64,000 nt of DNA, from NCBI GenBank assembly GCA_009837205.1, contig VXTZ01000012.1, forward strand, positions 62,001 through 126,000, in the 5' to 3' direction. Of the stretch, positions 1 through 64,000 are shown piece after piece. The notes beneath the pieces were generated by a model, which ran no database searches, was not told the DNA's origin, and saw nothing but the letters and a program-made list of their open reading frames with translations. Every line of letters starts with the position of its first letter. Position 1 is the stretch's first letter. The position numbers were made by a program, and so were the translations under genes. This DNA is from Candidatus Dadabacteria bacterium. Lineage in GTDB: Bacteria > Desulfobacterota_D > UBA1144 > Nemesobacterales > Nemesobacteraceae.

Positions 1-677
1 ATCACCCCTTCTTTCATCTTCTCAAAAGATTCAGAGTCCACGAGATCCCTCGTCTCGTCCGTTAGGGGCGTGTGCACCGTTATAACGTCCGAGCGGCGGA
101 AAAGCTCATCCAGGGAGACAAGCTCGATGCTGAGCTTCTTCGCGGCTTCCTTGCTTAGGTAAGGATCGTACGCGATCGCCTTCATCTTAAGACCCATAGC
201 ACGCTCTGCCACCAGCTTTCCTATGTTTCCGAGGCCCACAAGACCTATCGTCTTTCCATAGACCTCAACTCCCTTGTACTTGTTCCTCTCCCACTTGCCT
301 GATTTTATCGAGGAGTGGGCCTGGGGAATCCTTCTGGCAAGGGAAAGCAGCAAGGTGATGGTGTGCTCCGCAGTGGTTATCGAGTTTGACTCGGGGGTGT
401 TCATAACGGCCACCCCGTTTCTGGTCGCAGCGTCAAGGTCTATATTGTCTATCCCTATTCCGGCGCGTCCTATGATCCGAAGCCTGCCACCCGAAGCCTC
501 TATGACTTCCTTTGTAACCTTCGTAGCACTTCTTACCACGAGGCCTTCATAGTCCTTTATTATATCGATAAGCTCGCCGGGAGAGATGCCTTTTCTCTCG
601 TCGACCTCTACCCCCTCGGCGGCCTTAAGAAGCTCAAGACCCTGCTTAGCAAGTCCGTCGGTTATCAGTATTTTCAA
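1..677 (-). CDS. serA: D-3-phosphoglycerate dehydrogenase, N-terminal part (gene runs off the window)
   Basis: The reverse strand encodes about 225 residues of the NAD-dependent enzyme that oxidises 3-phosphoglycerate in the first step of serine synthesis. The protein begins MKILITDGLAKQGLELL, then shows the D-isomer 2-hydroxyacid dehydrogenase core with the dinucleotide-binding motif VGLGNIGKL at positions 200-240 and a following HTPLTDET segment. The start is a TTG at 675-677 with a GGAGG about 6 bases upstream; no ATG is available nearby. The C-terminal catalytic and ACT-type regulatory parts lie outside the window. A good sigma70-type promoter sits just upstream. It is divergent from tatC. 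SerA assignment rests on the N-terminal half only, so another hydroxyacid dehydrogenase is a small possibility. Confidence 0.9.
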   Translation of the reverse strand, partial: MKILITDGLAKQGLELLKAAEGVEVDERKGISPGELIDIIKDYEGLVVRSATKVTKEVIEASGGRLRIIGRAGIGIDNIDLDAATRNGVAVMNTPESNSITTAEHTITLLLSLARRIPQAHSSIKSGKWERNKYKGVEVYGKTIGLVGLGNIGKLVAERAMGLKMKAIAYDPYLSKEAAKKLSIELVSLDELFRRSDVITVHTPLTDETRDLVDSESFEKMKEGV

Positions 678-714
678 GAAATTCCTCCGGGATGGCGGGA
701 TAAAAACCACTAAG

Positions 715-742
715 ATAATAGTTAAACGAAAGACAATGTCAA
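715..742 (-). promoter_or_regulatory. sigma70-type promoter for serA
   Basis: On the minus strand a perfect TTGACA (-35, 737-742) is followed after 16 bases by TATTAT (-10, 715-720). Predicted initiation falls about 30 bases upstream of the serA TTG start. Confidence 0.7.
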
Positions 743-837
743 TCAGCCGGACCGCGTTTTCGGAGCGGGCAAGCGGAACCCGCAGGGAAGCGCGAAATTG
801 TTAAAAACCGCGATTTGGGTTACCCTAACCTGCCGTA

Positions 838-1599
838 ATGAAAGAAGAAACCGGCATGAATTTTCTTGAGCACGCAGAAGAACTTAGAAAAAGAATCATA
901 TATTCCCTGATTCCGATACTTGTGTTCTTCGTCCCCTGCTACATTTTCTCAAAGCATCTCTTCGACCTGCTCATGGGACCCATAATAAGGAGCCTGCCCG
1001 AGGGAAGCTCCCTCATATTCACACGCCCGGCCGAGGGGTTTCTTACCTATCTCAAGGTATCGCTGTTTTTCTCCCTCTTCCTTTCTGTTCCGTTCATTCT
1101 CTATAACGTCTGGCATTTCGTTTCCCCCGCGCTCTACAAGAAGGAAAAAAGGGTCGTTATTCCGCTTGTCACGTTCGGAACGCTGTTTTTCATCATCGGC
1201 GCGCTTTTCTGCTACTTCATCGCCGCCCCCCAGGGACTCCGGTTTCTGCTCGGCGAATACACAACCCAGTACGTAAAGGCGTTTCCCAGCATAAAGGAGG
1301 CGCTATCGTTTCTTACAGCGCTTATGATAGGTTTCGGGCTCGTGTTCGAGTTTCCGCTTATAGTCTTCATCCTCTCCAGGCTCGGGCTTGTAACGGCGGG
1401 ATTTCTCGCGAGGAACAGAAAATACGCGTTTTTGATAAACGCCATTCTCGCCGCTTTCATAACACCTACTACAGACGCCGTATCGATGATGTTCATGCTC
1501 ATTCCTCTTTTCATCTTCTACGAGCTTGGAATAATTATCGCAAAGATATTCGCAAAGAAAAAACCTGAAACAGAACCGGCCGGAGAGGAATTTGGTTAA
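838..1599 (+). CDS. tatC: Sec-independent (twin-arginine) protein translocase subunit TatC
   Basis: TatC is the multi-spanning inner-membrane receptor for twin-arginine signal peptides and exports folded proteins. The 253-residue product matches the usual family length. It opens with the conserved amphipathic segment FLEHAEELRKRI and has six hydrophobic segments, with the typical Phe/Pro-rich pattern (SVPFILYNVWHFVSPALYKKEK) after the second. It ends in a basic tail. No clear ribosome site precedes the ATG at 838; an in-frame ATG at 856, just before the conserved segment, is an alternative start. No tatA or tatB is visible in the window, so the partner is encoded elsewhere. The gene is followed 59 bases later by an acyl-CoA ligase with no obvious link. 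Confidence 0.95.
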   Translation: MKEETGMNFLEHAEELRKRIIYSLIPILVFFVPCYIFSKHLFDLLMGPIIRSLPEGSSLIFTRPAEGFLTYLKVSLFFSLFLSVPFILYNVWHFVSPALYKKEKRVVIPLVTFGTLFFIIGALFCYFIAAPQGLRFLLGEYTTQYVKAFPSIKEALSFLTALMIGFGLVFEFPLIVFILSRLGLVTAGFLARNRKYAFLINAILAAFITPTTDAVSMMFMLIPLFIFYELGIIIAKIFAKKKPETEPAGEEFG

Positions 1600-1658
1600 G
1601 TAAAAAGACCTGACCCTTAACCGAGAATCCCCGCCGCAACGCGGAAAAGGAGAAAAAA

Positions 1659-3365
1659 ATGACAAGAAAAAAACCTAAGGACCTAATGCATCCTGTCACC
1701 TACAAGCGGGAGAACGGGAAATTCGACGTCAACTGGTACCTCAAGGAAGACAGGTCGAACTGGGTGCTTCCCAAGGTGCTTCGCGAACAGGCGAAAAAAC
1801 TGGGCAAAAAGCCCTTTCTTCAGTTCGGATACAGAAAGCCCCTGAGCTTCTACCAGACAAACCGTCTCGCTAACCGCGTGGCAAACGCCCTTTGCGGCCT
1901 CGGGGTGGAAATGGCAAAGATAGTCGCCGTTTACATGCCAAACTCCGATGACCACGTAATAACGTGGTTCGGAATCCTCAAGATGGGAGCCGTGATGGTA
2001 CCCATAAACACAGCCTACAAGATGGATTTTCTTGAATACATAATCGACAGTTCGGACGCCGAGGTGCTTTTCATAGCGGAAGAATACCTAGACCGGATGC
2101 CCCCCATAGCGAAGAATCTTTCCAAGCTTCGCCATGTCATAGTCTGGACAAGAAGCGGGGACAAGAAGTTTAAAAAACACGGATACAACTTCCCAAAGAT
2201 GATTTCCTACTCAGAATTCATAAACTCGGGCTCGGGCAAGGAACCGGACGTCGAGGTCACCTTCATGGATTACGCAAGACTCATGTACACCTCCGGCACA
2301 ACGGGCCGCTCAAAGGGGGTCATGAGACCTTGTGCTGCCGATTACAGCAGCGCTAGGAACTACGCCGAGATAATGGACGTCGGCCCTCAGGATGTGTGTT
2401 TTACGTGTCTTCCGCTTTTTCATTCAAACGCCATGGTGATGACCGTCTACCCGGCGCTGATAAAGGGAGCGAAAACCGTAGTGGAGGAGAGATACAGCTC
2501 AAGCCGCTTCTGGAAATGGATGGTCGACCACGGGGTGACAAAATTCAACACCGTGGGAACCATGTCGTATTTTCTCTGGAACACCCCTCCCGTGCCGGAG
2601 GAGGGACAGCATAAAATAAAGCTCGTTCTCGGCTCACCCGCCCCCCACGACATGATAGAAGAGTTCATGGAACGCTTCGGGATAAAGTTTATGGAAGGCT
2701 ACGGCCTGACGGAAATAGGCCAGTGCACCTGGATGAGGCCTGGAGAGCCTTTCAGGGTGGGATCCTGCGGAAAGGAAGCTCCAAACTACGAGATAAAGGT
2801 CGCCGACCCGGAGACAGACGAGGAGGTGCCGAGGGGAGACATAGGGGAAATCATAGTGCGCCCAAGAATCCCGAACGTGATGCTTCACTACTATCACAAG
2901 ATGCCCGAGAAGACCGTCGAGGACTTCAGAAACTTCTGGTTCCACACCGGCGACGCGGGAAGAATGGACAAGGACGACTACATATACTTTGTCGACAGGG
3001 TCAAGGACTACATAAGAAGAAGGGGCGAGAACATAAGCTCCTTCGAGGTGGAAAAAATCGTCAATTCCCATCCTGATGTCGAGGAATCGGCAGCGATAGG
3101 CATAAAGTCAGAAGCTGGGAAATACGCAGAAGATGAACTCATGATACTAGTGATTCCGAAGGAAGGAAAAGAGGTAGATCCCCTAGAACTGATGGATTAC
3201 TTGCAGCCAAGGATGCCCTATTTCATGATTCCAAGATTCATAAGGTTCGTTGATTCCTTCCCGAAGACCGGCACGCAGAGAACTCAGAAGAACAAGCTAC
3301 GCGAGCAGGGAGTGACTAAAGACACCTGGGACATGGTGGAAGCCGGCTACAAGTTAAAAAGGTAA
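1659..3365 (+). CDS. AMP-dependent acyl-CoA synthetase/ligase (CaiC-like)
   Basis: A full-length 568-residue adenylate-forming enzyme that should activate a carboxylic acid as acyl-AMP and transfer it to CoA in the cytoplasm. The phosphate-binding loop MYTSGTTGRSKG is at residues 210-220, the ATP-binding EGYGLTE motif near 350, and the hinge and C-terminal signatures FHTGDAGRMD, DRVKDYIRRRGENIS near 430-460. At the position of the usual C-terminal catalytic lysine the read is TGTQRTQK, so an arginine replaces it, a variant I recall from CaiC-like members. Overall it resembles the crotonobetaine/carnitine-CoA ligase group, but the substrate cannot be read from sequence. Start ATG follows a GGAG. 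It is convergent with ppx, 17 bases apart. Confidence 0.88.
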   Translation: MTRKKPKDLMHPVTYKRENGKFDVNWYLKEDRSNWVLPKVLREQAKKLGKKPFLQFGYRKPLSFYQTNRLANRVANALCGLGVEMAKIVAVYMPNSDDHVITWFGILKMGAVMVPINTAYKMDFLEYIIDSSDAEVLFIAEEYLDRMPPIAKNLSKLRHVIVWTRSGDKKFKKHGYNFPKMISYSEFINSGSGKEPDVEVTFMDYARLMYTSGTTGRSKGVMRPCAADYSSARNYAEIMDVGPQDVCFTCLPLFHSNAMVMTVYPALIKGAKTVVEERYSSSRFWKWMVDHGVTKFNTVGTMSYFLWNTPPVPEEGQHKIKLVLGSPAPHDMIEEFMERFGIKFMEGYGLTEIGQCTWMRPGEPFRVGSCGKEAPNYEIKVADPETDEEVPRGDIGEIIVRPRIPNVMLHYYHKMPEKTVEDFRNFWFHTGDAGRMDKDDYIYFVDRVKDYIRRRGENISSFEVEKIVNSHPDVEESAAIGIKSEAGKYAEDELMILVIPKEGKEVDPLELMDYLQPRMPYFMIPRFIRFVDSFPKTGTQRTQKNKLREQGVTKDTWDMVEAGYKLKR

Positions 3366-3382
3366 CTGGGTTCTACGAGGAT

Positions 3383-4912
3383 TTAAGTTCCCCACCCAAC
3401 GGTTTCATTATCTTGCTCCCGCGCTATTGTCTCGTAGTCGCATCCGACAGCCTTGGCAAGGGCCCCTAAACGGCGACCGACGGTTTCCGGGTGAGGAATC
3501 TGGTCAGGCATATGCAAAGTAAGCTTTTCTCCAGTCCTCTCAAGCCTGGTGCTCTCAAGGATCCGCGTTACCCCTCCCGAGACCGTGTAGGCTAGGCGAA
3601 GAGCAAGCCCTGTAACCCTGGCTTCTTCAATATCATCCCCAGAAAGAAAATCTGAAACTTCCCAGCGGCGGAGCAGATTTCCTATCGCCGCGTGCCTTGA
3701 AGCTACCGATAGAGCCACCATCACCCTCTCCGGATGGGTGATTCCCACAAACGGCATCCGCAGTATCCTCAAAAACACCTGCTCCGCCCGGTACTCCGGA
3801 TGTTCGGAAATTCCTATGTCTGAGAGATGACATGCAGCGAGTCTCAGCCTCGGATCTCTAGAGTATTCATCTGGAATCGCCTTCTCTATCCACCTGCAGA
3901 AAGCCTTGCCTTCCTCAACGGATCTTTCCATCTTAAGGGCGATCTCCTCGCACATGACAACTAGAGGATCTAGGGAGCGCTGCTCCGGGGAAAGATCGTC
4001 GTATATGCATCCCTCCCGAAGACCGTACGTGCAGAACGTAAGGTTGTTAACGCCCGTTTTCTTCAGAAGACTCTTTATAAGCGTGGCGGCGTAAGGAGCA
4101 GACTCCACCCTGTTTCGGCCCAGGATCCAGAGGTCCTGAAGCGAACCCGAAGACATCTCGGCTATCTCCCGGGCCATCTCAACTGCTCTGGATCTGGAAA
4201 GACTGTAGCCGTGAACTATTCGAAGCGGGTAATACTCAGACTCCATGTGTTTTTTAGCTAGGGCTCGCCACGAGCCCCCGACGGCGTAGAAGGTCTTCTT
4301 TTTCGCATTCTCAAGCCAAGGAAGTTCGTCAAGGAGGGGAGCAATCAGTTTCTTGCGGGCCTTCACGGGACTTAGACCGCTTTCAAGAAGCGGGATCGTA
4401 CCAAGCGGCAACGTGGCGTGGTTTCCTACTTCCCCATCGCAGATCTCCACCAATTCAAGGCTTCCGCCGCCTATGTCCCCCATTACGCCGTCAGCGTCAG
4501 GGATAGCGCAGAGGGTACCGAGAGCAGAAAGCCTCGCCTCGTCCATGCCAGAGAGCACCCGAAGCGAAATCCCGCATTGCTGCTCAACAACCTTTTTAAA
4601 ATCGGGGCCATTTGCGGCGTTTCTCACCGCAGCGGTGGCAACCGCCTTTATTCCGGAAACCCTCATTGAGCGCGCGATGTCGACAAAGCGGCTTACAGTT
4701 CGCAGGGCGAGATCCATGCTCTGCGGAGACATTCTGCCCCGAGAATCCATCCCGCACCCCAAGCCACAGGGAACCTTCTCATCAAGTATCGGAAGCGGGG
4801 CGCGCCTAGGTCCCTTGTAGACAACAAGACGTATGGAGTTTGATCCCACATCGATTACCGCCACGGTCCCACCCTCGCCGAACGGCGCGGCGGAAGAAGA
4901 TATTTCTGTCAT
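3383..4912 (-). CDS. ppx: Ppx/GppA family exopolyphosphatase
   Basis: A 509-residue member of the ASKHA-fold Ppx/GppA family, which removes terminal phosphate from polyphosphate (Ppx) or hydrolyses pppGpp (GppA). The N-terminal phosphate-1 motif VAIDVGSNSIRLVVY and the phosphate-2 motif VMGDIGGGSLELVEI are clear, and a C-terminal HD-like helical domain (LAACHLSDIG) follows. The chosen ATG at 4912 lies just behind the ppk stop with AGGA 9 bases upstream; an upstream start at 4930 would overlap ppk. Being directly downstream of ppk favours the exopolyphosphatase role over the pppGpp one. It is the last gene of the polyphosphate block. Confidence 0.9.
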   Translation of the reverse strand: MTEISSSAAPFGEGGTVAVIDVGSNSIRLVVYKGPRRAPLPILDEKVPCGLGCGMDSRGRMSPQSMDLALRTVSRFVDIARSMRVSGIKAVATAAVRNAANGPDFKKVVEQQCGISLRVLSGMDEARLSALGTLCAIPDADGVMGDIGGGSLELVEICDGEVGNHATLPLGTIPLLESGLSPVKARKKLIAPLLDELPWLENAKKKTFYAVGGSWRALAKKHMESEYYPLRIVHGYSLSRSRAVEMAREIAEMSSGSLQDLWILGRNRVESAPYAATLIKSLLKKTGVNNLTFCTYGLREGCIYDDLSPEQRSLDPLVVMCEEIALKMERSVEEGKAFCRWIEKAIPDEYSRDPRLRLAACHLSDIGISEHPEYRAEQVFLRILRMPFVGITHPERVMVALSVASRHAAIGNLLRRWEVSDFLSGDDIEEARVTGLALRLAYTVSGGVTRILESTRLERTGEKLTLHMPDQIPHPETVGRRLGALAKAVGCDYETIAREQDNETVGWGT

Positions 4913-4916
4913 AAAA

Positions 4917-7070
4917 TTATTCCTGCACAAACTCAGACGGCATTAGGGGCCGGGATTCGGCAAGCGCCTTGCCTCTTCCTGAAAGACTGGGGTTGGTCAT
5001 AAAGTATTTGTGAGCCGAAAAACTGTCCCAATCGCTTTTAAGCTTGCGGAAAGAGCCGTCCGGTCCCATTTCCCAACTGTTCGCAACATCGTTTAAGTTA
5101 GCAACCATCACCTGCTCAACGAGCTGCTTCTTCACAGTGGCGTTTTCGATCGGAATCAGAGATTCTACCCTGCGGTCAAGATTTCGGGGCATCCAGTCGG
5201 CAGACGAGATGAAGACCTTGCAGGCATTAGAGGGAAGCCCCTCCCCGGCGCCAAAGCAGATAACCCTGCTGTGCTCGAGGAAACGTCCCACGATGCTTTT
5301 TACCCTGATGTTCTCAGAAAGCCCCGGCACCCCGGGCCGCAGGCAGCATATTCCCCGAACGAAAAGTTCGATTCTCACCCCTGCGCGGCTCGCCGCGTAA
5401 AGCGCGTCTATGATCTTGCTGTCCACAAGGGAATTCATCTTGGCCCATATCACCGCGGGGCGACCGGCCTTCGCGTGGTCTATCTCGTCCCTTATCAGCT
5501 CAAGCACCTTCGGGCGCATCGTGACGGGAGAGAAAAATATCTTCTCCATCTTCTTCGGAGTGGCGTAGCCAGTCATATAGTTAAAAAGCTTGGCGGCGTC
5601 GCGGCCGAGCGCCTCGTCGGCCGTGAAGTAGCTGAGATCCGTGTATATCTTGGCGTTTACGGGATGATAGTTGCCGGTGCCATAGTGGGTGTAGGTGCGG
5701 ATGTCTGAACCCTCTCTTCTCACCACCAGCGATACCTTGGCGTGGGTTTTAAGATCGATGAACCCGAACACTACCTGAACCCCCGCGTCCTCGAGGTCAT
5801 GAGCCCAGCGGATGTTGGCCTCCTCGTCGAAACGGGCCTTGAGTTCCACCATGGCGGTTACGGATTTTCCGGCCTCGGCGGCCTCTATGAGCCTTTTCAC
5901 TATCGGGGAGTCTTCCGAGGTGCGGTAAAGCGTCTGCTTGATCGCGACGACAGCCGGATCCGCCGCAGCCTGCTTCAGGAACTCGACCACGACGTCGAAA
6001 CTCTCGTAGGGGTGGTGAACGACGAAATCTTTCTGCCGTATGGCGGCTATCACGTCGCCTCCGAATTCCCTGACCCGCTCGGGGTAGCGGATACTCATCC
6101 GCTTGTAAAGAAGGTCGCTTCGCTCATCTAGTATTATCTGCTTCACGCTCTCAAGCCCGAGCATCCCCTTGATCCTGAAGAAATGTGCGTCACGGACCTC
6201 AAGCTTGTCCATTATGAAGTCGGCAATCGCATCCGGCATGTCCGCGTTGACGTCAACCCTGATCACCGACCCCCCCCTGCGCTGTTGCTTAAGCGCCGTT
6301 TCAAACGTCTCGACCAGATCTTCCGCGTCCTCGTCTATCTCAAGAAGGCTGTCTCGGGTGACCTGGAAGATTCCGTTGTCCTCCACTTCAAAACCCGGGA
6401 AGAGGGATTTCATGTTGTGCTCGATGACCTTCTCGATAGGGACAAACTGGGTTTTTTTCCCTCCCGGAACCCTTATGAAACGCTCAACCTGAGAAGGCAG
6501 CAGTATGAGACCCTTCATGCGCTTTCCGTCCTCGGCGCGGCCTAGCTGCACGGCGCACACAAGGCTCTCACTCTGTATGAAGGGGAACGGATGCGCCGGG
6601 TCTATGGCAAGCGGGGTAAGCACCGGGAAAAGCTGTTTTGAGAACCACTCGGAAAGCCATTTGGCGCCCGAGCGGTCGAGTTTCTCGGGAGTTACGATCT
6701 TGATCCCGGCCTTCTTGCAGAGGGAAAACAGCTCCTTTTCGCACTCGTACTGGCTGTCAAGCAGGAAACGGACCTTCTCCCTTATGGCTTCCAGTTGCTG
6801 GGATGGCGTAAGACCGTCTTTGCTGCGGTCGGCAACTCCCTCCATAACCTGTCCCGCGAGACCCGCCACCCTTACCATGTAGAACTCATCTAGGTTGCTC
6901 GCGGAGATGGAGAGAAAGCGCACCCTCTCAAGAAGCGGAACCTTATCGTTTGCCGCCGTCTCAAGAACCCGTAGGTTAAAATCAAGCCAGGAAAGCTCCC
7001 TGTTAAGATACTTCTTGGAAGAACCGACAGAGCCTCTCTTGCTCGTGATGTCCGTTATCGAAGAAGCCAC
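4917..7070 (-). CDS. ppk: Polyphosphate kinase 1
   Basis: Ppk1 reversibly polymerises the gamma phosphate of ATP into polyphosphate at the inner membrane. The product (717 residues) begins with the conserved KYLNRELSWLDFN segment, includes the phospho-histidine loop KTHAKVSLVVRREG and the second HSR-type loop EHSRVICFG, and keeps the C-terminal SADWMPRNLDRRVE motif. The start is taken as the GTG at 7070, six bases after GGGAGG; a TTG at 7076 is only one base from that site. ppx follows immediately, and the CYTH-CHAD gene lies 88 bases upstream on the same strand, so all three are probably co-transcribed. Confidence 0.97.
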   Translation of the reverse strand: MASSITDITSKRGSVGSSKKYLNRELSWLDFNLRVLETAANDKVPLLERVRFLSISASNLDEFYMVRVAGLAGQVMEGVADRSKDGLTPSQQLEAIREKVRFLLDSQYECEKELFSLCKKAGIKIVTPEKLDRSGAKWLSEWFSKQLFPVLTPLAIDPAHPFPFIQSESLVCAVQLGRAEDGKRMKGLILLPSQVERFIRVPGGKKTQFVPIEKVIEHNMKSLFPGFEVEDNGIFQVTRDSLLEIDEDAEDLVETFETALKQQRRGGSVIRVDVNADMPDAIADFIMDKLEVRDAHFFRIKGMLGLESVKQIILDERSDLLYKRMSIRYPERVREFGGDVIAAIRQKDFVVHHPYESFDVVVEFLKQAAADPAVVAIKQTLYRTSEDSPIVKRLIEAAEAGKSVTAMVELKARFDEEANIRWAHDLEDAGVQVVFGFIDLKTHAKVSLVVRREGSDIRTYTHYGTGNYHPVNAKIYTDLSYFTADEALGRDAAKLFNYMTGYATPKKMEKIFFSPVTMRPKVLELIRDEIDHAKAGRPAVIWAKMNSLVDSKIIDALYAASRAGVRIELFVRGICCLRPGVPGLSENIRVKSIVGRFLEHSRVICFGAGEGLPSNACKVFISSADWMPRNLDRRVESLIPIENATVKKQLVEQVMVANLNDVANSWEMGPDGSFRKLKSDWDSFSAHKYFMTNPSLSGRGKALAESRPLMPSEFVQE

Positions 7071-7158
7071 TTGCAACCTCCCGGGAGCGCAACATGCTAC
7101 GTCTTAACACCCACAATCCATGAGTTTACATAATTACCCGGCACGTGAAAAGCCAGAC

Positions 7159-8694
7159 TCACCGCGCCGTCTCCCAAAACGGGGTAATTCTCACGAGGCG
7201 CTTCCACTGCGGCTGTGCAGTGCGAAGGCACTTTCTAATCCGGGCCTGGGACCATTCCTGCGCGAGGCGGATCACCGAGGGATCAAGCCTTCCGGGCTTG
7301 ACCGCCGCAAGGATGTGCCGTGCGACTATCGCGTCGTTTGTCTTTCCTAGGCTGTCCTGGAAGCGTCCCATGAGCTTCATGAAGGGCGGAACTTGGGGAC
7401 CGCTCCAAAGCGAATTGAAAAACTGCGTTGCGTAGCGGGCCTTTTTCCCACGCTTTCTTATTTCGTGAAGATCCTCGTCAGGAAGACGCGAAAGGGGCCT
7501 CGTATCTTCAAGAAAATAGCGCCATGTTCTCCTAAGCACGCCTCTTGCAAACGGCCTTACGGGCTGGCTGAAAGTTTTCGAGCCGACCTCTTTCTCCACA
7601 GACGCAACCCATCGCTCGAACTGGAGCAGAAGACGGGCGTAGCGGCGGCTTTCAAGATAGGCAGCCGCATCCCCGACGGCGCGGCGCCGCTCTGCGCGCG
7701 CAATGCGCCGAAGGCGCTCTATCGCTTCCTCCTGCCCTGGCGCCGCAGAGGCTATCCTAGGAAGGGTCTCGCTTAAAAACACCTGCCAGTCTCGGGCCGG
7801 GGCTAGGCGCTGCTGGAACCAGCGGAACTCCCCGTTAAAAGCCTTTCGCTTGTCATATGGAAGTATTATCTTGAAGGCCCGAAGCGCCGCGCGCACGCGC
7901 CTCATAGCCACCCTCGTCTGATGAACTCCCTCGGCCCTTCCCTCTAGGGTCGGAATTTCGTTTGCGAACATGTGCTCAAGCGCGCCAGCAATGATGAAAT
8001 TAAACGCCTCTCCCACGCTCATATCCTCTGTGAGCGTAACCTTCGGGGCCTTAAGCGGTCTTGGCCGAAGGGCCGGCCTTGCAAGCGCGTAGCCCCTCTG
8101 CGCCTTGGTAAGGTGGCCGAGGCGTATGTCGTAAGCCTCGCAGAGTTCAAGAGCCACGTCGAACATCCGCGCCGGGTCCCCCGAGAGCAGTTCGAATTCC
8201 GCTTCGCAGATAGGCTCCTCAACGCGTCCCCCGGATGTTTCGGCGTGAATCACTCCCTGATCCACCGCCAGCTCGAATTCGGCACCCTTGGTCCTGATAC
8301 GAACCGCCTCGCGCTCGAAGTCCGTGATGAACACGGGGCCGAGGCGCTTTTCGTCGCGCAGGCGGGAGAGAGCGCGCGCGAGTGCGGGGTCGTCCACGGC
8401 GCGAAGATTCGGGGAATCGCCATTTACCGGAACGGTCCATTCACGGAAATTCTGGAGTCCCGCGGGGCCTTGGAACGGCGCCTTTATAGTCTGCTGCTTA
8501 CCGTTGCCGTTATCACGCACCCGGAGGACTATGTCAGATTTTCTAAGCGCATGGCGCGGGGTATCGAAATAGGTGCTTACGAGATGACGCTTTGTGCGGC
8601 GGCCCCTGCGAAGGGGTTTAAGTCCTTTGTAACGCAGAATCCGATTCGCCACGGCGGGCGAAAGGGACAGCTTGAATTCCGTTTCCTCGTACAT
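7159..8694 (-). CDS. CYTH and CHAD domain protein (polyphosphate-associated)
   Basis: A 511-residue fusion. Residues 1-200 form a CYTH (triphosphate tunnel metalloenzyme) domain, starting with the signature ETEFK (ExExK) that contributes metal and phosphate ligands. Residues 225-511 form a CHAD domain, a helical bundle rich in conserved His, Arg and Lys (VHQTRVAMRRVRAALRAF, LHEIRKRGKKARYATQFF) that is known to bind polyphosphate. CYTH-CHAD proteins can be triphosphatases; whether this one is active is not shown. The ATG at 8694 puts the ExExK near the N terminus, as is normal; an upstream TTG at 8709 is possible. Position upstream of ppk and ppx supports a role in polyphosphate metabolism or granules. 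Confidence 0.9.
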   Translation of the reverse strand: MYEETEFKLSLSPAVANRILRYKGLKPLRRGRRTKRHLVSTYFDTPRHALRKSDIVLRVRDNGNGKQQTIKAPFQGPAGLQNFREWTVPVNGDSPNLRAVDDPALARALSRLRDEKRLGPVFITDFEREAVRIRTKGAEFELAVDQGVIHAETSGGRVEEPICEAEFELLSGDPARMFDVALELCEAYDIRLGHLTKAQRGYALARPALRPRPLKAPKVTLTEDMSVGEAFNFIIAGALEHMFANEIPTLEGRAEGVHQTRVAMRRVRAALRAFKIILPYDKRKAFNGEFRWFQQRLAPARDWQVFLSETLPRIASAAPGQEEAIERLRRIARAERRRAVGDAAAYLESRRYARLLLQFERWVASVEKEVGSKTFSQPVRPFARGVLRRTWRYFLEDTRPLSRLPDEDLHEIRKRGKKARYATQFFNSLWSGPQVPPFMKLMGRFQDSLGKTNDAIVARHILAAVKPGRLDPSVIRLAQEWSQARIRKCLRTAQPQWKRLVRITPFWETAR

Positions 8695-8803
8695 GACGTA
8701 AAGATTCAACCACCCGGTTTGTCGGAAACTAGACTGTTTAGTTTACTCGATTAAGGCCCGGTTGTCATTTCTTTTTGCTACTGGATGAAACCGAGAGAGG
8801 GTG

Positions 8804-8809
8804 TATAAT
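8804..8809 (+). promoter_or_regulatory. Candidate -10 element for dnaE
   Basis: A perfect TATAAT lies 19 bases upstream of the dnaE ATG. No good -35 is seen at 16-18 bases (the best hexamer is CTGGAT). If used, the mRNA leader would be only about a dozen bases, with no Shine-Dalgarno sequence. Confidence 0.4.
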
Positions 8810-8827
8810 TTAACTTCATAACCCGCA

Positions 8828-11800
8828 ATGGCAGATTCCTTCGTTCACCTACATCTACACTCGCAGTACTCGCTTCTTGACGGCTCGATAAAGTTCGACG
8901 AGCTGATCGAAAGAGCCGAGAGCCACTCCATGCCCGCCGTAGCCGTGACCGACCACGGAAACCTCTTCGGCGCGTACGAGTTTTTCGAAAAGGCAAAGGC
9001 CCGCGGCGTAAAACCCATAATAGGTTGCGAGCTTTACGTGACTCCAACGCTTAAACTTGAAAAGCCTTCCGATGGGAAGAATTACCACCTAACAGTGCTC
9101 TGCATGAACGAGCAGGGATACAGGAACCTCTCGAGGTTAGTCACAAGAGGTTACTTCGAGGGATTTTACCGCCGCCCGCGCGTTGATCACGAAATGCTGT
9201 CTGAGCACAATGAGGGGCTCATAGTCCTCTCCGGGTGCATGAGCAGCGAACTTTCCCAGGCCATTTTCAAAAAAGATCAGAAGGAGCAGATAAGAATCGC
9301 TTCGACATACAAGGAAATATTCGGGGACCGCTACTATCTTGAAGTGCAGGCAATCGCCCTTGAGGAGCAGCGCAGGGTAAACAGGGGGCTTAGAAGAATC
9401 GGCGAACACCTCGGCATAAAGCTCGCAGCAACCAACGACTGCCATTTTCTCACCAAGGAGGATTACAAGTCGCACGACGCGCTTTTGTGCATCCAGACCG
9501 GAAGCAGGGTGGCCGACCGCAAGAGAATGAGGTTTCAAAGCGACGACTTCTTCGTGAAGACAAGGGAAGAGATGGCCAGGGATATGGAAGGTTTCGAGAA
9601 CGCGCTCGAAGAAGCAGTGAAAATCTCTGAGCGCTGCGATTTCGAGTTCAAAAACGAGGGGTACAGGTTCCCGGAATATGTCCCTCCCAAGGGAAAATCG
9701 CTCGACGAATTCATGCGCGAGATCTCGAGCAGAAATCTCGAGAAAATGCTCCGGGAAAACGAAATACCCGAAGAAGCCCACGATACCTACCGCGAGCGGC
9801 TTAACTCGGAGCTTGACACCATCTGCAAGATGGGATTTTCCGCTTACTTCCTCGTGGTCTCCGACTTCATATTCCACGCCAAGAAAAAGGATATCCCGGT
9901 TGGACCGGGGCGGGGAAGCGCCGCCGGGAGCCTAGTTGCCTACGCCCTCGGCATAACAGCCATCGACCCCATAAGGCACAACCTTATTTTCGAGAGGTTT
10001 CTTAACCCCGAGAGGGTGAGCATGCCCGACATAGACGTCGATTTCTGCGGTGAGCACCGCGACGAGGTAATAAGATATGTCACGGAGAAATACGGGGCGG
10101 ACAAAGTGGCCCAGATCGGCACCTTCGGAACCATGTCCTCGAAAGCCGTGATAAAGGACGTGGGAAGGGTGCTCGGGCTTCCCTACGCGGAAGTCGACCG
10201 GCTCTCGAAAATGATCCCCTCTTTCCGGGGGAAGGTGTTCAGCATAGAGGAAGCCGTAAGAAAGGTAAAGGAAATAAAGGAGCGGCTTTCTGAGAACAAG
10301 GAGCTTGCCGAAGCGGTGGAGCTTGCGAGGTCGCTTGAGAACATGGTGCGCCATTCCTCCACCCACGCGGCAGGGGTGGTGATATCGAATGAGCCGCTTG
10401 CCGACTACATACCCCTCTACAGGGGAAGCAAAAACGAGATCGTAACCCAGTTCGACATGAACTCCATAGAGAAGCTCGGCTACGTGAAATTCGACTTCCT
10501 TGGCCTAAAGACCCTTACCATACTGGACAAGGCTGTTAAGTACGTCAGGGAAAACCAGGGAAACAATGAAAAAGAATTCGACCTTGACAGAGTTCCCCTT
10601 GACGACCCGAAAGTCTACGCGCTGCTTCGCGAAGGTGCGACCATGGGGATATTCCAGGTTGAATCCCAGGGAATGAAGGATCTTCTGGCGAGACTGCGAC
10701 CCGCGGAATTCGAGGACATAACGGCCGCCTTGGCGCTTTACCGCCCCGGCCCTCTTGACAGCGGCATGGCGGAGGAATTCACCCGGAGGAAAAACGGGGG
10801 TGCGGTCGATTTTCCGCATCCCGCGCTTCGGGAGATACTGGGAGGAACCTACGGCCTTTTCGTTTACCAGGAGCAGATAATGCAGACCGCGAGCGAGCTT
10901 GCGGGCTTTACCATGGGGGAGGCGGACCTCCTGCGAAGGGCCATGGGAAAGAAGAAATCAAGCGAAATGAAGGCACAACGCAAAAGGTTCCTGACGGGAG
11001 CGGAGAAAAAGGGCCTCGATAGCAAGCTGGCCGCGGAGCTTTTCGACACCCTCGAAAAATTCGCTGAGTATTCCTTTAACAAAAGCCACAGCGCCGCCTA
11101 CGCCATGATCACCTACCAGACGGCCTACCTCAAGTCGCATTACCCGGCTGAATTCATGGCAGCCTTCATGTCCGTGGAAGCCCACAACGTGGACAAGGTG
11201 ATCTCCGGCATAACCGAGTGCAGGAAACTTGGAATCGACGTTCTGCAGCCCGACATAAACCGAAGCTGCTCCGGGTTCACGGTGTCGGAAGGAAAGGTGC
11301 TGTTCGGGTTCACCGCAATCAAATACGTCGGGGACGGCCTGACCGAGGGAATAGTCAGAAGCAGGGAAAAAGACGGGGTATTCGAATCCGTTTTTGACTT
11401 CTGCGCCAGGGTGGATTCGAGAAAACTAAACAAAAAGGCGCTTGAAAGCCTGATAAAGGGAGGCGTTTTCGATTCCCTCGAACCAAACAGGGCGCGGCTG
11501 TTCGCTTCCTGCGAGTCCCTACTCGGGTACAACTCCATGAAACAGCACACGCCGGCGAACGGGCAGGGAATGCTGTTTGACCTTCCAGATTCCGTGGCCG
11601 CCCCGACTCTTGCCGAAACCGAACCCTGGGATGACCGCATCAGGCTTGAGAACGAACTTGAGGTGCTCGGGTTTTTTATATCGTCCCACCCGCTTCGAAA
11701 GTACTCCTGCGAGCTTGAAAAATACAGCCGCCTTCACGACACCGAATCCATAAAGCGGGCAAAAGACGGCTCCGAGGTGAGAATCGCGGGAGTGGTGAGA

Positions 11801-12277
11801 TCGTTCGAAACCAAAAACACCCGCAGGGGAACCGGCCTCATCGGCTACTTCACCCTGGAGGATCTGAACGGTTTCACAGAAGCAATAGTGTTCAACGACA
11901 CCCTGCGCACATCCAGTTCCCTTCTGGAACAGAAGGTGGAACCGGTGATAGTGAAGGGGAAAGTTGAGGTCTCGGATGACAAGGTGCGTCTTCTCGCAAG
12001 CGACATCTCCTCGCTCAGGGAAGCCAGGACAAATTCCGCTGTCTGCATAAGCATCGCCCGCAAATCGGCAAACGAGCAGAACATACTCAGCCTGAGGGAG
12101 ATCCTCGAGAAGTTCCCGGGAGACTCGACCGTTATAATCGACATGAAGACCGATCATTCAGAGGCCGTCTTAAGGGTCGGAAACTGCAAGGTCGACTTCG
12201 GGGACAAGCTCATAGAAAACATCGAGGGACTGCTCGGGGAAGGCGCGGTGACCCTCAGGGAAAGCTCATTTGCCTAG
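8828..12277 (+). CDS. dnaE: DNA polymerase III subunit alpha
   Basis: The replicative polymerase catalytic subunit, 1149 residues, normal for DnaE1. The N-terminal PHP domain starts with VHLHLHSQYSLLDG. The palm contains the catalytic acidic motif MPDIDVDFC near residue 400 and the GPGRGSAAGSLVAYAL segment before it. The fingers and the LYRPGPLDSGM region follow, then a helix-hairpin-helix part (INRSCSGFTV) and a C-terminal OB-fold (VRIAGVVRSF, residues 970-1060). The last bases overlap convergently with the small gene on the other strand by 12 bases. No frameshift or missing motif is seen. Confidence 0.98.
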   Translation: MADSFVHLHLHSQYSLLDGSIKFDELIERAESHSMPAVAVTDHGNLFGAYEFFEKAKARGVKPIIGCELYVTPTLKLEKPSDGKNYHLTVLCMNEQGYRNLSRLVTRGYFEGFYRRPRVDHEMLSEHNEGLIVLSGCMSSELSQAIFKKDQKEQIRIASTYKEIFGDRYYLEVQAIALEEQRRVNRGLRRIGEHLGIKLAATNDCHFLTKEDYKSHDALLCIQTGSRVADRKRMRFQSDDFFVKTREEMARDMEGFENALEEAVKISERCDFEFKNEGYRFPEYVPPKGKSLDEFMREISSRNLEKMLRENEIPEEAHDTYRERLNSELDTICKMGFSAYFLVVSDFIFHAKKKDIPVGPGRGSAAGSLVAYALGITAIDPIRHNLIFERFLNPERVSMPDIDVDFCGEHRDEVIRYVTEKYGADKVAQIGTFGTMSSKAVIKDVGRVLGLPYAEVDRLSKMIPSFRGKVFSIEEAVRKVKEIKERLSENKELAEAVELARSLENMVRHSSTHAAGVVISNEPLADYIPLYRGSKNEIVTQFDMNSIEKLGYVKFDFLGLKTLTILDKAVKYVRENQGNNEKEFDLDRVPLDDPKVYALLREGATMGIFQVESQGMKDLLARLRPAEFEDITAALALYRPGPLDSGMAEEFTRRKNGGAVDFPHPALREILGGTYGLFVYQEQIMQTASELAGFTMGEADLLRRAMGKKKSSEMKAQRKRFLTGAEKKGLDSKLAAELFDTLEKFAEYSFNKSHSAAYAMITYQTAYLKSHYPAEFMAAFMSVEAHNVDKVISGITECRKLGIDVLQPDINRSCSGFTVSEGKVLFGFTAIKYVGDGLTEGIVRSREKDGVFESVFDFCARVDSRKLNKKALESLIKGGVFDSLEPNRARLFASCESLLGYNSMKQHTPANGQGMLFDLPDSVAAPTLAETEPWDDRIRLENELEVLGFFISSHPLRKYSCELEKYSRLHDTESIKRAKDGSEVRIAGVVRSFETKNTRRGTGLIGYFTLEDLNGFTEAIVFNDTLRTSSSLLEQKVEPVIVKGKVEVSDDKVRLLASDISSLREARTNSAVCISIARKSANEQNILSLREILEKFPGDSTVIIDMKTDHSEAVLRVGNCKVDFGDKLIENIEGLLGEGAVTLRESSFA

Positions 12278-12550
12278 ACGTTCTATAAGCGCTTTTAGTT
12301 CCTCGGGGTCTTTCGTGATGACAAATACTTCCTGCACCGAAGTGCCGCTTCTCGCTATGAGCTTGGCCCCGCTTCGGGTGCTGTACTTGTAGTTCACCGC
12401 CAGATTCTCCCCGGTGGCGCGACCGACCTTTATCTCCCCGGGAATAATTCCCGTTACGTGGTCAAGATCCGAGATGTTGTCCTCGAGAAAACGCCTTAGT
12501 CCCTTTATTATCGAATGTTCGGTTTTTATCTTGTTTTTTCTGTATTTCAT
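12266..12550 (-). CDS. Small conserved protein, DUF2103-like
   Basis: A 94-residue basic protein. The arrangement HSIIKGLRRFLE ... VTGIIPGEIKVGRATG is what I recall for the DUF2103 (predicted metal-binding) family, but it lacks an obvious cysteine cluster, so the family call is tentative. It ends in a short helical segment (DPEELKALIERLGK). It overlaps the 3' end of dnaE by 12 bases tail to tail, and 129 bases separate its start from selO on the other strand. A cytoplasmic protein of unknown function. Confidence 0.6.
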   Translation of the reverse strand: MKYRKNKIKTEHSIIKGLRRFLEDNISDLDHVTGIIPGEIKVGRATGENLAVNYKYSTRSGAKLIARSGTSVQEVFVITKDPEELKALIERLGK

Positions 12551-12679
12551 TCTCTCTCAAGAAGATATTATACTTCCTCATAGGACCGAAGGGTAGCACA
12601 CATCCGGGCGCAGGGATTTCTCGGGCTGCCCGGTTCTCCGTTAATATAATTCGTAACGAAGCACAGAGGGCGCCGTGGG

Positions 12680-14155
12680 ATGGGAAAAATAACAGACCTT
12701 CGTTTTGAGAATTCCTACGCGGAACTGCCACACGAGTTCTACCAGAAAAAAGATCCTGTTCCGTTCAAGATCCCCCATATGGTGGCATTTAACGAAACCT
12801 TGGCGGCGGAACTCGGCATAGACCCGGATGAGAAACAAAACCCCCTTCTTGCCGAGTACCTCTGCGGGAAAAGGCCTTTTGCGGGCGCAGACCCCCTGGC
12901 TATGTACTACGCTGGGTGGCAGTTCGGAGTCTACAATCCGCACCTTGGAGACGGAAGAGCGCTTCTGCTCGGGCAGATAATCGACGAGCGGAGCCGCAGA
13001 TGGGATCTTCACCTCAAGGGATGCGGAGCGACCAGATTCTCAAGAGGCTTTGACGGAAGGGCCACGCTCAAGTCCTCCATAAGAGAATACCTGGGAAGCG
13101 AGGCTCTCCACCATCTGGGAATTCCATCCACGAGGGCTCTCTGCGTAGTGGGAGGCACGGAGAAAATCGAGAGGGAAACCCGAGAACCCGCCGCGATGAT
13201 GCTACGGGTCGCGGAGACCCACGTGCGCTTCGGCTCGTTCGAAGGTTTTTACTATCGGGGCGAAGAGGAGAGCATCCGGACGCTCGCCGATTACGTAATC
13301 GCCCGCCACTACCCCGAGATTCCGAGCGGGACAAAGGAAGGCTACGGGCTTTTTCTGCTCGCAACGGCAGAAAAAACGGCAATCACCGTCGCCAAGTGGC
13401 AGGCTTTCGGATTTACCCACGGAGTAATGAACACCGACAACATGTCCGTAACGGGACTCACCCTCGATTACGGACCGTACGGATTTCTGGAAACGTTCGA
13501 CAGGGATTACGTATCTAACCACTCGGATCACTTCGGCAGGTACAGCTACGGAAACCAGTCCGCGATCGCGCGTTGGAACCTTGAAAAATTCGCAAGATGC
13601 CTGGAAAGCCTAGTGGACAAAAAACAGGCCGCCCGCGCAATTGAGGGTTACAACAAGACCTTCTCTGAGACTTACAGGCAACTCATGCTGCGCAAGTTCG
13701 GCTTTGAAAAGGAAAAAAGAGAATCCCTTCGGTTTGTTGAAAAAACCCTCGGGATGCTGGCCGAATCCGGGACGGACTATCATATCTTTCTTAGAAGCCT
13801 CTCTGACGTAAGCCGCGACGGCTCTTTTGAAGAAAATCCCTGGCTTGCGGAACTCTGCGCAACCTCGGAGAAATGGCGGCAGTGGATCTCAGAGTACACC
13901 GGGGAGCTTCGGGAAAACTCGCTCCCTGACCGTGAAAGAAAGAAGCTCATGGATTCCGTCAACCCCAGGTACGTTTTGAGAAACCATATAATGGAAACCG
14001 CCATAAGGGAGGCTCTTGAGCGGGAGAACTACTCGGAGATAGAAAAGGTGAAAAAAATATTCGAGAATCCCTTCTCGGAGCAATCGGAGCATGAAAGCTA
14101 CGCGGGCGCCTCTCCCGAGTGGGCCAAGAGTCTCGTCGTGAGCTGTCTTTCCTAG
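12680..14155 (+). CDS. selO: Protein adenylyltransferase SelO (YdiU/UPF0061)
   Basis: SelO is a pseudokinase-fold enzyme that transfers AMP from ATP to Ser/Thr/Tyr of proteins in a redox-linked stress response. The 491-residue product carries the family hallmarks: MYYAGWQFGVYNPHLGDGRALLLG near residues 75-100, the LKGCGATRFSRGFDGRA nucleotide-binding part, and the NTDNMSVTGLTLDYGPYGFLE segment that holds the conserved Asn and Asp metal ligands. Length matches the E. coli homologue. It lacks the C-terminal selenocysteine or cysteine motif of animal forms. The 3' end overlaps the convergent helicase gene by 4 bases. Confidence 0.93.
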   Translation: MGKITDLRFENSYAELPHEFYQKKDPVPFKIPHMVAFNETLAAELGIDPDEKQNPLLAEYLCGKRPFAGADPLAMYYAGWQFGVYNPHLGDGRALLLGQIIDERSRRWDLHLKGCGATRFSRGFDGRATLKSSIREYLGSEALHHLGIPSTRALCVVGGTEKIERETREPAAMMLRVAETHVRFGSFEGFYYRGEEESIRTLADYVIARHYPEIPSGTKEGYGLFLLATAEKTAITVAKWQAFGFTHGVMNTDNMSVTGLTLDYGPYGFLETFDRDYVSNHSDHFGRYSYGNQSAIARWNLEKFARCLESLVDKKQAARAIEGYNKTFSETYRQLMLRKFGFEKEKRESLRFVEKTLGMLAESGTDYHIFLRSLSDVSRDGSFEENPWLAELCATSEKWRQWISEYTGELRENSLPDRERKKLMDSVNPRYVLRNHIMETAIREALERENYSEIEKVKKIFENPFSEQSEHESYAGASPEWAKSLVVSCLS

Positions 14156-16269
14156 TCGGCAAAAAAGCTTGCGAGGATTTTTTTCACGCCGGAACCGAAG
14201 AAATCAACCGTAGCCACCGTCTTATCTCCTTTTCCGTCAATCTTTTTAACGATCCCGGGACCAAAAGTCGGATGGGCAACTTTCTGGCCCGGTCTTAAGT
14301 TCAGGCCGACATCTTCTAGTTCGTATGTCTTTTCTTCCGAAGGCAAATCGGAATCTCGGCCAGAGAGTTTTTTCTTGCGGGATTCATAGACAACATGTTC
14401 GGGCGAGAGATCATCCAGAAAAGCCGACCTTCGGGTGTGGTAAGTCCCGCCTGAAGCAGTTCTCAAGGAAGCGTAACTTAGGTAGAGCAGCCGCTTGGCG
14501 CGGGTAACCGCGACATAGAAAAGCCTTCTCTCCTCCTCCAGACCCCCAAGGGTCTCCGCAGATCTTCTGTGCGGAAGAAGGTCCTCGTTTACCCCGACCA
14601 CGAACACCGCAGGAAACTCAAGCCCCTTGGCCGCGTGAATCGTCATGAGGGAGACCTTTTCCTCTCCGGAGTCCCCCCTATCCTCATCGGTCGCGAGCAG
14701 GACGAGGTCAAGGAAATCAGAAAGAGTGATCTCGCTCCATCCCTCGGCCGCACTCAAAAGCTCCCTTACGTTCTCAGCCCTCTGGAGGTCCTCCCCCAGA
14801 TAATCCAGGTAGGCAACACGCTCAAGAAGAGCTTTAATCACGCGTGCTACCGGCTGACTCTCCGCCGCCGAACCAAGCCCCTTTATGATTTCAAGAAAAC
14901 GTGATAGGGCACCTAGGGCCTGCGCAGGCAGGAGATCATGTTCCTGGCAGTATTCGGCCGCTTCAAAAAGAGCGAATCCGCCGGCTTGGGATGCTTCACG
15001 AAGCTTCCGAAGCGTAACTCCCCCTATCTTTCTCGGCGGGACATTCACTATTCTAAGGAAGCTGACGTCGTCCCTCGGATTCTGAACCAGCCGCAGGTAG
15101 GCAATCACATCCTTTATCTCCGCCCTCTGGTAAAACCCAACTCCCGACACTATCCTGTAGGGGATTTTGGCAGCCCTAAGTCCTTCCTCAATCACCCTCG
15201 ACTGAAAGTTGGCTCTGTAGAAAACCGCCACGTCGCTCCACTTGAAATCTTCGGTCCCGACCAGGCCCGAAATCCGCTCCGCGACAAACCGCGCCTCGTC
15301 AGCATTGTCGAGGGCTTTGAACACAAGCGCCCTTTCTCCCTCGGGATTATCGGTCCAGAGGGTTTTTTCCTTTCTGCCCAGATTTTCCTTTATTACCGAG
15401 TTCGCTATGCCGAGGATGTTAGGCGTCGAGCGATAGTTGCGCTCAAGCTTAACTACCCTTGCTCCCGGAAAGTCCTTCTCGAAGTTTAGAATATTGTTTA
15501 TGTCGGCACCCCTCCACCCATAAATCGACTGACTGTCGTCGCCCACGACGAAGAGGTTGCGATGGCGCTGCGAGAGGGTCTTTGCAAAGCAGTACTGGGA
15601 GACGTTTGTGTCCTGATACTCGTCTACTAGCACTTGAGAGAATCTGTCCTGGTAACGGACGCAAACCCCCTGGTTTTCAGAAAGAAGCCTGTTTGCAAAA
15701 AGGAGCAGGTCGTTAAACGTCATGGCGTTTCGCTTCACGAGCTCTTTTTTGTATAAATCATAAAGCTCACTAAGCCTGCGACCATAAAAATCGTCCCTGA
15801 AGGACGCCCCCTCCCTGTTCTCAGCGGCGTCAAATTCGGAGAGCACCCCCTTGGGCGAAAAAAGGCTCTCCCCGTAGTCAAGCTCTTTCAGGCAGCTTTT
15901 TAAGAGGCCAAGCTGATCGTCCTGGTCGTAGACAACGAAATCCTTCGTGTGGCCCTCAAGAAAATCCGCCTCTATTTTAAGAATCCGAAGGCAGATCGAG
16001 TGGAAGGTACCGATCCATATGCCGCTTGCCAGCTCGCCCGCCAAATCCCTCGCTCTTTTTTTCATCTCCGCCGCCGCCTTGTTGGTGAAGGTCACGGCCA
16101 GAATGTTTCCCGGAGGAACGGAAAGGTCGTTTATCAGGTAGGCGATCCGGTGGGCTATTACCCTGGTTTTTCCCGATCCCGGGCCCGCAAGCACAAGCAG
16201 CGGACCCTCTCCGTGGGTTACGGCCTCAAGCTGGGAAGGGTTAAGTCCTTTGAGGGAATTGCCTGACAT
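14152..16269 (-). CDS. UvrD/PcrA-type superfamily I DNA helicase
   Basis: A 705-residue ATP-dependent 3'-5' DNA helicase of the UvrD/Rep/PcrA group, acting in excision repair and at stalled forks. Seen in order: Q motif GLNPSQLEAV, Walker A AGPGSGKTRV, Walker B VDEYQDTN, motif III GDDSQSIYGWRGAD, motif IV LERNYRS, motif V LMTIHAAKGLEF and motif VI VAVTRAKRLLYL. The C terminus (GQKVAHPTFGPGIVKKI) is the Tudor-like domain of PcrA-type enzymes. The start is the ATG at 16269, directly before MSGNSLKGLN; a longer frame would run into the tRNA gene. It lies 21 bases downstream of tRNA-Gln on the same strand. Confidence 0.95.
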   Translation of the reverse strand: MSGNSLKGLNPSQLEAVTHGEGPLLVLAGPGSGKTRVIAHRIAYLINDLSVPPGNILAVTFTNKAAAEMKKRARDLAGELASGIWIGTFHSICLRILKIEADFLEGHTKDFVVYDQDDQLGLLKSCLKELDYGESLFSPKGVLSEFDAAENREGASFRDDFYGRRLSELYDLYKKELVKRNAMTFNDLLLFANRLLSENQGVCVRYQDRFSQVLVDEYQDTNVSQYCFAKTLSQRHRNLFVVGDDSQSIYGWRGADINNILNFEKDFPGARVVKLERNYRSTPNILGIANSVIKENLGRKEKTLWTDNPEGERALVFKALDNADEARFVAERISGLVGTEDFKWSDVAVFYRANFQSRVIEEGLRAAKIPYRIVSGVGFYQRAEIKDVIAYLRLVQNPRDDVSFLRIVNVPPRKIGGVTLRKLREASQAGGFALFEAAEYCQEHDLLPAQALGALSRFLEIIKGLGSAAESQPVARVIKALLERVAYLDYLGEDLQRAENVRELLSAAEGWSEITLSDFLDLVLLATDEDRGDSGEEKVSLMTIHAAKGLEFPAVFVVGVNEDLLPHRRSAETLGGLEEERRLFYVAVTRAKRLLYLSYASLRTASGGTYHTRRSAFLDDLSPEHVVYESRKKKLSGRDSDLPSEEKTYELEDVGLNLRPGQKVAHPTFGPGIVKKIDGKGDKTVATVDFFGSGVKKILASFFAD

Positions 16270-16290
16270 GGTAACGTGAATCGAAATTTC

Positions 16291-16364
16291 TGGCTGGGGC
16301 GGGAGGACTTGAACCCCCACTACCGGGACCAAAACCCGGTGTCCTGCCGTTAGACGACGCCCCA
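16291..16364 (-). tRNA. tRNA-Gln (anticodon UUG), CCA encoded
   Basis: The minus strand folds as a complete cloverleaf. The acceptor TGGGGCG pairs with CGCCCCA, the anticodon stem CCGGG/CCCGG encloses the loop TTTTGGT with anticodon TTG, the T arm contains GGTTCAAGTCC, and the 3' end is G-CCA encoded in the DNA. It reads glutamine codons CAA and CAG. A separate promoter is visible just upstream and uvrD follows 21 bases later. No repeat of the tRNA 3' end was found nearby that would mark an integrated element. Confidence 0.95.
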
Positions 16365-16380
16365 GTTGAAAAAGACTTCT

Positions 16381-16408
16381 ATATTACCATATCCGAAGGA
16401 CTGTTAAA
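16381..16408 (-). promoter_or_regulatory. Candidate promoter for tRNA-Gln
   Basis: Minus strand TTTAAC (16403-16408), 16-base spacer, TATA-like TAATAT (16381-16386). Initiation would fall about 10 bases before the mature tRNA 5' end, as usual for tRNA genes. Confidence 0.5.
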
Positions 16409-16523
16409 GAATAACCGCCGGAGAAACGGGAAACGCGCAATATCGGCCAGAAAAACGCAACGCGGGTCAGGCGCGGGGGCGCGGTTTACGGGGCGGGCGC
16501 AATCGGGCCGCGGACCGGTCAGT

Positions 16524-17864
16524 TCACTCGGCTGCCCGGCATCCGTGCCGGAGAAAGACAAGGAAAAAAACGGCGGTGCTTGCCAGAAGCAACCCCAACA
16601 GAGCGCCTTGAGCCGTATTCGCGGTACCGGAAAGAGCGCAGCCGCCGTCGTCTTCTTCGGATTCCCCGAGATAAAGTCCCGAACCGAAAATATAGACCGG
16701 GGCGGAAGGGTCATCCTTGTCGGGCGAAACAACTTTTGTGTAGCCGAGCTTAGGGGAACTGCCTCCAGGGCCGCCGCTTTGCTCTCCGTCGCCCACAACG
16801 GCGGGATTCTCCCAGTTGTACCGGACGAAGTCAACTTCAGGCGTCTTGGCCGCGGCAATGAGTTCGCGGATATTCTCTCCGACATCTGGATCATCCCAGA
16901 GGTTTGTCTGCTCAATGTTTCTGTTCGCCCCGTTGAAGATCACGTTGCCGTTTTCATCCATTATGTAGATGTAGGTGGAAACGTGCCTCCAGGGTCCGCC
17001 GTCAAGCCTGAAAAGCGTGCGAAGCCTCACGGCGTCAATTTCAGGGCTGGCAAGAGCCGCGGTAAAAAAGACGATGGCCTCTTCAACAAACTCCCTGAGC
17101 TCCCGCTCGTTCTCCTCATCACTCTCTTCGCCCCCTATCTCCCTAGCCTCTTTAGTGGGGTGAACGCTGTTGGGAAGGGAGCCGGCCAGCTCCTCGTAGG
17201 ATTTTTTCTGATCGACGACATCAGGTTCGTAAGCGAAACCTCCGACAAGAACAAAACCCTGTTGCTCGGGTGAGAGGGAATTGCTGAACGGAATAGCGGG
17301 AGCGGTAAAAGGAAAGGCAAAGGCTTGGGGGGGGGGATCATCTGCATTATCTCCAACATAATCTATACTTGCCCCATCTTTCCCGACGCTGAGAAATATC
17401 TGTCCTACATTAATCCCCTTACGATCTTTGAGCTGTGACCAGTCCTGATCCTCAAGTTCTCTGTTTTTAGCGTGAACGTAGACGCCTCCTCCGCTTGCGG
17501 CTGTTCCGCTTCCCCCATCTCTTCCGCTTGTAACTCCGCTGCCGTCAACTCCCTTGCCCGTAAGAAGGATCAGGTACATGCTGCCGTCATTCCAGTCTCC
17601 CTCCTTATTCCTGAATTCATTCAGTATCTCAAGAGTCTCGGAAAAGGTTTCGGCCTCCTGCAGGTGAGCGACCGCGTGCATCACGAACTCCTCAAGGGTC
17701 ACCTTCCTCTCTCTATCCACATCGGAAACCGTATTAGTCAGTTCGGTTTGTTTACCGTTCAATACGTGCGGTACGCCTTCATGGGCGGCGGCCGGAAGCG
17801 TGCGGAGGGCGCCCAGAAACCCCAGAACGCAGCACAAAAAAATCAGAAATCCTATGTTCTTCAT
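16524..17864 (-). CDS. Secreted tandem Cache-domain protein with C-terminal membrane/sorting-like tail
   Basis: A 446-residue exported protein, not recognised as a named family. Residues 1-26 are a signal peptide (hydrophobic core, cut near AAA-HE). Two divergent Cache-like sensory units follow. Residues 55-212 contain VYVHAKNRELEDQDWSQ. Residues 255-400 contain YIMDENGNVIFNGANRNIEQ, DFVRYNWENP and KLGYTKVV ... YIFGSGLYLG, the pattern of single-Cache type 2 small-molecule-binding domains. The end (405-446) has GGC, a Gly/Ala-rich hydrophobic helix and a short basic tail, like a C-terminal sorting or anchoring signal. There is no histidine kinase, methyl-accepting or cyclase domain. Start ATG has GAGGAG 6 bases upstream. 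It lies 59 bases behind an SRCR gene. Confidence 0.75.
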   Translation of the reverse strand: MKNIGFLIFLCCVLGFLGALRTLPAAAHEGVPHVLNGKQTELTNTVSDVDRERKVTLEEFVMHAVAHLQEAETFSETLEILNEFRNKEGDWNDGSMYLILLTGKGVDGSGVTSGRDGGSGTAASGGGVYVHAKNRELEDQDWSQLKDRKGINVGQIFLSVGKDGASIDYVGDNADDPPPQAFAFPFTAPAIPFSNSLSPEQQGFVLVGGFAYEPDVVDQKKSYEELAGSLPNSVHPTKEAREIGGEESDEENERELREFVEEAIVFFTAALASPEIDAVRLRTLFRLDGGPWRHVSTYIYIMDENGNVIFNGANRNIEQTNLWDDPDVGENIRELIAAAKTPEVDFVRYNWENPAVVGDGEQSGGPGGSSPKLGYTKVVSPDKDDPSAPVYIFGSGLYLGESEEDDGGCALSGTANTAQGALLGLLLASTAVFFLVFLRHGCRAAE

Positions 17865-17881
17865 CGCAACTCCTCTAAAAG

Positions 17882-17903
17882 GCCGCGAAGTTTCAGACGC
17901 GGC
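17882..17903 (-). terminator. Weak terminator or attenuator hairpin after the first SRCR gene
   Basis: On the minus strand GCCGCG and CGCGGC form a 6-bp stem with a 10-base loop, followed by CTTTTAG. It sits between the SRCR gene and the Cache gene. The short T tract suggests partial rather than full termination. Confidence 0.4.
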
Positions 17904-17923
17904 AAAAAAGAAACTTTTGGGGA

Positions 17924-19222
17924 TCAGTTGGTGCCGCCGCTTACGGTGCACTTGACGCCCGCGTACTCCCAGGATGAGCAGTCGTGCCGTCCCCGCCCCG
18001 CGTGACCACACTCAAGCAGCGTGCTTTCAGTGCCCGCGCAATCCACCTCGTCAAGCAGGAAAAGAAGCGGGGGATACCCAAGCCATATCATTTGGTCAAT
18101 CGCCTCATCGCTCCCTGCGTAACCCAGCTGGCGGCACGCGACATCGGCGTCTGTTTTGTCCCAGGAATCATCGCATACACCCTTCCATCGCTTGTCCACC
18201 CCGCTAAATATCTGCAGCAGACCCTCCCCCTCACTGGATGGAGATAGCGTACCATCGTCATTTAGGGTAGAAAAAGGTATCAACCGAAGACTTCCGTCAG
18301 GCTTGTTCGTATAGATCGGTCCCACTTCGAAGCTTTCCACCACTTCTGAGTTGCCTGCATTATCGGTGAAGCTGATTCTGACCTTGATCCAGTTTTCCTC
18401 ATCAGCTTCCTGCAAGGTATAGGTGGAGGCTGTCGCGCCCGAAATTTCCGTTTCATTCCAGACAATGTCAGACCTTATCCACTGATAGGAAAACGCGCTT
18501 GCGTCCGTAGGCTTCCCGTCCGCGTCAGTGATTTTTGAATGGTCCGCAGTCAGAAGCACTCCGGTCTTGGGCTCGGTGCCCCTGACCGCTATCTGGCCTA
18601 CGGCATCATTGTTCGCGGTTGCTGCCTCGCAGGTAACGCCGAAAGCCTCCCCGTAGGAACAGTTGTTATGCCCGCGCGGCCAATGCTTGCACCTGTCTTC
18701 ACCGAGAATCCTGTCCTCAGAACCCGAGCATTCAAGCTCGTCAAGCAGATAGTACTCCTGCGGGTCCAAGTCTCCTCCTTCTTTTTTCGGCAACGCAAGA
18801 CCTACTCTCGGCTCACCTCCGGAGAAACCCAGCTGGCGACAGGCGACTTCGGCCTCCTGTCTGCCGATCACACGGTAACTGTCTCCAGACCCCAGAGTCC
18901 CGAGTCCGTCATCGCATATGCCCTTCCATTCTTCACCGTCCCTGGCCCCGGCATCGAATATTTCAAGCCTGCCCGTAGGCGCGGTAGCCGTACTGAGATC
19001 CACCACGGATCCCGTATCCGTATCCACGAGCCTCAGATCCCCGTCGGCATATGTTTCCTGCGTTCTTACATCCGTGGGACCGCCCATGAGCAAAAGCCCC
19101 AGCGCGAACCCGGCAACCATAATCGATACGCGTTGCAGATTCATGGTTCCGGCATCTCTTTTTCCGCCAACCGCCTCCGGTTTTTTCCAAAAGCTGCTTT
19201 TCAGTGTTCCGAACCGTTTCAC
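17924..19222 (-). CDS. Secreted SRCR / Ig-like / SRCR protein, copy 1
   Basis: A 432-residue exported protein. A long basic N-region and the hydrophobic core SIMVAGFALGLLLMG form a signal sequence. SRCR domain 1 (about 60-200) has WKGICDD, EVACRQLGFSGG and a C-terminal FGVTC. A middle Ig/cadherin-like unit (about 205-305) reads ITDADGKPTDASAFSYQWIR ... VRISFTDNAGN. SRCR domain 2 (about 310-430) is close to the animal consensus: WKGVCDDSWDKTDADVACRQ, LDEVDCAGTE, HDCSSWEYAGVKC. Each SRCR unit has six cysteines, as in group A domains. The GTG start at 19222 has GGAGG 5 bases upstream. It is a tandem paralogue of the next gene. SRCR domains usually bind ligands on animal cells and are rare in bacteria; the ligand here is unknown. 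Confidence 0.88.
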   Translation of the reverse strand: MKRFGTLKSSFWKKPEAVGGKRDAGTMNLQRVSIMVAGFALGLLLMGGPTDVRTQETYADGDLRLVDTDTGSVVDLSTATAPTGRLEIFDAGARDGEEWKGICDDGLGTLGSGDSYRVIGRQEAEVACRQLGFSGGEPRVGLALPKKEGGDLDPQEYYLLDELECSGSEDRILGEDRCKHWPRGHNNCSYGEAFGVTCEAATANNDAVGQIAVRGTEPKTGVLLTADHSKITDADGKPTDASAFSYQWIRSDIVWNETEISGATASTYTLQEADEENWIKVRISFTDNAGNSEVVESFEVGPIYTNKPDGSLRLIPFSTLNDDGTLSPSSEGEGLLQIFSGVDKRWKGVCDDSWDKTDADVACRQLGYAGSDEAIDQMIWLGYPPLLFLLDEVDCAGTESTLLECGHAGRGRHDCSSWEYAGVKCTVSGGTN

Positions 19223-19277
19223 TTGAACCTCCGTTGAATCTCCGTATATACACCTGTTTCTGAGATATCGTTATTAT

Positions 19278-19307
19278 ATTCTAGTTTCGACCCGGCGTCT
19301 CTGTCAA
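19278..19307 (-). promoter_or_regulatory. sigma70-type promoter of SRCR copy 1
   Basis: Minus strand TTGACA (19302-19307), 18-base spacer, TAGAAT (19278-19283). The expected leader is about 48 bases. The spacer resembles that of copy 2 (GAGAC..CGGGT.GA in both). Confidence 0.7.
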
Positions 19308-19389
19308 GCAAAACAATGCCCGCGCAGACAGCAAATAAGCTGACCGCTTTTTGGCAAACGGAATTGTCCGGTTTCCCAACGGCGGGGAT

Positions 19390-20667
19390 TCAGTTGCCGC
19401 TGGTGGCGCATTTGACGCCTGCGTACTCCCATGAGGTACAGTCGTGCACTCCCCGTCCCGCGTGTTCACACTCAAGCAGCGTGTTTTCAGTGCCGCCGCA
19501 ATTCACCTCGTCGAGCATAAAAAGAAGCGGGGGATACCCGAACCATACTATCCCGGTAAGCGCCTCCGCACTTCCTGTGTAACCCAGCTGGCGACACGTA
19601 ACGTCGGCGTCTTTTCTGTCCCAGCTGTCATCGCACACACCCCTCCATCGCTTGGACGTATCGTCAAATATCTGGAGCAGGCCCTCAGCGGAGGATTGAG
19701 CGGCGCTGGCGCCGGGAAGGGAAACCAGTCGAAGGTTTCCGTCGGACTTGTTCGTATAGACCGGCCCCACTTCGAAGCTTTCCACAACTTCCTGGTTGCC
19801 GGCGTTATCGGTGAAACTGATTCTGACCTTGATCCATTTTTCCTCATCATCTTCCTGCAAGGTATAGGTTGGAGCGGTCGCACCCGGAATCTCCGTATCG
19901 TAAAACCAGAAAAAATCAGTCCTTATCCACTGATAGGAAAACGCGCTTGCGTCCGTGGGTTTTCCGTCCGCGTCAGTGATTCCTGAGTGATCCGCGGTCA
20001 CAGCCATCCCTGTCTTGAGTTCAGTGCTGTTGATAACTACCTGACCCGTGGCGTCGTTATTTGAGGTCACGGCGGCACATGTAACGCCGAAAGCCTCGTC
20101 ATGATAGCAGTTGTTCTGCCCGCGCGGCAGATGCCTGCACCTGTTTTCACCGAGAATCCTGTCCTCGGAACCCGAGCATCTGAGGTCGTCAAGCAGGTAA
20201 TACGCAGACGGTTTATCCTGCGCGCTTTCAGGCAACGCGAGATATGTCCTCGGCACCCCGCCGGAGAGACCCAGCTGGCGACACGCGACTTCGGCCTCCT
20301 GCCTGCCGACTATACGGAGACCGCCGGTTTCCTCTCTCCCAAGAAACCCGAGCACGTCATCGCATATGCCCTTCCACTCTCCTTTGCCGTCCCCGTCCTC
20401 ATCATCAAATATCTCAAGCCTGCCCGAGGGCTCGGCAGTCGCGTCGAGGTCCACCACGGATCCCGTATCCGTATCCACGAGCCTCAGGTCCCCGTCGGCA
20501 TATGTTCCCTGCGCACTCGCATCCGCGGGAGCACCCATAAGCAAAAGCCCCAGCGCAAATCCGGCAACCATAACCGAAATGCACCACAAATCCGCGGTTC
20601 CGGCATTCCCGGCATCCGTCTCTCGTCTTCTTACGTTCCAAAAGCTGAACTTTCCGAATCCCCTCAC
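19390..20667 (-). CDS. Secreted SRCR / Ig-like / SRCR protein, copy 2
   Basis: A 425-residue paralogue of the downstream SRCR gene with the same order: signal sequence (SVMVAGFALGLLLMG), SRCR domain 1 with EWKGICDD and EVACRQLGLSGG, an Ig-like unit with SYQWIRTD and VRISFTDNAGN, and SRCR domain 2 with RWRGVCDDSWDRKDADVTCR and HDCTSWEYAGVKC. All twelve SRCR cysteines are retained. Divergence concentrates in the loops (for example the insertion FFWFYD in the Ig-like unit), which could reflect different ligands or drift. The GTG start at 20667 has a weaker GGGG ribosome site than copy 1. Its own promoter is conserved. No transport or anchoring gene is adjacent, so it is probably periplasmic or released. 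Confidence 0.87.
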   Translation of the reverse strand: MRGFGKFSFWNVRRRETDAGNAGTADLWCISVMVAGFALGLLLMGAPADASAQGTYADGDLRLVDTDTGSVVDLDATAEPSGRLEIFDDEDGDGKGEWKGICDDVLGFLGREETGGLRIVGRQEAEVACRQLGLSGGVPRTYLALPESAQDKPSAYYLLDDLRCSGSEDRILGENRCRHLPRGQNNCYHDEAFGVTCAAVTSNNDATGQVVINSTELKTGMAVTADHSGITDADGKPTDASAFSYQWIRTDFFWFYDTEIPGATAPTYTLQEDDEEKWIKVRISFTDNAGNQEVVESFEVGPVYTNKSDGNLRLVSLPGASAAQSSAEGLLQIFDDTSKRWRGVCDDSWDRKDADVTCRQLGYTGSAEALTGIVWFGYPPLLFMLDEVNCGGTENTLLECEHAGRGVHDCTSWEYAGVKCATSGN

Positions 20668-20712
20668 TTGAAACCCCGTATTAAAACGCCTGTTTGCGAA
20701 TGCTCTCTTTTC

Positions 20713-20742
20713 ATTTTAGCGTCAACCCGATGTCTCTATCAA
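20713..20742 (-). promoter_or_regulatory. sigma70-type promoter of SRCR copy 2
   Basis: Minus strand TTGATA (20737-20742), 18-base spacer, TAAAAT (20713-20718), the counterpart of the copy 1 promoter with the same spacer length. Confidence 0.6.
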
Positions 20743-20816
20743 GCGAAACAGAACACCTCGCAGAGAACTGGAAACAGAGGCCAGTCCGCTCATCCCCGCG
20801 GGCGGGCTTGTCCGGT

Positions 20817-21683
20817 TCAATCCGCAAGAAAATGCCAGCCGCTTATCCCGCCCGCCAGAAAAACATCAAACTCAGAAGATGTTCCCAAGTACTCGTGGAT
20901 TTCCTCCGCTTCCCGCCGACGGGGGAAAACGGAAAAAACCGATGACCCGCTTCCCGAGACAAGCACGAAGCGCGCCCCAAGCGATCGAAAAATCTCCTTT
21001 AGGGAGAGAATCTCGGGGAATGCCGCAAACACCGCCGCCTCAAGGCCGTTCTCTAGGAGGAAATCCCCTCCGCGGAACCGCTCTGCAAGAGAAACGGGAT
21101 CGACTTTCTCGGGCGGGGGCTCCGGGCGCTCCCAGTTTTTATAGATTTCCCGGGTCGAGAGGCTTTTTCCGGGAAAAAGGATAACGTAGTGAAAAAGGGG
21201 GAAATCAGAAAGCACTTCCACCCTCTCCCCCACTCCCTCGATAAACGAAGAGGTGGATCTTACAAAGAACGGTACATCGGCCCCGAGGGACGCGGCCATC
21301 CGGAGCAGGTCCCGGTCGGTGAATTTCCCGAGAACCCTGTTGAGACCCACAAGGACCGCAGCGGCGTTTGAGCTTCCTCCGCCGAGGCCGGCGCCGATGG
21401 GGATATTCTTTTTTATTCCTATGGAAACCTTTTTCCGAACTCCGGCTTCCCCGAGATAAAGATGACAGGCGGCCACGGCAAGATTGTCGTTTCCGGATGG
21501 CATCTCCCTTCCTGAGCACGAAAGACTTGACCCCTCGCCCGGCTCCACCGAAAGGCTTATCTCGTCAAAGAGACTTACGGGCTGCGCTATGGACTGAAGT
21601 TCATGGTAGCCGTCGGGGCGTTTTCCAAGAACTCTGAGAAACAGGTTCACCTTGGCGGGGGAAAGAAGCTTGACAGAACTCAT
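20817..21683 (-). CDS. ispE: 4-diphosphocytidyl-2-C-methyl-D-erythritol kinase
   Basis: IspE phosphorylates CDP-methylerythritol in the MEP isoprenoid pathway. The 288-residue GHMP kinase has the N-terminal LLSPAKVNLFLRVLGKRPDGYHEL signature (split here: AKVNLFLRV then RPDGYHEL) and the ATP-binding glycine-rich loop IPIGAGLGGGSSNAA near residue 95, plus a C-terminal VSGSGSSVFSVF motif. The ATG overlaps the stop of the upstream lipoprotein gene by 4 bases, so translation is likely coupled. In many bacteria ispE is followed by tRNA-Gln and prs; here the SRCR/Cache cluster lies between ispE and tRNA-Gln. Confidence 0.96.
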   Translation of the reverse strand: MSSVKLLSPAKVNLFLRVLGKRPDGYHELQSIAQPVSLFDEISLSVEPGEGSSLSCSGREMPSGNDNLAVAACHLYLGEAGVRKKVSIGIKKNIPIGAGLGGGSSNAAAVLVGLNRVLGKFTDRDLLRMAASLGADVPFFVRSTSSFIEGVGERVEVLSDFPLFHYVILFPGKSLSTREIYKNWERPEPPPEKVDPVSLAERFRGGDFLLENGLEAAVFAAFPEILSLKEIFRSLGARFVLVSGSGSSVFSVFPRRREAEEIHEYLGTSSEFDVFLAGGISGWHFLAD

Positions 21684-22426
21684 TTTCGCGCCACGTCCGG
21701 CTCGAAATTCATCGTAAGCCTTACGCTTCTGAGCGGAAGCACCAGTTTTTTTAGCTTGTCAGTTTTTTCATCGAAGCTGAGAATAAGCCTGAACACGATG
21801 TATTTCCCCTCAGGGGTCCTCTCCCGAAGCCTGTACTTGTAGACGATAACCCTGCCGCCTTCCTCGTTTAGATTCGCGTACGGGCGGCCGAGAATCTCTA
21901 TCACTTCTGAGGAATTAGGGATTTCCTTGGATTCAAGGGACCTCACGGCCGCGGTGCTTGTCTTATCAAGCTTTTTCACCTCGGCGGCACCCACCGAGCC
22001 CATCACCTTCCCGAGAACTTCCTTGGTTATATACTTGGTGAAGCACTCGGGAAAGATAATCTCGCAGAGCTTTCCCTGACAAAGCTTCATTCCCATGGCC
22101 AGATCGAAATTCCCGCTTTCGCTCTTCCTGCCCGGGTACTTCTTCACCAAGTGATAGGTCCAAAGCTCGGTGTCTGCGGCAATGCGGGTTTCTACGGGCG
22201 GCGAGTAGACCATGAGCCACTCGATGTCTCCTGCGAGCAGTACGGGTTTTTTGAAGGTAAGGCTTAGACCGTCGTGGTCACTCACGTTGAAATTCTCGCT
22301 GAAATCCCCGAGCTGGCCTTTTACATCGAGGAACCTGAAGAGCCGGCATCCCCCCACTCCCAGACACAAAACAACCAGAAAAGATATGAAAACTTTTCTT
22401 TGCGAAGGCGGCTTTCCCATCGGCAA
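21680..22426 (-). CDS. Predicted lipoprotein of unknown function, coupled to ispE
   Basis: A 248-residue protein with a hydrophobic signal and lipobox LGVGGC, so it should be lipid-anchored. I do not recognise the family. The C-terminal part (residues 165-240: SSEVIEILGRPYANLNEEGG, then VIVYKYRLRER and FRLILSFDEKTDKL) resembles the BamE/SmpA-type small beta-rich fold, in which a Gly-Arg/Lys-Pro turn precedes strands; this is inference. Start is the TTG at 22426, 11 bases after GGAGG; an ATG at 22420 is the alternative. A TATAAT-like hexamer lies about 10 bases before the ribosome site. The stop overlaps the ispE ATG. Confidence 0.75.
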   Translation of the reverse strand: MPMGKPPSQRKVFISFLVVLCLGVGGCRLFRFLDVKGQLGDFSENFNVSDHDGLSLTFKKPVLLAGDIEWLMVYSPPVETRIAADTELWTYHLVKKYPGRKSESGNFDLAMGMKLCQGKLCEIIFPECFTKYITKEVLGKVMGSVGAAEVKKLDKTSTAAVRSLESKEIPNSSEVIEILGRPYANLNEEGGRVIVYKYRLRERTPEGKYIVFRLILSFDEKTDKLKKLVLPLRSVRLTMNFEPDVARK

Positions 22427-22496
22427 TTCGGCATTTTCCTCCAGATATATTATTATACCGTACAGACAATCGGGATTTATCTCTAAACAACTTCAG

Positions 22497-22895
22497 ATGT
22501 TCGCAAGACTCCTAATTCTGTTCACCATGGTTCCGCTCATTGAGCTCGCCCTGCTCATAAAGCTCGGGAACATAATAGGACTCTGGCCGACCATATTCAC
22601 AGTCATAGCGACGGGGGTGCTGGGAGCGGCGCTTGCCAGAAGCCAGGGAACACAGGTTATAAGTGCTATAAGAGCGGAGGTCACCGAGGGCAGGCCGCCC
22701 ACCGAAAGCCTCATAAACGGTCTTCTCGTGCTCGTGGGAGGGGTTGTGCTTCTCACACCCGGGCTGCTTACCGATCTTCTTGGCTTCTCCCTTCTCATTC
22801 CCTTCACCAGGGACTGGTTCAAGAAAAAACTTCGAAGCAGGCTTAAGAAATACGCGGATAGAAACTCGGCCTCCGCAACCATAATAATACGCTGA
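22497..22895 (+). CDS. fxsA: FxsA family membrane protein
   Basis: A 132-residue inner-membrane protein. FxsA relieves exclusion of phage T7 by the F plasmid in E. coli; its cellular role is otherwise unclear. Family features are the N-terminal hydrophobic helix LILFTMVPLIELALLIKLG, the central GVLGAALARSQG segment, and LLVLVGGVVLLTPGLLTDLLG followed by a basic tail. The ATG at 22497 gives the usual family length; a longer frame extends upstream over the lipoprotein gene and is not needed. It is divergent from that lipoprotein gene, with 70 bases between starts. Confidence 0.9.
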   Translation: MFARLLILFTMVPLIELALLIKLGNIIGLWPTIFTVIATGVLGAALARSQGTQVISAIRAEVTEGRPPTESLINGLLVLVGGVVLLTPGLLTDLLGFSLLIPFTRDWFKKKLRSRLKKYADRNSASATIIIR

Positions 22896-22915
22896 AGGTC
22901 CGAAACGGCGCCGGC

Positions 22916-23491
22916 TCACGGCTGAAACGGCTCGTGGCTTACCTTGTGTATTATCGGCATGGAGAAACTCACCGACTCCATGAGCTTCTGGCCGTACTCA
23001 ATCACCCACTGCTCGGGAGCCAGAGAGTAGAAGTCCGCAAGCGTCATCCACTCCCCTCCCCTCATTATCTCCCCGTAGTCCACGCTTACCAGAAAAGCGG
23101 TCATGTCTCCGCCGTCCATGGCGTTGAGCACCGAGCACTCCACATAGGAATGTATTCCCTTTAAGACGGGGCAGCCGTTTCTGCCCTCGAAATGGTCTAG
23201 GCCGATAAACTTTTTTTTGTCCCTGCCCGAATAAAAGCCGAAGTTTCGGACAAGAGCGATCTGATCCTTTCTGAGAAGATGCACCACGAGATTCCTGCTT
23301 TCCATTATGAACCCGTGGGTGTGATTTCTCTTCCATATCCCCATAAGCAGCCTAGGCACGGTGTGAACTATGGAGGAGGTGACAAGCGTCGTCGCTACCT
23401 GGCCGTTTATCTCATCCTCCCGCCTGCTGGTTATGATCACCACAGGGCAGTTATGCCAGAAAACCCCGCAAACTGAAGGCCCATCATTCAC
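22916..23491 (-). CDS. Flavin reductase-like, FMN-binding split-barrel protein
   Basis: A 191-residue protein of the flavin reductase domain family, which binds FMN and often reduces flavins with NAD(P)H. Supporting segments are CPVVIITSRREDEINGQVATTLVTSSIVHTVP (start of the barrel, given here as CPVVIITS and NGQVATTLVTSS), VVHLLRKDQ, and VECSVLNAMDGGDMTAFLVSV. The GTG at 23491 has AAGGAG 8 bases upstream; a longer reading from 23581 has no ribosome site and overlaps the pal promoter. Substrate and electron donor cannot be told. The 3' end is 20 bases from the convergent fxsA stop. Confidence 0.8.
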   Translation of the reverse strand: MNDGPSVCGVFWHNCPVVIITSRREDEINGQVATTLVTSSIVHTVPRLLMGIWKRNHTHGFIMESRNLVVHLLRKDQIALVRNFGFYSGRDKKKFIGLDHFEGRNGCPVLKGIHSYVECSVLNAMDGGDMTAFLVSVDYGEIMRGGEWMTLADFYSLAPEQWVIEYGQKLMESVSFSMPIIHKVSHEPFQP

Positions 23492-23537
23492 TGAAAAACT
23501 CCTTTTTTTATCCCCGGCAGAAAATGCCGCGGGAAGA

Positions 23538-23566
23538 TTGAAAAAACATCCCCCGTGTGCTATAGT
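23538..23566 (+). promoter_or_regulatory. Extended -10 promoter for pal/cpoB
   Basis: TTGAAA (23538-23543), 17-base spacer, TATAGT (23561-23566) preceded by TGC (extended -10). It lies 68 bases upstream of the Pal-like start and between the two divergent genes. Confidence 0.6.
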
Positions 23567-23633
23567 AACCCCGTCTTTCAAGTTTACCCGCTACAACGCG
23601 GCAGCGCCTTTTAAACGGATTGAAATCCTAACT

Positions 23634-24401
23634 ATGAAAAAAATAATTCCGGCGGTCGTTTTTCTTTTTCTGGTCGTTGGTGTCCTGCACATCTCGGGGT
23701 GCTCGAAGAGAGTTCCCACCACTCCTCCCTCGGCTGAAGAGACGGGTACTCAGGACAGGGTCATGGCGGTATCGGAGATGCTCGAGGAAGCCCGAGCTGA
23801 GGGTGCCGAAGACACCTGGGAGTATGAAGAGGCACAAAAGCTTTTCGAGATGGCCCAGAACCTTATAAGCGAAGGGGAACTTGAGGAAGCTGAGAAGGTC
23901 CTTTCTCAAGCGGAACTGAAGGCCACACAGGCAATCGGCGCAGCCAGGGAAGGCGCCTTCATGGAGGGCTTTGACGAAGAGGCCCAGGAAATACGGAAAT
24001 CCCTGCTCAGCGACGCCTTCTCCAAGGAAAACCTGATAAACCTTCCCACCTCGGACGTGTTCTTCGAATTCGACAGCGCGGAGATATCGGAAGAGGCAAT
24101 GGAGGCAATTGACGGCAACATAAGCATCTTCGAAAAAAACAAAGACAAAATCAAATTCATTCTCGTCTTCGGTTTCTGCGACATCCGCGGGACCGAGGAA
24201 TACAACCTCTCCCTTGGAAAGAAAAGAGCGGATGAGATCAAAAAATACATGATCGGAAAAGGGGTGTCTCCTGAAATGCTGCACTCCATCAGCAAGGGAG
24301 AGACGGAAATATGGCAAGAGGGAACATCGGATGAGGCGTACAGCCGTAACAGGCGAGGACACTTCATAGCCCTCTCCGACAATAATTCCTCAGAAAACTA
24401 A
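23634..24401 (+). CDS. pal: OmpA-domain lipoprotein, Pal-like, with DUF4398-type helical segment
   Basis: A 255-residue outer-membrane lipoprotein predicted to bind peptidoglycan. Residues 1-23 form a signal with lipobox HISGC. Residues 45-125 are acidic helices (EMLEEARAEGAED ... AEKVLSQAELKATQAI) of the DUF4398 kind. Residues 135-250 form the OmpA C-terminal domain: VFFEFDSAEISEEA, FILVFGFCDIRGTEEYNLSLGKKRA, and the RNRRGHF end, with the NxxLxxxRA-type peptidoglycan-binding pattern (NLSLGKKRA). It is longer than E. coli Pal because of the helical insert. The stop overlaps the next start by one base (TAATG). No tolB, tolA, tolQ or tolR gene is in the window. Confidence 0.85.
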   Translation: MKKIIPAVVFLFLVVGVLHISGCSKRVPTTPPSAEETGTQDRVMAVSEMLEEARAEGAEDTWEYEEAQKLFEMAQNLISEGELEEAEKVLSQAELKATQAIGAAREGAFMEGFDEEAQEIRKSLLSDAFSKENLINLPTSDVFFEFDSAEISEEAMEAIDGNISIFEKNKDKIKFILVFGFCDIRGTEEYNLSLGKKRADEIKKYMIGKGVSPEMLHSISKGETEIWQEGTSDEAYSRNRRGHFIALSDNNSSEN

Positions 24402-25219
24402 TGAGAAAAAAGTATCTGGCCGTCGCCGTAGTATTGTTTTCTTCCGTGTTCATGTACGGTTGCGTAGCATCGGAAGGAGACCTGGATTTTCTTTACTCGA
24501 GGCAAAGGGAAGCTGAAACGAACATCAAGAAGATCCAGAAAGATATCAACTGGCTGAAGGCAGAAGTAAAAAAAGAAGACAATATCCTTGATCTTAACGA
24601 AAAGACTTTCGAACTCGAAAACAAACTTCTGGAACTCGAGCAGATAATAGGTGAAATGCATGCTCAGAGCGAAGAACGGTTCAAAAAAATAGAAGCCGGG
24701 CTGTCAGCAATGGCAGAGGTCAAATCTCAGGCCGTAGTTCCGCAACCGCAAGCACCTTCCGTCGCGGCTTCTGAGCAAGCTTCTGAAAGTCCGGACGAGG
24801 AACCCGCAACCGATGAGCCATCCCCCGCGGAGGAAGACCCCAAGGAGAACTACAAACTGGGCCTAAAGGAGTTTGGCGACGGTAACTATGAGGCTGCAAG
24901 GGCGTCGCTTCGAGAGCACCTTGCCTCCGCCCCCAGAAACGATGAGGCTGCAGACGCGATGTTCCTCATCGCGGATTCCTACTTCAAGGAAAAATTCTAC
25001 GAGGAGGCAATCCTCGAATACCAGAACATAATCGAAACCTGGCCAGCCAGCCCCAAAATCCCCCTTTGCCAGCTCAATCAGGGAATCGCACTCTTGAAAA
25101 TAGGGAAACCGAACGAGGCGAGCCTCTTTTTCGAATCGCTGATCGAGGCATACCCGGACTCACCCGAAGCCGCAACGGCAAAAGAACACCTTAAGACCTT
25201 GTCCACACCGGGAGAATAA
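24401..25219 (+). CDS. CpoB/YbgF-like lipoprotein with coiled coil and TPR repeats
   Basis: A 272-residue envelope protein. A signal with MYGC lipobox is followed by a coiled coil (residues 28-100), a Pro/Glu/Ala-rich linker, and three TPR units at 145-270 (YKLGLKEFGDGNYEAARASL, AMFLIADSYFKEKFYEEAIL, LNQGIALLKIGKPNEASLFF). This is the layout of CpoB (YbgF), which coordinates peptidoglycan synthesis with outer-membrane constriction through the Tol-Pal machine. Unlike E. coli CpoB it has a lipobox. The gene follows pal with a one-base overlap, the conserved pal-cpoB order. Confidence 0.85.
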   Translation: MRKKYLAVAVVLFSSVFMYGCVASEGDLDFLYSRQREAETNIKKIQKDINWLKAEVKKEDNILDLNEKTFELENKLLELEQIIGEMHAQSEERFKKIEAGLSAMAEVKSQAVVPQPQAPSVAASEQASESPDEEPATDEPSPAEEDPKENYKLGLKEFGDGNYEAARASLREHLASAPRNDEAADAMFLIADSYFKEKFYEEAILEYQNIIETWPASPKIPLCQLNQGIALLKIGKPNEASLFFESLIEAYPDSPEAATAKEHLKTLSTPGE

Positions 25220-25253
25220 AAGTTCCGGCCGTGGTCGACACTGAACCGTTTTT

Positions 25254-26546
25254 ATGAAAACCACCAATTCAGAGAAACTTTTTCGCAGGGCGAGAAACGT
25301 TCTTGTGGGCGGGGTAAACAGTCCCGTGAGATCTTTTGCTGCCGTTGGAGGTTCGCCACTTTTTGTATCAAGGGCCGAAGGTTCCTACGTATATGACGCC
25401 GACGGGAACAGGTTTATCGACTACGTGGCCTCATGGGGTCCGTTGATCCTGGGACACTCCCATCCCTCGGTGGTAAAGGCCGTCGGGGAAAGGCTTCCCC
25501 TGGGAACGAGCTTTGGTGCCCCTTGTGAACTGGAAACAAATCTTGCCACACTAATAGCAAGACACTTCCCCTCGATTGAGAAAGTTCGTCTTACCAATTC
25601 CGGAACCGAGGCCACCATGAGCGCCATAAGGCTTGCAAGAGCGGTCACCGGAAGGGAATACATAATCAAGTTCGAGGGATGCTACCATGGACACTCGGAT
25701 TTTCTGCTCGTGAAATCCGGTTCGGGAGCCACGACTTTCGGAAATCCAAGCAGCGCCGGGGTCCCGAAATCGTTTGTGAACAGAACGCTACTTGCTCGGT
25801 ATAACAACATAGATTCCGTCAAAAGGCTTTTCGAGAAGCACCCCAAAAAGATTGCCGGAGTGATAATCGAACCCGTGGCGGGAAACATGGGGGTGGTAAC
25901 TCCCGAGAAAAACTTCCTCAGGAAATTGCGCTCTACATGCAAAAGACACGGAGCAGTTCTCATCTTCGACGAGGTCATAACGGGGTTTCGTCTCGCCAGG
26001 GGAGGCGCACAGGAACTGTTCGGCGTAGTCCCGGACATAACCTGTCTTGGGAAAATAATAGGAGGAGGACTCCCGGTAGGGGCGTACGGGGCCAGCGCAG
26101 AAATAATGCAAATGGTTTCCCCTGAAGGTCCCATGTACCAGGCGGGTACCCTCTCGGGAAATCCGCTCGCCATGGCGGCGGGAATTGCGACAGTAAAAGA
26201 ACTTAACCCGAGAACCTACAGGCGCCTTGAGAGCCTGACCGCCTCTCTGGTATCTGGAATAAGGGAGATAATAGCAGAGCTTGGCATTGACGCCACCGTA
26301 AACTCTGTTGGCTCCATGTTCACCGTGTTTTTCACCGACCAGAGAGTAACGGACTACGCCGGAGCACTCGGATGCGATACCGCGAAATACGCGAGATTCT
26401 TCAGAAATCTTCTTGAAAACGGAGTCATGTTCCCGCCCTCTCAGTTCGAAAGCGTGTTCGTTTCGACCGCGCACACGAAAAAGCAGGTAGACCAGACCCT
26501 TCAGGCAGTCTACTCGTCACTTCGGGAAATTCCCCAGGGAGAGTGA
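25254..26546 (+). CDS. hemL: Glutamate-1-semialdehyde 2,1-aminomutase
   Basis: HemL converts glutamate-1-semialdehyde to 5-aminolevulinate in the C5 haem pathway. At 430 residues it has the normal length. Seen are the N-terminal VLVGGVNSPVRSF, the substrate loop FEGCYHGHSDFLLVK, the PLP-binding FDEVITGFR, the catalytic lysine in CLGKIIGGGLPVGAYGA, and YQAGTLSGNPLAMAAG. It is a class III aminotransferase-fold enzyme. It lies 34 bases downstream of cpoB on the same strand and is followed directly by ATP synthase genes, so it may open or share that operon. Confidence 0.97.
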   Translation: MKTTNSEKLFRRARNVLVGGVNSPVRSFAAVGGSPLFVSRAEGSYVYDADGNRFIDYVASWGPLILGHSHPSVVKAVGERLPLGTSFGAPCELETNLATLIARHFPSIEKVRLTNSGTEATMSAIRLARAVTGREYIIKFEGCYHGHSDFLLVKSGSGATTFGNPSSAGVPKSFVNRTLLARYNNIDSVKRLFEKHPKKIAGVIIEPVAGNMGVVTPEKNFLRKLRSTCKRHGAVLIFDEVITGFRLARGGAQELFGVVPDITCLGKIIGGGLPVGAYGASAEIMQMVSPEGPMYQAGTLSGNPLAMAAGIATVKELNPRTYRRLESLTASLVSGIREIIAELGIDATVNSVGSMFTVFFTDQRVTDYAGALGCDTAKYARFFRNLLENGVMFPPSQFESVFVSTAHTKKQVDQTLQAVYSSLREIPQGE

Positions 26547-26547
26547 A

Positions 26548-26775
26548 ATCAGAAACCCTAACTGGCTTTTTTTCGTTGTAATCGGAATTGAGTTTGCCTT
26601 CTCCGTCATAGCGGGGCTCTTCCTCGGCGACTACATCGACGGAAAACTTGACACCGCTTTCCCTTTCTTTACCCTGCTAGGTCTTGTGTGCGGAGTGATA
26701 GCGGGACTGACCCTGCTTTTACGGACACTTAAGCTGAGGCAAGAAAGAAAAAACGGAAACGATGAAAAATCTTGA
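26548..26775 (+). CDS. AtpI/AtpZ-type small F-ATPase accessory protein, start codon unclear
   Basis: A reading frame of about 75 residues begins IRNPNWLFFVVIGIEFAFSV and continues AGLFLGDYIDGKLDTAF, then two hydrophobic helices and a basic tail. This matches the PF09527 (ATPase_gene1) type found ahead of atp operons, a putative Ca2+/Mg2+-binding accessory of the F0 sector. The frame is open from 26491 but contains no ATG, GTG or TTG before 26680. A GTG at 26543 with AGGGA upstream is in another frame and reaches a stop at 26579. Either an AUC/AUU start is used, or one base is missing between 26543 and 26575 (a seven-T run is a likely spot). The stop overlaps the next gene by 14 bases. Confidence 0.65.
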   Translation: MRNPNWLFFVVIGIEFAFSVIAGLFLGDYIDGKLDTAFPFFTLLGLVCGVIAGLTLLLRTLKLRQERKNGNDEKS

Positions 26776-27103
26776 TTTCGGTGTCGAGAAACTGTCCCTG
26801 GCCGTAACGGCGCTTCTTTTCGTCGTGAATATCGCCATCGGAGAAAGGGAAATGGCAGTGGCCATAGCGGTTGCGGGGGTCCTTTTTCTGCTCGATTACG
26901 TAGCCATAAAATTCGTCGTAAAAGCGCTTGCGGAAAAAAGATATTCACTTGCATTTTCCATGTTCATACTGGTCATGAAAATGCTCGCGCTGCTTGCGAT
27001 AATAACGGTTTTACTCGTATTTGCAAAACTGAATATATATGGTTTAATGATAGGCTTAACTTCCGTGGTGATAGTAATAATAGGTAAAGGTTTGAAGGGT
27101 TAG
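26762..27103 (+). CDS. atpI: ATP synthase subunit I-like protein (AtpI)
   Basis: A 113-residue, highly hydrophobic protein with four membrane segments (AVTALLFVVNIAIG, VAIAVAGVLFLLDYVAI, FSMFILVMKMLALLAIITVLLVF, LMIGLTSVVIVIIG) and a short basic end. This is the pattern of the ATP-synt_I family, which helps assemble the c ring of F-type ATP synthase. It lies between the AtpZ-like frame, which it overlaps by 14 bases, and atpB, from which it is 2 bases away. Sequence conservation in the family is low, so the call depends mostly on topology and gene order. Confidence 0.8.
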   Translation: MKNLDFGVEKLSLAVTALLFVVNIAIGEREMAVAIAVAGVLFLLDYVAIKFVVKALAEKRYSLAFSMFILVMKMLALLAIITVLLVFAKLNIYGLMIGLTSVVIVIIGKGLKG

Positions 27104-27105
27104 AC

Positions 27106-27795
27106 ATGGAACATTTCAGCTGGTTTTCCCTTGCCGGTCTCATAGAATACGACCATATTCTGGGCGGAGTGCTGGTACTCCTGTTCATACTGTTTGTCGG
27201 CCTGAGGGTGACAAAGCATTACTCGAGGGAAGAATCCGTAATCCCCGAAGAGAAGCCGTCGATGAACATTTTCTTCGAACTCGTGGGGCTTGAGTTCCTT
27301 TTCAACACGATTGAAAACGTTTTTGGATCCCGTGAAAAGGCGAAGAAGTACTTCCCGCTTCTAGCCGGGTCGTTTTTCTTCATACTGTTTGCGAACCTGT
27401 TGGGAATGATCCCGGGCTTTCTTCCACCAACCGGAAATCTGAACACCACGGTAGCGTGCTCGCTTCTCATATTCGTCATGTACAACTACTACGGAATAAG
27501 GGAGCACGGGCTCGGTTACATCAAGCATTTTCTGGGCCCGGTAATCTTCCTCGCGCCACTTATGCTGATCATCGAGATTATAAGCCATCTGGTAAGGCCT
27601 CTGTCGCTATCCCTCAGGCTTTTCATGAACATAACAGGCGACCACATGGTGCTCGGGGTGTTTACCAACCTCACGCATATACTGATTCCCATGGCTTTCG
27701 TGGGGTTAGGTATTTTCGTATCTTTTTTGCAGGCTTTTATATTCACTATACTTTCGACCATATATATCGCGCTTGCCGAAGCGCATGAACACTGA
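27106..27795 (+). CDS. atpB: F-type ATP synthase subunit a
   Basis: Subunit a forms the ion half-channels beside the c ring. The 229-residue protein has the conserved fourth-to-fifth helix segment HLVRPLSLSLRLFMNITGDHMVLG, in which the arginine of LSLRLFMN is the essential stator arginine. The SFFFILFANLLGMIPGF segment and the C-terminal AFIFTILSTIYIALAEAHEH are also typical. It overlaps nothing and is followed 21 bases later by atpE with a strong AGGAGG site. The F1 genes and subunit b are not in the window, so the operon is split, as in several deltaproteobacterial genomes. Confidence 0.97.
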   Translation: MEHFSWFSLAGLIEYDHILGGVLVLLFILFVGLRVTKHYSREESVIPEEKPSMNIFFELVGLEFLFNTIENVFGSREKAKKYFPLLAGSFFFILFANLLGMIPGFLPPTGNLNTTVACSLLIFVMYNYYGIREHGLGYIKHFLGPVIFLAPLMLIIEIISHLVRPLSLSLRLFMNITGDHMVLGVFTNLTHILIPMAFVGLGIFVSFLQAFIFTILSTIYIALAEAHEH

Positions 27796-27816
27796 CATAA
27801 ATTCAGGAGGTAAGAA

Positions 27817-28143
27817 ATGAAAAGGTTGTTTTCTTTTATAGGTCTTGCGGCACTGGCTTCGTTCGGTGCTTTCGTTCCCGACGCGTTTGCCGCGACTGAG
27901 GGGGGCTTAGGAGAACTGGCGAAGATGGGACTTGGAATCGGCGCCGGAGTAGGCATAGGTATAGCCGCAGGCGTCGCGGGAGTAGGTCAGGGACTCGCCA
28001 CGGCTTCTGCTGTTGACGGCATAGCCAGAAACCCGGGTGCTTCCGCGAAGATCCAGACGCCCATGATTATCGGTCTCGCCCTGATCGAGTCTCTGGTAAT
28101 CTACGCCCTGCTGATAGCGTTTCTGCTCCAGGGAAAAATCTGA
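27817..28143 (+). CDS. atpE: F-type ATP synthase subunit c
   Basis: The c-ring subunit. At 108 residues it is longer than the usual 75-90 because of an N-terminal signal-peptide-like stretch ([19 protein letters not shown] ... DAFAA), seen in some other lineages. Helix 1 is [20 protein letters not shown], the polar loop is ARNPGA, and helix 2 holds the ion-binding glutamate in ALIESLVIY. The ligand set Gln (GVGQG), Glu-Ser and Tyr agrees with sodium-type rings, but the threonine after ES is a leucine as in proton-type chloroplast rings, so ion choice is undecided. Strong AGGAGG ribosome site. A hairpin follows the gene. Confidence 0.95.
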
Positions 28144-28156
28144 CGCACATAAGATA

Positions 28157-28197
28157 AAGACGGGGGAGACCACAGCAAGAAGGTTATTCCCCGTCTT
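28157..28197 (+). terminator. Terminator-like hairpin after atpE
   Basis: AAGACGGGG (28157-28165) pairs perfectly with CCCCGTCTT (28189-28197) across a 23-base loop, followed by ATTAT. It ends the hemL-atp run; the symmetric stem may serve the convergent CCA gene too. Confidence 0.55.
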
Positions 28198-28262
28198 ATT
28201 ATCCGCCGCTGCGCAGTACGGTTCCGTGCAACGGGTTGTAACCGGAATCTCGACGATAATCT

Positions 28263-29618
28263 CTAATCACGGTTATCGGGATAATTCTTCAGCACAAAAC
28301 CTAGAGCTTCCTCTTTCGAGACAAGCCTGTTTTCAAGCTGGAGTTCTTCCACTTTTCCCAGTATTTCCGAAAAAACGGGGCCGGGAGAATATCCGAGATC
28401 TATAAGATCCTGTCCGCTGAGAAGCGGCGGGGGTTTTATTTCCTCCCTTCCATACTCTTCCATCTTTTCCCTGATGAAATTGTAGGCGTCGGTTTGTCCG
28501 TGACTTGCCATGCAGTCAGCAAGATGCATCTGCATGTGCTCCTCAAAATACGGAAGGGAAAGAAACCTTTTAAGGGTGCTTTCTCTCATGTTGAAAACAT
28601 CCTTGAACTTAAGATGCTCAAGGATAAGCTCGGAAATTCTCTTTATCTGCTTTTTGGAGAATCTGAGCCTCCTGCAGATGCCTTCAGACATCTTGGCCCC
28701 TACCCTGTCGTGTCCGTTGAATCTTATCCTGTCAGACTCGCTGTAAGTAGGCGGCTTGCCAACGTCATGTAGAAGCGCACCGACGGCAAGCTCATCCGAG
28801 TAGAGACCGTCGGTGTTGCCGTAGAGCATGTTCATCACAAGGCAGGTATGCTCAAACACGTCTCCTTCGGGATGGAACTGGGGAGGCTGGCGAACTCCGT
28901 GCATACATTCGACTTCCGGGAGAAAATGTTCAAGAAGACCGCTGGAGCTAAGAAGCTTGAGCCCGTTCCCCGGATTCCGGCGGGTGAGTATCTTGACGAG
29001 TTCTTCACGTATTCTCTCCCCGCTCACAACGGATATCGCGGCGGCCTCGCTGCGTATAGACGAAAGGGCCGCTTGGTCGAGCTCAAAATCGAGACATGAA
29101 GCGAACCGCACCGCTCTAATCATTCTAAGCCTGTCCTCACCGAACCTTTCCTCGGAATCTCCTATGGTCCTGACAAGCCTCCGCTCAAGGTCCCCGATAC
29201 CACCCACGTAATCGTAGAGTTCTGCAGAAACCGGATCATAGAGCATCCCATTTATCGTAAAATCCCTTCTGCGGACGTCTTCTTCCGCACTTTTCGTGTA
29301 ATCGACGTGTTCCGGATGCCTTCCGTCACCGTAACTCGATTCCCTCCTGAAGGTGGCAACCTCGAACTTCATGTCTCCTTTTATCACCAACACCACGCCG
29401 AAGCTCTTCCCCACAGCCACGGTCTTTGAAAACGCCTGCTGCACATGCTCCGGAGTCGCACTTGTCGCTATATCAATCTCGTCGCACTCAACGCCGAGCA
29501 GGGCGTCGCGCACGCAGCCGCCCACGAAGAAAGCCTCGTATCCCTTCTCCCCGAGAGTCTTTACGACCTCAAGTGCCCCTGCGAAATTTTTCTTCTCGAA
29601 ATCAAGTTCCCTTTTCAT
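28263..29618 (-). CDS. cca: CCA tRNA nucleotidyltransferase / poly(A) polymerase family protein with HD domain
   Basis: A 451-residue class II nucleotidyltransferase, which adds or repairs the 3' CCA of tRNA. The head domain has VGGCVRDALLG and the metal-binding DEIDIATSA pair of aspartates near residue 45-50, then RRDFTINGMLYD and the GEDRLRMIRAVRFA segment typical of the class. An HD domain follows (HTCLVMNML, ALLHDVGKP near 280), common in Gram-negative CCA enzymes with phosphodiesterase activity. Poly(A) polymerase activity cannot be excluded from sequence. It is divergent from the AMP-binding-like gene, 87 bases apart. Confidence 0.9.
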   Translation of the reverse strand: MKRELDFEKKNFAGALEVVKTLGEKGYEAFFVGGCVRDALLGVECDEIDIATSATPEHVQQAFSKTVAVGKSFGVVLVIKGDMKFEVATFRRESSYGDGRHPEHVDYTKSAEEDVRRRDFTINGMLYDPVSAELYDYVGGIGDLERRLVRTIGDSEERFGEDRLRMIRAVRFASCLDFELDQAALSSIRSEAAAISVVSGERIREELVKILTRRNPGNGLKLLSSSGLLEHFLPEVECMHGVRQPPQFHPEGDVFEHTCLVMNMLYGNTDGLYSDELAVGALLHDVGKPPTYSESDRIRFNGHDRVGAKMSEGICRRLRFSKKQIKRISELILEHLKFKDVFNMRESTLKRFLSLPYFEEHMQMHLADCMASHGQTDAYNFIREKMEEYGREEIKPPPLLSGQDLIDLGYSPGPVFSEILGKVEELQLENRLVSKEEALGFVLKNYPDNRD

Positions 29619-29705
29619 AAATTCGCCACCATGGCCTGCAAACCGGTTAAATTATAGTTTTTAATTCTACCCGAATCACAATCCGCAAAGGCGGTCCGGA
29701 CAAGA

Positions 29706-30701
29706 ATGAACGAAAGGAACTTCCGCAATTTCCTCATGCAAAGGACAAAGGAAAACGGCTCAAGGCTGCTGTTTCAGAAAAAAGACGGATGGAGCTGGAA
29801 ACAGATCACCTGGCCCGATCTTGTCACTGAGGTTGAAAGCATAGCCTGCTTTCTTCTGAATTCGGGCTTCTCAACGGGGAGTAGAATTGTTGTTCTCTCG
29901 CCCAATACACTGGCGTGTCTTTTTTTCGAACTGGCGGTATTCGCGCTGGGAGGAGTCTGCCTTCCCGCAAGGAACATGAAGGAAGCAAGGAAAATCCTCG
30001 CGAGCTCATCCGGGAACTGTTTTTTTCTTTGCGCAAGCGCAGATGAGGCGCGAGAACTCGTCGAGACCCCGGCGCTCGGAGAAAAAATAGAAAAGGTTTT
30101 TCTAAGCGCAAACGAAAAGATTCCCGTGGAGGGAAAGACAGTCAGTTACTCGAACGTCGTAAAATTCGGCTTTCTCCGCAGGAAAAAGCTCAAGGACGAA
30201 ATAAGCGCGATTGGAAGCTCGGTAAAAGAGGACTCCCCGGCCGTAATATTTGACGCGGGGACAGCGGCGGCCGAGAACAAAACCTTTTCCCATGGAGACA
30301 TACTCGATCTCCTGCGCCTCTCAGAACAGGAATTGGGAGAAGTCTCAGTCGAAGATCAGACATTCTCCTACCTTCCCGGCTGCGGTTCTTTTTCCAAATT
30401 CGCCAACCTGCTTAACCTGCAGACCTCAGCCAGAGGAGCCATTGCGGAAGGTACCGAAGACTTTTTCGTCGATATTCCCGAGATAATGCCGGTTATGCTT
30501 TTTCTTCCGGGTGCCGAGATCGAGAATGTCGTCAACAGTCTACAGGGCGAAAACGGTTCGGGAGGAAATCTCAGAAGCGATCTCGGAGGAAGAATAAGGC
30601 TCCTGCTTACAGATGCCCTGCCACCAGAGAAAACAAGGGACCTGCTGCTTGCGCAGAACATATCCGTCGTCAAGCTCAGCAGTCTTTCGGTCGTTCCCTG
30701 A
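29706..30701 (+). CDS. Degenerate, truncated AMP-binding (acyl-CoA synthetase-like) protein
   Basis: A 331-residue protein whose N-terminal half follows long-chain acyl-CoA synthetases: WSWKQITWPDLVTEVESIACFLLNSGF (given here in part, WSWKQITWPDL) and GSRIVVLSPNTLACLFFELAVFALGGVCLPA-type order (VVLSPNT, ELAVFALGG). At 181-199, where the phosphate loop TSGTTGxPKG-x-SH belongs, it reads FDAGTAAAENKTFSHGD: the Ser/Thr/Gly-rich loop and lysine are lost but the SHGD remnant remains. The C-terminal adenylation and hinge domains are absent. The frame is intact and the codons look normal, so it is more likely a repurposed protein than a fresh pseudogene. Convergent with xseA, 3 bases apart. Not a working ligase by these signs. 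Confidence 0.7.
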   Translation: MNERNFRNFLMQRTKENGSRLLFQKKDGWSWKQITWPDLVTEVESIACFLLNSGFSTGSRIVVLSPNTLACLFFELAVFALGGVCLPARNMKEARKILASSSGNCFFLCASADEARELVETPALGEKIEKVFLSANEKIPVEGKTVSYSNVVKFGFLRRKKLKDEISAIGSSVKEDSPAVIFDAGTAAAENKTFSHGDILDLLRLSEQELGEVSVEDQTFSYLPGCGSFSKFANLLNLQTSARGAIAEGTEDFFVDIPEIMPVMLFLPGAEIENVVNSLQGENGSGGNLRSDLGGRIRLLLTDALPPEKTRDLLLAQNISVVKLSSLSVVP

Positions 30702-30704
30702 AGA

Positions 30705-31856
30705 TCAGACCTGCGGCTCGTTCTCCGTTCCCTCAACGCTGCAAAACGCCCTGCCCCTGCTTAGCCTTAAAACCAGTTTTTCCTTGAGTTCAAGCATCCG
30801 GGAATCCTGCACTATCTCTCCGCTTTCTTCTTTTGAGACTATGGCGTATCCTCTCTCAAGAACGCTGAAAGGGTTCAGGGAGGTAAGTTTTCCGGAGTAA
30901 TTCTCGATGCGTCGTTCAAGATTCTCGATCCGCGAGGTCATATGATGCCTGAAACTGGCTGCGAGTCCGTCAAGCTGCATGGAAAACATGTCTATACGGC
31001 TTGTGAGAGAGAAATCGAGCCTGCGGCGAAACTGCGCGAGATCTTCGAGAACTTCCCTTTTTTCCTTTACCGCAAGTTCGGCAGCCATTGAAGGAGTGGC
31101 CGCTCTCACATCAGATACCAGATCGGCTATCGTCACGTCCACTTCATGACCCACGGCCGAGATCACGGGGAAAGGGGAAACAGCGATTTTTCTGGCGACC
31201 CCCTCGTCGTTAAAGGCCCTGAGATCCTCTTTCGATCCCCCTCCCCTAGTCACGATCACAAGGTCAAGGCCCTCCATGCCGTAAAGCCTATCAAGGGCTC
31301 TGGTTATCTCGGCCGGGGCGCTATCCCCCTGAACGCTCGCAGGAGAAATAACAACCTCGACATTGGGAGATCTCCTGTATATGACCTTGATGACATCCCT
31401 CACGGCAGCTCCCGAAGGGGAGGTAACAACCCCTATTCTGCGGGAGAGAAAAGGAAGGGGGCGTTTTTTCGAGACGTCAAAAAGTCCTTCTTCGAAAAGT
31501 TTCTGCTTGAGTTTTTCAAGCGCGAGCGCGTCGGCACCCACTCCCTTCGGTTCCATTGCGCTTACGTACAACTGGTACTTGCCGTCTTTTTCGTAAACTC
31601 CAACGCGCGCGGCGCAGATGACATCCATCCCGTTCTCCGGTGTGAATTTTATCTGCTGGTTATTACCTCTGAAGCAGACTGCGGAGATCTGACTCTGCTT
31701 GTCTTTCAGGGAAAAATACCAGTGGCCGCTTGCGTAATGCCCCTTGAAACCGGAAATCTCTCCCCCAACCCATATTGTCTCTCCGCCGAACTCAAGCTCA
31801 ATCGCATCCTTTATCGAGGAATTGAGTTCCGATACGCTGTAGATTTTCCTGTCCAT
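30705..31856 (-). CDS. xseA: Exodeoxyribonuclease VII large subunit
   Basis: XseA is the catalytic subunit of the single-strand-specific nuclease ExoVII. The 383-residue product has the N-terminal OB-fold (YSVSELNSSIKDAIE ... GEISGFKGHYASGHWYFSLKD), the central nuclease domain with IGVVTSPSGAAVRDVI, IVTRGGGSKEDLRAFNDE and ISAVGHEVDVTIADLVSD, and a coiled C-terminal part ending LERGYAIV. It is somewhat shorter than E. coli XseA. The ATG at 31856 (MDRKIYSV) is favoured over a longer reading that would overlap the upstream gene. The small subunit gene xseB, often adjacent, is not seen here. Last gene of a minus-strand run. Confidence 0.95.
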   Translation of the reverse strand: MDRKIYSVSELNSSIKDAIELEFGGETIWVGGEISGFKGHYASGHWYFSLKDKQSQISAVCFRGNNQQIKFTPENGMDVICAARVGVYEKDGKYQLYVSAMEPKGVGADALALEKLKQKLFEEGLFDVSKKRPLPFLSRRIGVVTSPSGAAVRDVIKVIYRRSPNVEVVISPASVQGDSAPAEITRALDRLYGMEGLDLVIVTRGGGSKEDLRAFNDEGVARKIAVSPFPVISAVGHEVDVTIADLVSDVRAATPSMAAELAVKEKREVLEDLAQFRRRLDFSLTSRIDMFSMQLDGLAASFRHHMTSRIENLERRIENYSGKLTSLNPFSVLERGYAIVSKEESGEIVQDSRMLELKEKLVLRLSRGRAFCSVEGTENEPQV

Positions 31857-31933
31857 TCTTAAACGTAAATTAATCGGTCGGGCAGCCGTTGGCAAGACAC
31901 GGAACGGAGAACCGTTAAAGGGGGAGGGAAAAT

Positions 31934-32431
31934 TCACTCAAACAGATGCGGAGACTGAGTTTTCACCTTTTCAAGGATTTCGTCTGAAACATTGAGATTC
32001 CCAAGCTCCTTGAGATGAAACAGCTGGGAAGCTCGCAATTTCTTCGCACCTCTAAGATTGGCATCCCTGAGAACCGCCCCGTCGAAATTCGCAAGCTTTA
32101 GGTTAGCTCCTGCGAAGTCGGCACCCGTAAGATCAGCGCCCAGCATGTGGGCCCCCTCAAGGTTGGCGCTCCTGAACACCGCGCCGCGAAGATCGCAACC
32201 CTCAAGGTTCACTCCGCGCATGTTCGCCTCGGAAAAATCCGCGCCTACCATGCTGCACCCCTTGCAGAAAGCAAGCTTGAGAGCTGACTTCGCAAACACG
32301 GCACCGTCAAGGTTAATCCCGTTAAGATTCGCCCAGCCAAGATCCGGGATAACATCGGGCTCCTCTTCCCGCCACCGGTTCCACGCGGCCGTACCCTCTT
32401 GTACCTTCGAGACGTGCTCAGAATCGGCCAC
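31934..32431 (-). CDS. Pentapeptide-repeat protein
   Basis: A 165-residue protein with about ten A(D/N)LxG-type pentapeptides between residues 30 and 130 (for example ANLNG, ADFSE, ANMRG, ADLTG, ADFAG, ANLKL, ANLRG). Such repeats fold into a right-handed quadrilateral beta helix. The front has a short Trp-rich segment (AAWNRWREEEPDV) and the C-terminal 30 residues are helical. Function in this family ranges from gyrase protection to scaffolding and cannot be deduced. Start GTG at 32431 overlaps the zinc-ribbon gene by 14 bases; a longer frame to 32494 lies inside that gene. Confidence 0.8.
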   Translation of the reverse strand: MADSEHVSKVQEGTAAWNRWREEEPDVIPDLGWANLNGINLDGAVFAKSALKLAFCKGCSMVGADFSEANMRGVNLEGCDLRGAVFRSANLEGAHMLGADLTGADFAGANLKLANFDGAVLRDANLRGAKKLRASQLFHLKELGNLNVSDEILEKVKTQSPHLFE

Positions 32432-32642
32432 AGCATCCCACCGCCAGTGATAATCCGAAAACCTTAAACGCGGACAGAAGTATGTAAATCGCAACCGCTA
32501 TAAGTACCAAGCTTCGAATAAGCCCCCTGATTCCACCTTTCGCCCTGCGTCGCATCCTCTCTCCGCAGGAAAGGCATATATCCGTTTTCGCCGTGGTTTC
32601 GTAACCGCACTCTTCACATCTTCTTACAGGCTGAAGCGACAT
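32418..32642 (-). CDS. Small zinc-ribbon membrane protein
   Basis: A 74-residue protein. Residues 9-27 are a zinc ribbon with two CxxC knuckles (CEECGYETTAKTDICLSCG), then a basic linker RMRRRAKGG and a single membrane helix (LIRSLVLIAVAIYILLSAF) ending in VGCCGRF. A cytosolic zinc ribbon tethered to the inner membrane is the likely topology by the positive-inside rule. No function is known to me. The gene overlaps the pentapeptide-repeat gene by 14 bases and is 21 bases behind thyX, suggesting they are co-transcribed. Confidence 0.75.
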   Translation of the reverse strand: MSLQPVRRCEECGYETTAKTDICLSCGERMRRRAKGGIRGLIRSLVLIAVAIYILLSAFKVFGLSLAVGCCGRF

Positions 32643-32663
32643 CAGATTATCCCTTTTTCTTTC

Positions 32664-34157
32664 TTAACTAACCCTTTTCAAAGCGGAATGAACAAAGACC
32701 GGGTGCACTTTGCCAATTTCCCGGGCAAGCTGCTCAATGACGTTCTTTATGTCCCATTGCGCCCCCTCCGACATCCGCAGGTTCGTCAGGTGGTACAGCT
32801 CCCAGAGATCGAAGCTGCCGCAGACTCTCCTGTTGTGGGCATTTGTAACAACGTAGCTCGCCACGTCGCGAAAACCGGCGTCAACGAGTTCTTCATAGAA
32901 CCGCTCGCTTCGCCCGATGGCTTCGAGCAAAAGCTCCTCCGTTCCCGATTCCGCAACATGTGGTGGAACCGTCACGCCTTCCCCCACGGAAGGCTCCTTC
33001 ACGGTCCAGCTGACTTTCCTGTGCCTAAGCAGCTGATGCCACGCCGCCTCGCTCAGGACGAACTCGGCGTTGTAGTTAATCGATTTGAATATGCCCACCG
33101 GGTTGTCGTGCTTTCCGAGCTCTTCGACGGCCATTAAGAAAATCTTCTTGAGCTCCGGGGTGTTTTCGGAAAGGTGCCTTTCTATATCTCCGACTGAAAG
33201 CCCCGAGAATTCGAAAAGAAGCCCTCTTGCGATCTCACTTAAAGCCTCGGCCTGGGAATTTTCCTTTCCCCGCCCCGTGTAGTCAAAAAGGGTAACCGAG
33301 GATCCATTGCCGGGTGGGCTTTTCCCAGCGTCACCGAGACTACGCGAGAACTCCTCGAGCGCCTCTCGCGTTCCGACCATGTAGGGGTTCTCGTCAGCGT
33401 ACTTAACAAGCGTCGGAACCGAGAACCTGACCTCGCTCTTTATCTCCTCGGCCCTATTTCTGGCCTCCAGGTAGCGGCTTGAAAGAAGAGCGGAGAGGGT
33501 CTGCTCCATGGCTCTTGCGTTTGCCGTCATGCCGAGATTCGTAAGCGTTGAGAGATTAAGAGCGTACCTTGCGTCCTCAAACGCTATTTTCTCAAGTGCC
33601 CTGAAATGGGCTCTTTCCTCCTTGTCTTCGGGAACGGGAAACTTCTTTTTCAGAAAATCAAAGAGCTCGGTGTTAAGTCTCGAGTAAACCTCGTACTGAA
33701 AATCGCAAAGCTCTTCGAACTCTTTTTTAAGGGCGGGGCGCGAGTCAAGCTCTTGGGGAATATAGTTGTCGCCTTTGCGCGGTCTCTGGTATCTCTGCGA
33801 GTATTCGGTAAACGAGAGAAATTCGTTTGCGCATTCAAGCAGGGAAGAGAAAAGCCTTGAAACCCTCTCAACGCCTATGTGCACGGTCGCGTGCTCGGCA
33901 ACAGAAGCGTGGCCGTAGTTAAGAACCCACTTCTCGTGGAACTTTTCCGCCCTGTCCCTCCCCATCTCCTGCTCCCTTATCACGGTGTCTATGTTTTCCC
34001 TGAAACTTTTGGGGCTTCTGCTTACGTAGGCGAAGATGACGGCAACGACTTCCTCGGGAATGTTGCTTATGGTGTAGATGTCCCTGTCGAGATTCGAAAC
34101 GTAACGTTCCATCTCCCGGGCGACGTCTTCATCATCTATTTTTATCTCGGTGGACAA
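32664..34157 (-). CDS. Double-domain ThyX-like FAD-dependent thymidylate synthase
   Basis: A 497-residue protein made of two ThyX-type halves; ordinary ThyX is about 220-250 residues and works as a homotetramer. ThyX methylates dUMP with methylenetetrahydrofolate and FAD. In the first half (to about 240) the signature RHRxxSxNExSxRY reads ANEFLSFTEYSQRY at 110-123, so RHR is lost but S, E, S, R and Y remain. In the second half the site reads LLRHRKVSWTV at 376-386, so RHR is kept but the SER part is lost; LRxxxxAQ (LRMSEGAQ) is also kept. The two halves thus look complementary. No thyA is in the window. Part of the sirtuin-to-xseA run, 38 bases after the sirtuin-like gene. Confidence 0.85.
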   Translation of the reverse strand: MSTEIKIDDEDVAREMERYVSNLDRDIYTISNIPEEVVAVIFAYVSRSPKSFRENIDTVIREQEMGRDRAEKFHEKWVLNYGHASVAEHATVHIGVERVSRLFSSLLECANEFLSFTEYSQRYQRPRKGDNYIPQELDSRPALKKEFEELCDFQYEVYSRLNTELFDFLKKKFPVPEDKEERAHFRALEKIAFEDARYALNLSTLTNLGMTANARAMEQTLSALLSSRYLEARNRAEEIKSEVRFSVPTLVKYADENPYMVGTREALEEFSRSLGDAGKSPPGNGSSVTLFDYTGRGKENSQAEALSEIARGLLFEFSGLSVGDIERHLSENTPELKKIFLMAVEELGKHDNPVGIFKSINYNAEFVLSEAAWHQLLRHRKVSWTVKEPSVGEGVTVPPHVAESGTEELLLEAIGRSERFYEELVDAGFRDVASYVVTNAHNRRVCGSFDLWELYHLTNLRMSEGAQWDIKNVIEQLAREIGKVHPVFVHSALKRVS

Positions 34158-34194
34158 GCCTGCTCTCCCGTTCCCCTCCTATGGCTCCCGAGGT

Positions 34195-34959
34195 TCAGGA
34201 GACCGTATGGGTTTCCTTGAGTTTATCAACTATGTAAGGCATGACTCGGCTCGGGTTTCCGTATATGACGGCACTTACGTAATTGTCGGCCGGGGTTTCC
34301 CTCTCGCCGATAATAACCACCTTGTTCCCTTTGTTCATGACCTGGAAGGGAAAAGAAGCCACGGGCTCGATCTCCAGATTCGCCCCGACGATTATGAAAA
34401 GATCGCAGTGCTGAAGCCTCATCCAAGACTCCCTTATCTCCCAGTGAGGAAGCGGCTGTCCCGGGAAGGACAGCGGAGGTTTCATCTGATCGCTCTGGCA
34501 TTCCTTGCATTTCGGAATGCCGGTCTTGCTGTCCTCAAGGGAAAGTAGTATTCCATCAGTGCGGTAATCGTTTCCGCATTCATGGCAGTGGATCCAGTTT
34601 ATCGTCGAGTATATCTCTATTATTTTTTCGCTGCCGGTTTTGTTGTGCAGGCCGTCGGCCGCTTGGGTAAGAACGCAGTCAACGTTGCAGAGAAACTCCA
34701 TCTCGTAAATGGCTTCGTGGGCAGGAGAGGGCCTAGCTTCCGAGATTCTGGGATAAAAATCCTTTATCTTTTCCCAGTACTCTCTCCTTACCTCCGGGCG
34801 ATTCTTGAATTTCCCTATGTCAGGATTGAAGCTCAGATCCGAAACGTCAGGCAGTCCGACTTCAAGAGAAAGTTCAACTCCCGTTAGAAAAACTACCTGA
34901 GAGGCTTCCCGGATCCACTTGACCGTTGCCGAGAGCGCATCCTGTTCCTGCTCGCTCAT
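34195..34959 (-). CDS. Sir2-fold protein with altered catalytic motifs (pseudo-sirtuin)
   Basis: A 254-residue protein with sirtuin layout. The NAD-binding GAGxSxxSGIPDFR appears as GVELSLEVGLPD (27-38). The TQNxDxLHxxAG motif appears as TQAADGLHNKTG (98-109), losing the asparagine. The catalytic histidine of the following EHG motif is a tyrosine (EIYST, Tyr117). The structural zinc cysteines are kept (CHEC at 125-128, CKEC at 151-154), as is the late GTSLxVxP motif in the form GANLEIEPVASFP. Deacylation by the normal route therefore seems unlikely; ADP-ribose/NAD binding is possible. First gene of the minus-strand run through thyX to xseA. Confidence 0.8.
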   Translation of the reverse strand: MSEQEQDALSATVKWIREASQVVFLTGVELSLEVGLPDVSDLSFNPDIGKFKNRPEVRREYWEKIKDFYPRISEARPSPAHEAIYEMEFLCNVDCVLTQAADGLHNKTGSEKIIEIYSTINWIHCHECGNDYRTDGILLSLEDSKTGIPKCKECQSDQMKPPLSFPGQPLPHWEIRESWMRLQHCDLFIIVGANLEIEPVASFPFQVMNKGNKVVIIGERETPADNYVSAVIYGNPSRVMPYIVDKLKETHTVS

Positions 34960-35088
34960 TTCAAGGTTTGATTATAACCGCTTGCGTTAACTGTCCGCAA
35001 ATTGATCGCAGCCCGCTCGATACCGGGCGAATTCAGGGTGCGAAAACCTCCTTTCATCCCGCAAAAATCCGTCGGAAAAGACCCCACC

Positions 35089-35460
35089 ATGACACAATTA
35101 AATCGATCGCGGTTGAACGGGCGGGTAAAATATCGTGTCGTGGGCACAAAACCTAAGGAAATAAACGAATTTACCGAAAAAGCTCTTCAGATCGTCTGGG
35201 ACAACGGTGAAGAAAGCGTATTCTTTTACGACGAACTCAGAGAGATCTGTCCCTGCGCCACCTGCAGGAGGCTCAGGAAAAAGAGCAGAACCGGGAAACT
35301 CCCGTTTAAAAAACGGATACCCCTCGGAAAAAGCAGCATGGCGCCGGAGAGGATAGAGTACGTCGGGAACTACGCCATAAGGTTCATAGGCGAGAACTGG
35401 TGTGAAACCGGATTCTATACCTTCGATTTTTTAAGGAAAAACAGCGTTTCGGGCAAATAA
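35089..35460 (+). CDS. DUF971 domain protein (GBBH-like N-terminal fold)
   Basis: A 123-residue protein. DUF971 is the small zinc-binding beta-rich domain also found at the N terminus of gamma-butyrobetaine hydroxylase and in some Fe-S assembly contexts. The pattern ALQIVWDNGEESVFFYDELREICPCATC, here with CPCATC as the metal-binding part, is diagnostic, and the C terminus WCETGFYTFDFLR matches the usual SGIYTF end. The ATG at 35089 gives the normal length; upstream in-frame codons from 35002 look non-coding. The 129 bases before it separate it from the divergent sirtuin-like gene. Precise role unknown. Confidence 0.82.
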   Translation: MTQLNRSRLNGRVKYRVVGTKPKEINEFTEKALQIVWDNGEESVFFYDELREICPCATCRRLRKKSRTGKLPFKKRIPLGKSSMAPERIEYVGNYAIRFIGENWCETGFYTFDFLRKNSVSGK

Positions 35461-35478
35461 GGTTCCCTCGGTGGAAAA

Positions 35479-36345
35479 TCACGCCCGTCGTGCGCTTATG
35501 GAAAGCCACTTTCTGGTAACAAAGTGGTTGCCGTCCTCGTCCACTTCCCCATGGAGAAGAATTGCCGGCTCAACGGCGTTTTTCATAGCATCGGAAACGG
35601 CCTCATCCGGATAGCCGTGAAGGGCGCCGGCGGCATACTGCTGGAAGGAACTTATGTACTCCCATGCTTCTTTCGTAAGATCGGCGGCGAATTCCTGAGC
35701 GTCGATAAGGTCAAATCCCACCTTGCCCACGAGTTCTTCGTAGTAGGAGCGCGGGTGAAACTTCGCGGCTTCGGCTTTCCCCTCGACCTTCACTCTTTTC
35801 ACTCCTTGTTTTCTCAGGAACTGGACGGCGTTTCTCACCTGGGTTCTGTAGAAAGGTATGGTCTCCTCGGGTCTTGCCCCCTCGTAAAAAGAGGTGTTGA
35901 AAAAAAACCAGCCCCCGGGCTTAAGCGCTCTTTTGATCGCTTTGAGGCTCTTCAGCTGTTCCTCTTCGTCAAGGTAATGTATGCCGTTGCCCCATATGGC
36001 CACGTCAAGGCTTTTCGGAGGCAGATCAAGTTCCTGTATTGAGGAATTGATAAGAGTCAGCTTGTCAATCTCTTTCTCAAGCCTGCGCTTGGTAAGCTTA
36101 AGAGCGCCTGCCGACTGATCAAGGCAGAACACCGCCGACTCCTTTAGATTTGCGGGAAGCATTTCGAAAAAAAGCTGCGCCATGGTGCCCGCGCCCGTAG
36201 CGACGTCAAGGAACCTGTCGAGACTCTCCACCCCTCTTTCAACCATTATCTGGATCCAGTTTCTGGTCATATCGCCGTTTACCTTTCTGTACTCCTCGGT
36301 ATCGGCAAAAGGCTCATAGTTGTAATCTTCCATATGCTCTTCCAT
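35479..36345 (-). CDS. Class I SAM-dependent methyltransferase
   Basis: A 288-residue methyltransferase. Motif I is FLDVATGAGTMAQLF near residue 45, motif II has FCLDQSAGALKLTKRRL, and motif IV/post-IV is LDVAIWGNGIHYLDEEEQL, with ALKPGGWFFFNTSF after it, all in the order of the UbiE/Methyltransf_11 group. The substrate cannot be told. The start is one of two adjacent ATGs (36348 or 36345); the second is better spaced (7 bases) from GAGGAG. A TTGCTA / TATAAA pair with an 18-base gap lies about 50-80 bases upstream on the minus strand. Convergent with the DUF971 gene, 18 bases apart. Confidence 0.82.
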   Translation of the reverse strand: MEEHMEDYNYEPFADTEEYRKVNGDMTRNWIQIMVERGVESLDRFLDVATGAGTMAQLFFEMLPANLKESAVFCLDQSAGALKLTKRRLEKEIDKLTLINSSIQELDLPPKSLDVAIWGNGIHYLDEEEQLKSLKAIKRALKPGGWFFFNTSFYEGARPEETIPFYRTQVRNAVQFLRKQGVKRVKVEGKAEAAKFHPRSYYEELVGKVGFDLIDAQEFAADLTKEAWEYISSFQQYAAGALHGYPDEAVSDAMKNAVEPAILLHGEVDEDGNHFVTRKWLSISARRA

Positions 36346-36475
36346 CATTTCTCTCCTCGGCTCTTGACCCGCCCGCACAGACTACTCTTTATACCCTGAA
36401 TTCTAACATAATAGCAACAAGAAAATTTAAAAAAATAAAAGCCCCATCGAGAAAGTTTTAAAACGACGGAAGAGG

Positions 36476-37117
36476 TCAGACTCCCCTTTTTTCTCCCCAG
36501 AATATTTTGTGAAGCTGCGGAAGCACTCTTACATTCTCCATGCCGTCGCGCAGGACTCTCTCGGCTATCCAGTCCGCTTTCGTACCGTAAACGGGCTGGA
36601 ATATGATTGAAGCCCTTATGTGACGCTTCGCCATAACGCTCCTTGCGTATTCGTAGTCCGCACTGTCCGCTATTACGAACTTGAGCTGGTCCTTTTCCTC
36701 CAGGTCATCATAAAGCGAAAAATCCATTCTGGAGTCCATGCCCGAACCGGGGCACTTGCAGTCCATGCTCACAACCGAATTGGGATGGGAAAAAATTCCG
36801 GGCGGCTTCTTGTTGCCGCTTGTTTCAAGCACGACCACGAAATCCCTTTCAAGCAGGAATTCCGTTATCTCCTCCACTTCATCCCGCTGGATAAGCGGCT
36901 CCCCGCCGGTTATGCAGACGCGGGAGCATCCGTATTCAAGGATCTTTTTCAGGACCTCGCTGGTTTCCATCTCCCGGAAGTCATTCCCCTCCACGGCATA
37001 CATGGTGTCGCACCAGCTGCATCTGAGATCACAGGCAAAAAGCCTGAGAAAGACCGTCGGCAGCCCAATATGGATTCCTTCACCCTGTATTGAAAAGAAA
37101 ATTTCGCTTATCTTCAT
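36476..37117 (-). CDS. queE: 7-carboxy-7-deazaguanine synthase (radical SAM)
   Basis: QueE rearranges carboxy-tetrahydropterin to 7-carboxy-7-deazaguanine in queuosine synthesis. The 213-residue protein opens ISEIFFSIQGEG, carries the radical-SAM cluster motif CDLRCSWC (CxxxCxxC) at about 29-36, the ITGGEPL SAM-binding motif near 70, and SMDCKCPGSG. The length is normal for the family. It lies 5 bases behind queC on the same strand, so both should be translated from one message. QueD and QueF are not in the window. Confidence 0.95.
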   Translation of the reverse strand: MKISEIFFSIQGEGIHIGLPTVFLRLFACDLRCSWCDTMYAVEGNDFREMETSEVLKKILEYGCSRVCITGGEPLIQRDEVEEITEFLLERDFVVVLETSGNKKPPGIFSHPNSVVSMDCKCPGSGMDSRMDFSLYDDLEEKDQLKFVIADSADYEYARSVMAKRHIRASIIFQPVYGTKADWIAERVLRDGMENVRVLPQLHKIFWGEKRGV

Positions 37118-37122
37118 CGCGT

Positions 37123-37797
37123 CTACGCCTCGTACTCAGTCGGATCGTCCACACCCGCTTCGATAAAAGCCCTTTTTCTCTCCCTGCACGAACTGCAGGT
37201 GCCACAGTGCACACGGGAACCCACGTAGCACGACCACGTATCTTCGAAAGGAACCCCTAGACGCGCGCCGAGTCTTACTATCCCCGACTTGTCCATATCT
37301 ATAAACGGGGCAATTATGGTCAGGTGTTCGTTATCAGTCGCGAGTCTTTCCGCTTTCTCGAAAGCCGAAACGAACTCCGCTCGGCAGTCAGGATACACAC
37401 CCCTGTCGGAATGATGCGCACCGTAGAACACAGTGTCGCAGCCGATGCTCTGTGAATAGGCAACCGAGAGGGAAAGAAAGATGGCGTTTCGGTTCGGAAC
37501 GACTGTTGCCGAGAGGGTCTCGTAATTGCGCGCCGTCGCGGAAACCCTGGGAATCTCAACGTCCCGGTCGGTAAGCGCAGAGGCGCCGAAAAGAGTCCTT
37601 GCGGAAGAAAGATCAATTATGTTGGGAGAAAGCCCCAGATGCCGACATATATTTTCTGAGGAGCGGACCTCCCTTTCGTGTTTCTGTCCGTAGATGAAGG
37701 TAAGAGGGAAGACTTCGTACCCTTCCCGAACCGCCTTGTAGCAGAGAGTGGAACTGTCCACGCCTCCAGAGACCATGACAACCGCTTTTCCAGACAC
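37123..37797 (-). CDS. queC: 7-cyano-7-deazaguanine synthase
   Basis: QueC turns carboxy-deazaguanine and ammonia into preQ0 with ATP. The PP-loop motif VSGGVDSSTLCY is at the N terminus, and the zinc site CYVGSRVHCGTCSSC is near the C terminus (four cysteines). The family N terminus (KAVVMVSGG) supports the GTG at 37797 (224 residues). An in-frame TTG at 37842 would add a hydrophobic extension and lies on top of a GGAGG, so the true start is uncertain. A stem-loop containing that GGAGG lies upstream. First gene of the queC-queE pair, divergent from mutA. Confidence 0.93.
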   Translation of the reverse strand: MSGKAVVMVSGGVDSSTLCYKAVREGYEVFPLTFIYGQKHEREVRSSENICRHLGLSPNIIDLSSARTLFGASALTDRDVEIPRVSATARNYETLSATVVPNRNAIFLSLSVAYSQSIGCDTVFYGAHHSDRGVYPDCRAEFVSAFEKAERLATDNEHLTIIAPFIDMDKSGIVRLGARLGVPFEDTWSCYVGSRVHCGTCSSCRERKRAFIEAGVDDPTEYEA

Positions 37798-37836
37798 TCC
37801 CTTAATATTAAAGCCGAAAAAAATAAATAACAATTC

Positions 37837-37870
37837 CTCCAACCGGACCCGTTCCGAACAACGGATGGAG
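37837..37870 (-). promoter_or_regulatory. Stem-loop around the GGAGG upstream of queC
   Basis: On the minus strand CTCCATCCG and CGGTTGGAG pair in 8 of 9 positions, and an alternative inner stem CCGTT/AACGG is possible. The 3' arm contains the GGAGG that could serve queC. Two mutually exclusive stems over a ribosome site suggest a translational switch, but no known preQ1 riboswitch consensus is recognisable. Confidence 0.3.
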
Positions 37871-37899
37871 AAAACGGTAAATTAAATGGTTTCAGTATG

Positions 37900-37928
37900 T
37901 TGGCAGAAATAAATGGAAATTATATACT
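37900..37928 (+). promoter_or_regulatory. sigma70-type promoter of the mut operon
   Basis: TTGGCA (37900-37905), 17-base spacer, TATACT (37923-37928), ending 36 bases before the mutA ATG. Confidence 0.65.
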
Positions 37929-37964
37929 TATTCACCCGAGAACTAGGGGAGCAAAGGCACTTTC

Positions 37965-39872
37965 ATGAGCAGAACAGAAAAAGAACATGAACAGATCCTT
38001 CTTTTCAATGATTTTCCAAGCGTCTCGAAGGAACGCTGGAAAAAAGAAGCCGAAAAAAGGGTTTCCTATAAAGATCTCATATGGCATACCGAAGACGGCA
38101 TAGAGGTTGATCCCTTCTACACCGAAGAAGAAGCCAAAGACCTTTTCCCGGGAGAAACCCCGCTTCCGGGAGAATTCCCATTCGTCCGGGGAACCAGCGA
38201 AAAAGATAACAGTTGGCTCCTTACTGAAGAGATAGAGCTCTCCACACCGAAAAAGACCAGAGTCGCGGCGCTTGCGGCAATAGAGGGCGGAGCGGATTCT
38301 CTTACCTTCATCCTGCAGGCGGAAATGAAACGCAAAACCATCGAGACTCTCCTAAAAGACATAGACCCCCTGCGCATCGGCATAAACTTCGCTTTAAGGG
38401 AGGATCCGGAAAAGACCTGCGCCCTTTTCATTTCCTCCTGCGCCAAGAAAGAAATCGACACGCAGGAACTCAGCGGAGCCATGTTCTTTGACCCTCTATC
38501 GCATCTGCTTGGACACGAATCCCCAGCAACGCCGCTTGATGAAAATGTAGATAAAATCGCAAAAGCCATCGGATATCTCTCAGATACCGCACCCGGCTAC
38601 GCGGCGTTTTCGGTGAAAAGCTCGACATTTAAAGACTCAGGCGCGACTATAAGCCAGGAACTCGCCTTCACAATCGCCGCGGCGGTCGAGTATCTGGTCA
38701 TGCTTCGCCAAAAAGGCGTTGATTCAGACAGCGCCTGCCGCCACCTCGTTTTTTCCTTCTCCACGGGCTCGAGCTACTTTACGGAAATCGCCAAGCTTCG
38801 CGCCGCAAGGGCGCTCTGGGCAAATGTCGTCCAGCAGTTTTGCCCCACCTCCGCCGAATCCACGAAAATGAGGATCCACTGCCACACCACTGGCTTCAAC
38901 AAAACCATTTACGACCCGCACACAAACATATTGCGGACGGCGCTTGAAGCCATGGCGTCTGTAATCGGGGGAACAGACTCCCTGACCGTCCAGCCGTTTG
39001 ACGCCCACTACAGAGAACCCGACGGACTCTCAAGGAGAGTGGCGAGGAACATTCAGCTTCTGGCAAGAAACGAATCCCACCTCGACGCGGTGACCGACCC
39101 CGGAGGCGGCTCCTACCACATAGAGAAACTGACGCAGTCCATTTCGCAGAAATCCCTCGAGCTGTTCCAAGAAATAGAAAAAAAAGGCGGCTACCTTGAG
39201 TGCCTTAAAGGCGGCTTCATACAGAACGCGGTCGAGGACAGCAGGAAAAAAGCCCTGAGTGACATTTCCCGGAGGAAAAAAACGCTTATCGGAACAAACG
39301 AGTTTCCCAACCTGCTGGAAAAAATGGCGGGGGATATCCGGAAAACCCCGCCCGCGGAAAAGGAGGAAAACGGTTCGGCCCCGACGGTAGTGCCTCTTGC
39401 GGAATCAAGGGCAGCTCAAGTTTTTGAGAGAATAAGGCTTCTAAGCGAAGAATACGCGGAGAGAACGGGCGAGGCGCCAAAAGTTTTCCTGCTTCACCTG
39501 AGCGATTCGCCGCAGACAGTCGCAAGATCGGTTTTTTCGATGAATTTCTTCGGATGCGGGGGGTTCTTAATAGTTGACGGAGCGGAAAATCCGGGCATTG
39601 ATGAAGGAATTGCGGCAGCCTTGCGCGAGAATCCGCTTGCGGTAGTAATTTGCGGTTCCGACAAAGATTACGAGCAGTTTGCAGAAGAGGCCACAATAAA
39701 ACTCAAGGACAAGGAAGCGGAAATAAAAATTGTCGTTCCGGGCGGCGGACAAGGCGAATGGGAAGGGCTCGCTCAGGCAGGCGTGGATGATTTTATCAAT
39801 GCGGAGTCGGATGTCCGCGACATGCTTGAAAGATACCAGCAGTCGCTTTTCTCAGACGAGGCAGGACGATGA
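37965..39872 (+). CDS. mutA: Methylmalonyl-CoA mutase small (beta) subunit
   Basis: The 635-residue non-catalytic partner of the heterodimeric, adenosylcobalamin-dependent mutase that interconverts methylmalonyl-CoA and succinyl-CoA. The TIM-barrel part aligns with MutB (for example [41 protein letters not shown] and [14 protein letters not shown]; each shown in part of the longer run). The C-terminal Rossmann domain (residues 500-630) lacks the DxHxxG cobalamin ligand motif, as expected for the small subunit. ATG start with AAGG 8 bases upstream. The stop overlaps the mutB ATG (ATGA). Confidence 0.93.
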
Positions 39873-42007
39873 GACCTGATTTTTCGAAAATAAATCTCGG
39901 CTTCGGTTCAAACGGCAGCGGCAACGCACGTGCGAGCGGAAATATCGTAAGAGAATCACCGGAGAAAATAGACATAAAAGAATTTTATGTCCCCAACGAC
40001 CTCAGCGATTCTGAACACCTAGGATTTGTCTCCGGAATTCCGCCCTACCTTCGCGGACCCTACCCGACCATGTACATCACGAGACCCTGGACCATCAGAC
40101 AGTACGCGGGATTCTCCACCGCGGAGGAATCAAACGCTTTCTACAGAAGAAATCTGGCCGCGGGGCAGAAGGGGCTTTCAATAGCCTTCGATCTTCCCAC
40201 CCACAGGGGATATGACTCAGACCATCCAAGAGTTTCGGGAGACGTTGGAAAGGCAGGCGTAGCAATAGATTCGGTACTCGACATGGAGATTCTTCTCGAT
40301 CGAATACCCCTTGATCAGATCTCGGTTTCCATGACCATGAACGGCGCGGTTCTGCCGATCATGGCTTTCTACATAGTCGTTGCGGAGCGGCAGGGAGTGG
40401 GACCGGAAAAACTCAGCGGAACGATCCAAAACGACATACTCAAGGAGTTCATGGTAAGGAACACCTACATTTACCCGCCCGAATTCTCGATGAAGATAGT
40501 TTCAGACATTTTCGAATATACATCGAAAAACATGCCGAAGTTCAATTCGATAAGCGTAAGCGGCTACCACATGGAAGAAGCAGGCGCCACGTCGGACATA
40601 GAGCTTGCCTACACGCTCGCCGACGGCCTTGAGTATTTAAGGGCGGGAGTCGAGGCAGGACTCAACATTGACGATTTCGCTCCCAGAATTTCCTTTTTTT
40701 GGGGAATAGGCATGGACCATTTCATGGAAATCGCAAAAATGAGGGCGGCAAGAATGCTCTGGGCTAAGATCGTCAAGACCTTTGAGCCCAAAAAACCGGC
40801 TTCGCTCATGCTCAGAACCCACTGCCAGACTTCGGGATGGAGTCTCACGGAACAGGATCCGTTTAACAACGTGACGAGAACATGCGTTGAAGCCCTAAGT
40901 GCGGTGCTCGGCGGCACCCAGTCACTCCACACAAACGCTCTGGATGAAGCAATCGCCCTTCCCACCGACTTTTCCGCCAGGATAGCGAGAAACACCCAGC
41001 TTTATCTTCAGAAAGAAACAGATGTATGCAGGTTGATCGATCCTTGGGCGGGGTCCTACTATGTCGAGTACCTGACTCATAATCTGGGGAGAAGGGCCTG
41101 GGAACTAATAATGGAAATAGAAGAGCTGGGAGGAATGTCCAAAGCCATAGAAACCGGGTTACCGAAAATGAGAATAGAAGAAGCAGCGGCACGAAAACAG
41201 GCAAGGATAGACTCGGGCAAAGACGTAATAGTAGGAGTCAACAGTTATAATTCGGACGCGCAGGAAGAATTCGATATACTGGAAGTGGATAACCGCAAGG
41301 TGAGGGAGAACCAGATTAAAAGACTGGAGAAACTGAAAGAAAAAAGGGATTCCGAGGCGGTTGAACGCGCGCTTCGGAAAATCACTGAATGCGCGAAAAC
41401 GGAGCAAGGCAACCTTCTCTCCCTGGCGGTTGAGGCCGCAAGGGAAAACGCCACCCTCGGAGAAATATCGGACGCGTGCGAGGAGGCATGGGGGAGATAC
41501 AGGCCTGGATGGCGCACGATCTCGGGAGTATATTCATCGGAAATTTCGAAGGACGCCGGATTTGCCAAGGCAAGGGAGCTTGCTGACCGTTTCGCCACCC
41601 TGGAAGGGAGAAGGCCCAGAATACTGGTCGCAAAAATGGGCCAAGACGGCCATGACCGCGGGGCGAAGATAATAGCGACGGGCTTTGCAGATCTCGGTTT
41701 CGATGTGGACATAGGCCCGCTCTTCCAAACCCCTGAAGAAGCGGCAAGGCAGGCAGTTGAAAACGATGTTCACATAATCGGAATATCCAGCTTGGCCGCC
41801 GGCCACAAGACACTCATCCCAGAACTTATAAAAAGGCTCGACGAGATGGGAGGCGACGACATAATGGTGGTCGCAGGAGGGGTTATACCCAAACGCGATT
41901 ACGACTACCTCAGGAACGCCGGAGTCTCGCAGATATTCGGTCCGGGGACCGTGCTGTCCGAAGCGGCTGAAGCCATACTCGTGCCCCTGACAGAAACCCG
42001 AACATGA
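39869..42007 (+). CDS. mutB: Methylmalonyl-CoA mutase large (alpha) subunit
   Basis: The catalytic subunit, 712 residues. The substrate barrel has the [20 protein letters not shown] and [14 protein letters not shown] segments, with the catalytic tyrosine and histidine region preserved ([12 protein letters not shown]). The C-terminal B12 domain has [13 protein letters not shown] (DxHxxG lower-ligand histidine), [12 protein letters not shown] and VVAGGVIP. It sits in the ATGA-coupled string mutA-mutB-meaB-rimI. Together with MutA it feeds propionyl-CoA carbon into the citric acid cycle; the epimerase and propionyl-CoA carboxylase are not in the window. Confidence 0.97.
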
Positions 42008-43029
42008 CCCCGCATAAAAAAACGGAAGCGGAAACTTACCGCCAAGGCATAGCCAAAGGAGAAATACCCGCTCTTAGCAGGGCGATCACCCTTGCGGAGA
42101 GCACCCTACCCGAGCATAAAAAGCTTGCACGGGAAATAATCACGTGGTGTCTGCCGCGGTCCGGAAAATCCATAAGGGTGGGAATTACGGGTATACCCGG
42201 AGTCGGAAAGAGCAGCTTCATAGAATCTCTGGGTCTCTATTTGGCCCGCGAATGCGGAAAAAAGATAGCGGTGCTCGCAATCGATCCCACGAGCAGCGAA
42301 ACCGGGGGAAGCGTTTTGGGCGATAAACTCAGAATGCAGGAGCTTTCCCGCCATGAAAACGTCTATGTAAGGCCCTCTCCGTCGGCCGGTTCTCTGGGGG
42401 GAGTCGCAAAAAAGACAAGCGACGCCGTGATTCTCTGTGAGGCGGCAGGATTCGACACCATCTTTATAGAAACGGTGGGAGTCGGTCAGTCTGAAATTAC
42501 CTGTCACTCCATGGTCGATTTCTTCATGCTGCTCATGATTACCGGGGCGGGAGATGACATTCAGGGAATAAAAAAGGGAATAATCGAACTCGCTGACGCC
42601 GTATTGATAACCAAAGCGGACGGGAGAAACAAGAAAAAGGCGGAGCTTATGAAACAGGAAATGGAGGAGGCGCTGGGATTCCACAGACCGCCCGAATCCG
42701 GGTGGGGCCCCAGGGCTTATGCCTGCTCCTCCGTTACGGGTTACGGAATAAAGGAAATCTGGCAGTGTGTCATGGACTATGAATATCTCTGCAGAGAAAA
42801 CGGATACTTCACGGAGAAAAGAAGAAAGCAGGCCAAGTACCGCCTGCATGAAGCGCTCGTCCAGAATCTTGAAGACAGCTTTTATGAGAACTCCCTCATC
42901 AAAGAAACGCTCGGCAAAGTGGAAAAAGAAGTAATGGAAGGAAAAACGGATCCCTACACGGGAGCCGCGAATCTGCTCGATCTTTATTTTGAAAGGCTTA
43001 GTCCACCTCGGTCGGCACAAGAAAAATGA
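42004..43029 (+). CDS. meaB: Methylmalonyl-CoA mutase-associated GTPase MeaB
   Basis: MeaB (ArgK family) is a G3E GTPase that gates cofactor loading into the mutase and protects it from inactivation. The 341-residue product has the P-loop [15 protein letters not shown] near residue 60, [16 protein letters not shown], the switch III-like region [26 protein letters not shown] and the base-recognition motif ITKADG. A C-terminal dimerisation helix follows. It overlaps mutB and rimI by 4 bases each, the expected location for this chaperone. Confidence 0.96.
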
Positions 43030-43499
43030 TCATAAAGGCCCTCTCACCAAAATACATAAACGAGATCGTGAAGATCGAAAACGAATCCTTCATCGCCCCG
43101 TGGCCAAAACAGGTGCTTGCGGATTACATCAAAAAATCCGGGTTTTTCTGCAATATAGCCATAAACGGAAGCGACGAAGATGTTGCAGGCTACTCAATAT
43201 CCACCCTTATCTACGACGAAATTCACGTATTCAAGATCGCCGTGGCATCTTGCCACAGGAGGAAGGGAATAGCGATTGAACTGCTCTCAGACACGTTTAA
43301 TTTTTACGAAAAGATGGGGGCTCTCTCGGTTATTCTCGAGGTAAGAACGACAAACACACCGGCGATCACGCTTTACGAAAAGCTCGGGTTTGAGATTCTT
43401 AGAACACGCAAGAACTACTATGGCAGGGGGAGAGGGGACGCCTACGTGATGGGTCTTGCGCTTGACAGCTACTATCAGAAGTTTCTCTCGGCCACGTAA
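43026..43499 (+). CDS. rimI: Ribosomal protein bS18-alanine N-acetyltransferase-like GNAT
   Basis: A 157-residue GNAT acetyltransferase. The acetyl-CoA loop is KIAVASCHRRKGIAIELL (core RRKGIA) near residue 75, and the C terminus YEKLGFEILRTRKNYYGRGRGDAYVM contains the RxNYYxxxxxDAxVM signature of RimI, which acetylates the N terminus of ribosomal protein S18. The loop reads RRKGIA rather than the common RRxGxG. The ATGA overlap with meaB shows it is translated as part of the mut operon, although no functional link is known. Its 3' end overlaps the convergent polyprenyl synthase gene by 25 bases. Confidence 0.85.
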   Translation: MIIKALSPKYINEIVKIENESFIAPWPKQVLADYIKKSGFFCNIAINGSDEDVAGYSISTLIYDEIHVFKIAVASCHRRKGIAIELLSDTFNFYEKMGALSVILEVRTTNTPAITLYEKLGFEILRTRKNYYGRGRGDAYVMGLALDSYYQKFLSAT

Positions 43500-44458
43500 T
43501 CGGCGAGGTGACCGAGGGATTCCTTATAATCGTTCTGTGGTATCTCGTCCAGAGATTTTTTCGCTTCAACCACAAACTCTTTTGCCCGCTGTCTGGTCAA
43601 ATCGACCCCGCGGTAGTGGGCTACTAGCTGCGATATCTCCGCTATCTCGGAACTGTCGAGATCATCTTCCTTGTCAAGCGTTTCGATCACTTTGCGTCTC
43701 ACGTCTTCCGGAGCGTTTTCAATTGAGTAGTAAAGCGGGAGGGTCATCTTCCGTTCAGCCAGATCCTGTCCGGTTTTTTTCCCGAACTTGTTCTCTTCAG
43801 AACAGTAGTCAAGCGCATCGTCTATAAGCTGAAACGCTATTCCTATGTTGTGCCCGTAGTGTGAAAGAGCTCTGACCGCCCCGTTTGAAGTATTCGCCAG
43901 AAGCGCCCCGGTCTCGGTCGAGCACTCAATGAGCGCGGCCGTTTTGTGGTCAATCACGGAAAAACAGAAGTCCTCCGAGATTTCGACCATCTTTCTTTCG
44001 CTCATAATCTCGAGCACATGGCCCTCGGCAAGACGAGATGAGGCCCTGGAAACCACTCTCAGGAGTTCAAGACTGCCGCAGCTGTATATAAGCTCAAGGC
44101 CCCGGGCCAGCATAAAATCCCCCACCAGTACGGTGGGCTTGTTTCCCCAAACGATATTTGAAGAAGCGTTTCCCCTTCTGAACTCCGCCTGATCAACTAC
44201 ATCGTCGTGAAAAAGGGTGCCGGCGTGGAAAAGTTCAATCCCGGCAGCTGCCGCAATCCGATCTTCCCCATCGGTAAGCCCGCAGGCGGCGCTTGAGAGA
44301 AGAACCAGAGAAGGCCTGATTCTCTTTCCTCCTCCGCCAAGCAGATACTTGGCTATTTCGTAGACCAGAGGAATATCGGATTTTATGAATTCATCGATTT
44401 TCCTCTCTGTTTCCGCAAGGCTCGGGTGAATTATCTCAATTATGTCTGAGAACTCCAT
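43475..44458 (-). CDS. Polyprenyl diphosphate synthase (octaprenyl/solanesyl type)
   Basis: A 327-residue trans-prenyltransferase that elongates farnesyl diphosphate to the long side chain of quinones. The first aspartate-rich motif is LFHDDVVDQAEFRRG near residue 85, the second is QLIDDALDYCSEENKFGK near 210, and GGGKRIRPSL near 45 binds diphosphate. The small residues just before the first motif (GTLFHDD) are typical of long-chain (IspB-like) synthases rather than FPP synthase. Product length cannot be read exactly. Starts 131 bases from cvpA on the other strand. Confidence 0.9.
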   Translation of the reverse strand: MEFSDIIEIIHPSLAETERKIDEFIKSDIPLVYEIAKYLLGGGGKRIRPSLVLLSSAACGLTDGEDRIAAAAGIELFHAGTLFHDDVVDQAEFRRGNASSNIVWGNKPTVLVGDFMLARGLELIYSCGSLELLRVVSRASSRLAEGHVLEIMSERKMVEISEDFCFSVIDHKTAALIECSTETGALLANTSNGAVRALSHYGHNIGIAFQLIDDALDYCSEENKFGKKTGQDLAERKMTLPLYYSIENAPEDVRRKVIETLDKEDDLDSSEIAEISQLVAHYRGVDLTRQRAKEFVVEAKKSLDEIPQNDYKESLGHLADYVAERNF

Positions 44459-44588
44459 CGGACGCTTAGACTATACGAACGAACCCGACAAGTCAAAGAC
44501 TGGACACCACCGTTAACCTGATGTAAGTTTCCTTTTTTAAAGGGAATTTTTCGTAAAACAGTCCGCAAGAGCGTAACGGTAAACCGAT

Positions 44589-45125
44589 TTGAACCTGTTC
44601 GATATCTTACTCTTATTCATAATCTTGGCCTGTTTCGGGGGAGGACTCAGGTCAGGCCTTATAAAGCAGTTTTTCTCACTGGCCGCCATAATAGGGGGAG
44701 CAGCCTTGGGCTTTTTCTTCTATGAGCCGCTGGGGACTATTCTGCTTGAGAAAAACATTATCGCCGAACCGAGAATCGCCGACATTCTAGGATTTCTGAT
44801 CGTAGCCTGCCTTGCGTACGTGCTTATACATTATCTTTCCCATTTCCTGACGGACCTGCTGGAAAGAGTCAGGATGGGATGGATTAACCACCTTCTCGGC
44901 GGGGCAATGGGCTTTATAATCGGTCTATTGCTCTGCTACATAATGGTAATCGGGGTCAAGCAGTTTGTGGATGAGGATGCTCCTTTCATCAAGAATTCCG
45001 TTCTGGTTCCCAAAATCATCACCGGCTATCACATTATCAGGGAACAGGCGCCGGATGATCTTGACGAGAGACTGGAAAAACTCCTAGAACTGCGGGAAGA
45101 AAAACAGAAGTCAGACTTCGAGTGA
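44589..45125 (+). CDS. CvpA family membrane protein
   Basis: A 178-residue inner-membrane protein with four hydrophobic helices (LFDILLLFIILACFGGGLRSG shown in part as LFDILLLFIILAC, LAAIIGGAALGFFFYEPLG, ILGFLIVACLAYVLIHYL, LLGGAMGFIIGLLLCYIMVIG) and a charged, helical C-tail (EKLLELREEKQKSDFE). It follows the CvpA pattern with the GLxxGxIRx region after helix 1 (RSGLIKQFFS). CvpA is linked to colicin V production and envelope integrity in E. coli. The TTG start at 44589 gives the family N terminus; the ribosome site is weak. A terminator follows. Confidence 0.82.
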   Translation: MNLFDILLLFIILACFGGGLRSGLIKQFFSLAAIIGGAALGFFFYEPLGTILLEKNIIAEPRIADILGFLIVACLAYVLIHYLSHFLTDLLERVRMGWINHLLGGAMGFIIGLLLCYIMVIGVKQFVDEDAPFIKNSVLVPKIITGYHIIREQAPDDLDERLEKLLELREEKQKSDFE

Positions 45126-45164
45126 GAGAGGATGAATCGCGGAATTCTCATAGCAGTTTCCCCC

Positions 45165-45183
45165 GCGGCTCCGAGCCGCTTTT
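45165..45183 (+). terminator. Rho-independent terminator after cvpA
   Basis: GCGGCT (45165-45170), a CCG loop and AGCCGC (45174-45179) form a compact GC hairpin directly followed by TTTT. Confidence 0.7.
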
Positions 45184-45308
45184 GAGGCCGAAGCGCTGTT
45201 TCTTCAATCACCGTTAATCAATACCCACTTAATTAACTGCGCTGATTCAGTTAAACTCTTATTTGAAGAGGGTTTTGTCCATGGCCTTTCTCTAGAACAA
45301 CTCGCGAC

Positions 45309-46328
45309 ATGGTTTCGATAACTACTCTTGACGAATTTATCATAAGAAATCAGTATGAATTCCCCTATTCCACCGGGGAGCTCTCCAGGCTGCTTCGGGA
45401 TATAGGATTCGCAGCGAAAATAGTTCACAGGGAAGTAAACAAAGCCGGTTTGGTTGCGGATATCCTGGGCAAAACGGGCCAGGTAAACATCCAGGGAGAA
45501 GAGGTAAGAAAACTCGATTCCTACGCGAACGAAAAGTTTCTGACCGCGCTTGAACATGGCGGAGAATGCGCGGGGGTAGCGTCTGAGGAAAACGAGGATT
45601 TCATAGCATTTTCCGACGAGAACTCGAGAAACTCAAAATACGTCATAGCCATCGATCCTCTCGACGGATCCTCTAACATAGACGTAAACGTATCGGTTGG
45701 AACCATATTCTCCGTATACAGAAGAACGTCAAAGATGTTTTCCCCGTGTCTCAAGGAGGATTTTCTGCAGCCGGGCAAGGCCCAGACGGCCGCCGGATAC
45801 ATAATATACGGTTCTTCGACCATGCTGGTGTACACCACCGGCCACGGAGTAAACGGGTTTACCCTTGACCCGTCGATAGGAGAGTTCTGCCTCTCCCATC
45901 CGAACATAAAGATCCCGAGCCACGGCAATATTTTCTCGGTCAACTACTATAACTACTCGAAATTCCCCGGCAGAGTAAAGGAGTATCTCGATCACTGCAG
46001 AGACGGAGACGGCAATTCCAGACTTTCCCTTAGATACGTCGGGTCCATGGTAGCAGATATACACAGGAACCTGCTCAAGGGAGGAATATTTCTTTATCCG
46101 AAAACCTCAGACTCTCCCAACGGAAAACTCAGGCTTCTCTACGAGTGCAACCCGATGGCCTTCATCGTGGAACAGGCCGGAGGAGCGTCGTCAAGCGGAA
46201 CGGAAAGAACTCTTGACATTCAGCCGACGGAACTTCACCAGAGAACCCCCATATATATAGGTTCCTACAACATGGTAAGTAAGTTCCTCAACTTCTTGAA
46301 GGACACCAAAAAACCTGAGGAGGAGTAA
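45309..46328 (+). CDS. fbp: Fructose-1,6-bisphosphatase, class I
   Basis: The gluconeogenic enzyme that hydrolyses fructose-1,6-bisphosphate, 339 residues. The metal-binding loop [21 protein letters not shown] is at about 114-134 (core [10 protein letters not shown]), with [10 protein letters not shown] before it, and the sugar-phosphate site [19 protein letters not shown] and [16 protein letters not shown] after it. It lies 2 bases before the LLM gene on the same strand and converges, beyond that gene, on fbaB-pgk-gap. A small CTCTT/AAGAG hairpin lies about 45 bases upstream of the start. Confidence 0.97.
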
Positions 46329-46330
46329 AG

Positions 46331-47374
46331 ATGGGTGAAAAAATAAACTTCGGGCTTACCGCCCCCCTTCCGGGAAAACCGGTTACGGAACTTGTGGACT
46401 TCGCCGTCCGCTGCGAGGAGGCCGGTTTCGACGCCGTGTGGTATCCAGACCACATACTGTTTATGGCGAAAAAACTGACTCCCGAAGTATGGTCGGTAAT
46501 CACAGCCGCAGCGGTAAAGACGGACAGAATCCGCCTTGGAGCCATAGGGGACCCCCACAGATCTCATCCCGCGATGTTCGCCCACAGACTCGCGACCATA
46601 GACAACCTCTCTGGGGGAAGAGCGTTCAGCTGCCTTGGGTACGGGGAAAAAATGAATCTCGACTACTACGGCATAAGCTGGAACAGGCCTCTTGCACGTC
46701 TTAGGGAATCCGTGCCGCTTATGAGGCGGCTTTGGGCCGGGGAAACGGTAACCTTCCAGGGAGAATTCTTCTCTCTCAGCGAAGCCGAAGTAAGGGTAAG
46801 CCCCGTTAACGGAAAGGACGTTCCCGTATACATAGCCGCGACCGGACCGAAGGCTCTCGGGGTCGCAGGCGCACTCGGAAACGGATGGGTAACAAACGCA
46901 ATGCCTACATGGGTTTTTTCGAGCAAACTCGCCGAGGTGGAAAAAACCATGGGAGAGAACGCCGCCGCAGAGAACTTTGAGAAGTGCATATATATTTTCG
47001 TGTCCGTCGCCAAGGATAAGGACACCGCCTACGAAACCCTTGACAGAATAAAGCACGCTATAATCTGGCCCGACGTGATAGAGGAAGCCGGGTACGACCT
47101 CGAAATAGAACCGCAGTACAAAGGGCTTTCCTATACGAGCATAATGCCCAACGATCAGGACATGCTAGCAAGATTCAGGCAGATGGGAGAAAAATACTAT
47201 ACGAGGGAGATACTGTCTGACTTCGTTATATACGGAACGGCCGGCGACGCGATAAAAAGGTTCGAAGAATATATAGAAGCCGGAGTCACCCACTTCATAA
47301 TCAGGGATTTCAGCCCTGACCTGGAATACTCCTTCAATGCCCTTGCGGGAGAAGTAATAGGTCACTTCAGGTAG
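46331..47374 (+). CDS. LLM-class (luciferase-like) oxidoreductase, probably F420-dependent
   Basis: A 347-residue TIM-barrel enzyme of the luciferase-like monooxygenase superfamily. The pattern FGLTAPLPGKPVTELVDFA then CEEAGFDAVWYPDHI, RLGAIGDPHRSHPAMFAHRLATID-type strands (core HPAMFAHRLATID) and GRAFSCLGYGE agrees with F420-dependent reductases and dehydrogenases such as methylene-tetrahydromethanopterin reductase-like proteins. cofE at 57.5 kb shows that F420 is likely made, which supports but does not prove F420 over FMN use. The substrate is unknown. Two bases behind fbp, 14 bases from the convergent fbaB stop. Confidence 0.82.
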   Translation: MGEKINFGLTAPLPGKPVTELVDFAVRCEEAGFDAVWYPDHILFMAKKLTPEVWSVITAAAVKTDRIRLGAIGDPHRSHPAMFAHRLATIDNLSGGRAFSCLGYGEKMNLDYYGISWNRPLARLRESVPLMRRLWAGETVTFQGEFFSLSEAEVRVSPVNGKDVPVYIAATGPKALGVAGALGNGWVTNAMPTWVFSSKLAEVEKTMGENAAAENFEKCIYIFVSVAKDKDTAYETLDRIKHAIIWPDVIEEAGYDLEIEPQYKGLSYTSIMPNDQDMLARFRQMGEKYYTREILSDFVIYGTAGDAIKRFEEYIEAGVTHFIIRDFSPDLEYSFNALAGEVIGHFR

Positions 47375-47388
47375 AGACCCGAGACTGC

Positions 47389-48462
47389 TCAGGCAATCGT
47401 GATTTCCCGCTCCAAGTAGACGTTCTGAACACTCTTTAGAAGCGCTACCCCTTCCTTAAAGGGTTTCTGGAAAGACTTCCTTCCGCTTATCAGCCCCATC
47501 CCTCCGGCCCTTTTATTTACAATGGCGGTTCTTACCGCGTCTGCAAGATCGTCCGAACCCGATGCGCCTCCCGAATTTATCAGCCCCAGTCTCCCCATGT
47601 AGCAGTTCGCGACCTGGTAGCGGGTAAGGTCTATGGGATGGTCAGAGGTAAGATCTGAATAAACCCTATCGTGGGTTTTTCCGAAGGAGAGAGCCGTAAA
47701 GCCTCCGTTGTTCTCCGGGAGCTTCTGCTTGACTATATCTGCCCCTATGGTCGCCGAGAGGTGATTCGCCTGTCCCGTAAGATCAGCCGAAACATGGTAA
47801 TCGGCCTCGTCCTGCTTGAAAGCCGGGTTTCTCAGATAAGCCCAGAGTATGGTCGCAAGCCCCAAGGAATGGGCGTGGCTGAAAACCTCCGATATTTCCT
47901 GGATCTGGCGGGAGCTTTCCTCGGAACCGAAATATACAGTCGCCCCAATTGCCACTGCCCCCATCTGAAAGGCCTGATCCACGTTTCCGAAAAGAATCTG
48001 GTCAAAGGTATTAGGATAGCTCAGAAGCTCATTGTGGTTGACCTTGGCTATAAAAGGAATCTTGTGCGCGTATTTTCTTGAGACCGAACCCAGCGCTCCC
48101 ACAGTCGAGGCAACGGCGTTACATCCCCCCTCCATGGCAAGCTTCACTATGTTCTCCGGATCGAAATACATGGGATTCACCGCAAAAGATGCTCCCGCGG
48201 AGTGCTCAACTCCTTGGTCTACCGGCAGAATTGATACGTATCCCGTTCCCCCTAGGCGCCCGTGGTCAAGGATGGTCTGCAGGTTCCTTATCACGGCGGG
48301 CGATCGGTCGTTCTGCACGAATACCTCGTCCACGTAGTCCGGGCCGGGAAGATAAAGGTCTTTTTTGCTTATCGTAGTGCACTTGTGACCGAGCAGGTAT
48401 TTCAAGTCCGCTCCCAGCACCGCCTCTATATCACTGATTTTCTTGAGTTCCTTTATGGCCAT
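47389..48462 (-). CDS. fbaB: Fructose-bisphosphate aldolase, class I (DhnA/FbaB type)
   Basis: A 357-residue Schiff-base aldolase that cleaves or forms fructose-1,6-bisphosphate. The segments [28 protein letters not shown] (with a lysine on the barrel), [13 protein letters not shown] and [14 protein letters not shown] are those of the bacterial/archaeal DhnA-type class I group rather than the metal-dependent class II. The C terminus [14 protein letters not shown] and [12 protein letters not shown] contributes the phosphate site. It is the last of the gap-pgk-fbaB run, 56 bases behind pgk. Confidence 0.93.
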
Positions 48463-48518
48463 GGGTTCTCCCTTGAAAAAATCTTAAGATCCTACTGAAA
48501 TAGATACCTGATCGGGCT

Positions 48519-49718
48519 CTAGCTGTCACTGAGAATCGATATTCCCGGAAGGTCTACCCCGCCTAGGAATTCAAAACAGGCCCCGCCCCCGGTTGACACG
48601 TGGGTCGCTTCGGAGAACTTGACCCCGGACTTTTTAAGTGACGCCACGCTGTCTCCTCCTCCGAGAACCGTGGTGGCCCCTCTCCATGTGGCAAGCGCAA
48701 ACGACCTGGCAATGGCGCTTGTGCCGTTTGAAAAATCGTCCACCTCGAAAAATCCCATGGGACCGTTCCAGAAAACCGTGCCTTCCCCTTTTATATGCGA
48801 GGTGAATTTCTCTACAGTCTTCGGCCCTATGTCAAAAGCCGTCATGTCATCGGGAATCTCCGCGCCCGTAACCACTACACGCATTTTTCTGCCGCCGGCG
48901 GCCTCAGCCATCACGTGATCAACAGGAAGAAGGATTTTTTCCTTGTAGGTTTCAAGGGCTTCCCGGGCCCAGCAAATCATCTCCTTCTCCACGGAACATT
49001 TCCCGACGCTAACTCCGCGCGCCGCAAGAAAAGTATAAGCCACCCCGCCGCCCACAAGAACCCTGTCCGCCTTTTTTATTATGTTCTTGAGTGCCCCCAT
49101 CTTGTCCTTTATCTTCATGCCCCCGACAATGACTAAGTAGGGTTTTTTGGGTCTCCTTATTAAACGGCTCAGGAACTTTATTTCGTTTCCCACCATAAGA
49201 CCCGCGAGCTTTTTCTCGAAGTGAGCGGTCATTCCGTAGGTGGAGGCGTGGGCCCTGTGCGAGGTGCCGAAAGCTTCGTTCACGTATATATCGGCCAAAG
49301 AGGCCAGCTTCCGCGAGAAATCCGCATCGTTTTCCGCTTCTTCATTGTGATATCTTAGGTTCTCAAGGAGCATTACCTCGCCGTTTTTGAGTTTCTTGGA
49401 GGCGTTCTCAACCTTCCTGCCGACAACCGCGCCCGGAAAACGAACCTTGATCCCCAGAAACTCGTTAAGCCTCTCCGCCACCGGAGCCATTGAAAGATCT
49501 TCTATCATGCGTCCTTTCGGTCTTCCCATGTGGGAAGCAAGTATTACCCTAGCCCCGCATCTTGTAAGGTAATCGATCGTGGGGATAGTGCGTCTTATCC
49601 TGTAGTCTTCAGTTATCTTTCCGCCGTTTACGGGAACGTTGAAGTCAACCCTTACAAAAACTCTTTTCCCCTCGTACTCCGAGCAGGGAAGGTCGGTCAC
49701 AAGAAGCTTTTTCTTCAA
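48519..49718 (-). CDS. pgk: Phosphoglycerate kinase
   Basis: Transfers phosphate between 1,3-bisphosphoglycerate and ADP. The 399-residue protein has KRVFVRVDFNVPV at the N terminus, ILASHMGRPKG, the substrate arginine region VNEAFGTSHRAHAS, the hinge part and the nucleotide-binding VFWNGPMGFFE and VLGGGDSVASLKK near 340-365. It overlaps the stop of gap by 4 bases, so translation is coupled. Normal length and motifs, nothing odd. Confidence 0.98.
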   Translation of the reverse strand: MKKKLLVTDLPCSEYEGKRVFVRVDFNVPVNGGKITEDYRIRRTIPTIDYLTRCGARVILASHMGRPKGRMIEDLSMAPVAERLNEFLGIKVRFPGAVVGRKVENASKKLKNGEVMLLENLRYHNEEAENDADFSRKLASLADIYVNEAFGTSHRAHASTYGMTAHFEKKLAGLMVGNEIKFLSRLIRRPKKPYLVIVGGMKIKDKMGALKNIIKKADRVLVGGGVAYTFLAARGVSVGKCSVEKEMICWAREALETYKEKILLPVDHVMAEAAGGRKMRVVVTGAEIPDDMTAFDIGPKTVEKFTSHIKGEGTVFWNGPMGFFEVDDFSNGTSAIARSFALATWRGATTVLGGGDSVASLKKSGVKFSEATHVSTGGGACFEFLGGVDLPGISILSDS

Positions 49719-50722
49719 AGCGTTTCCCCCACGAGTTCTATAAGATCAACTACCCTGGAAGTGTATCCGTACTCGTTGTCGTACCAAGCGACAACCTTGA
49801 CCAGATTATCCTCCACCACTGAAGTCAGCATTGAGTCAAAAGAGCAGGAATGGGTATCTCCCACAAGATCAGAAGAAACGATTTCGTCCTCGACGTAGGC
49901 AAGGTAACCGCTAAGCGTTCCTTCGGCCGCTTCCTTGAATTTGGAATTCACATCATCTGCAGAAGTTCCTTTTTCCACTTCGCAGGTAAAATCCACAAGC
50001 GACACGTTGGGCGTGGGCACCCGTACAGCGACCGCAGAGAGTTTCCCCTTAAGCTCCGGAAAGACAAGCTGTATGGCGTTTGCCGCTCCCGTGCTGGTAG
50101 GAATAATGGAGAGTGCAGCCGCTCTTGCCCTTCTTTTATCCTTATGCGGAGTGTCGAGTATCCTCTGATCGTTCGTATAGGAATGTATCGTGGTCATCTC
50201 CCCACGCCTGATCGAGAAATTTTCGTGGAGAACCTTGACCAGCAGGCCGAAGCAGTTGGTCGTGCAGGACGCATTTGAAATCACATCGTGACCTTCGGGC
50301 TCGTAGTCGTCATCGTTTATGCCCATTACCGTAGTAAAATCCACCTTGCCGCTTGCCGGCGCAGTAATTATCACCTTTTTCACGGTCTCACCCATGTGCG
50401 CCGCGGCGGCCTCGCGGGTTCTGAAAATGCCGCTTGCCTCCGCTATAACCTGTGCTCCCGTCTCGGCCCAGGGAATATTCGCAGGGTTTCTCTCCGAAAA
50501 CACCCTTATGAACTTTCCATCTACGGTTATTCCCTCGCCGTTGCACTCGACCTCTCCCGGATAGCGGCCGAATACTGAATCGTACTTGAAAAGATGAGCC
50601 AGGGTTTCGGTGTCCGTAATATCGTTTATGCCCACGAATTCAAGGTCTTCTCTGCCAAGACCGATTCTGAGTACATGCCTTCCTATTCTTCCAAACCCGT
50701 TTATTCCAACCCTGATGGACAT
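49715..50722 (-). CDS. gap: Glyceraldehyde-3-phosphate dehydrogenase, type I
   Basis: NAD(P)-dependent dehydrogenase of glycolysis, 335 residues. The Rossmann motif VGINGFGRIGRHVLR opens the protein, the catalytic cysteine is in SNASCTTNCFG near residue 150, and the WYDNEYGYTSRVVDLI C terminus is standard. An aspartate after the second strand (GINDITD) favours NAD. The ATG at 50722 has GGAGG 7 bases upstream; the longer frame to 50758 is unsupported. It is the promoter-proximal gene of gap-pgk-fbaB. Confidence 0.98.
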   Translation of the reverse strand: MSIRVGINGFGRIGRHVLRIGLGREDLEFVGINDITDTETLAHLFKYDSVFGRYPGEVECNGEGITVDGKFIRVFSERNPANIPWAETGAQVIAEASGIFRTREAAAAHMGETVKKVIITAPASGKVDFTTVMGINDDDYEPEGHDVISNASCTTNCFGLLVKVLHENFSIRRGEMTTIHSYTNDQRILDTPHKDKRRARAAALSIIPTSTGAANAIQLVFPELKGKLSAVAVRVPTPNVSLVDFTCEVEKGTSADDVNSKFKEAAEGTLSGYLAYVEDEIVSSDLVGDTHSCSFDSMLTSVVEDNLVKVVAWYDNEYGYTSRVVDLIELVGETL

Positions 50723-50760
50723 CACAAAACCTCCGAAACTTGACTTTGAACTTCGCAAAA

Positions 50761-50789
50761 ACTATACACTTGCCTGCTGTTAGTCAATA
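50761..50789 (-). promoter_or_regulatory. Candidate promoter for gap-pgk-fbaB
   Basis: Minus strand TATTGA (50784-50789), 17-base spacer, TATAGT (50761-50766). An overlapping TTGACT gives a 15-base spacer. Initiation would fall about 30 bases before the gap start. Confidence 0.5.
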
Positions 50790-50953
50790 GAGAAATCAAT
50801 TTGAAAAGAATACCGTATTTCGTCGCGTGACTGAATCACCCTAACGGATACACGAACACCAAGCATAACGGTTCTTAATCGGTCTCTTCCGCCCGATCTT
50901 CAGTCGCCGAGCCCCCCAGAAGCACTTTTGTAATTGTACAGGGTACTTAGTCA

Positions 50954-53900
50954 TTAACTAACTTGCAGGGAATCCCTTCCACCCGGCCCCAATGTCCTCA
51001 GATGGGTGAAATACCGCAACCGCTTGCCAATATCGTCAAGAACCAGATAAAGACAGGGCACAAGGTAAAGTATGACGAAAGTCGAAAAAACAAGTCCGAA
51101 TCCCAGGGAAGCCGCCATCGGAGCGAGAATGCCCGCCTGGCCCTTGTAGGCGAACATCAGGGAGAAAAGCCCCGAGAAGGTCGTAAGCGTGGTGAGAACG
51201 ATAGGGCGGAAACGATACCTAGCGGAAAATACTATCGCTACCACCTTGCTCGGCATCTTTTTCGCCCTTCGGTTGATAAAATTCATCAGCAGCAAGCTGT
51301 CGTTGACCACTATTCCCAGAAGCGCAACCATTCCGATTATGGCGGGTAGCGTCATGGGTTCGCCACGCAGCAGAATCGCTATGATCACTCCCGTAATGCA
51401 AAAAGGCAGCACACTCATTATTATAAGGGGCTGAAAAGTGGAACGCAGAATGCTTGCGAGAATGAGATAAATGAGAAGTAAAGCCAAAAGCGACGCCTTT
51501 TTTATGTCGCTTATAGCCTGAGTATACTGCTCCTCCTCCCCTGCGAACCGAAACGAGTAGCCCGGGTAGTTCTCCAGAAGACCGTCGAGATGACGCGAAA
51601 GATTTGCGTTTACCTCCCTTGAAGTAGTCGTCTGGTTGTCCACTTCGGCTGTTACGGTGACTGTTCTTCGAAGCTTCTCCCTTCTTATCTCAAGCGGCGT
51701 CTTGGACTCCGTTATCTCCGCCACGGTGCCGATAGGAATCCGCCTTCCGAGAGGAGTCGGGACCTGGTGCGATTTCACCGAGAAAACACTGGACTCTCCT
51801 CTTCCGTATCGCAGATTTATCTCAGCCTCTTCCTCACCCACTCTGGTCTTCGCAACTGTGAGACCGTCCCCGAGGGCCTTGATTTCCCGCGACACGTTCC
51901 ACTTGTCAATACCGAACACCCCAGCTTTTCTCTCGTCTATCTCGACTCTCGCTTCGGGCTTTCCGTAAACAAGATTGCTGGTCGCGGCACTCACCCCCGG
52001 CTGATTGCTCAGATACTCCCGAATCCGGGAAGCTATTTCCATCAGCACCGATATGTCATCCCCGCTTATTTTGACGTCCACCGGTTTCCCAGTAGGAGGA
52101 CCTACCGTCATGAGGAAATCAATCTGTTTAGCTCCGGTAACCATCTCCCTTGCTCTACTCTCCGCAATCTCAGAGAGTTCAACCGCATTTTCTTTTCTGG
52201 CGGAGTAATCCTCGTATTCAACCAGAACCGAGGCCACGTGATCTCCCGTGGAAAACATATTGTCAGGGTCCGACATATCGAGTCCAACCATGGACAACGT
52301 GTTCTTAAGAACATGAGCAGGGATGCTGTGCCGCACGGCTTCCTCCACCTGGGCTACCGAAGCGGTTGTATGCTCCAGACTGGATGAGGGAGGATTCTCA
52401 ACCCTTACCATTATCTCCTCGATATCATGAAGGTAGAACATTACGTTGGGAATCCGGACAAACATAAAGACCGAAACGGCAAAGATAGCCGTGAAACATC
52501 CTATTACCGCATAGCGGTTTCTAAGCGCAAACAGAAGTCCCCGCAGATACAGGCCTCTTACGCGCAGAAGCGGCGCGTTTCCGCGAGGAGATCTCGTTGT
52601 GCCGTTTGCCGGAAGCCAGTCGGCACAGTGAGATGGCATGATCACCAAGGCTTCGAAAAGGGAGAAGCAAAGAGCGAAGATGGCAACTTTGGGAATTACG
52701 GAAAGGAACTGTCCGATTAACCCCGTGGCAAGAAGAAGGGGAGTAAATGCCGCAATATTGGTAAGCACAGTCGCGACCACTGGCCAGGCAACCTCTTTTG
52801 TCCCCACCACCGCCGCCCTCAGCGGCTCCATTCCCCTTGATATATATCTCTGGACGTTCTCAACAACGATTATGGCGTCATCCACTACCATCCCCAGCAT
52901 CATTATAAGACCGAACATGGAAAGGACATTGAGCGTTGTGCCGGTCATCTTCATTAATATCGCGGCCCCCAGAAAAGAAACGGGAATCCCCAGGGCGGCT
53001 ATAAAGGCCGCCTTGCGATCAAGAAAAAGAGTGAGGAGGATTACTACCAGAACAAACCCCAGAGCCCCGCTTTTAAGCATGGTCCGAAGACGGCTTTTCA
53101 CCCAGTGTGACCTGTCAAACGCCAAGGTTATCTCCAAATCTTCGGGAAACTGGTTTTCGTACTTTTCAGTAAGCTCCCTTATGCGGTCGACGGTATCGAG
53201 GATATCAACGTCTTTCTGCTTCTCCACCCAGAAAGTAATCGCAGGACGGCCGTTTATCCTCGATCTCAGGTCCTCTCGCTGTTCTCCGAGAGTGACCGTC
53301 GCCACATCGCGGAGCAGAACATGTTTACCCTCAACGCTCCGGGCGACCGGAATATTGAGAAGATCCTCCACAGATCTTATCTTTCCCTCGGTTCTAAGCA
53401 GAAAATCAGCACTGTTCCCAGTAAAATTCGCCCCGGGGATATCCAGATTTCTCGCGTTGATGGCATCTGAAATCTCCTTAATCCCCAGTCCAAACTGCAC
53501 CATTTTCGGGTAATCCAGATACACCCATATTGCCGGGTCAGGCAGTCCGACGGAAGTCACGTTGTCAATGCCGTCTAAAAGCGCAAGCTCATCCCGCAGT
53601 CTCCTGGCGCTGCTATAGAGAATATCTCTTGGCATGTCCCCTGAGACCGAAACGCTCACCAGCGGAAAACTCGCCTTTTGCTCTTTTGTTACGGGTTTCT
53701 CTGTGTCCTCGGGAAGATCGTCTGCTATCAGATTGATCTTGGAATCAATCTCCCAGGCGATCCTTCTGGTGTCTTCACCCGGGTAAACCTCAGCAGTAAC
53801 GCGCGAGAACCCTTCGGAAGAAACGGACTTTACAATCTTGACACCGGAGACGTTCTTTATCTGCTGCTCAATGGGAACGCTTACAAGATTCTCAACATCT

Positions 53901-54070
53901 TCAGCGGAGGAACCCGGAAAAGATGTGGTTACCGTCACCATTTCGAGTTTTACCGACGGGAACAGTTCAAGGGGAAGAGAAAATGAAAACAGAAGCCCTA
54001 TAAGTATTATGGCTCCCATCAGCAGGTTCACGAAAAAGGAGTTTCTTACTGAAAAATTGGCGATATGCAT
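50954..54070 (-). CDS. RND-family efflux transporter permease
   Basis: A 1038-residue inner-membrane pump of the AcrB/HAE1-like resistance-nodulation-division family, driven by protons and working with an adaptor and an outer-membrane channel. It begins with a membrane helix after MHIANFSVRN, has the porter-domain repeat FPGSSAEDVENLVSVPIEQQI, and in helix 4 the proton-relay aspartates GMVVDDAIIVVEN near residue 410. The second half repeats the plan (GIVVNDSLLLMNFINRR near 950). The adaptor gene is not adjacent but lies 6 kb away at 60.0 kb on the same strand, and no TolC-like gene is seen. A divergent argC lies upstream. Confidence 0.92.
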   Translation of the reverse strand: MHIANFSVRNSFFVNLLMGAIILIGLLFSFSLPLELFPSVKLEMVTVTTSFPGSSAEDVENLVSVPIEQQIKNVSGVKIVKSVSSEGFSRVTAEVYPGEDTRRIAWEIDSKINLIADDLPEDTEKPVTKEQKASFPLVSVSVSGDMPRDILYSSARRLRDELALLDGIDNVTSVGLPDPAIWVYLDYPKMVQFGLGIKEISDAINARNLDIPGANFTGNSADFLLRTEGKIRSVEDLLNIPVARSVEGKHVLLRDVATVTLGEQREDLRSRINGRPAITFWVEKQKDVDILDTVDRIRELTEKYENQFPEDLEITLAFDRSHWVKSRLRTMLKSGALGFVLVVILLTLFLDRKAAFIAALGIPVSFLGAAILMKMTGTTLNVLSMFGLIMMLGMVVDDAIIVVENVQRYISRGMEPLRAAVVGTKEVAWPVVATVLTNIAAFTPLLLATGLIGQFLSVIPKVAIFALCFSLFEALVIMPSHCADWLPANGTTRSPRGNAPLLRVRGLYLRGLLFALRNRYAVIGCFTAIFAVSVFMFVRIPNVMFYLHDIEEIMVRVENPPSSSLEHTTASVAQVEEAVRHSIPAHVLKNTLSMVGLDMSDPDNMFSTGDHVASVLVEYEDYSARKENAVELSEIAESRAREMVTGAKQIDFLMTVGPPTGKPVDVKISGDDISVLMEIASRIREYLSNQPGVSAATSNLVYGKPEARVEIDERKAGVFGIDKWNVSREIKALGDGLTVAKTRVGEEEAEINLRYGRGESSVFSVKSHQVPTPLGRRIPIGTVAEITESKTPLEIRREKLRRTVTVTAEVDNQTTTSREVNANLSRHLDGLLENYPGYSFRFAGEEEQYTQAISDIKKASLLALLLIYLILASILRSTFQPLIIMSVLPFCITGVIIAILLRGEPMTLPAIIGMVALLGIVVNDSLLLMNFINRRAKKMPSKVVAIVFSARYRFRPIVLTTLTTFSGLFSLMFAYKGQAGILAPMAASLGFGLVFSTFVILYLVPCLYLVLDDIGKRLRYFTHLRTLGPGGRDSLQVS

Positions 54071-54418
54071 AGAGAATCGGTCGACAATTCTTAGTGTGCG
54101 CCCAATTATGATCCCGAGCGTACGGGAACTTGATCAAGCGGTATGTCTTTTCGGTATCGGCAGGCTTTTCTCCTGCGGATTTGAAACCTTATCTTGCCTT
54201 GCTAAAAGGAGTTTCCACCCGGTCTGCGGTAAACCACAGCCTCAAAACGCCTCTAGTAATTGTACCGGATAATAAAACGCCGCCTAATTCCCCGAGAACC
54301 CTTGGAAATTCCGGAACGGATATCAAGAATTTAAGGTTACTCATCCCACCTACAGGACAAATATCTGAATTGCCGGGGACGGATTGAGTTTTTCTGATTC
54401 CCGTAGTATCGTTTCACG
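54071..54418. other. Intergenic region between the RND gene and argC (348 bases)
   Basis: No convincing gene is seen. The only open frame of note (54130-54387, 85 codons) has no ribosome site or recognisable motif. The region must hold the divergent starts for the RND gene and argC; possible -10-like hexamers (CATAAT on minus, TAGTAT on plus) lack well-spaced -35 partners. A 16-base near-repeat of the sequence at 50930 lies at 54256. Confidence 0.5.
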
Positions 54419-54421
54419 GTG

Positions 54422-55462
54422 ATGAAAAATCTTAACGTATGTATTCTGGGAGCAAGCGGCTACACGGGAGCAGAGCTCATAAGGCTCCTCAGGGGACATC
54501 CCCGGGCCAGTATTTCGCATTTAACAGCGTCAAGGAACGCAGGTCGTGCCCTAGCCGAGGTCTTTCCGCACCTTGGAGAAATAGCTGATCTCGAGCTCAG
54601 CAGTTCGGACCCCTCTCTCATCCCGGACGACACCGACGTGGTATTCGCCGCGCTTCCGCACGGAGCATCAGCCGAGCTTATAGAAGAAATCTACGAAAGG
54701 GACGTAAGGATAATCGATCTCGGGGCGGATTTCCGCCTCAGGGAAGGCACCTACAGGGACTGGTACGGGGATCATCCGTGCGCCCATCTTCTCGAAAACG
54801 CCGTCTACGGAATCCCCGAACTGCATGCGGAACGGATATCGGAGACAAAACTGGTGGCAAACCCCGGATGCTATCCAACCTCTTCGATCCTTCCACTCGC
54901 ACCGCTTCTTGAAAACGGCATGGTGGAGACGGAGGGAATCATAATTGATTCCAAATCCGGAGCTTCGGGAGCAGGAAGGAACCCTTCGCTTGATCTTCAT
55001 TTCTGCGAGGTCTCCGAAGCAATGAAAGCCTACAAGGTAGGCGAGCACCGTCATGCCCCTGAAATAGAACAGGGACTCTCGGATTTTCTAGGCAGCAAGG
55101 TGGAAGTCGCCTTCACACCGCATCTCGTACCGATAAACAGGGGGATACTCTCGACAATATACGTAAACCTCTCGGGAAGCCATAAGACCCGGGAACTGCT
55201 GGACGCCCTGGGACAATTCTACGAGAACTCGCCCTTCGTGAGGATTCTTCCCGAGGGGACTTTTCCGAACACTTCCTGCGTCAGGGGTTCAAACTTCTGC
55301 GACATAGGAATAAGGACAAACCCAGAGAAGAAAACTGCGGTAATTGTCTGCGCCATAGATAACCTAGTAAAGGGGGCATCGGGACAGGCGATACAAAGCA
55401 TGAACATCATGCTCGACCTTCCAGAGAGCCTGGGACTTGACTCTGTCCCGCTTTATCCCTAA
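54422..55462 (+). CDS. argC: N-acetyl-gamma-glutamyl-phosphate reductase
   Basis: ArgC reduces N-acetylglutamyl phosphate with NADPH in arginine synthesis. The 346-residue product opens VCILGASGYTGAELIRLL (Rossmann), has FAALPHGAS, and holds the catalytic cysteine in VANPGCYPTSSILPLAPL near residue 150. The C-terminal HLVPINRGILSTIY and NLVKGASGQAIQSMNIM segments are typical. It is the ArgC type 1 length. A GTG at 54419 immediately before the ATG is the alternative start. No other arginine gene is adjacent. Confidence 0.97.
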   Translation: MKNLNVCILGASGYTGAELIRLLRGHPRASISHLTASRNAGRALAEVFPHLGEIADLELSSSDPSLIPDDTDVVFAALPHGASAELIEEIYERDVRIIDLGADFRLREGTYRDWYGDHPCAHLLENAVYGIPELHAERISETKLVANPGCYPTSSILPLAPLLENGMVETEGIIIDSKSGASGAGRNPSLDLHFCEVSEAMKAYKVGEHRHAPEIEQGLSDFLGSKVEVAFTPHLVPINRGILSTIYVNLSGSHKTRELLDALGQFYENSPFVRILPEGTFPNTSCVRGSNFCDIGIRTNPEKKTAVIVCAIDNLVKGASGQAIQSMNIMLDLPESLGLDSVPLYP

Positions 55463-55504
55463 TTTGAGGGGTAAATATATGCTGCCCGCCGGCATGACAT
55501 CCCG

Positions 55505-56671
55505 TCAGAAATCCTGAAGCGTCCTTATTCTCTCCACTATCGCGGGAAGAAGTTCGATCACCCTGTCGATTTCCTCCGAACGGGTAAAACGGCCGAAGCT
55601 GAACCTGACCGAGCAGAGCGCTTCCTGTTCTTCGAGCCCCATGGCAACCAACACGTGGGAAGGGTCAACGTTTCCCTCGGAGCAGGCAGAACCAGTTGAA
55701 ACCGCCACTCCGGCAGTATCGAGATTCATTACCACCGAATCACCCGGAGTGTCTGGAAAGCCAACGTTAAGGGTGTTGGAGACTCTGGTGTCGGGATGTC
55801 CGTTCAGGTAAACATCCCCTACTCTCCGGGAAAGCTCCTCGAAAAGACGGTCCCGCAGCTTCCCCAGTCTTTCGTTTTCCGTCTCAAGCTCCCCGCGCAG
55901 AAGCTCGCACGCATAACCGAATCCGCAGACGGCCGCTACGTTCTCCGTTCCCGATCTCTTTCCCCTCTCCTGCCCCCCGCCGTGCACGAAAGGCTCAAGG
56001 CCAATCCCTTTTTTCAAGTAAAGAGCTCCCGCCCCCTTAGGACCGCATATCTTGTGGGCGGAAAAAGACGCCATGTCAACCGGCAGACCGGTAAGATCGA
56101 TTTCCATCTTTCCCAGAGCCTGAACCGCATCTGTATGGAAAACCACCCCCCTCTCGCGGGCAATTTCCCCTATATCGCGAATCGGACTTACAACTCCGGT
56201 CTCGTTATTCACGTACATGCAGGAAACAAGAATCGTGCGCTCGGTAATCGCTTCCCGGAACTGCTCGGGGAAGACCCGTCCGAAGGAATCCACGGGAAGA
56301 TAGGTGACTTCGAAACCCCTGCGTTCAAGAAACCTGAACACTTCAAGACACGAGGCGTGCTCGACCACGGTCGTAACCAGGTGGTTACCCCTGTCAGAAA
56401 GAGCGTAGGCCAAGCCTTTTATGGCGAAATTGTTGCTTTCACTGCCCCCGGAGGTAAAAACTATTTCTCCCGGCCTCGCCCCGAGATAACCTGATACCCT
56501 TTCGCGGGCGTAATCAACCGCCGCGCGCGCAACGCTTCCGGGAGAATGAATGCTGGAAGGATTCCCATAATTTCCGGCAAGATATGGAATCATCTCTTCC
56601 AAAACGCGCGGGTCAAGAGGCGTAGTCGCGTTATAGTCAAGATATATGGAATGTCCGTTATCAGGCGACAT
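55505..56671 (-). CDS. Cysteine desulfurase, NifS/IscS family, copy 1
   Basis: A PLP enzyme that moves sulfur from cysteine to an active-site cysteine for Fe-S clusters or tRNA thiolation. The 388-residue protein has IYLDYNATTPLDPRV at the N terminus, GNPSSIHSPG, the PLP-lysine in SFSAHKICGPKGAGALY near residue 205, and the catalytic cysteine loop STGSACSEGNVDPSHVL near 330. The active loop fits class I (IscS/NifS) enzymes. No iscU, iscA or fdx gene is adjacent, so it may serve a shared pool. A second family member lies 2.1 kb away on the other strand. Confidence 0.93.
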   Translation of the reverse strand: MSPDNGHSIYLDYNATTPLDPRVLEEMIPYLAGNYGNPSSIHSPGSVARAAVDYARERVSGYLGARPGEIVFTSGGSESNNFAIKGLAYALSDRGNHLVTTVVEHASCLEVFRFLERRGFEVTYLPVDSFGRVFPEQFREAITERTILVSCMYVNNETGVVSPIRDIGEIARERGVVFHTDAVQALGKMEIDLTGLPVDMASFSAHKICGPKGAGALYLKKGIGLEPFVHGGGQERGKRSGTENVAAVCGFGYACELLRGELETENERLGKLRDRLFEELSRRVGDVYLNGHPDTRVSNTLNVGFPDTPGDSVVMNLDTAGVAVSTGSACSEGNVDPSHVLVAMGLEEQEALCSVRFSFGRFTRSEEIDRVIELLPAIVERIRTLQDF

Positions 56672-56828
56672 TTTCTCACCATTGCTTAAACAGCTTGCAC
56701 AACAGCGAATAATAACCGATCGACCGCGTAAATCACTGTGACACAGGACAGCGGGAGTACTCCGGATTCAAGTTATTTCAGCGGGTTAACGTCTTGGGGG
56801 CAAGATCAGCCTCACCGGCCAGCCAACT

Positions 56829-57512
56829 TTAGATCAGGTCAGGCTTGTCGGTGATAATTCCGTTAATCCCGATCCCGGCCAGCTTTTCGCCTCGTTTCGG
56901 ATCGTTAACCGTCCAGCAGCACACAAAAAGGCCTCTTCTTCGGGCTTCCGAAGCGAGGCGGCGTGTCATAAAACGGTGATTTGTAGCAACTACCCGACAG
57001 CCGAGAGAAAGAGCCTTCTTCACGCACCCGAAGCCGAAAACCGTAATAAGGCCCGTAGTAATAGAACGATCAAGTTCCCTCACAGCACGAAGGCAGTCCT
57101 CGCGGAAAGAAACCACCGCTACATCTTTTATAAGACCATGATCTTTTATAAGCGAGACAGTTTCTTCTTCCGTACCTTTTTCCTTAAGTTCGACCACAAG
57201 TCCGCAGCGCCCCGCGAAATTCTCAAAAACCTCTGTAAGAGTCGGTATCCGCTCCCCGAAACCGGCGTCAAGAGATTGAAGTTCAGAAAACGTCTTCCCC
57301 GAAACGGCTCCCTTACCATCCGTGGTCCTGTCCACCGTCCGGTCGTGAATGACGACCAAGCGGCCGTCAAGACTTTTCCTCACGTCAAACTCTATCACCG
57401 CAGACCCCATGTCCAGGGCCCTGCGGAAAGAGCGAAGAGTATTTTCCGGTTCGTAATGACTCGCGCCGCGGTGAGAGATAAGGAGGAAATCTTTTTCGAA
57501 AAAACCTTTCAT
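56829..57512 (-). CDS. Glycerophosphodiester phosphodiesterase
   Basis: A 227-residue GDPD-family enzyme that releases glycerol-3-phosphate from deacylated phospholipids. The catalytic signature LLISHRGASHYEPENTL (HRG...PENT) is at about 11-27, with VIEFDVRKSLDGRLVVIHD next (EFDV, HD ligands), LVVELKEK for the second glutamate, and a C-terminal VCCWTVNDPKRGEKL that matches the usual VNxxxEM pattern. No signal peptide is seen, so it resembles the cytoplasmic UgpQ type. It is 14 bases behind cofE, on the same strand. Confidence 0.92.
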   Translation of the reverse strand: MKGFFEKDFLLISHRGASHYEPENTLRSFRRALDMGSAVIEFDVRKSLDGRLVVIHDRTVDRTTDGKGAVSGKTFSELQSLDAGFGERIPTLTEVFENFAGRCGLVVELKEKGTEEETVSLIKDHGLIKDVAVVSFREDCLRAVRELDRSITTGLITVFGFGCVKKALSLGCRVVATNHRFMTRRLASEARRRGLFVCCWTVNDPKRGEKLAGIGINGIITDKPDLI

Positions 57513-57526
57513 GGAATTTGGGGGAA

Positions 57527-58303
57527 TTACCTGAACAGGTCATGGGCCGGATCTCTGATCAGTTCATCCGAACTTCCTTCTCCCCGGATGTACTCAACCC
57601 CGCGCGCTACCACAACGGGCAGAGCCGCGGTTTTCTCCATCAGCAAGCCCGCGGCACACGCTACCTGGTCCGCGGTCGCCATCTCGGTTGCCGTAAGCAG
57701 AAGACCTTTGGTATCGGCCTCTCCCCTGCGGTCAGAAAGTGGCCTCATGCCGCTACAGCCAATGGCGATGTCGGTGAGCCCTTCCCGCCAGGGACGTCCC
57801 ACGGTATCGCTTATTATGACAGCTACGTACTTTCCGGTTTCCTGTTCTATATGTTTTCTTATAACCCCAGCGGAGCGATCAGAATCAAGCGGAAGAAGTG
57901 TGACATCCTCGCCCCCGGAAACATTCGACGCATCAACGCCGGCGTTTGCCAGCACGAGCCCCCCGATCGTTTCAACTATAAGTCTTCCCTTGCCGCTTTC
58001 TCTCTCGTCCATTTTTACGATTCTCCTAGTTTCCCCGAGAATCACCTCCACCAACCTCGGATCCTTTGAAACCTCTTCGGAGACCGTAACTGCGAAACCC
58101 GAAGGTTCCACTTGGGAGAGATTAACAACCCTGCCTTCGGCCTTTGAAACCACCTTCTGTGCAACTACAACTATATCCCCGTCGAGAAACGAAAATCCCT
58201 CACGGGCGGCGGCGTGCAGAATCATCTCCCCAAGGCTGTCCCCCTCCTTCACTTCCGGAATCCCCTTCAAGGGAACAAATCTTATTTCTCCAGTCTTGTC
58301 CAT
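57527..58303 (-). CDS. cofE: Coenzyme F420:L-glutamate ligase
   Basis: CofE adds gamma-linked glutamates to F420-0 with GTP. The 258-residue protein has the family N terminus FVPLKGIPEVKEGDSLGEM, then VVAQKVVSKAEGR, the metal/GTP-binding ISDTVGRPWREGLTDIAIG near residue 155, and the C-terminal ATADQVACAAGLLMEKTAALPVVVARG segment. Its presence indicates the organism makes F420, in line with the LLM oxidoreductase at 46.3 kb. The other cof genes (cofC, cofD, cofG/H) are not in the window. A GDPD gene follows in the same orientation. Confidence 0.94.
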   Translation of the reverse strand: MDKTGEIRFVPLKGIPEVKEGDSLGEMILHAAAREGFSFLDGDIVVVAQKVVSKAEGRVVNLSQVEPSGFAVTVSEEVSKDPRLVEVILGETRRIVKMDERESGKGRLIVETIGGLVLANAGVDASNVSGGEDVTLLPLDSDRSAGVIRKHIEQETGKYVAVIISDTVGRPWREGLTDIAIGCSGMRPLSDRRGEADTKGLLLTATEMATADQVACAAGLLMEKTAALPVVVARGVEYIRGEGSSDELIRDPAHDLFR

Positions 58304-58334
58304 GCGGAAACTCTCCCGATGCCGCGGCGGCGTT

Positions 58335-58363
58335 TTGTATCTACCAACTAAACCATCTAGTAT
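58335..58363 (+). promoter_or_regulatory. sigma70-type promoter upstream of the 58.4 kb gene
   Basis: TTGTAT (58335-58340), 17-base spacer, TAGTAT (58358-58363), ending 28 bases before the ATG at 58391. A TATATT further right is another possible -10. Confidence 0.5.
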
Positions 58364-58390
58364 ATATTATCAATAGCAAGGGGGAGAGAA

Positions 58391-58783
58391 ATGGAAAAAT
58401 TTTACTTGGAGAGAGAAACCGACCTTGAGCTTGAAAAGCAGTTCGAGGTATCCGGCGTGGCGAGGGAATCAGGTCTCATGATCCGCATATTCGTAACCTC
58501 CTCACTTAAAAAGGAAATGATGGAACCCGATTCCGAGGCTTCGGCCCGCGGCGAGGATGAAAACACCAGGCTAAAGGAAATACTTTCCCCTCTCGTGTCG
58601 TCTATAAGGGCAACCAGAAAAACGAAGAGAACCAACGTGATCAATTTCACCGCTTCGGTTACCAAAGACGGAAAAGGCCGGGAATTTCAGGTTATTTCCT
58701 ACCTAGGTCCGGTAACGAAAGACTCCGAGGAACCCTGCATAACCCTTCTCCTGCCCGAAGACCTGCCGGAAGAAACACCTTAG
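58391..58783 (+). CDS. Hypothetical protein
   Basis: A 130-residue, charged, soluble protein that I do not recognise. The N-terminal part is acidic and helical (ERETDLELEKQFEVSG), the middle is rich in Glu/Asp, and from residue 70 it has alternating hydrophobic strands (NVINFTASVTKDGKGREFQVISYL shown in part as NVINFTASV and FQVISYLGP). No cysteine motif, membrane helix or signal is present. A GGGGGAG lies 7 bases before the ATG and a good promoter precedes it, which supports expression. It is 29 bases upstream of a NifS-type gene on the same strand and may be co-transcribed with it. Confidence 0.65.
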   Translation: MEKFYLERETDLELEKQFEVSGVARESGLMIRIFVTSSLKKEMMEPDSEASARGEDENTRLKEILSPLVSSIRATRKTKRTNVINFTASVTKDGKGREFQVISYLGPVTKDSEEPCITLLLPEDLPEETP

Positions 58784-58812
58784 CCACAAAATCGTGTATT
58801 ATTAGCTTTATA

Positions 58813-59976
58813 ATGGGGTGTACAGAGGAAATTTCCGGCGAAATCTACCTTGACAACAACGCAACTACAAGACCACTTCCCGAAGTAACTGAGGCCATGC
58901 ACGAAGCCATGGGTGAGGGATTCGGCAATCCCTCAAGCGCCCATTCGGCCGGAGAGCGGGCGAGGCACCGCATGGACCTTGCCCGAAAACGGGCCTCCGA
59001 TCTTGTGGGATGCTCCCCCGAGGACCTCATATTCACAAGTTCCGGTACGGAATCAAACAACATGGTTTTTTATTCCTGCACCATGAAAAAAGAGAAGCCG
59101 CACGTTGTCACAACCCAAGTAGAGCACTCCTCGATAATGAAGATGTGCAATTTCCTCGAACTAAACGACGTGCACATCGAAATGCTCGAGGTGGACGGAC
59201 AAGGGATTCTTGACATCCGAACACTCGAAAACGCGATCTCCGAGAAAACCGATCTAGTTTCCGTGCAGTGGGTTAACAACGAGACCGGAGTTATACAGGA
59301 TATAGCGAGCATTTCCGAGGTCTGCAGGAAAAACGGAGTGCTTCTCCACACCGACGCGGCCCAAGCTGTAGGCAAGCTCGAGGTTGATCTTGCGAAGCTT
59401 CACGTGGATTTTCTCTCTTTCACCGCTCATAAAATCAGCGGTCCCCAGGGCGCCGCGGTTCTCTACGCAAAAGACAGGCTGCTTGTGAATCCTTTTCTTT
59501 TCGGAGGATTCCAGGAGGAAGGGTTTCGTCCCGGGACCGAGAATCTTCCGGGCATAACAGGCTTTGGGACCGCCTGCGAGATAAGGCACACAAGGCTTGA
59601 GCAGGCCATAGGAAAGATGAAAGATCTTCGCGACCGGTTCGAGAAAATAATAATCGAATCCATCCCGGACACCTCGGTTAACGGGGGCGGCGGGGAAAGA
59701 ATATGCAATACCACCAATATCCATTTCGGCGGAACTGACGGAAGAAAGCTGGTCTCCCTTCTTGACGAGGCGGGAATAAGGTGTTCCCAGAGTTCCGCGT
59801 GCACGAATTTCGACGTTACGCCATCCTACGTTCTGACCGCCATGGGGCTTGATGAACAGCATGCGTATTCAAGCATAAGATTCAGCTTCTGCCCGGAAAA
59901 CACCTTCGAGGAGATAGAAAGAGCGGCAGAGATAGTCCGGGAAAAGTGCGAATTTCTCAGTAGCCAGCCCTGCTGA
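58813..59976 (+). CDS. Cysteine desulfurase, NifS/IscS family, copy 2
   Basis: A 387-residue PLP enzyme related to copy 1 but clearly diverged. It has IYLDNNATTRPLPEV, GNPSSAHSAG, the PLP-lysine in SFTAHKISGPQGAAVLY near residue 200, and the cysteine loop SQSSACTNFDVTPSYVL near 340, one residue set different from the GSACS loop of copy 1. The ATG at 58813 lies behind a hypothetical gene, 29 bases away. It may provide sulfur for a different acceptor than copy 1. Class II (SufS) features are not seen. Confidence 0.9.
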   Translation: MGCTEEISGEIYLDNNATTRPLPEVTEAMHEAMGEGFGNPSSAHSAGERARHRMDLARKRASDLVGCSPEDLIFTSSGTESNNMVFYSCTMKKEKPHVVTTQVEHSSIMKMCNFLELNDVHIEMLEVDGQGILDIRTLENAISEKTDLVSVQWVNNETGVIQDIASISEVCRKNGVLLHTDAAQAVGKLEVDLAKLHVDFLSFTAHKISGPQGAAVLYAKDRLLVNPFLFGGFQEEGFRPGTENLPGITGFGTACEIRHTRLEQAIGKMKDLRDRFEKIIIESIPDTSVNGGGGERICNTTNIHFGGTDGRKLVSLLDEAGIRCSQSSACTNFDVTPSYVLTAMGLDEQHAYSSIRFSFCPENTFEEIERAAEIVREKCEFLSSQPC

Positions 59977-60003
59977 ACCCGGGCACCCCGGGGAAACGGA
60001 AAA

Positions 60004-61116
60004 TCAGTCGACAACCCTTACCGGCTGACCGGGAAGAAGGCCGAAGCTCCCCTCGGTTATGATTCTGGAATCTGGAGGAAGGGAATCAAAGGATATGTAG
60101 GCCGAGTTATCATCTATCCACGTGGGTGCCACTTTAGCCTTGAGAACTTCTCCATTTTTTTCAACCAGCACGAAAGAGAAATTTTCTTTATCGTCGGACA
60201 AGACAGCCGTCTTGGGGATTCTGACGACATTATCAAGCGTCTGCACCGGTATTTTTACGGAAACCATTTCCCCAGGCCACCACTTTACCGAGGGATCGGA
60301 TATGGCAATCTCGATATCGTAGGTGCCCGAGAAATCATCAGAACCCGGACTCACGCCGTCAACCTCGCCCGCGACGGTTTCCACCGTGCCGTCTCTTGTA
60401 AGTGATACCTCAAGAACATCTCCCCTGTTGACGCTTCTGGCAACGGACACGTCCACACCGGCTATGACTTTCCTGCCGCTTAGATTAACGACTTTGGCCA
60501 CCACATCTCCGTTTCTTGTCTCCTGCCCAATGTCGGGAACGATTTCGACAACCTGGCCTTGGATAGGGGAGCGGATCTTGAGGTTTTCGTAATTCCACTT
60601 GGCCCTTTTGTAAGAAGCTTCAAGGGCCTTTACGCCAGCCGAGGCGGTTTCAAGCAGGTTTTGTGACGCTTCAGTCTCGTCCTCAGAGACTATTCCCTTC
60701 TCAAAAAGAGCCGCGTTCCTGCGGTATACCCTTTCAGCTTCGGAAAGCTTCCCCTTGGCGGACTCAAGATTGTATTTCGCCTCGTCAAGCCGTGTTTCCA
60801 CGCGGTAATCGTAGAGTTCGAGGATAATTCCATCCTTCTCGATTTCCTGACCTCTACCGGAATCTATCCGCTTTACCCATCCCGAAACGGTCGTTCGGAC
60901 CAGAACGGTCTGCTTGCCACGGACTCTTCCGAGAACTTCGGTGTAAACTGAACCCGGGGACGCAACAGGCGTCATCACTTTTATGGGCCTGTGGACGTTA
61001 TCTTCAGAGTGACCCTGTGCACTTGATTCCCTTTCGTGAAGAAACCTCGCATACAGGAGAAAAAGAACCAAGAGGAACCCAAGAGATATTAAAACCAGAG
61101 TCACCCAGTTCTTCAT
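60004..61116 (-). CDS. RND efflux periplasmic adaptor (membrane fusion protein)
   Basis: A 370-residue membrane-fusion protein. A single N-terminal membrane helix (VTLVLISLGFLLVLFLLYA) anchors it; no lipobox cysteine is present. Then come a lipoyl-like half (TVSGWVKRIDSGRGQEIEKDGIILELYD), an alpha-helical hairpin near 110-170 (EAKYNLESAKGKLSEAERV), the second lipoyl half (IRSPIQGQVVEI), a beta-barrel and a membrane-proximal domain ending FGLLPGQPVRVVD. The ATG at 61116 (MKNWVTL) precedes the helix; 61143 is an alternative. It is likely partner of the RND pump 6 kb downstream, although separate from it. Confidence 0.88.
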   Translation of the reverse strand: MKNWVTLVLISLGFLLVLFLLYARFLHERESSAQGHSEDNVHRPIKVMTPVASPGSVYTEVLGRVRGKQTVLVRTTVSGWVKRIDSGRGQEIEKDGIILELYDYRVETRLDEAKYNLESAKGKLSEAERVYRRNAALFEKGIVSEDETEASQNLLETASAGVKALEASYKRAKWNYENLKIRSPIQGQVVEIVPDIGQETRNGDVVAKVVNLSGRKVIAGVDVSVARSVNRGDVLEVSLTRDGTVETVAGEVDGVSPGSDDFSGTYDIEIAISDPSVKWWPGEMVSVKIPVQTLDNVVRIPKTAVLSDDKENFSFVLVEKNGEVLKAKVAPTWIDDNSAYISFDSLPPDSRIITEGSFGLLPGQPVRVVD

Positions 61117-61218
61117 TTTTCTTTCTCTGAACCAAGATCTCATCTATTTTTCCACCCACAAAAGCTTCAATAAAAAAGACATTCATAACAATATTGAGAA
61201 TCTGGCGATTTAGCAACA

Positions 61219-61243
61219 ACCGGCAAAAATAGGAATAGCCGGT
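61219..61243. promoter_or_regulatory. Inverted repeat upstream of the HU gene
   Basis: ACCGGC (61219-61224), 13 bases, GCCGGT (61238-61243), ending 8 bases before the -35 of the HU promoter, between the HU gene and the divergent adaptor gene. It could be an operator or a small hairpin; nothing further is shown. Confidence 0.35.
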
Positions 61244-61251
61244 AAAAAAGA

Positions 61252-61280
61252 TTGACTTTTAGCCAGAATTTCCCGATAAT
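61252..61280 (+). promoter_or_regulatory. sigma70-type promoter of the HU gene
   Basis: TTGACT (61252-61257), 17-base spacer, GATAAT (61275-61280). It lies 27 bases before the start codon. Confidence 0.7.
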
Positions 61281-61307
61281 TACTAAGAGATTTTAAGGAG
61301 GATGTTA

Positions 61308-61598
61308 GTGAACGGAAAACCTTTAACAAAATCCCAGCTTTCAACCAGCTTGGCAGAGGAGGCGGGAATAACCAAGGCGACAGCCAAAACCGTTATTGAT
61401 GCTATAGCGTCAATTGCATGTGCAGAGGTAAAGGAAAAAGGAGAATTCACGATTCCTGGAATCGGCAAACTGGTTATCAGCAATCGTAGTGCCAGAATGG
61501 GGAGAAATCCCGCCACCGGTGAAGTAATCAGCATACCTGCAAGAAAGGTCCTGAAGTTCCGCGTGGCGAAAGCCTGCAAAGATTCTGTGCTAGGTTAA
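61308..61598 (+). CDS. HU/IHF-family DNA-binding protein
   Basis: A 96-residue nucleoid protein that bends DNA as a dimer. The N-terminal helices read TKSQLSTSLAEEAGITKATAKTVIDAI (parts TKSQLS, AKTVIDAI), the beta-arm is RMGRNPATGEVISIPA with the proline that intercalates into DNA, and the end is RKVLKFRVAKACKDSV. The GTG at 61308 is 6 bases after AAGGAGG; an ATG at 61302 touches that site and is less likely. A strong promoter precedes it. HU versus IHF cannot be separated by eye. Confidence 0.93.
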   Translation: MNGKPLTKSQLSTSLAEEAGITKATAKTVIDAIASIACAEVKEKGEFTIPGIGKLVISNRSARMGRNPATGEVISIPARKVLKFRVAKACKDSVLG

Positions 61599-61617
61599 AG
61601 CTGTCTCCACGCTCTAC

Positions 61618-62913
61618 CTAGTTGATGTTGCCTCTCAGCGACCAGTTAAGAATTTCTACTGGATGCACAATCTTGGTCTTGGAATCTAAACCGAGCAGTC
61701 CCTTGCGGATCTGTATCATGCACCCAGGGTTCCCGACGGCCAGATAATCAGCACCGGTTTTCTCTATCTCGCTTACTTTCCCTGAGAGAAGTTTGGCGGA
61801 CATCTCCGGTTGCACGATATTATATATCCCGGCGCTTCCGCAGCAGTGATCCGACCATTGCATTTCGACGAGTTCCACTCCCGGGATGCTTCTTAGAAGC
61901 TCTCTTGGAGCAGACCGTATCCCTTGTCCGTGAACAATATGGCATGCGTCCTGATAAGTAATCTTTATATCAAGAGGGCGCAGCGACGCCTCTATTTCCA
62001 CATCTGAAAGAAATTCCATTACATCCACGGTTTTCGCTGAGAGCTGCGCTGCGGCTTCGGAGTAGACCGGGTCCTCATGCAGGATCTCGGCGTATTCCTT
62101 CATAGTGGAACCACATCCGGCGGAATTAACGACTACGGCATCTACGTTTAAGGTGGCGAAAAGGGCCACCAGTTTTCTTGCGAACTCCCTTCCTTCCTCA
62201 AGCCTTCCCGAATGAACAGAAAGGGCCCCGCAACATCCCTGGTTCTTGGGAACAAAAACTTCGCAGCCACTTGCGCGAAGCACTTCGATCGTTGCCCTGT
62301 TTATTTCCGGGAAGAAGACCCCCTGAACACAACCGCTCAGAAGAGCAACTTTCTTTTTTCTCTCTCCAATTGCCGGATAAAAAGCCGAAAGAGTTTCCCC
62401 GAAAGCAGAGTTGACCTCGGGCAGCATATGAAACATGGAAGAAGCCGAGAGACTTATTCTGTCAAGAAGCCACGGCGGGAAAACCCTCTTCAGGCCAAGC
62501 GTTTTTACCAGGTAGACAAACGGCAGGAGAACCTTCAACCTTTGGGGATAGGGAAAGATTTTGAAGATGAAGGCCTTAAGAATTTTCTCCCCCAGCCCCC
62601 TCTTGAACCTCCTTTCAATCTGTCCCCTCGACATCTCTATCAGGCTTCCATACTTAACTCCAGAGGGACACGCAGTCTCACAGGCAAGACATCCCAGACA
62701 CAGATCAAGGTGCTTTACAAGCGACTCGCCCATCGGAATTCTTCCCTCCTCCGCGGCCTTTATCAGATGTATTCTTCCCCTGGGAGAATCGAGTTCGTTT
62801 CCGGTTTCAAGATAGGTGGGACAAGATGAAAGACAGAACCCGCAGTGAACGCAGTCCTGTATTATCTTCTTGCTCGGGCGATCTGTATGGTCAAAAGCGG
62901 TCTCAAGCGACAT
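61618..62913 (-). CDS. glcF: Glycolate oxidase iron-sulfur subunit
   Basis: GlcF carries electrons in the membrane-associated glycolate oxidase GlcDEF. The 431-residue product has two 4Fe-4S motifs, CVHCGFCLSSCP (residues 21-32) and CLGCLACETACP (about 72-83), then two CCG domains (GCVQGVFFPEIN ... NQGCCGALSVHSG and YQDACHIVHGQG ... DHCCGSAGIYN). The ATG at 62913 has GGAGGG 6 bases upstream and overlaps the DUF3891 gene by 11 bases. Related lactate-utilisation Fe-S proteins are alternatives, but the glcE end at 63.7 kb supports GlcF. Confidence 0.92.
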   Translation of the reverse strand: MSLETAFDHTDRPSKKIIQDCVHCGFCLSSCPTYLETGNELDSPRGRIHLIKAAEEGRIPMGESLVKHLDLCLGCLACETACPSGVKYGSLIEMSRGQIERRFKRGLGEKILKAFIFKIFPYPQRLKVLLPFVYLVKTLGLKRVFPPWLLDRISLSASSMFHMLPEVNSAFGETLSAFYPAIGERKKKVALLSGCVQGVFFPEINRATIEVLRASGCEVFVPKNQGCCGALSVHSGRLEEGREFARKLVALFATLNVDAVVVNSAGCGSTMKEYAEILHEDPVYSEAAAQLSAKTVDVMEFLSDVEIEASLRPLDIKITYQDACHIVHGQGIRSAPRELLRSIPGVELVEMQWSDHCCGSAGIYNIVQPEMSAKLLSGKVSEIEKTGADYLAVGNPGCMIQIRKGLLGLDSKTKIVHPVEILNWSLRGNIN

Positions 62914-63697
62914 TGCGTCCCTCCGCTCCCGAAGAAATCGAAAAACCGAAAGTCTCGAGACTCGCGCTATGAAAAGCCTCTTTGAGTTCCTCTTGGGCTC
63001 CAAACGATTTTTTCCCGAGTTTTCGGCCGGATATATCAAAGTGAAGAGAGTCTTGAGAAAAAGGATTTGGGCAGATCGTATAGTTAAGTCCATCCTCTGA
63101 TGACAGGGCCATTTCCACCGTGTCTCCGAGGTAATTAATCGGAACGCCCGGAACAGTGACTGATCTTGATCCGTGGCAGAGGCCAAGCGATATTATGTCA
63201 CCCACCTGAAGGAACCTGAGATTGGTCTGGACATCGGCAGGCAGGTATCCGTTCGGGTTTTCATCCCCGACCCTGATCTCCAAGCTTCGCAGCAGGAATT
63301 CCCTAATTTTCTCTCTAAGCGAAACGGCCGCCTTGTTATCTGGGTTTCTGGATATGGTCCTTTCGTTAAGTTCGGAGAAGTGAAGCGCTATGAGCGCGCA
63401 GGCGTATGGATGCTCGCCGGCATGTTTTTCGAAACACTCAGACCATATCTCAAGCTGGCTTTCGGGCCGCATTTCCATGAAACTTCTCGGATAGCCGTTT
63501 TTCGAGTTAAGATCGGCCGCGGAATCCGTTTCCTCCCACCCGCAGTCATGTTCCCTTATCGCAAGCATCACTTCATCTCTAGGAGCGATGGTCTCGAAAT
63601 CATCATTGCCCCAGAAATCCATTATTCTTGAAGAAAGAAAAGCGTGATTTGGCTGCGTTATGAGCGTCCACCCCTTATCGGATTCCCTTCTTATCAT
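62903..63697 (-). CDS. DUF3891 family protein
   Basis: A 264-residue protein of the DUF3891 type. It opens GWTLITQPNHAFLSSRIMDFW (part: ITQPNHAFLSS), includes AIREHDCGWEETD with His, Asp, Glu and Trp, LIALHFSEL, and a second half with LQVGDIISLGLCHG and VPINYLGDTVEMAL. Conserved His/Asp/Glu could bind a metal, but no function is known. It sits inside the glycolate oxidase operon: 11 bases behind glcE and overlapping glcF by 11 bases, so it is almost certainly co-translated. Confidence 0.75.
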   Translation of the reverse strand: MIRRESDKGWTLITQPNHAFLSSRIMDFWGNDDFETIAPRDEVMLAIREHDCGWEETDSAADLNSKNGYPRSFMEMRPESQLEIWSECFEKHAGEHPYACALIALHFSELNERTISRNPDNKAAVSLREKIREFLLRSLEIRVGDENPNGYLPADVQTNLRFLQVGDIISLGLCHGSRSVTVPGVPINYLGDTVEMALSSEDGLNYTICPNPFSQDSLHFDISGRKLGKKSFGAQEELKEAFHSASLETFGFSISSGAEGRNVA

Positions 63698-63708
63698 AAT
63701 CCGTATCC

Positions 63709-64000
63709 TCAGTCTGCATCGAATATTTTTTCGCCGGGCAGAATGTTTCCCGGATCAAAACGCCGTTTTATGTTCTTCATAAGAAAAAGCGCCTCTCCAA
63801 AATCTCCCCACGCTTTTATCCTCTCCCTGAGTTCGCGGCGGACCCCCGAGAACATGATACGGCCCTCGAGCGAATCGGCAAGATTCTCAAGAGAATGTGC
63901 CGCCCTGACAGCCTCTTCATCTCCACCGCTTACCGAAACAAGCGCAACCCCTCTGGCGGGCCTCGAAAGGCAGCGCACTGTGACCCCCGAGAGTGCCGGA
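63709..64000 (-). CDS. glcE: Glycolate oxidase FAD-binding subunit, C-terminal part (gene runs off the window)
   Basis: The reverse strand encodes the last 96 residues of a FAD-linked oxidase. The visible end FGEALFLMKNIKRRFDPGNILPGEKIF, with KRRFDPGNIL as the core, is the C-terminal signature of GlcD/GlcE-type proteins; the compact sequence and its place ahead of glcF favour GlcE. The FAD-binding part lies beyond base 64000, so GlcD cannot be excluded. Confidence 0.75.
   Translation of the reverse strand, partial: PALSGVTVRCLSRPARGVALVSVSGGDEEAVRAAHSLENLADSLEGRIMFSGVRRELRERIKAWGDFGEALFLMKNIKRRFDPGNILPGEKIFDAD

Follow-up and report, generated by a model that had tools for sequence, protein, structure and literature searches.

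Two adjacent genes for exported proteins with scavenger-receptor cysteine-rich (SRCR) domains lie on the minus strand of the window, a stretch of 64,000 nucleotides from a contig of a Candidatus Dadabacteria bacterium (VXTZ01000012.1). As the original prediction had it, the open reading frame list and the sequence place both at 17924-20667; we call them srcrA and srcrB, and they share 68% identity. The features of the locus are:

20713-20742, minus strand: srcrA sigma-70-like promoter, TTGATA-18-TAAAAT (promoter motif match)
19390-20667, minus strand: srcrA, encoding an exported protein of 425 aa with the order SRCR - Ig-like - SRCR, read from a GTG codon (PF00530, 112.5 bits; phmmer against PDB, E 2.3e-57)
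20512-20667, minus strand: srcrA N-terminal signal peptide with basic n-region, hydrophobic core ISVMVAGFALGLLLMGA and ADASA/Q (read from sequence, length inferred)
20074-20493, minus strand: srcrA SRCR domain 1 with six Cys and an additional loop behind CDD (sequence comparison)
19756-20046, minus strand: srcrA Ig-like middle domain, bacterial in type (ZirU family match below cut-off; plasmid-borne relatives; none in Pfam or PDB)
19405-19740, minus strand: srcrA SRCR domain 2, a group A domain with six Cys and complete cation sites (sequence and AlphaFold2 model)
19278-19307, minus strand: srcrB sigma-70-like promoter, TTGACA-18-TAGAAT (promoter motif match)
17924-19222, minus strand: srcrB, paralogue of srcrA in tandem, 432 aa, its GTG start preceded by GGAGG (PF00530)
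19061-19222, minus strand: srcrB N-terminal signal peptide (read from sequence, length inferred)
18626-19042, minus strand: srcrB SRCR domain 1 (sequence comparison)
18314-18601, minus strand: srcrB Ig-like middle domain (sequence comparison)
17945-18295, minus strand: srcrB SRCR domain 2 (sequence comparison)
16524-17864, minus strand: exported single-Cache-domain protein with a C-terminal GGC...TM...basic tail, adjoining srcrB and a frequent SRCR neighbour in the genus (Pfam scan)
16291-16364, minus strand: tRNA-Gln, which borders the SRCR insertion and is likewise found in the sister genus, where the site is empty

Both proteins start with a basic n-region followed by a hydrophobic stretch, and where srcrA has an AxA-type site (ADASA/Q), srcrB reads DVRTQ. 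The signal peptide is the only export feature of the window proteins; they have neither an anchor nor a secretion-system signature, and a C-terminal beta barrel was not found by Pfam. A sigma-70-like promoter is located 45-55 bp upstream of the GTG start in each copy, at the same relative position, with 11/12 and 10/12 matches to the consensus in the two window copies and up to 12/12 in relatives, three of which have a perfect TTGACA-18-TATAAT. Shine-Dalgarno-like GGAGG/GGGG stretches are found directly upstream of the GTG codons in the window, which, together with the similarly placed promoters, backs the assigned starts. GGAGG-type ribosome sites also precede the start of srcrB and of its counterparts in several relatives. 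Between close orthologues, dN/dS of the SRCR genes is 0.13-0.20, similar to ispE and uvrD, and therefore diversifying selection or an arms race is unsupported. Own promoters, ribosome sites, and purifying selection argue that the genes are maintained and probably expressed. Furthermore, the family searches through which we probed the gene content of the window genome revealed VKOR and a thioredoxin_4 (DsbA-like) protein, and therefore, disulfides should be able to form outside the cytoplasm.

Each of the two proteins has two SRCR domains according to PF00530, with whole-protein E values of 1.3e-32 and 8.1e-32 and scores of 112.5 and 110 bits (curated Pfam cut-off, 26.1 bits). Searching the PDB with phmmer matched CD163, PIT54, CD5L, SCARA5, LOXL2, CD6, DMBT1, and MARCO, with a best E value of 2e-57 for multi-domain CD163. 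The motifs from which the domains had first been recognized (WKGVCDDSW, ACRQLGY, LDEVDCAGTE) are all present in srcrB, and the six cysteines per domain claimed at that time were counted by alignment in all four domains. Where group B domains read CRQLGC, the window domains read CRQLGY/F/L; with six cysteines and the fourth group B cysteine replaced, they belong to group A. Structure prediction agrees: the AlphaFold2 model of srcrA domain 2, calculated from an alignment with 21 other bacterial SRCR domains, has the SRCR fold (pLDDT 91.8, pTM 0.84). In a structure search with this model, the best 50 PDB matches were all animal SRCR proteins (probability 1.00, TM about 0.8), and the Ca/Mg-soaked SRCR8 of DMBT1 superposes on it with a TM of 0.81 and an rmsd of 2.5. 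The full-length model with 12 close homologues was poor (pLDDT 43.6), and the structural evidence is thus confined to srcrA domain 2. The window domains are genuine group A SRCR folds, and fold and E values rule out chance or misread motifs.

The unit between the SRCR domains had been described as Ig/cadherin-like. Of this description, the Ig-like part holds and the cadherin-like part falls. The unit has a weak, sub-threshold match to the ZirU family of Ig-like exoproteins (E 2.2e-5, 24.7 bits; cut-off 100), and cadherin repeats are confined to another kind of SRCR protein, type B of related genomes (see below). Pfam and PDB searches gave no match for the middle domain. Its relatives in tblastn searches are large secreted proteins on alphaproteobacterial plasmids, e.g., a calcium-binding protein of Salipiger abyssi, and the plasmid matches of the whole SRCR protein cover mainly this domain. 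Judged by these sequence relatives, the middle domain is of bacterial type, which makes the window proteins chimaeras and not copies of one animal gene. They resemble the animal group A proteins MARCO, SCARA1/SCARA5, and M2BP in fold (TM about 0.8), in having six cysteines without C1 and C4, and in their extracellular destination. Unlike those, they are encoded by bacterial genes, have the order SRCR - Ig-like - SRCR with a bacterial middle and a long loop after CDD in domain 1, and lack the collagen, EGF, CUB, and transmembrane parts of animal SRCR proteins.

In SRCR8 of DMBT1, cations are bound by D1019, D1020, and E1086 (site 2) and by D1020, D1058, D1059, and N1081 (site 3); the exchange D1019A or D1020A abolishes binding of hydroxyapatite, heparin, and a streptococcal surface protein, and Ca2+ is required (PMC7043408). 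We placed these residues by alignment with seven CD163 domains. The equivalents in srcrA domain 2 are D346 (D1019), D347 (D1020), E414 (E1086), D386 (D1058), E387 (D1059), and D409 (N1081), and srcrB has the same letters. In both domains of both proteins, site 2 reads D, D, E and site 3 reads D, D/E, D/N, a likeness to the acidic cation site of DMBT1/SALSA and CD163. Across eleven domain 2 sequences, the positions of D1019, D1020, D1058, and E1086 are invariant, that of N1081 is D or N, and that of D1059 is D or E but G in one clade. Family-wide, domain 1 has kept the two aspartates and D1058, with D/E/N at the D1059 position and N/D at that of N1081; the position of the site 2 glutamate, E1086, is R in domain 1 of one clade. 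Thus, the window proteins have kept the animal SRCR ligand surface, with putative Ca2+ binding. This role does not extend to every SRCR protein of the genus, since type C domains have lost most of the cation-ligand set, which type B domains retain, and one domain 1 clade lacks the site 2 glutamate. Domain 1 of srcrA also has, at window position about 20376-20408, a DxDGDG-type loop, FDDEDGDGKGEW, conserved in most of the family (FDDPDGDGTGEW), and this loop may be an extra calcium site that sets the bacterial domain 1 apart.

PF00530 was found in 13 of 58 genomes of the Dadabacteria phylum, all 13 of them in the genus of the window. It was absent from all 44 phylum genomes outside the genus and was not found in some 390 genomes of other phyla (two largely overlapping draws) or in 14 control genomes. 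Public protein databases hold scattered bacterial SRCR entries. Within the genus, 13 of 14 genomes have SRCR, every time at one site between ispE and tRNA-Gln/uvrD. The 14th member has no SRCR match, but its contig stops 201 bp past ispE, at the very point where an SRCR gene would begin, and we therefore do not count it as a real absence. Relatives with enough sequence share the gene order pal/ybgF - fxsA - ispE - SRCR - (Cache) - tRNA-Gln - uvrD - selO - dnaE, and the sister genus has ispE - tRNA-Gln - uvrD, the same site without SRCR. A fixed site in the genus and an empty one in its sister are most simply explained by a single insertion next to the tRNA gene, made in the genus ancestor. Host DNA contamination is rejected by the 131-kb contig of bacterial genes and the synteny of the locus in relatives, one of which is a single-contig chromosome of 1.59 Mb (OX638332.1). 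Cargo of a phage or plasmid is likewise rejected, as the SRCR domain is without match in phages, plasmids, and IMG/VR, and so is an anti-phage defence or phage protein (no PADLOC match, no named PHROGs match).

The domain tree sorts the bacterial domains into the groups D1, D2, B, and C, and all 22 stand apart from seven human CD163 domains (branch 99/99); the comparison is with one human protein, which cannot place the donor. The position of the bacterial domains together on one side of the tree fits a single entry. The SRCR module was probably acquired once, by the genus ancestor, and later built into three architectures, among them the tip of an autotransporter adhesin. srcrA and srcrB are sisters in the tree, and the tandem therefore stems from a recent duplication. 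The first SRCR copy of the two nearest relatives (G009 and G012), which lies about 97 bp from ispE (L005 and L006), is a decaying paralogue of which the C-terminal half is left, and the loss of the N-terminal half there indicates that the srcrA copy is dispensable. Across window positions 15801-19300, a tract that contains srcrB and the Cache gene, identity to the same two relatives (G012, L050; G009, L049) is 98-100%, against 90-97% over much of the flanks. This suggests recent recombination of the Cache-srcrB tract between species; there are other conserved blocks, and general mosaicism may account for it.

The other SRCR proteins of the genus are built differently. Type B proteins, of about 1500 aa and found in three genomes (G005, G006, and G008), start with SRCR, continue with fn3, cadherin/Ig-like repeats, and fn3 again, and end in an autotransporter barrel whose PF03797 match exceeds the cut-off. 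They are thus like type V autotransporter adhesins, with an N-terminal export region, an SRCR tip, an fn3/cadherin stalk, and the barrel that the window proteins lack. With SRCR at the N-terminus of such a stalk, the genus appears to display SRCR on its surface. Autotransporters without SRCR are found throughout the genus, including the window genome. The type B frame of G008 (L045:6418-11628) is split by one in-frame stop, possibly a pseudogene or an assembly error. Type C proteins (G011 and G013; partial in G002 and G010) have one SRCR domain and a C-terminal cysteine-rich tail. Beside the type C SRCR/Cache pair of G013 lies a transposase-like ORF (L047:9452-10126), a possible route of movement.

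The genus comprises uncultured bacteria known mainly from sponge microbiomes. Wide occurrence in free-living bacteria was not found in the genomes sampled: SRCR is restricted to a single genus of Dadabacteria, and the named members resemble MAGs from sponges. These named relatives are Candidatus Dadabacteria MAGs with bin labels (RHO1, CAR2, APA) that match Rhopaloeides, Carteriospongia, and Aplysina, sponges all sampled in a study in which Dadabacteria MAGs from sponges are reported (PMC8163846). The labels jk18x and p16x are, at a guess from their form, from the Ircinia study PMC9531527. The host link, which applies to the named relatives, rests on bin labels and known lineage biology, not on sequence. 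A eukaryote-type interaction domain in a sponge-associated lineage is reminiscent of the eukaryotic-like proteins known from symbionts of sponges (ankyrin, TPR, LRR, cadherin, fn3; PMC8163846), of which cadherin and fn3 also occur in the type B relatives. In contrast to the solenoid repeats of other such proteins, SRCR is a disulfide-bonded extracellular receptor module.

With moderate confidence, we propose that srcrA and srcrB are exported, calcium-dependent extracellular binding proteins of sponge-associated Dadabacteria. In this model, Sec export would be followed by disulfide formation, and the two SRCR heads, linked by the bacterial Ig-like spacer, would bind polyanionic glycoconjugates via bound Ca2+, by analogy with DMBT1 and MARCO. 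Candidate ligands would be the sponge mesohyl matrix or neighbouring cells. Through this binding, the symbiont would hold its position in the sponge or form aggregates there, and the SRCR protein might either leave the cell or stay at the envelope, together with its Cache-domain neighbour. This role is favoured by the SRCR fold, the unaltered residues for cation binding, the export signals, own promoters, purifying selection, the single, genus-only site, the apparent surface display of SRCR by type B relatives, the VKOR and DsbA-like proteins, and the bin labels of the named relatives. The lack of an anchor counts against it, since the window proteins could stay in the periplasm, as do the loss of most cation residues in type C, the missing site 2 glutamate of one domain 1 clade, and the dispensable srcrA copy of the two nearest relatives.

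Among the alternatives, which sequence by itself does not decide, we rank first a masking or mimicry function, although we consider it unlikely. The proteins would form a coat on the symbiont or compete with host SRCR receptors for microbial ligands, and sponge cells would fail to recognize and eat the cell. Indeed, the SRCR repertoires of sponges are very large and thought to read microbes (PMC4772301, PMC10855680), with 296 SRCR genes in Amphimedon (PMC10855680) and 2166 SRCR domains in Stylissa (PMC4772301). The bacterial domains closely resemble animal SRCRs of group A, and other eukaryotic-like proteins of sponge symbionts are reported, in work cited in PMC11000336, to alter amoebal phagocytosis. 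However, self-binding is without support, a type B head on a long stalk suits outward reach better than a coat, and the ligand residues are general to the SRCR fold and do not separate adhesion from masking. A host-independent envelope or biofilm protein, ranked next and also doubtful, would bind with its SRCR heads the polysaccharides of its own cell or of neighbours, the sponge being the mere habitat of the genus. Such a role would suit the type of the middle domain, known in large secreted proteins of marine Alphaproteobacteria, the fixed chromosomal site, and the ordinary purifying selection, but a niche-specific role is indicated by the lack of SRCR in the sampled Dadabacteria outside the genus and in some 390 other bacteria.

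Last in rank, and improbable in our view, is a sensing pair, in which the SRCR protein would capture an extracellular ligand and work together with the Cache-domain protein encoded next to it. Of the type A loci, which are those of the window kind, 8 of 13 have a Cache gene no more than about 2.5 kb away, and so do 4 of 4 type C loci, where about 1.4% per locus is expected; the genomes are related, so these are few independent cases. The pairing also recurs at different chromosomal places, and the proximity suggests joint action, no more. Against a sensing pair, 5 type A and all 3 type B loci are without a Cache gene, and the Pfam scan found no signalling domain in the Cache protein.

In sponges, SRCR receptors form an immune family that has expanded greatly and is thought to help in sorting symbionts from food. 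A tentative and rather speculative extension of the calcium-dependent binding role is receptor capture: the symbiont would have taken the microbe-recognition module of the sponge, combined it with an Ig-like spacer of bacterial type and, elsewhere, with an autotransporter stalk, and turned it, as a Ca2+-dependent adhesin or mask, towards the same host. A literature search of incomplete coverage for symbiont SRCRs gave host SRCRs only, and the symbiont genome papers checked do not name SRCR. The fold family and symbiont eukaryotic-like proteins are already known; a symbiont SRCR, the SRCR - Ig-like - SRCR order, and an SRCR-tipped autotransporter have no precedent in the literature searched. 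A whole bacterial genus with SRCR at a fixed locus and functional residues intact offers a testable molecule for how sponge symbionts stay and avoid being eaten, and as small soluble proteins, the bacterial SRCRs could be made in E. coli for structure determination and ligand screens.

The Cache neighbour belongs to a family of exported proteins with a C-terminal cysteine, a hydrophobic stretch, and a basic end. This tail matched no NCBIfam CTERM model and resembles a sorting signal. There are about 3.5 family members per genome, among them the product of 16524-17864 in the window, a second one in the same genome (L067:1574-2881), and others on L046, L047, and L065.
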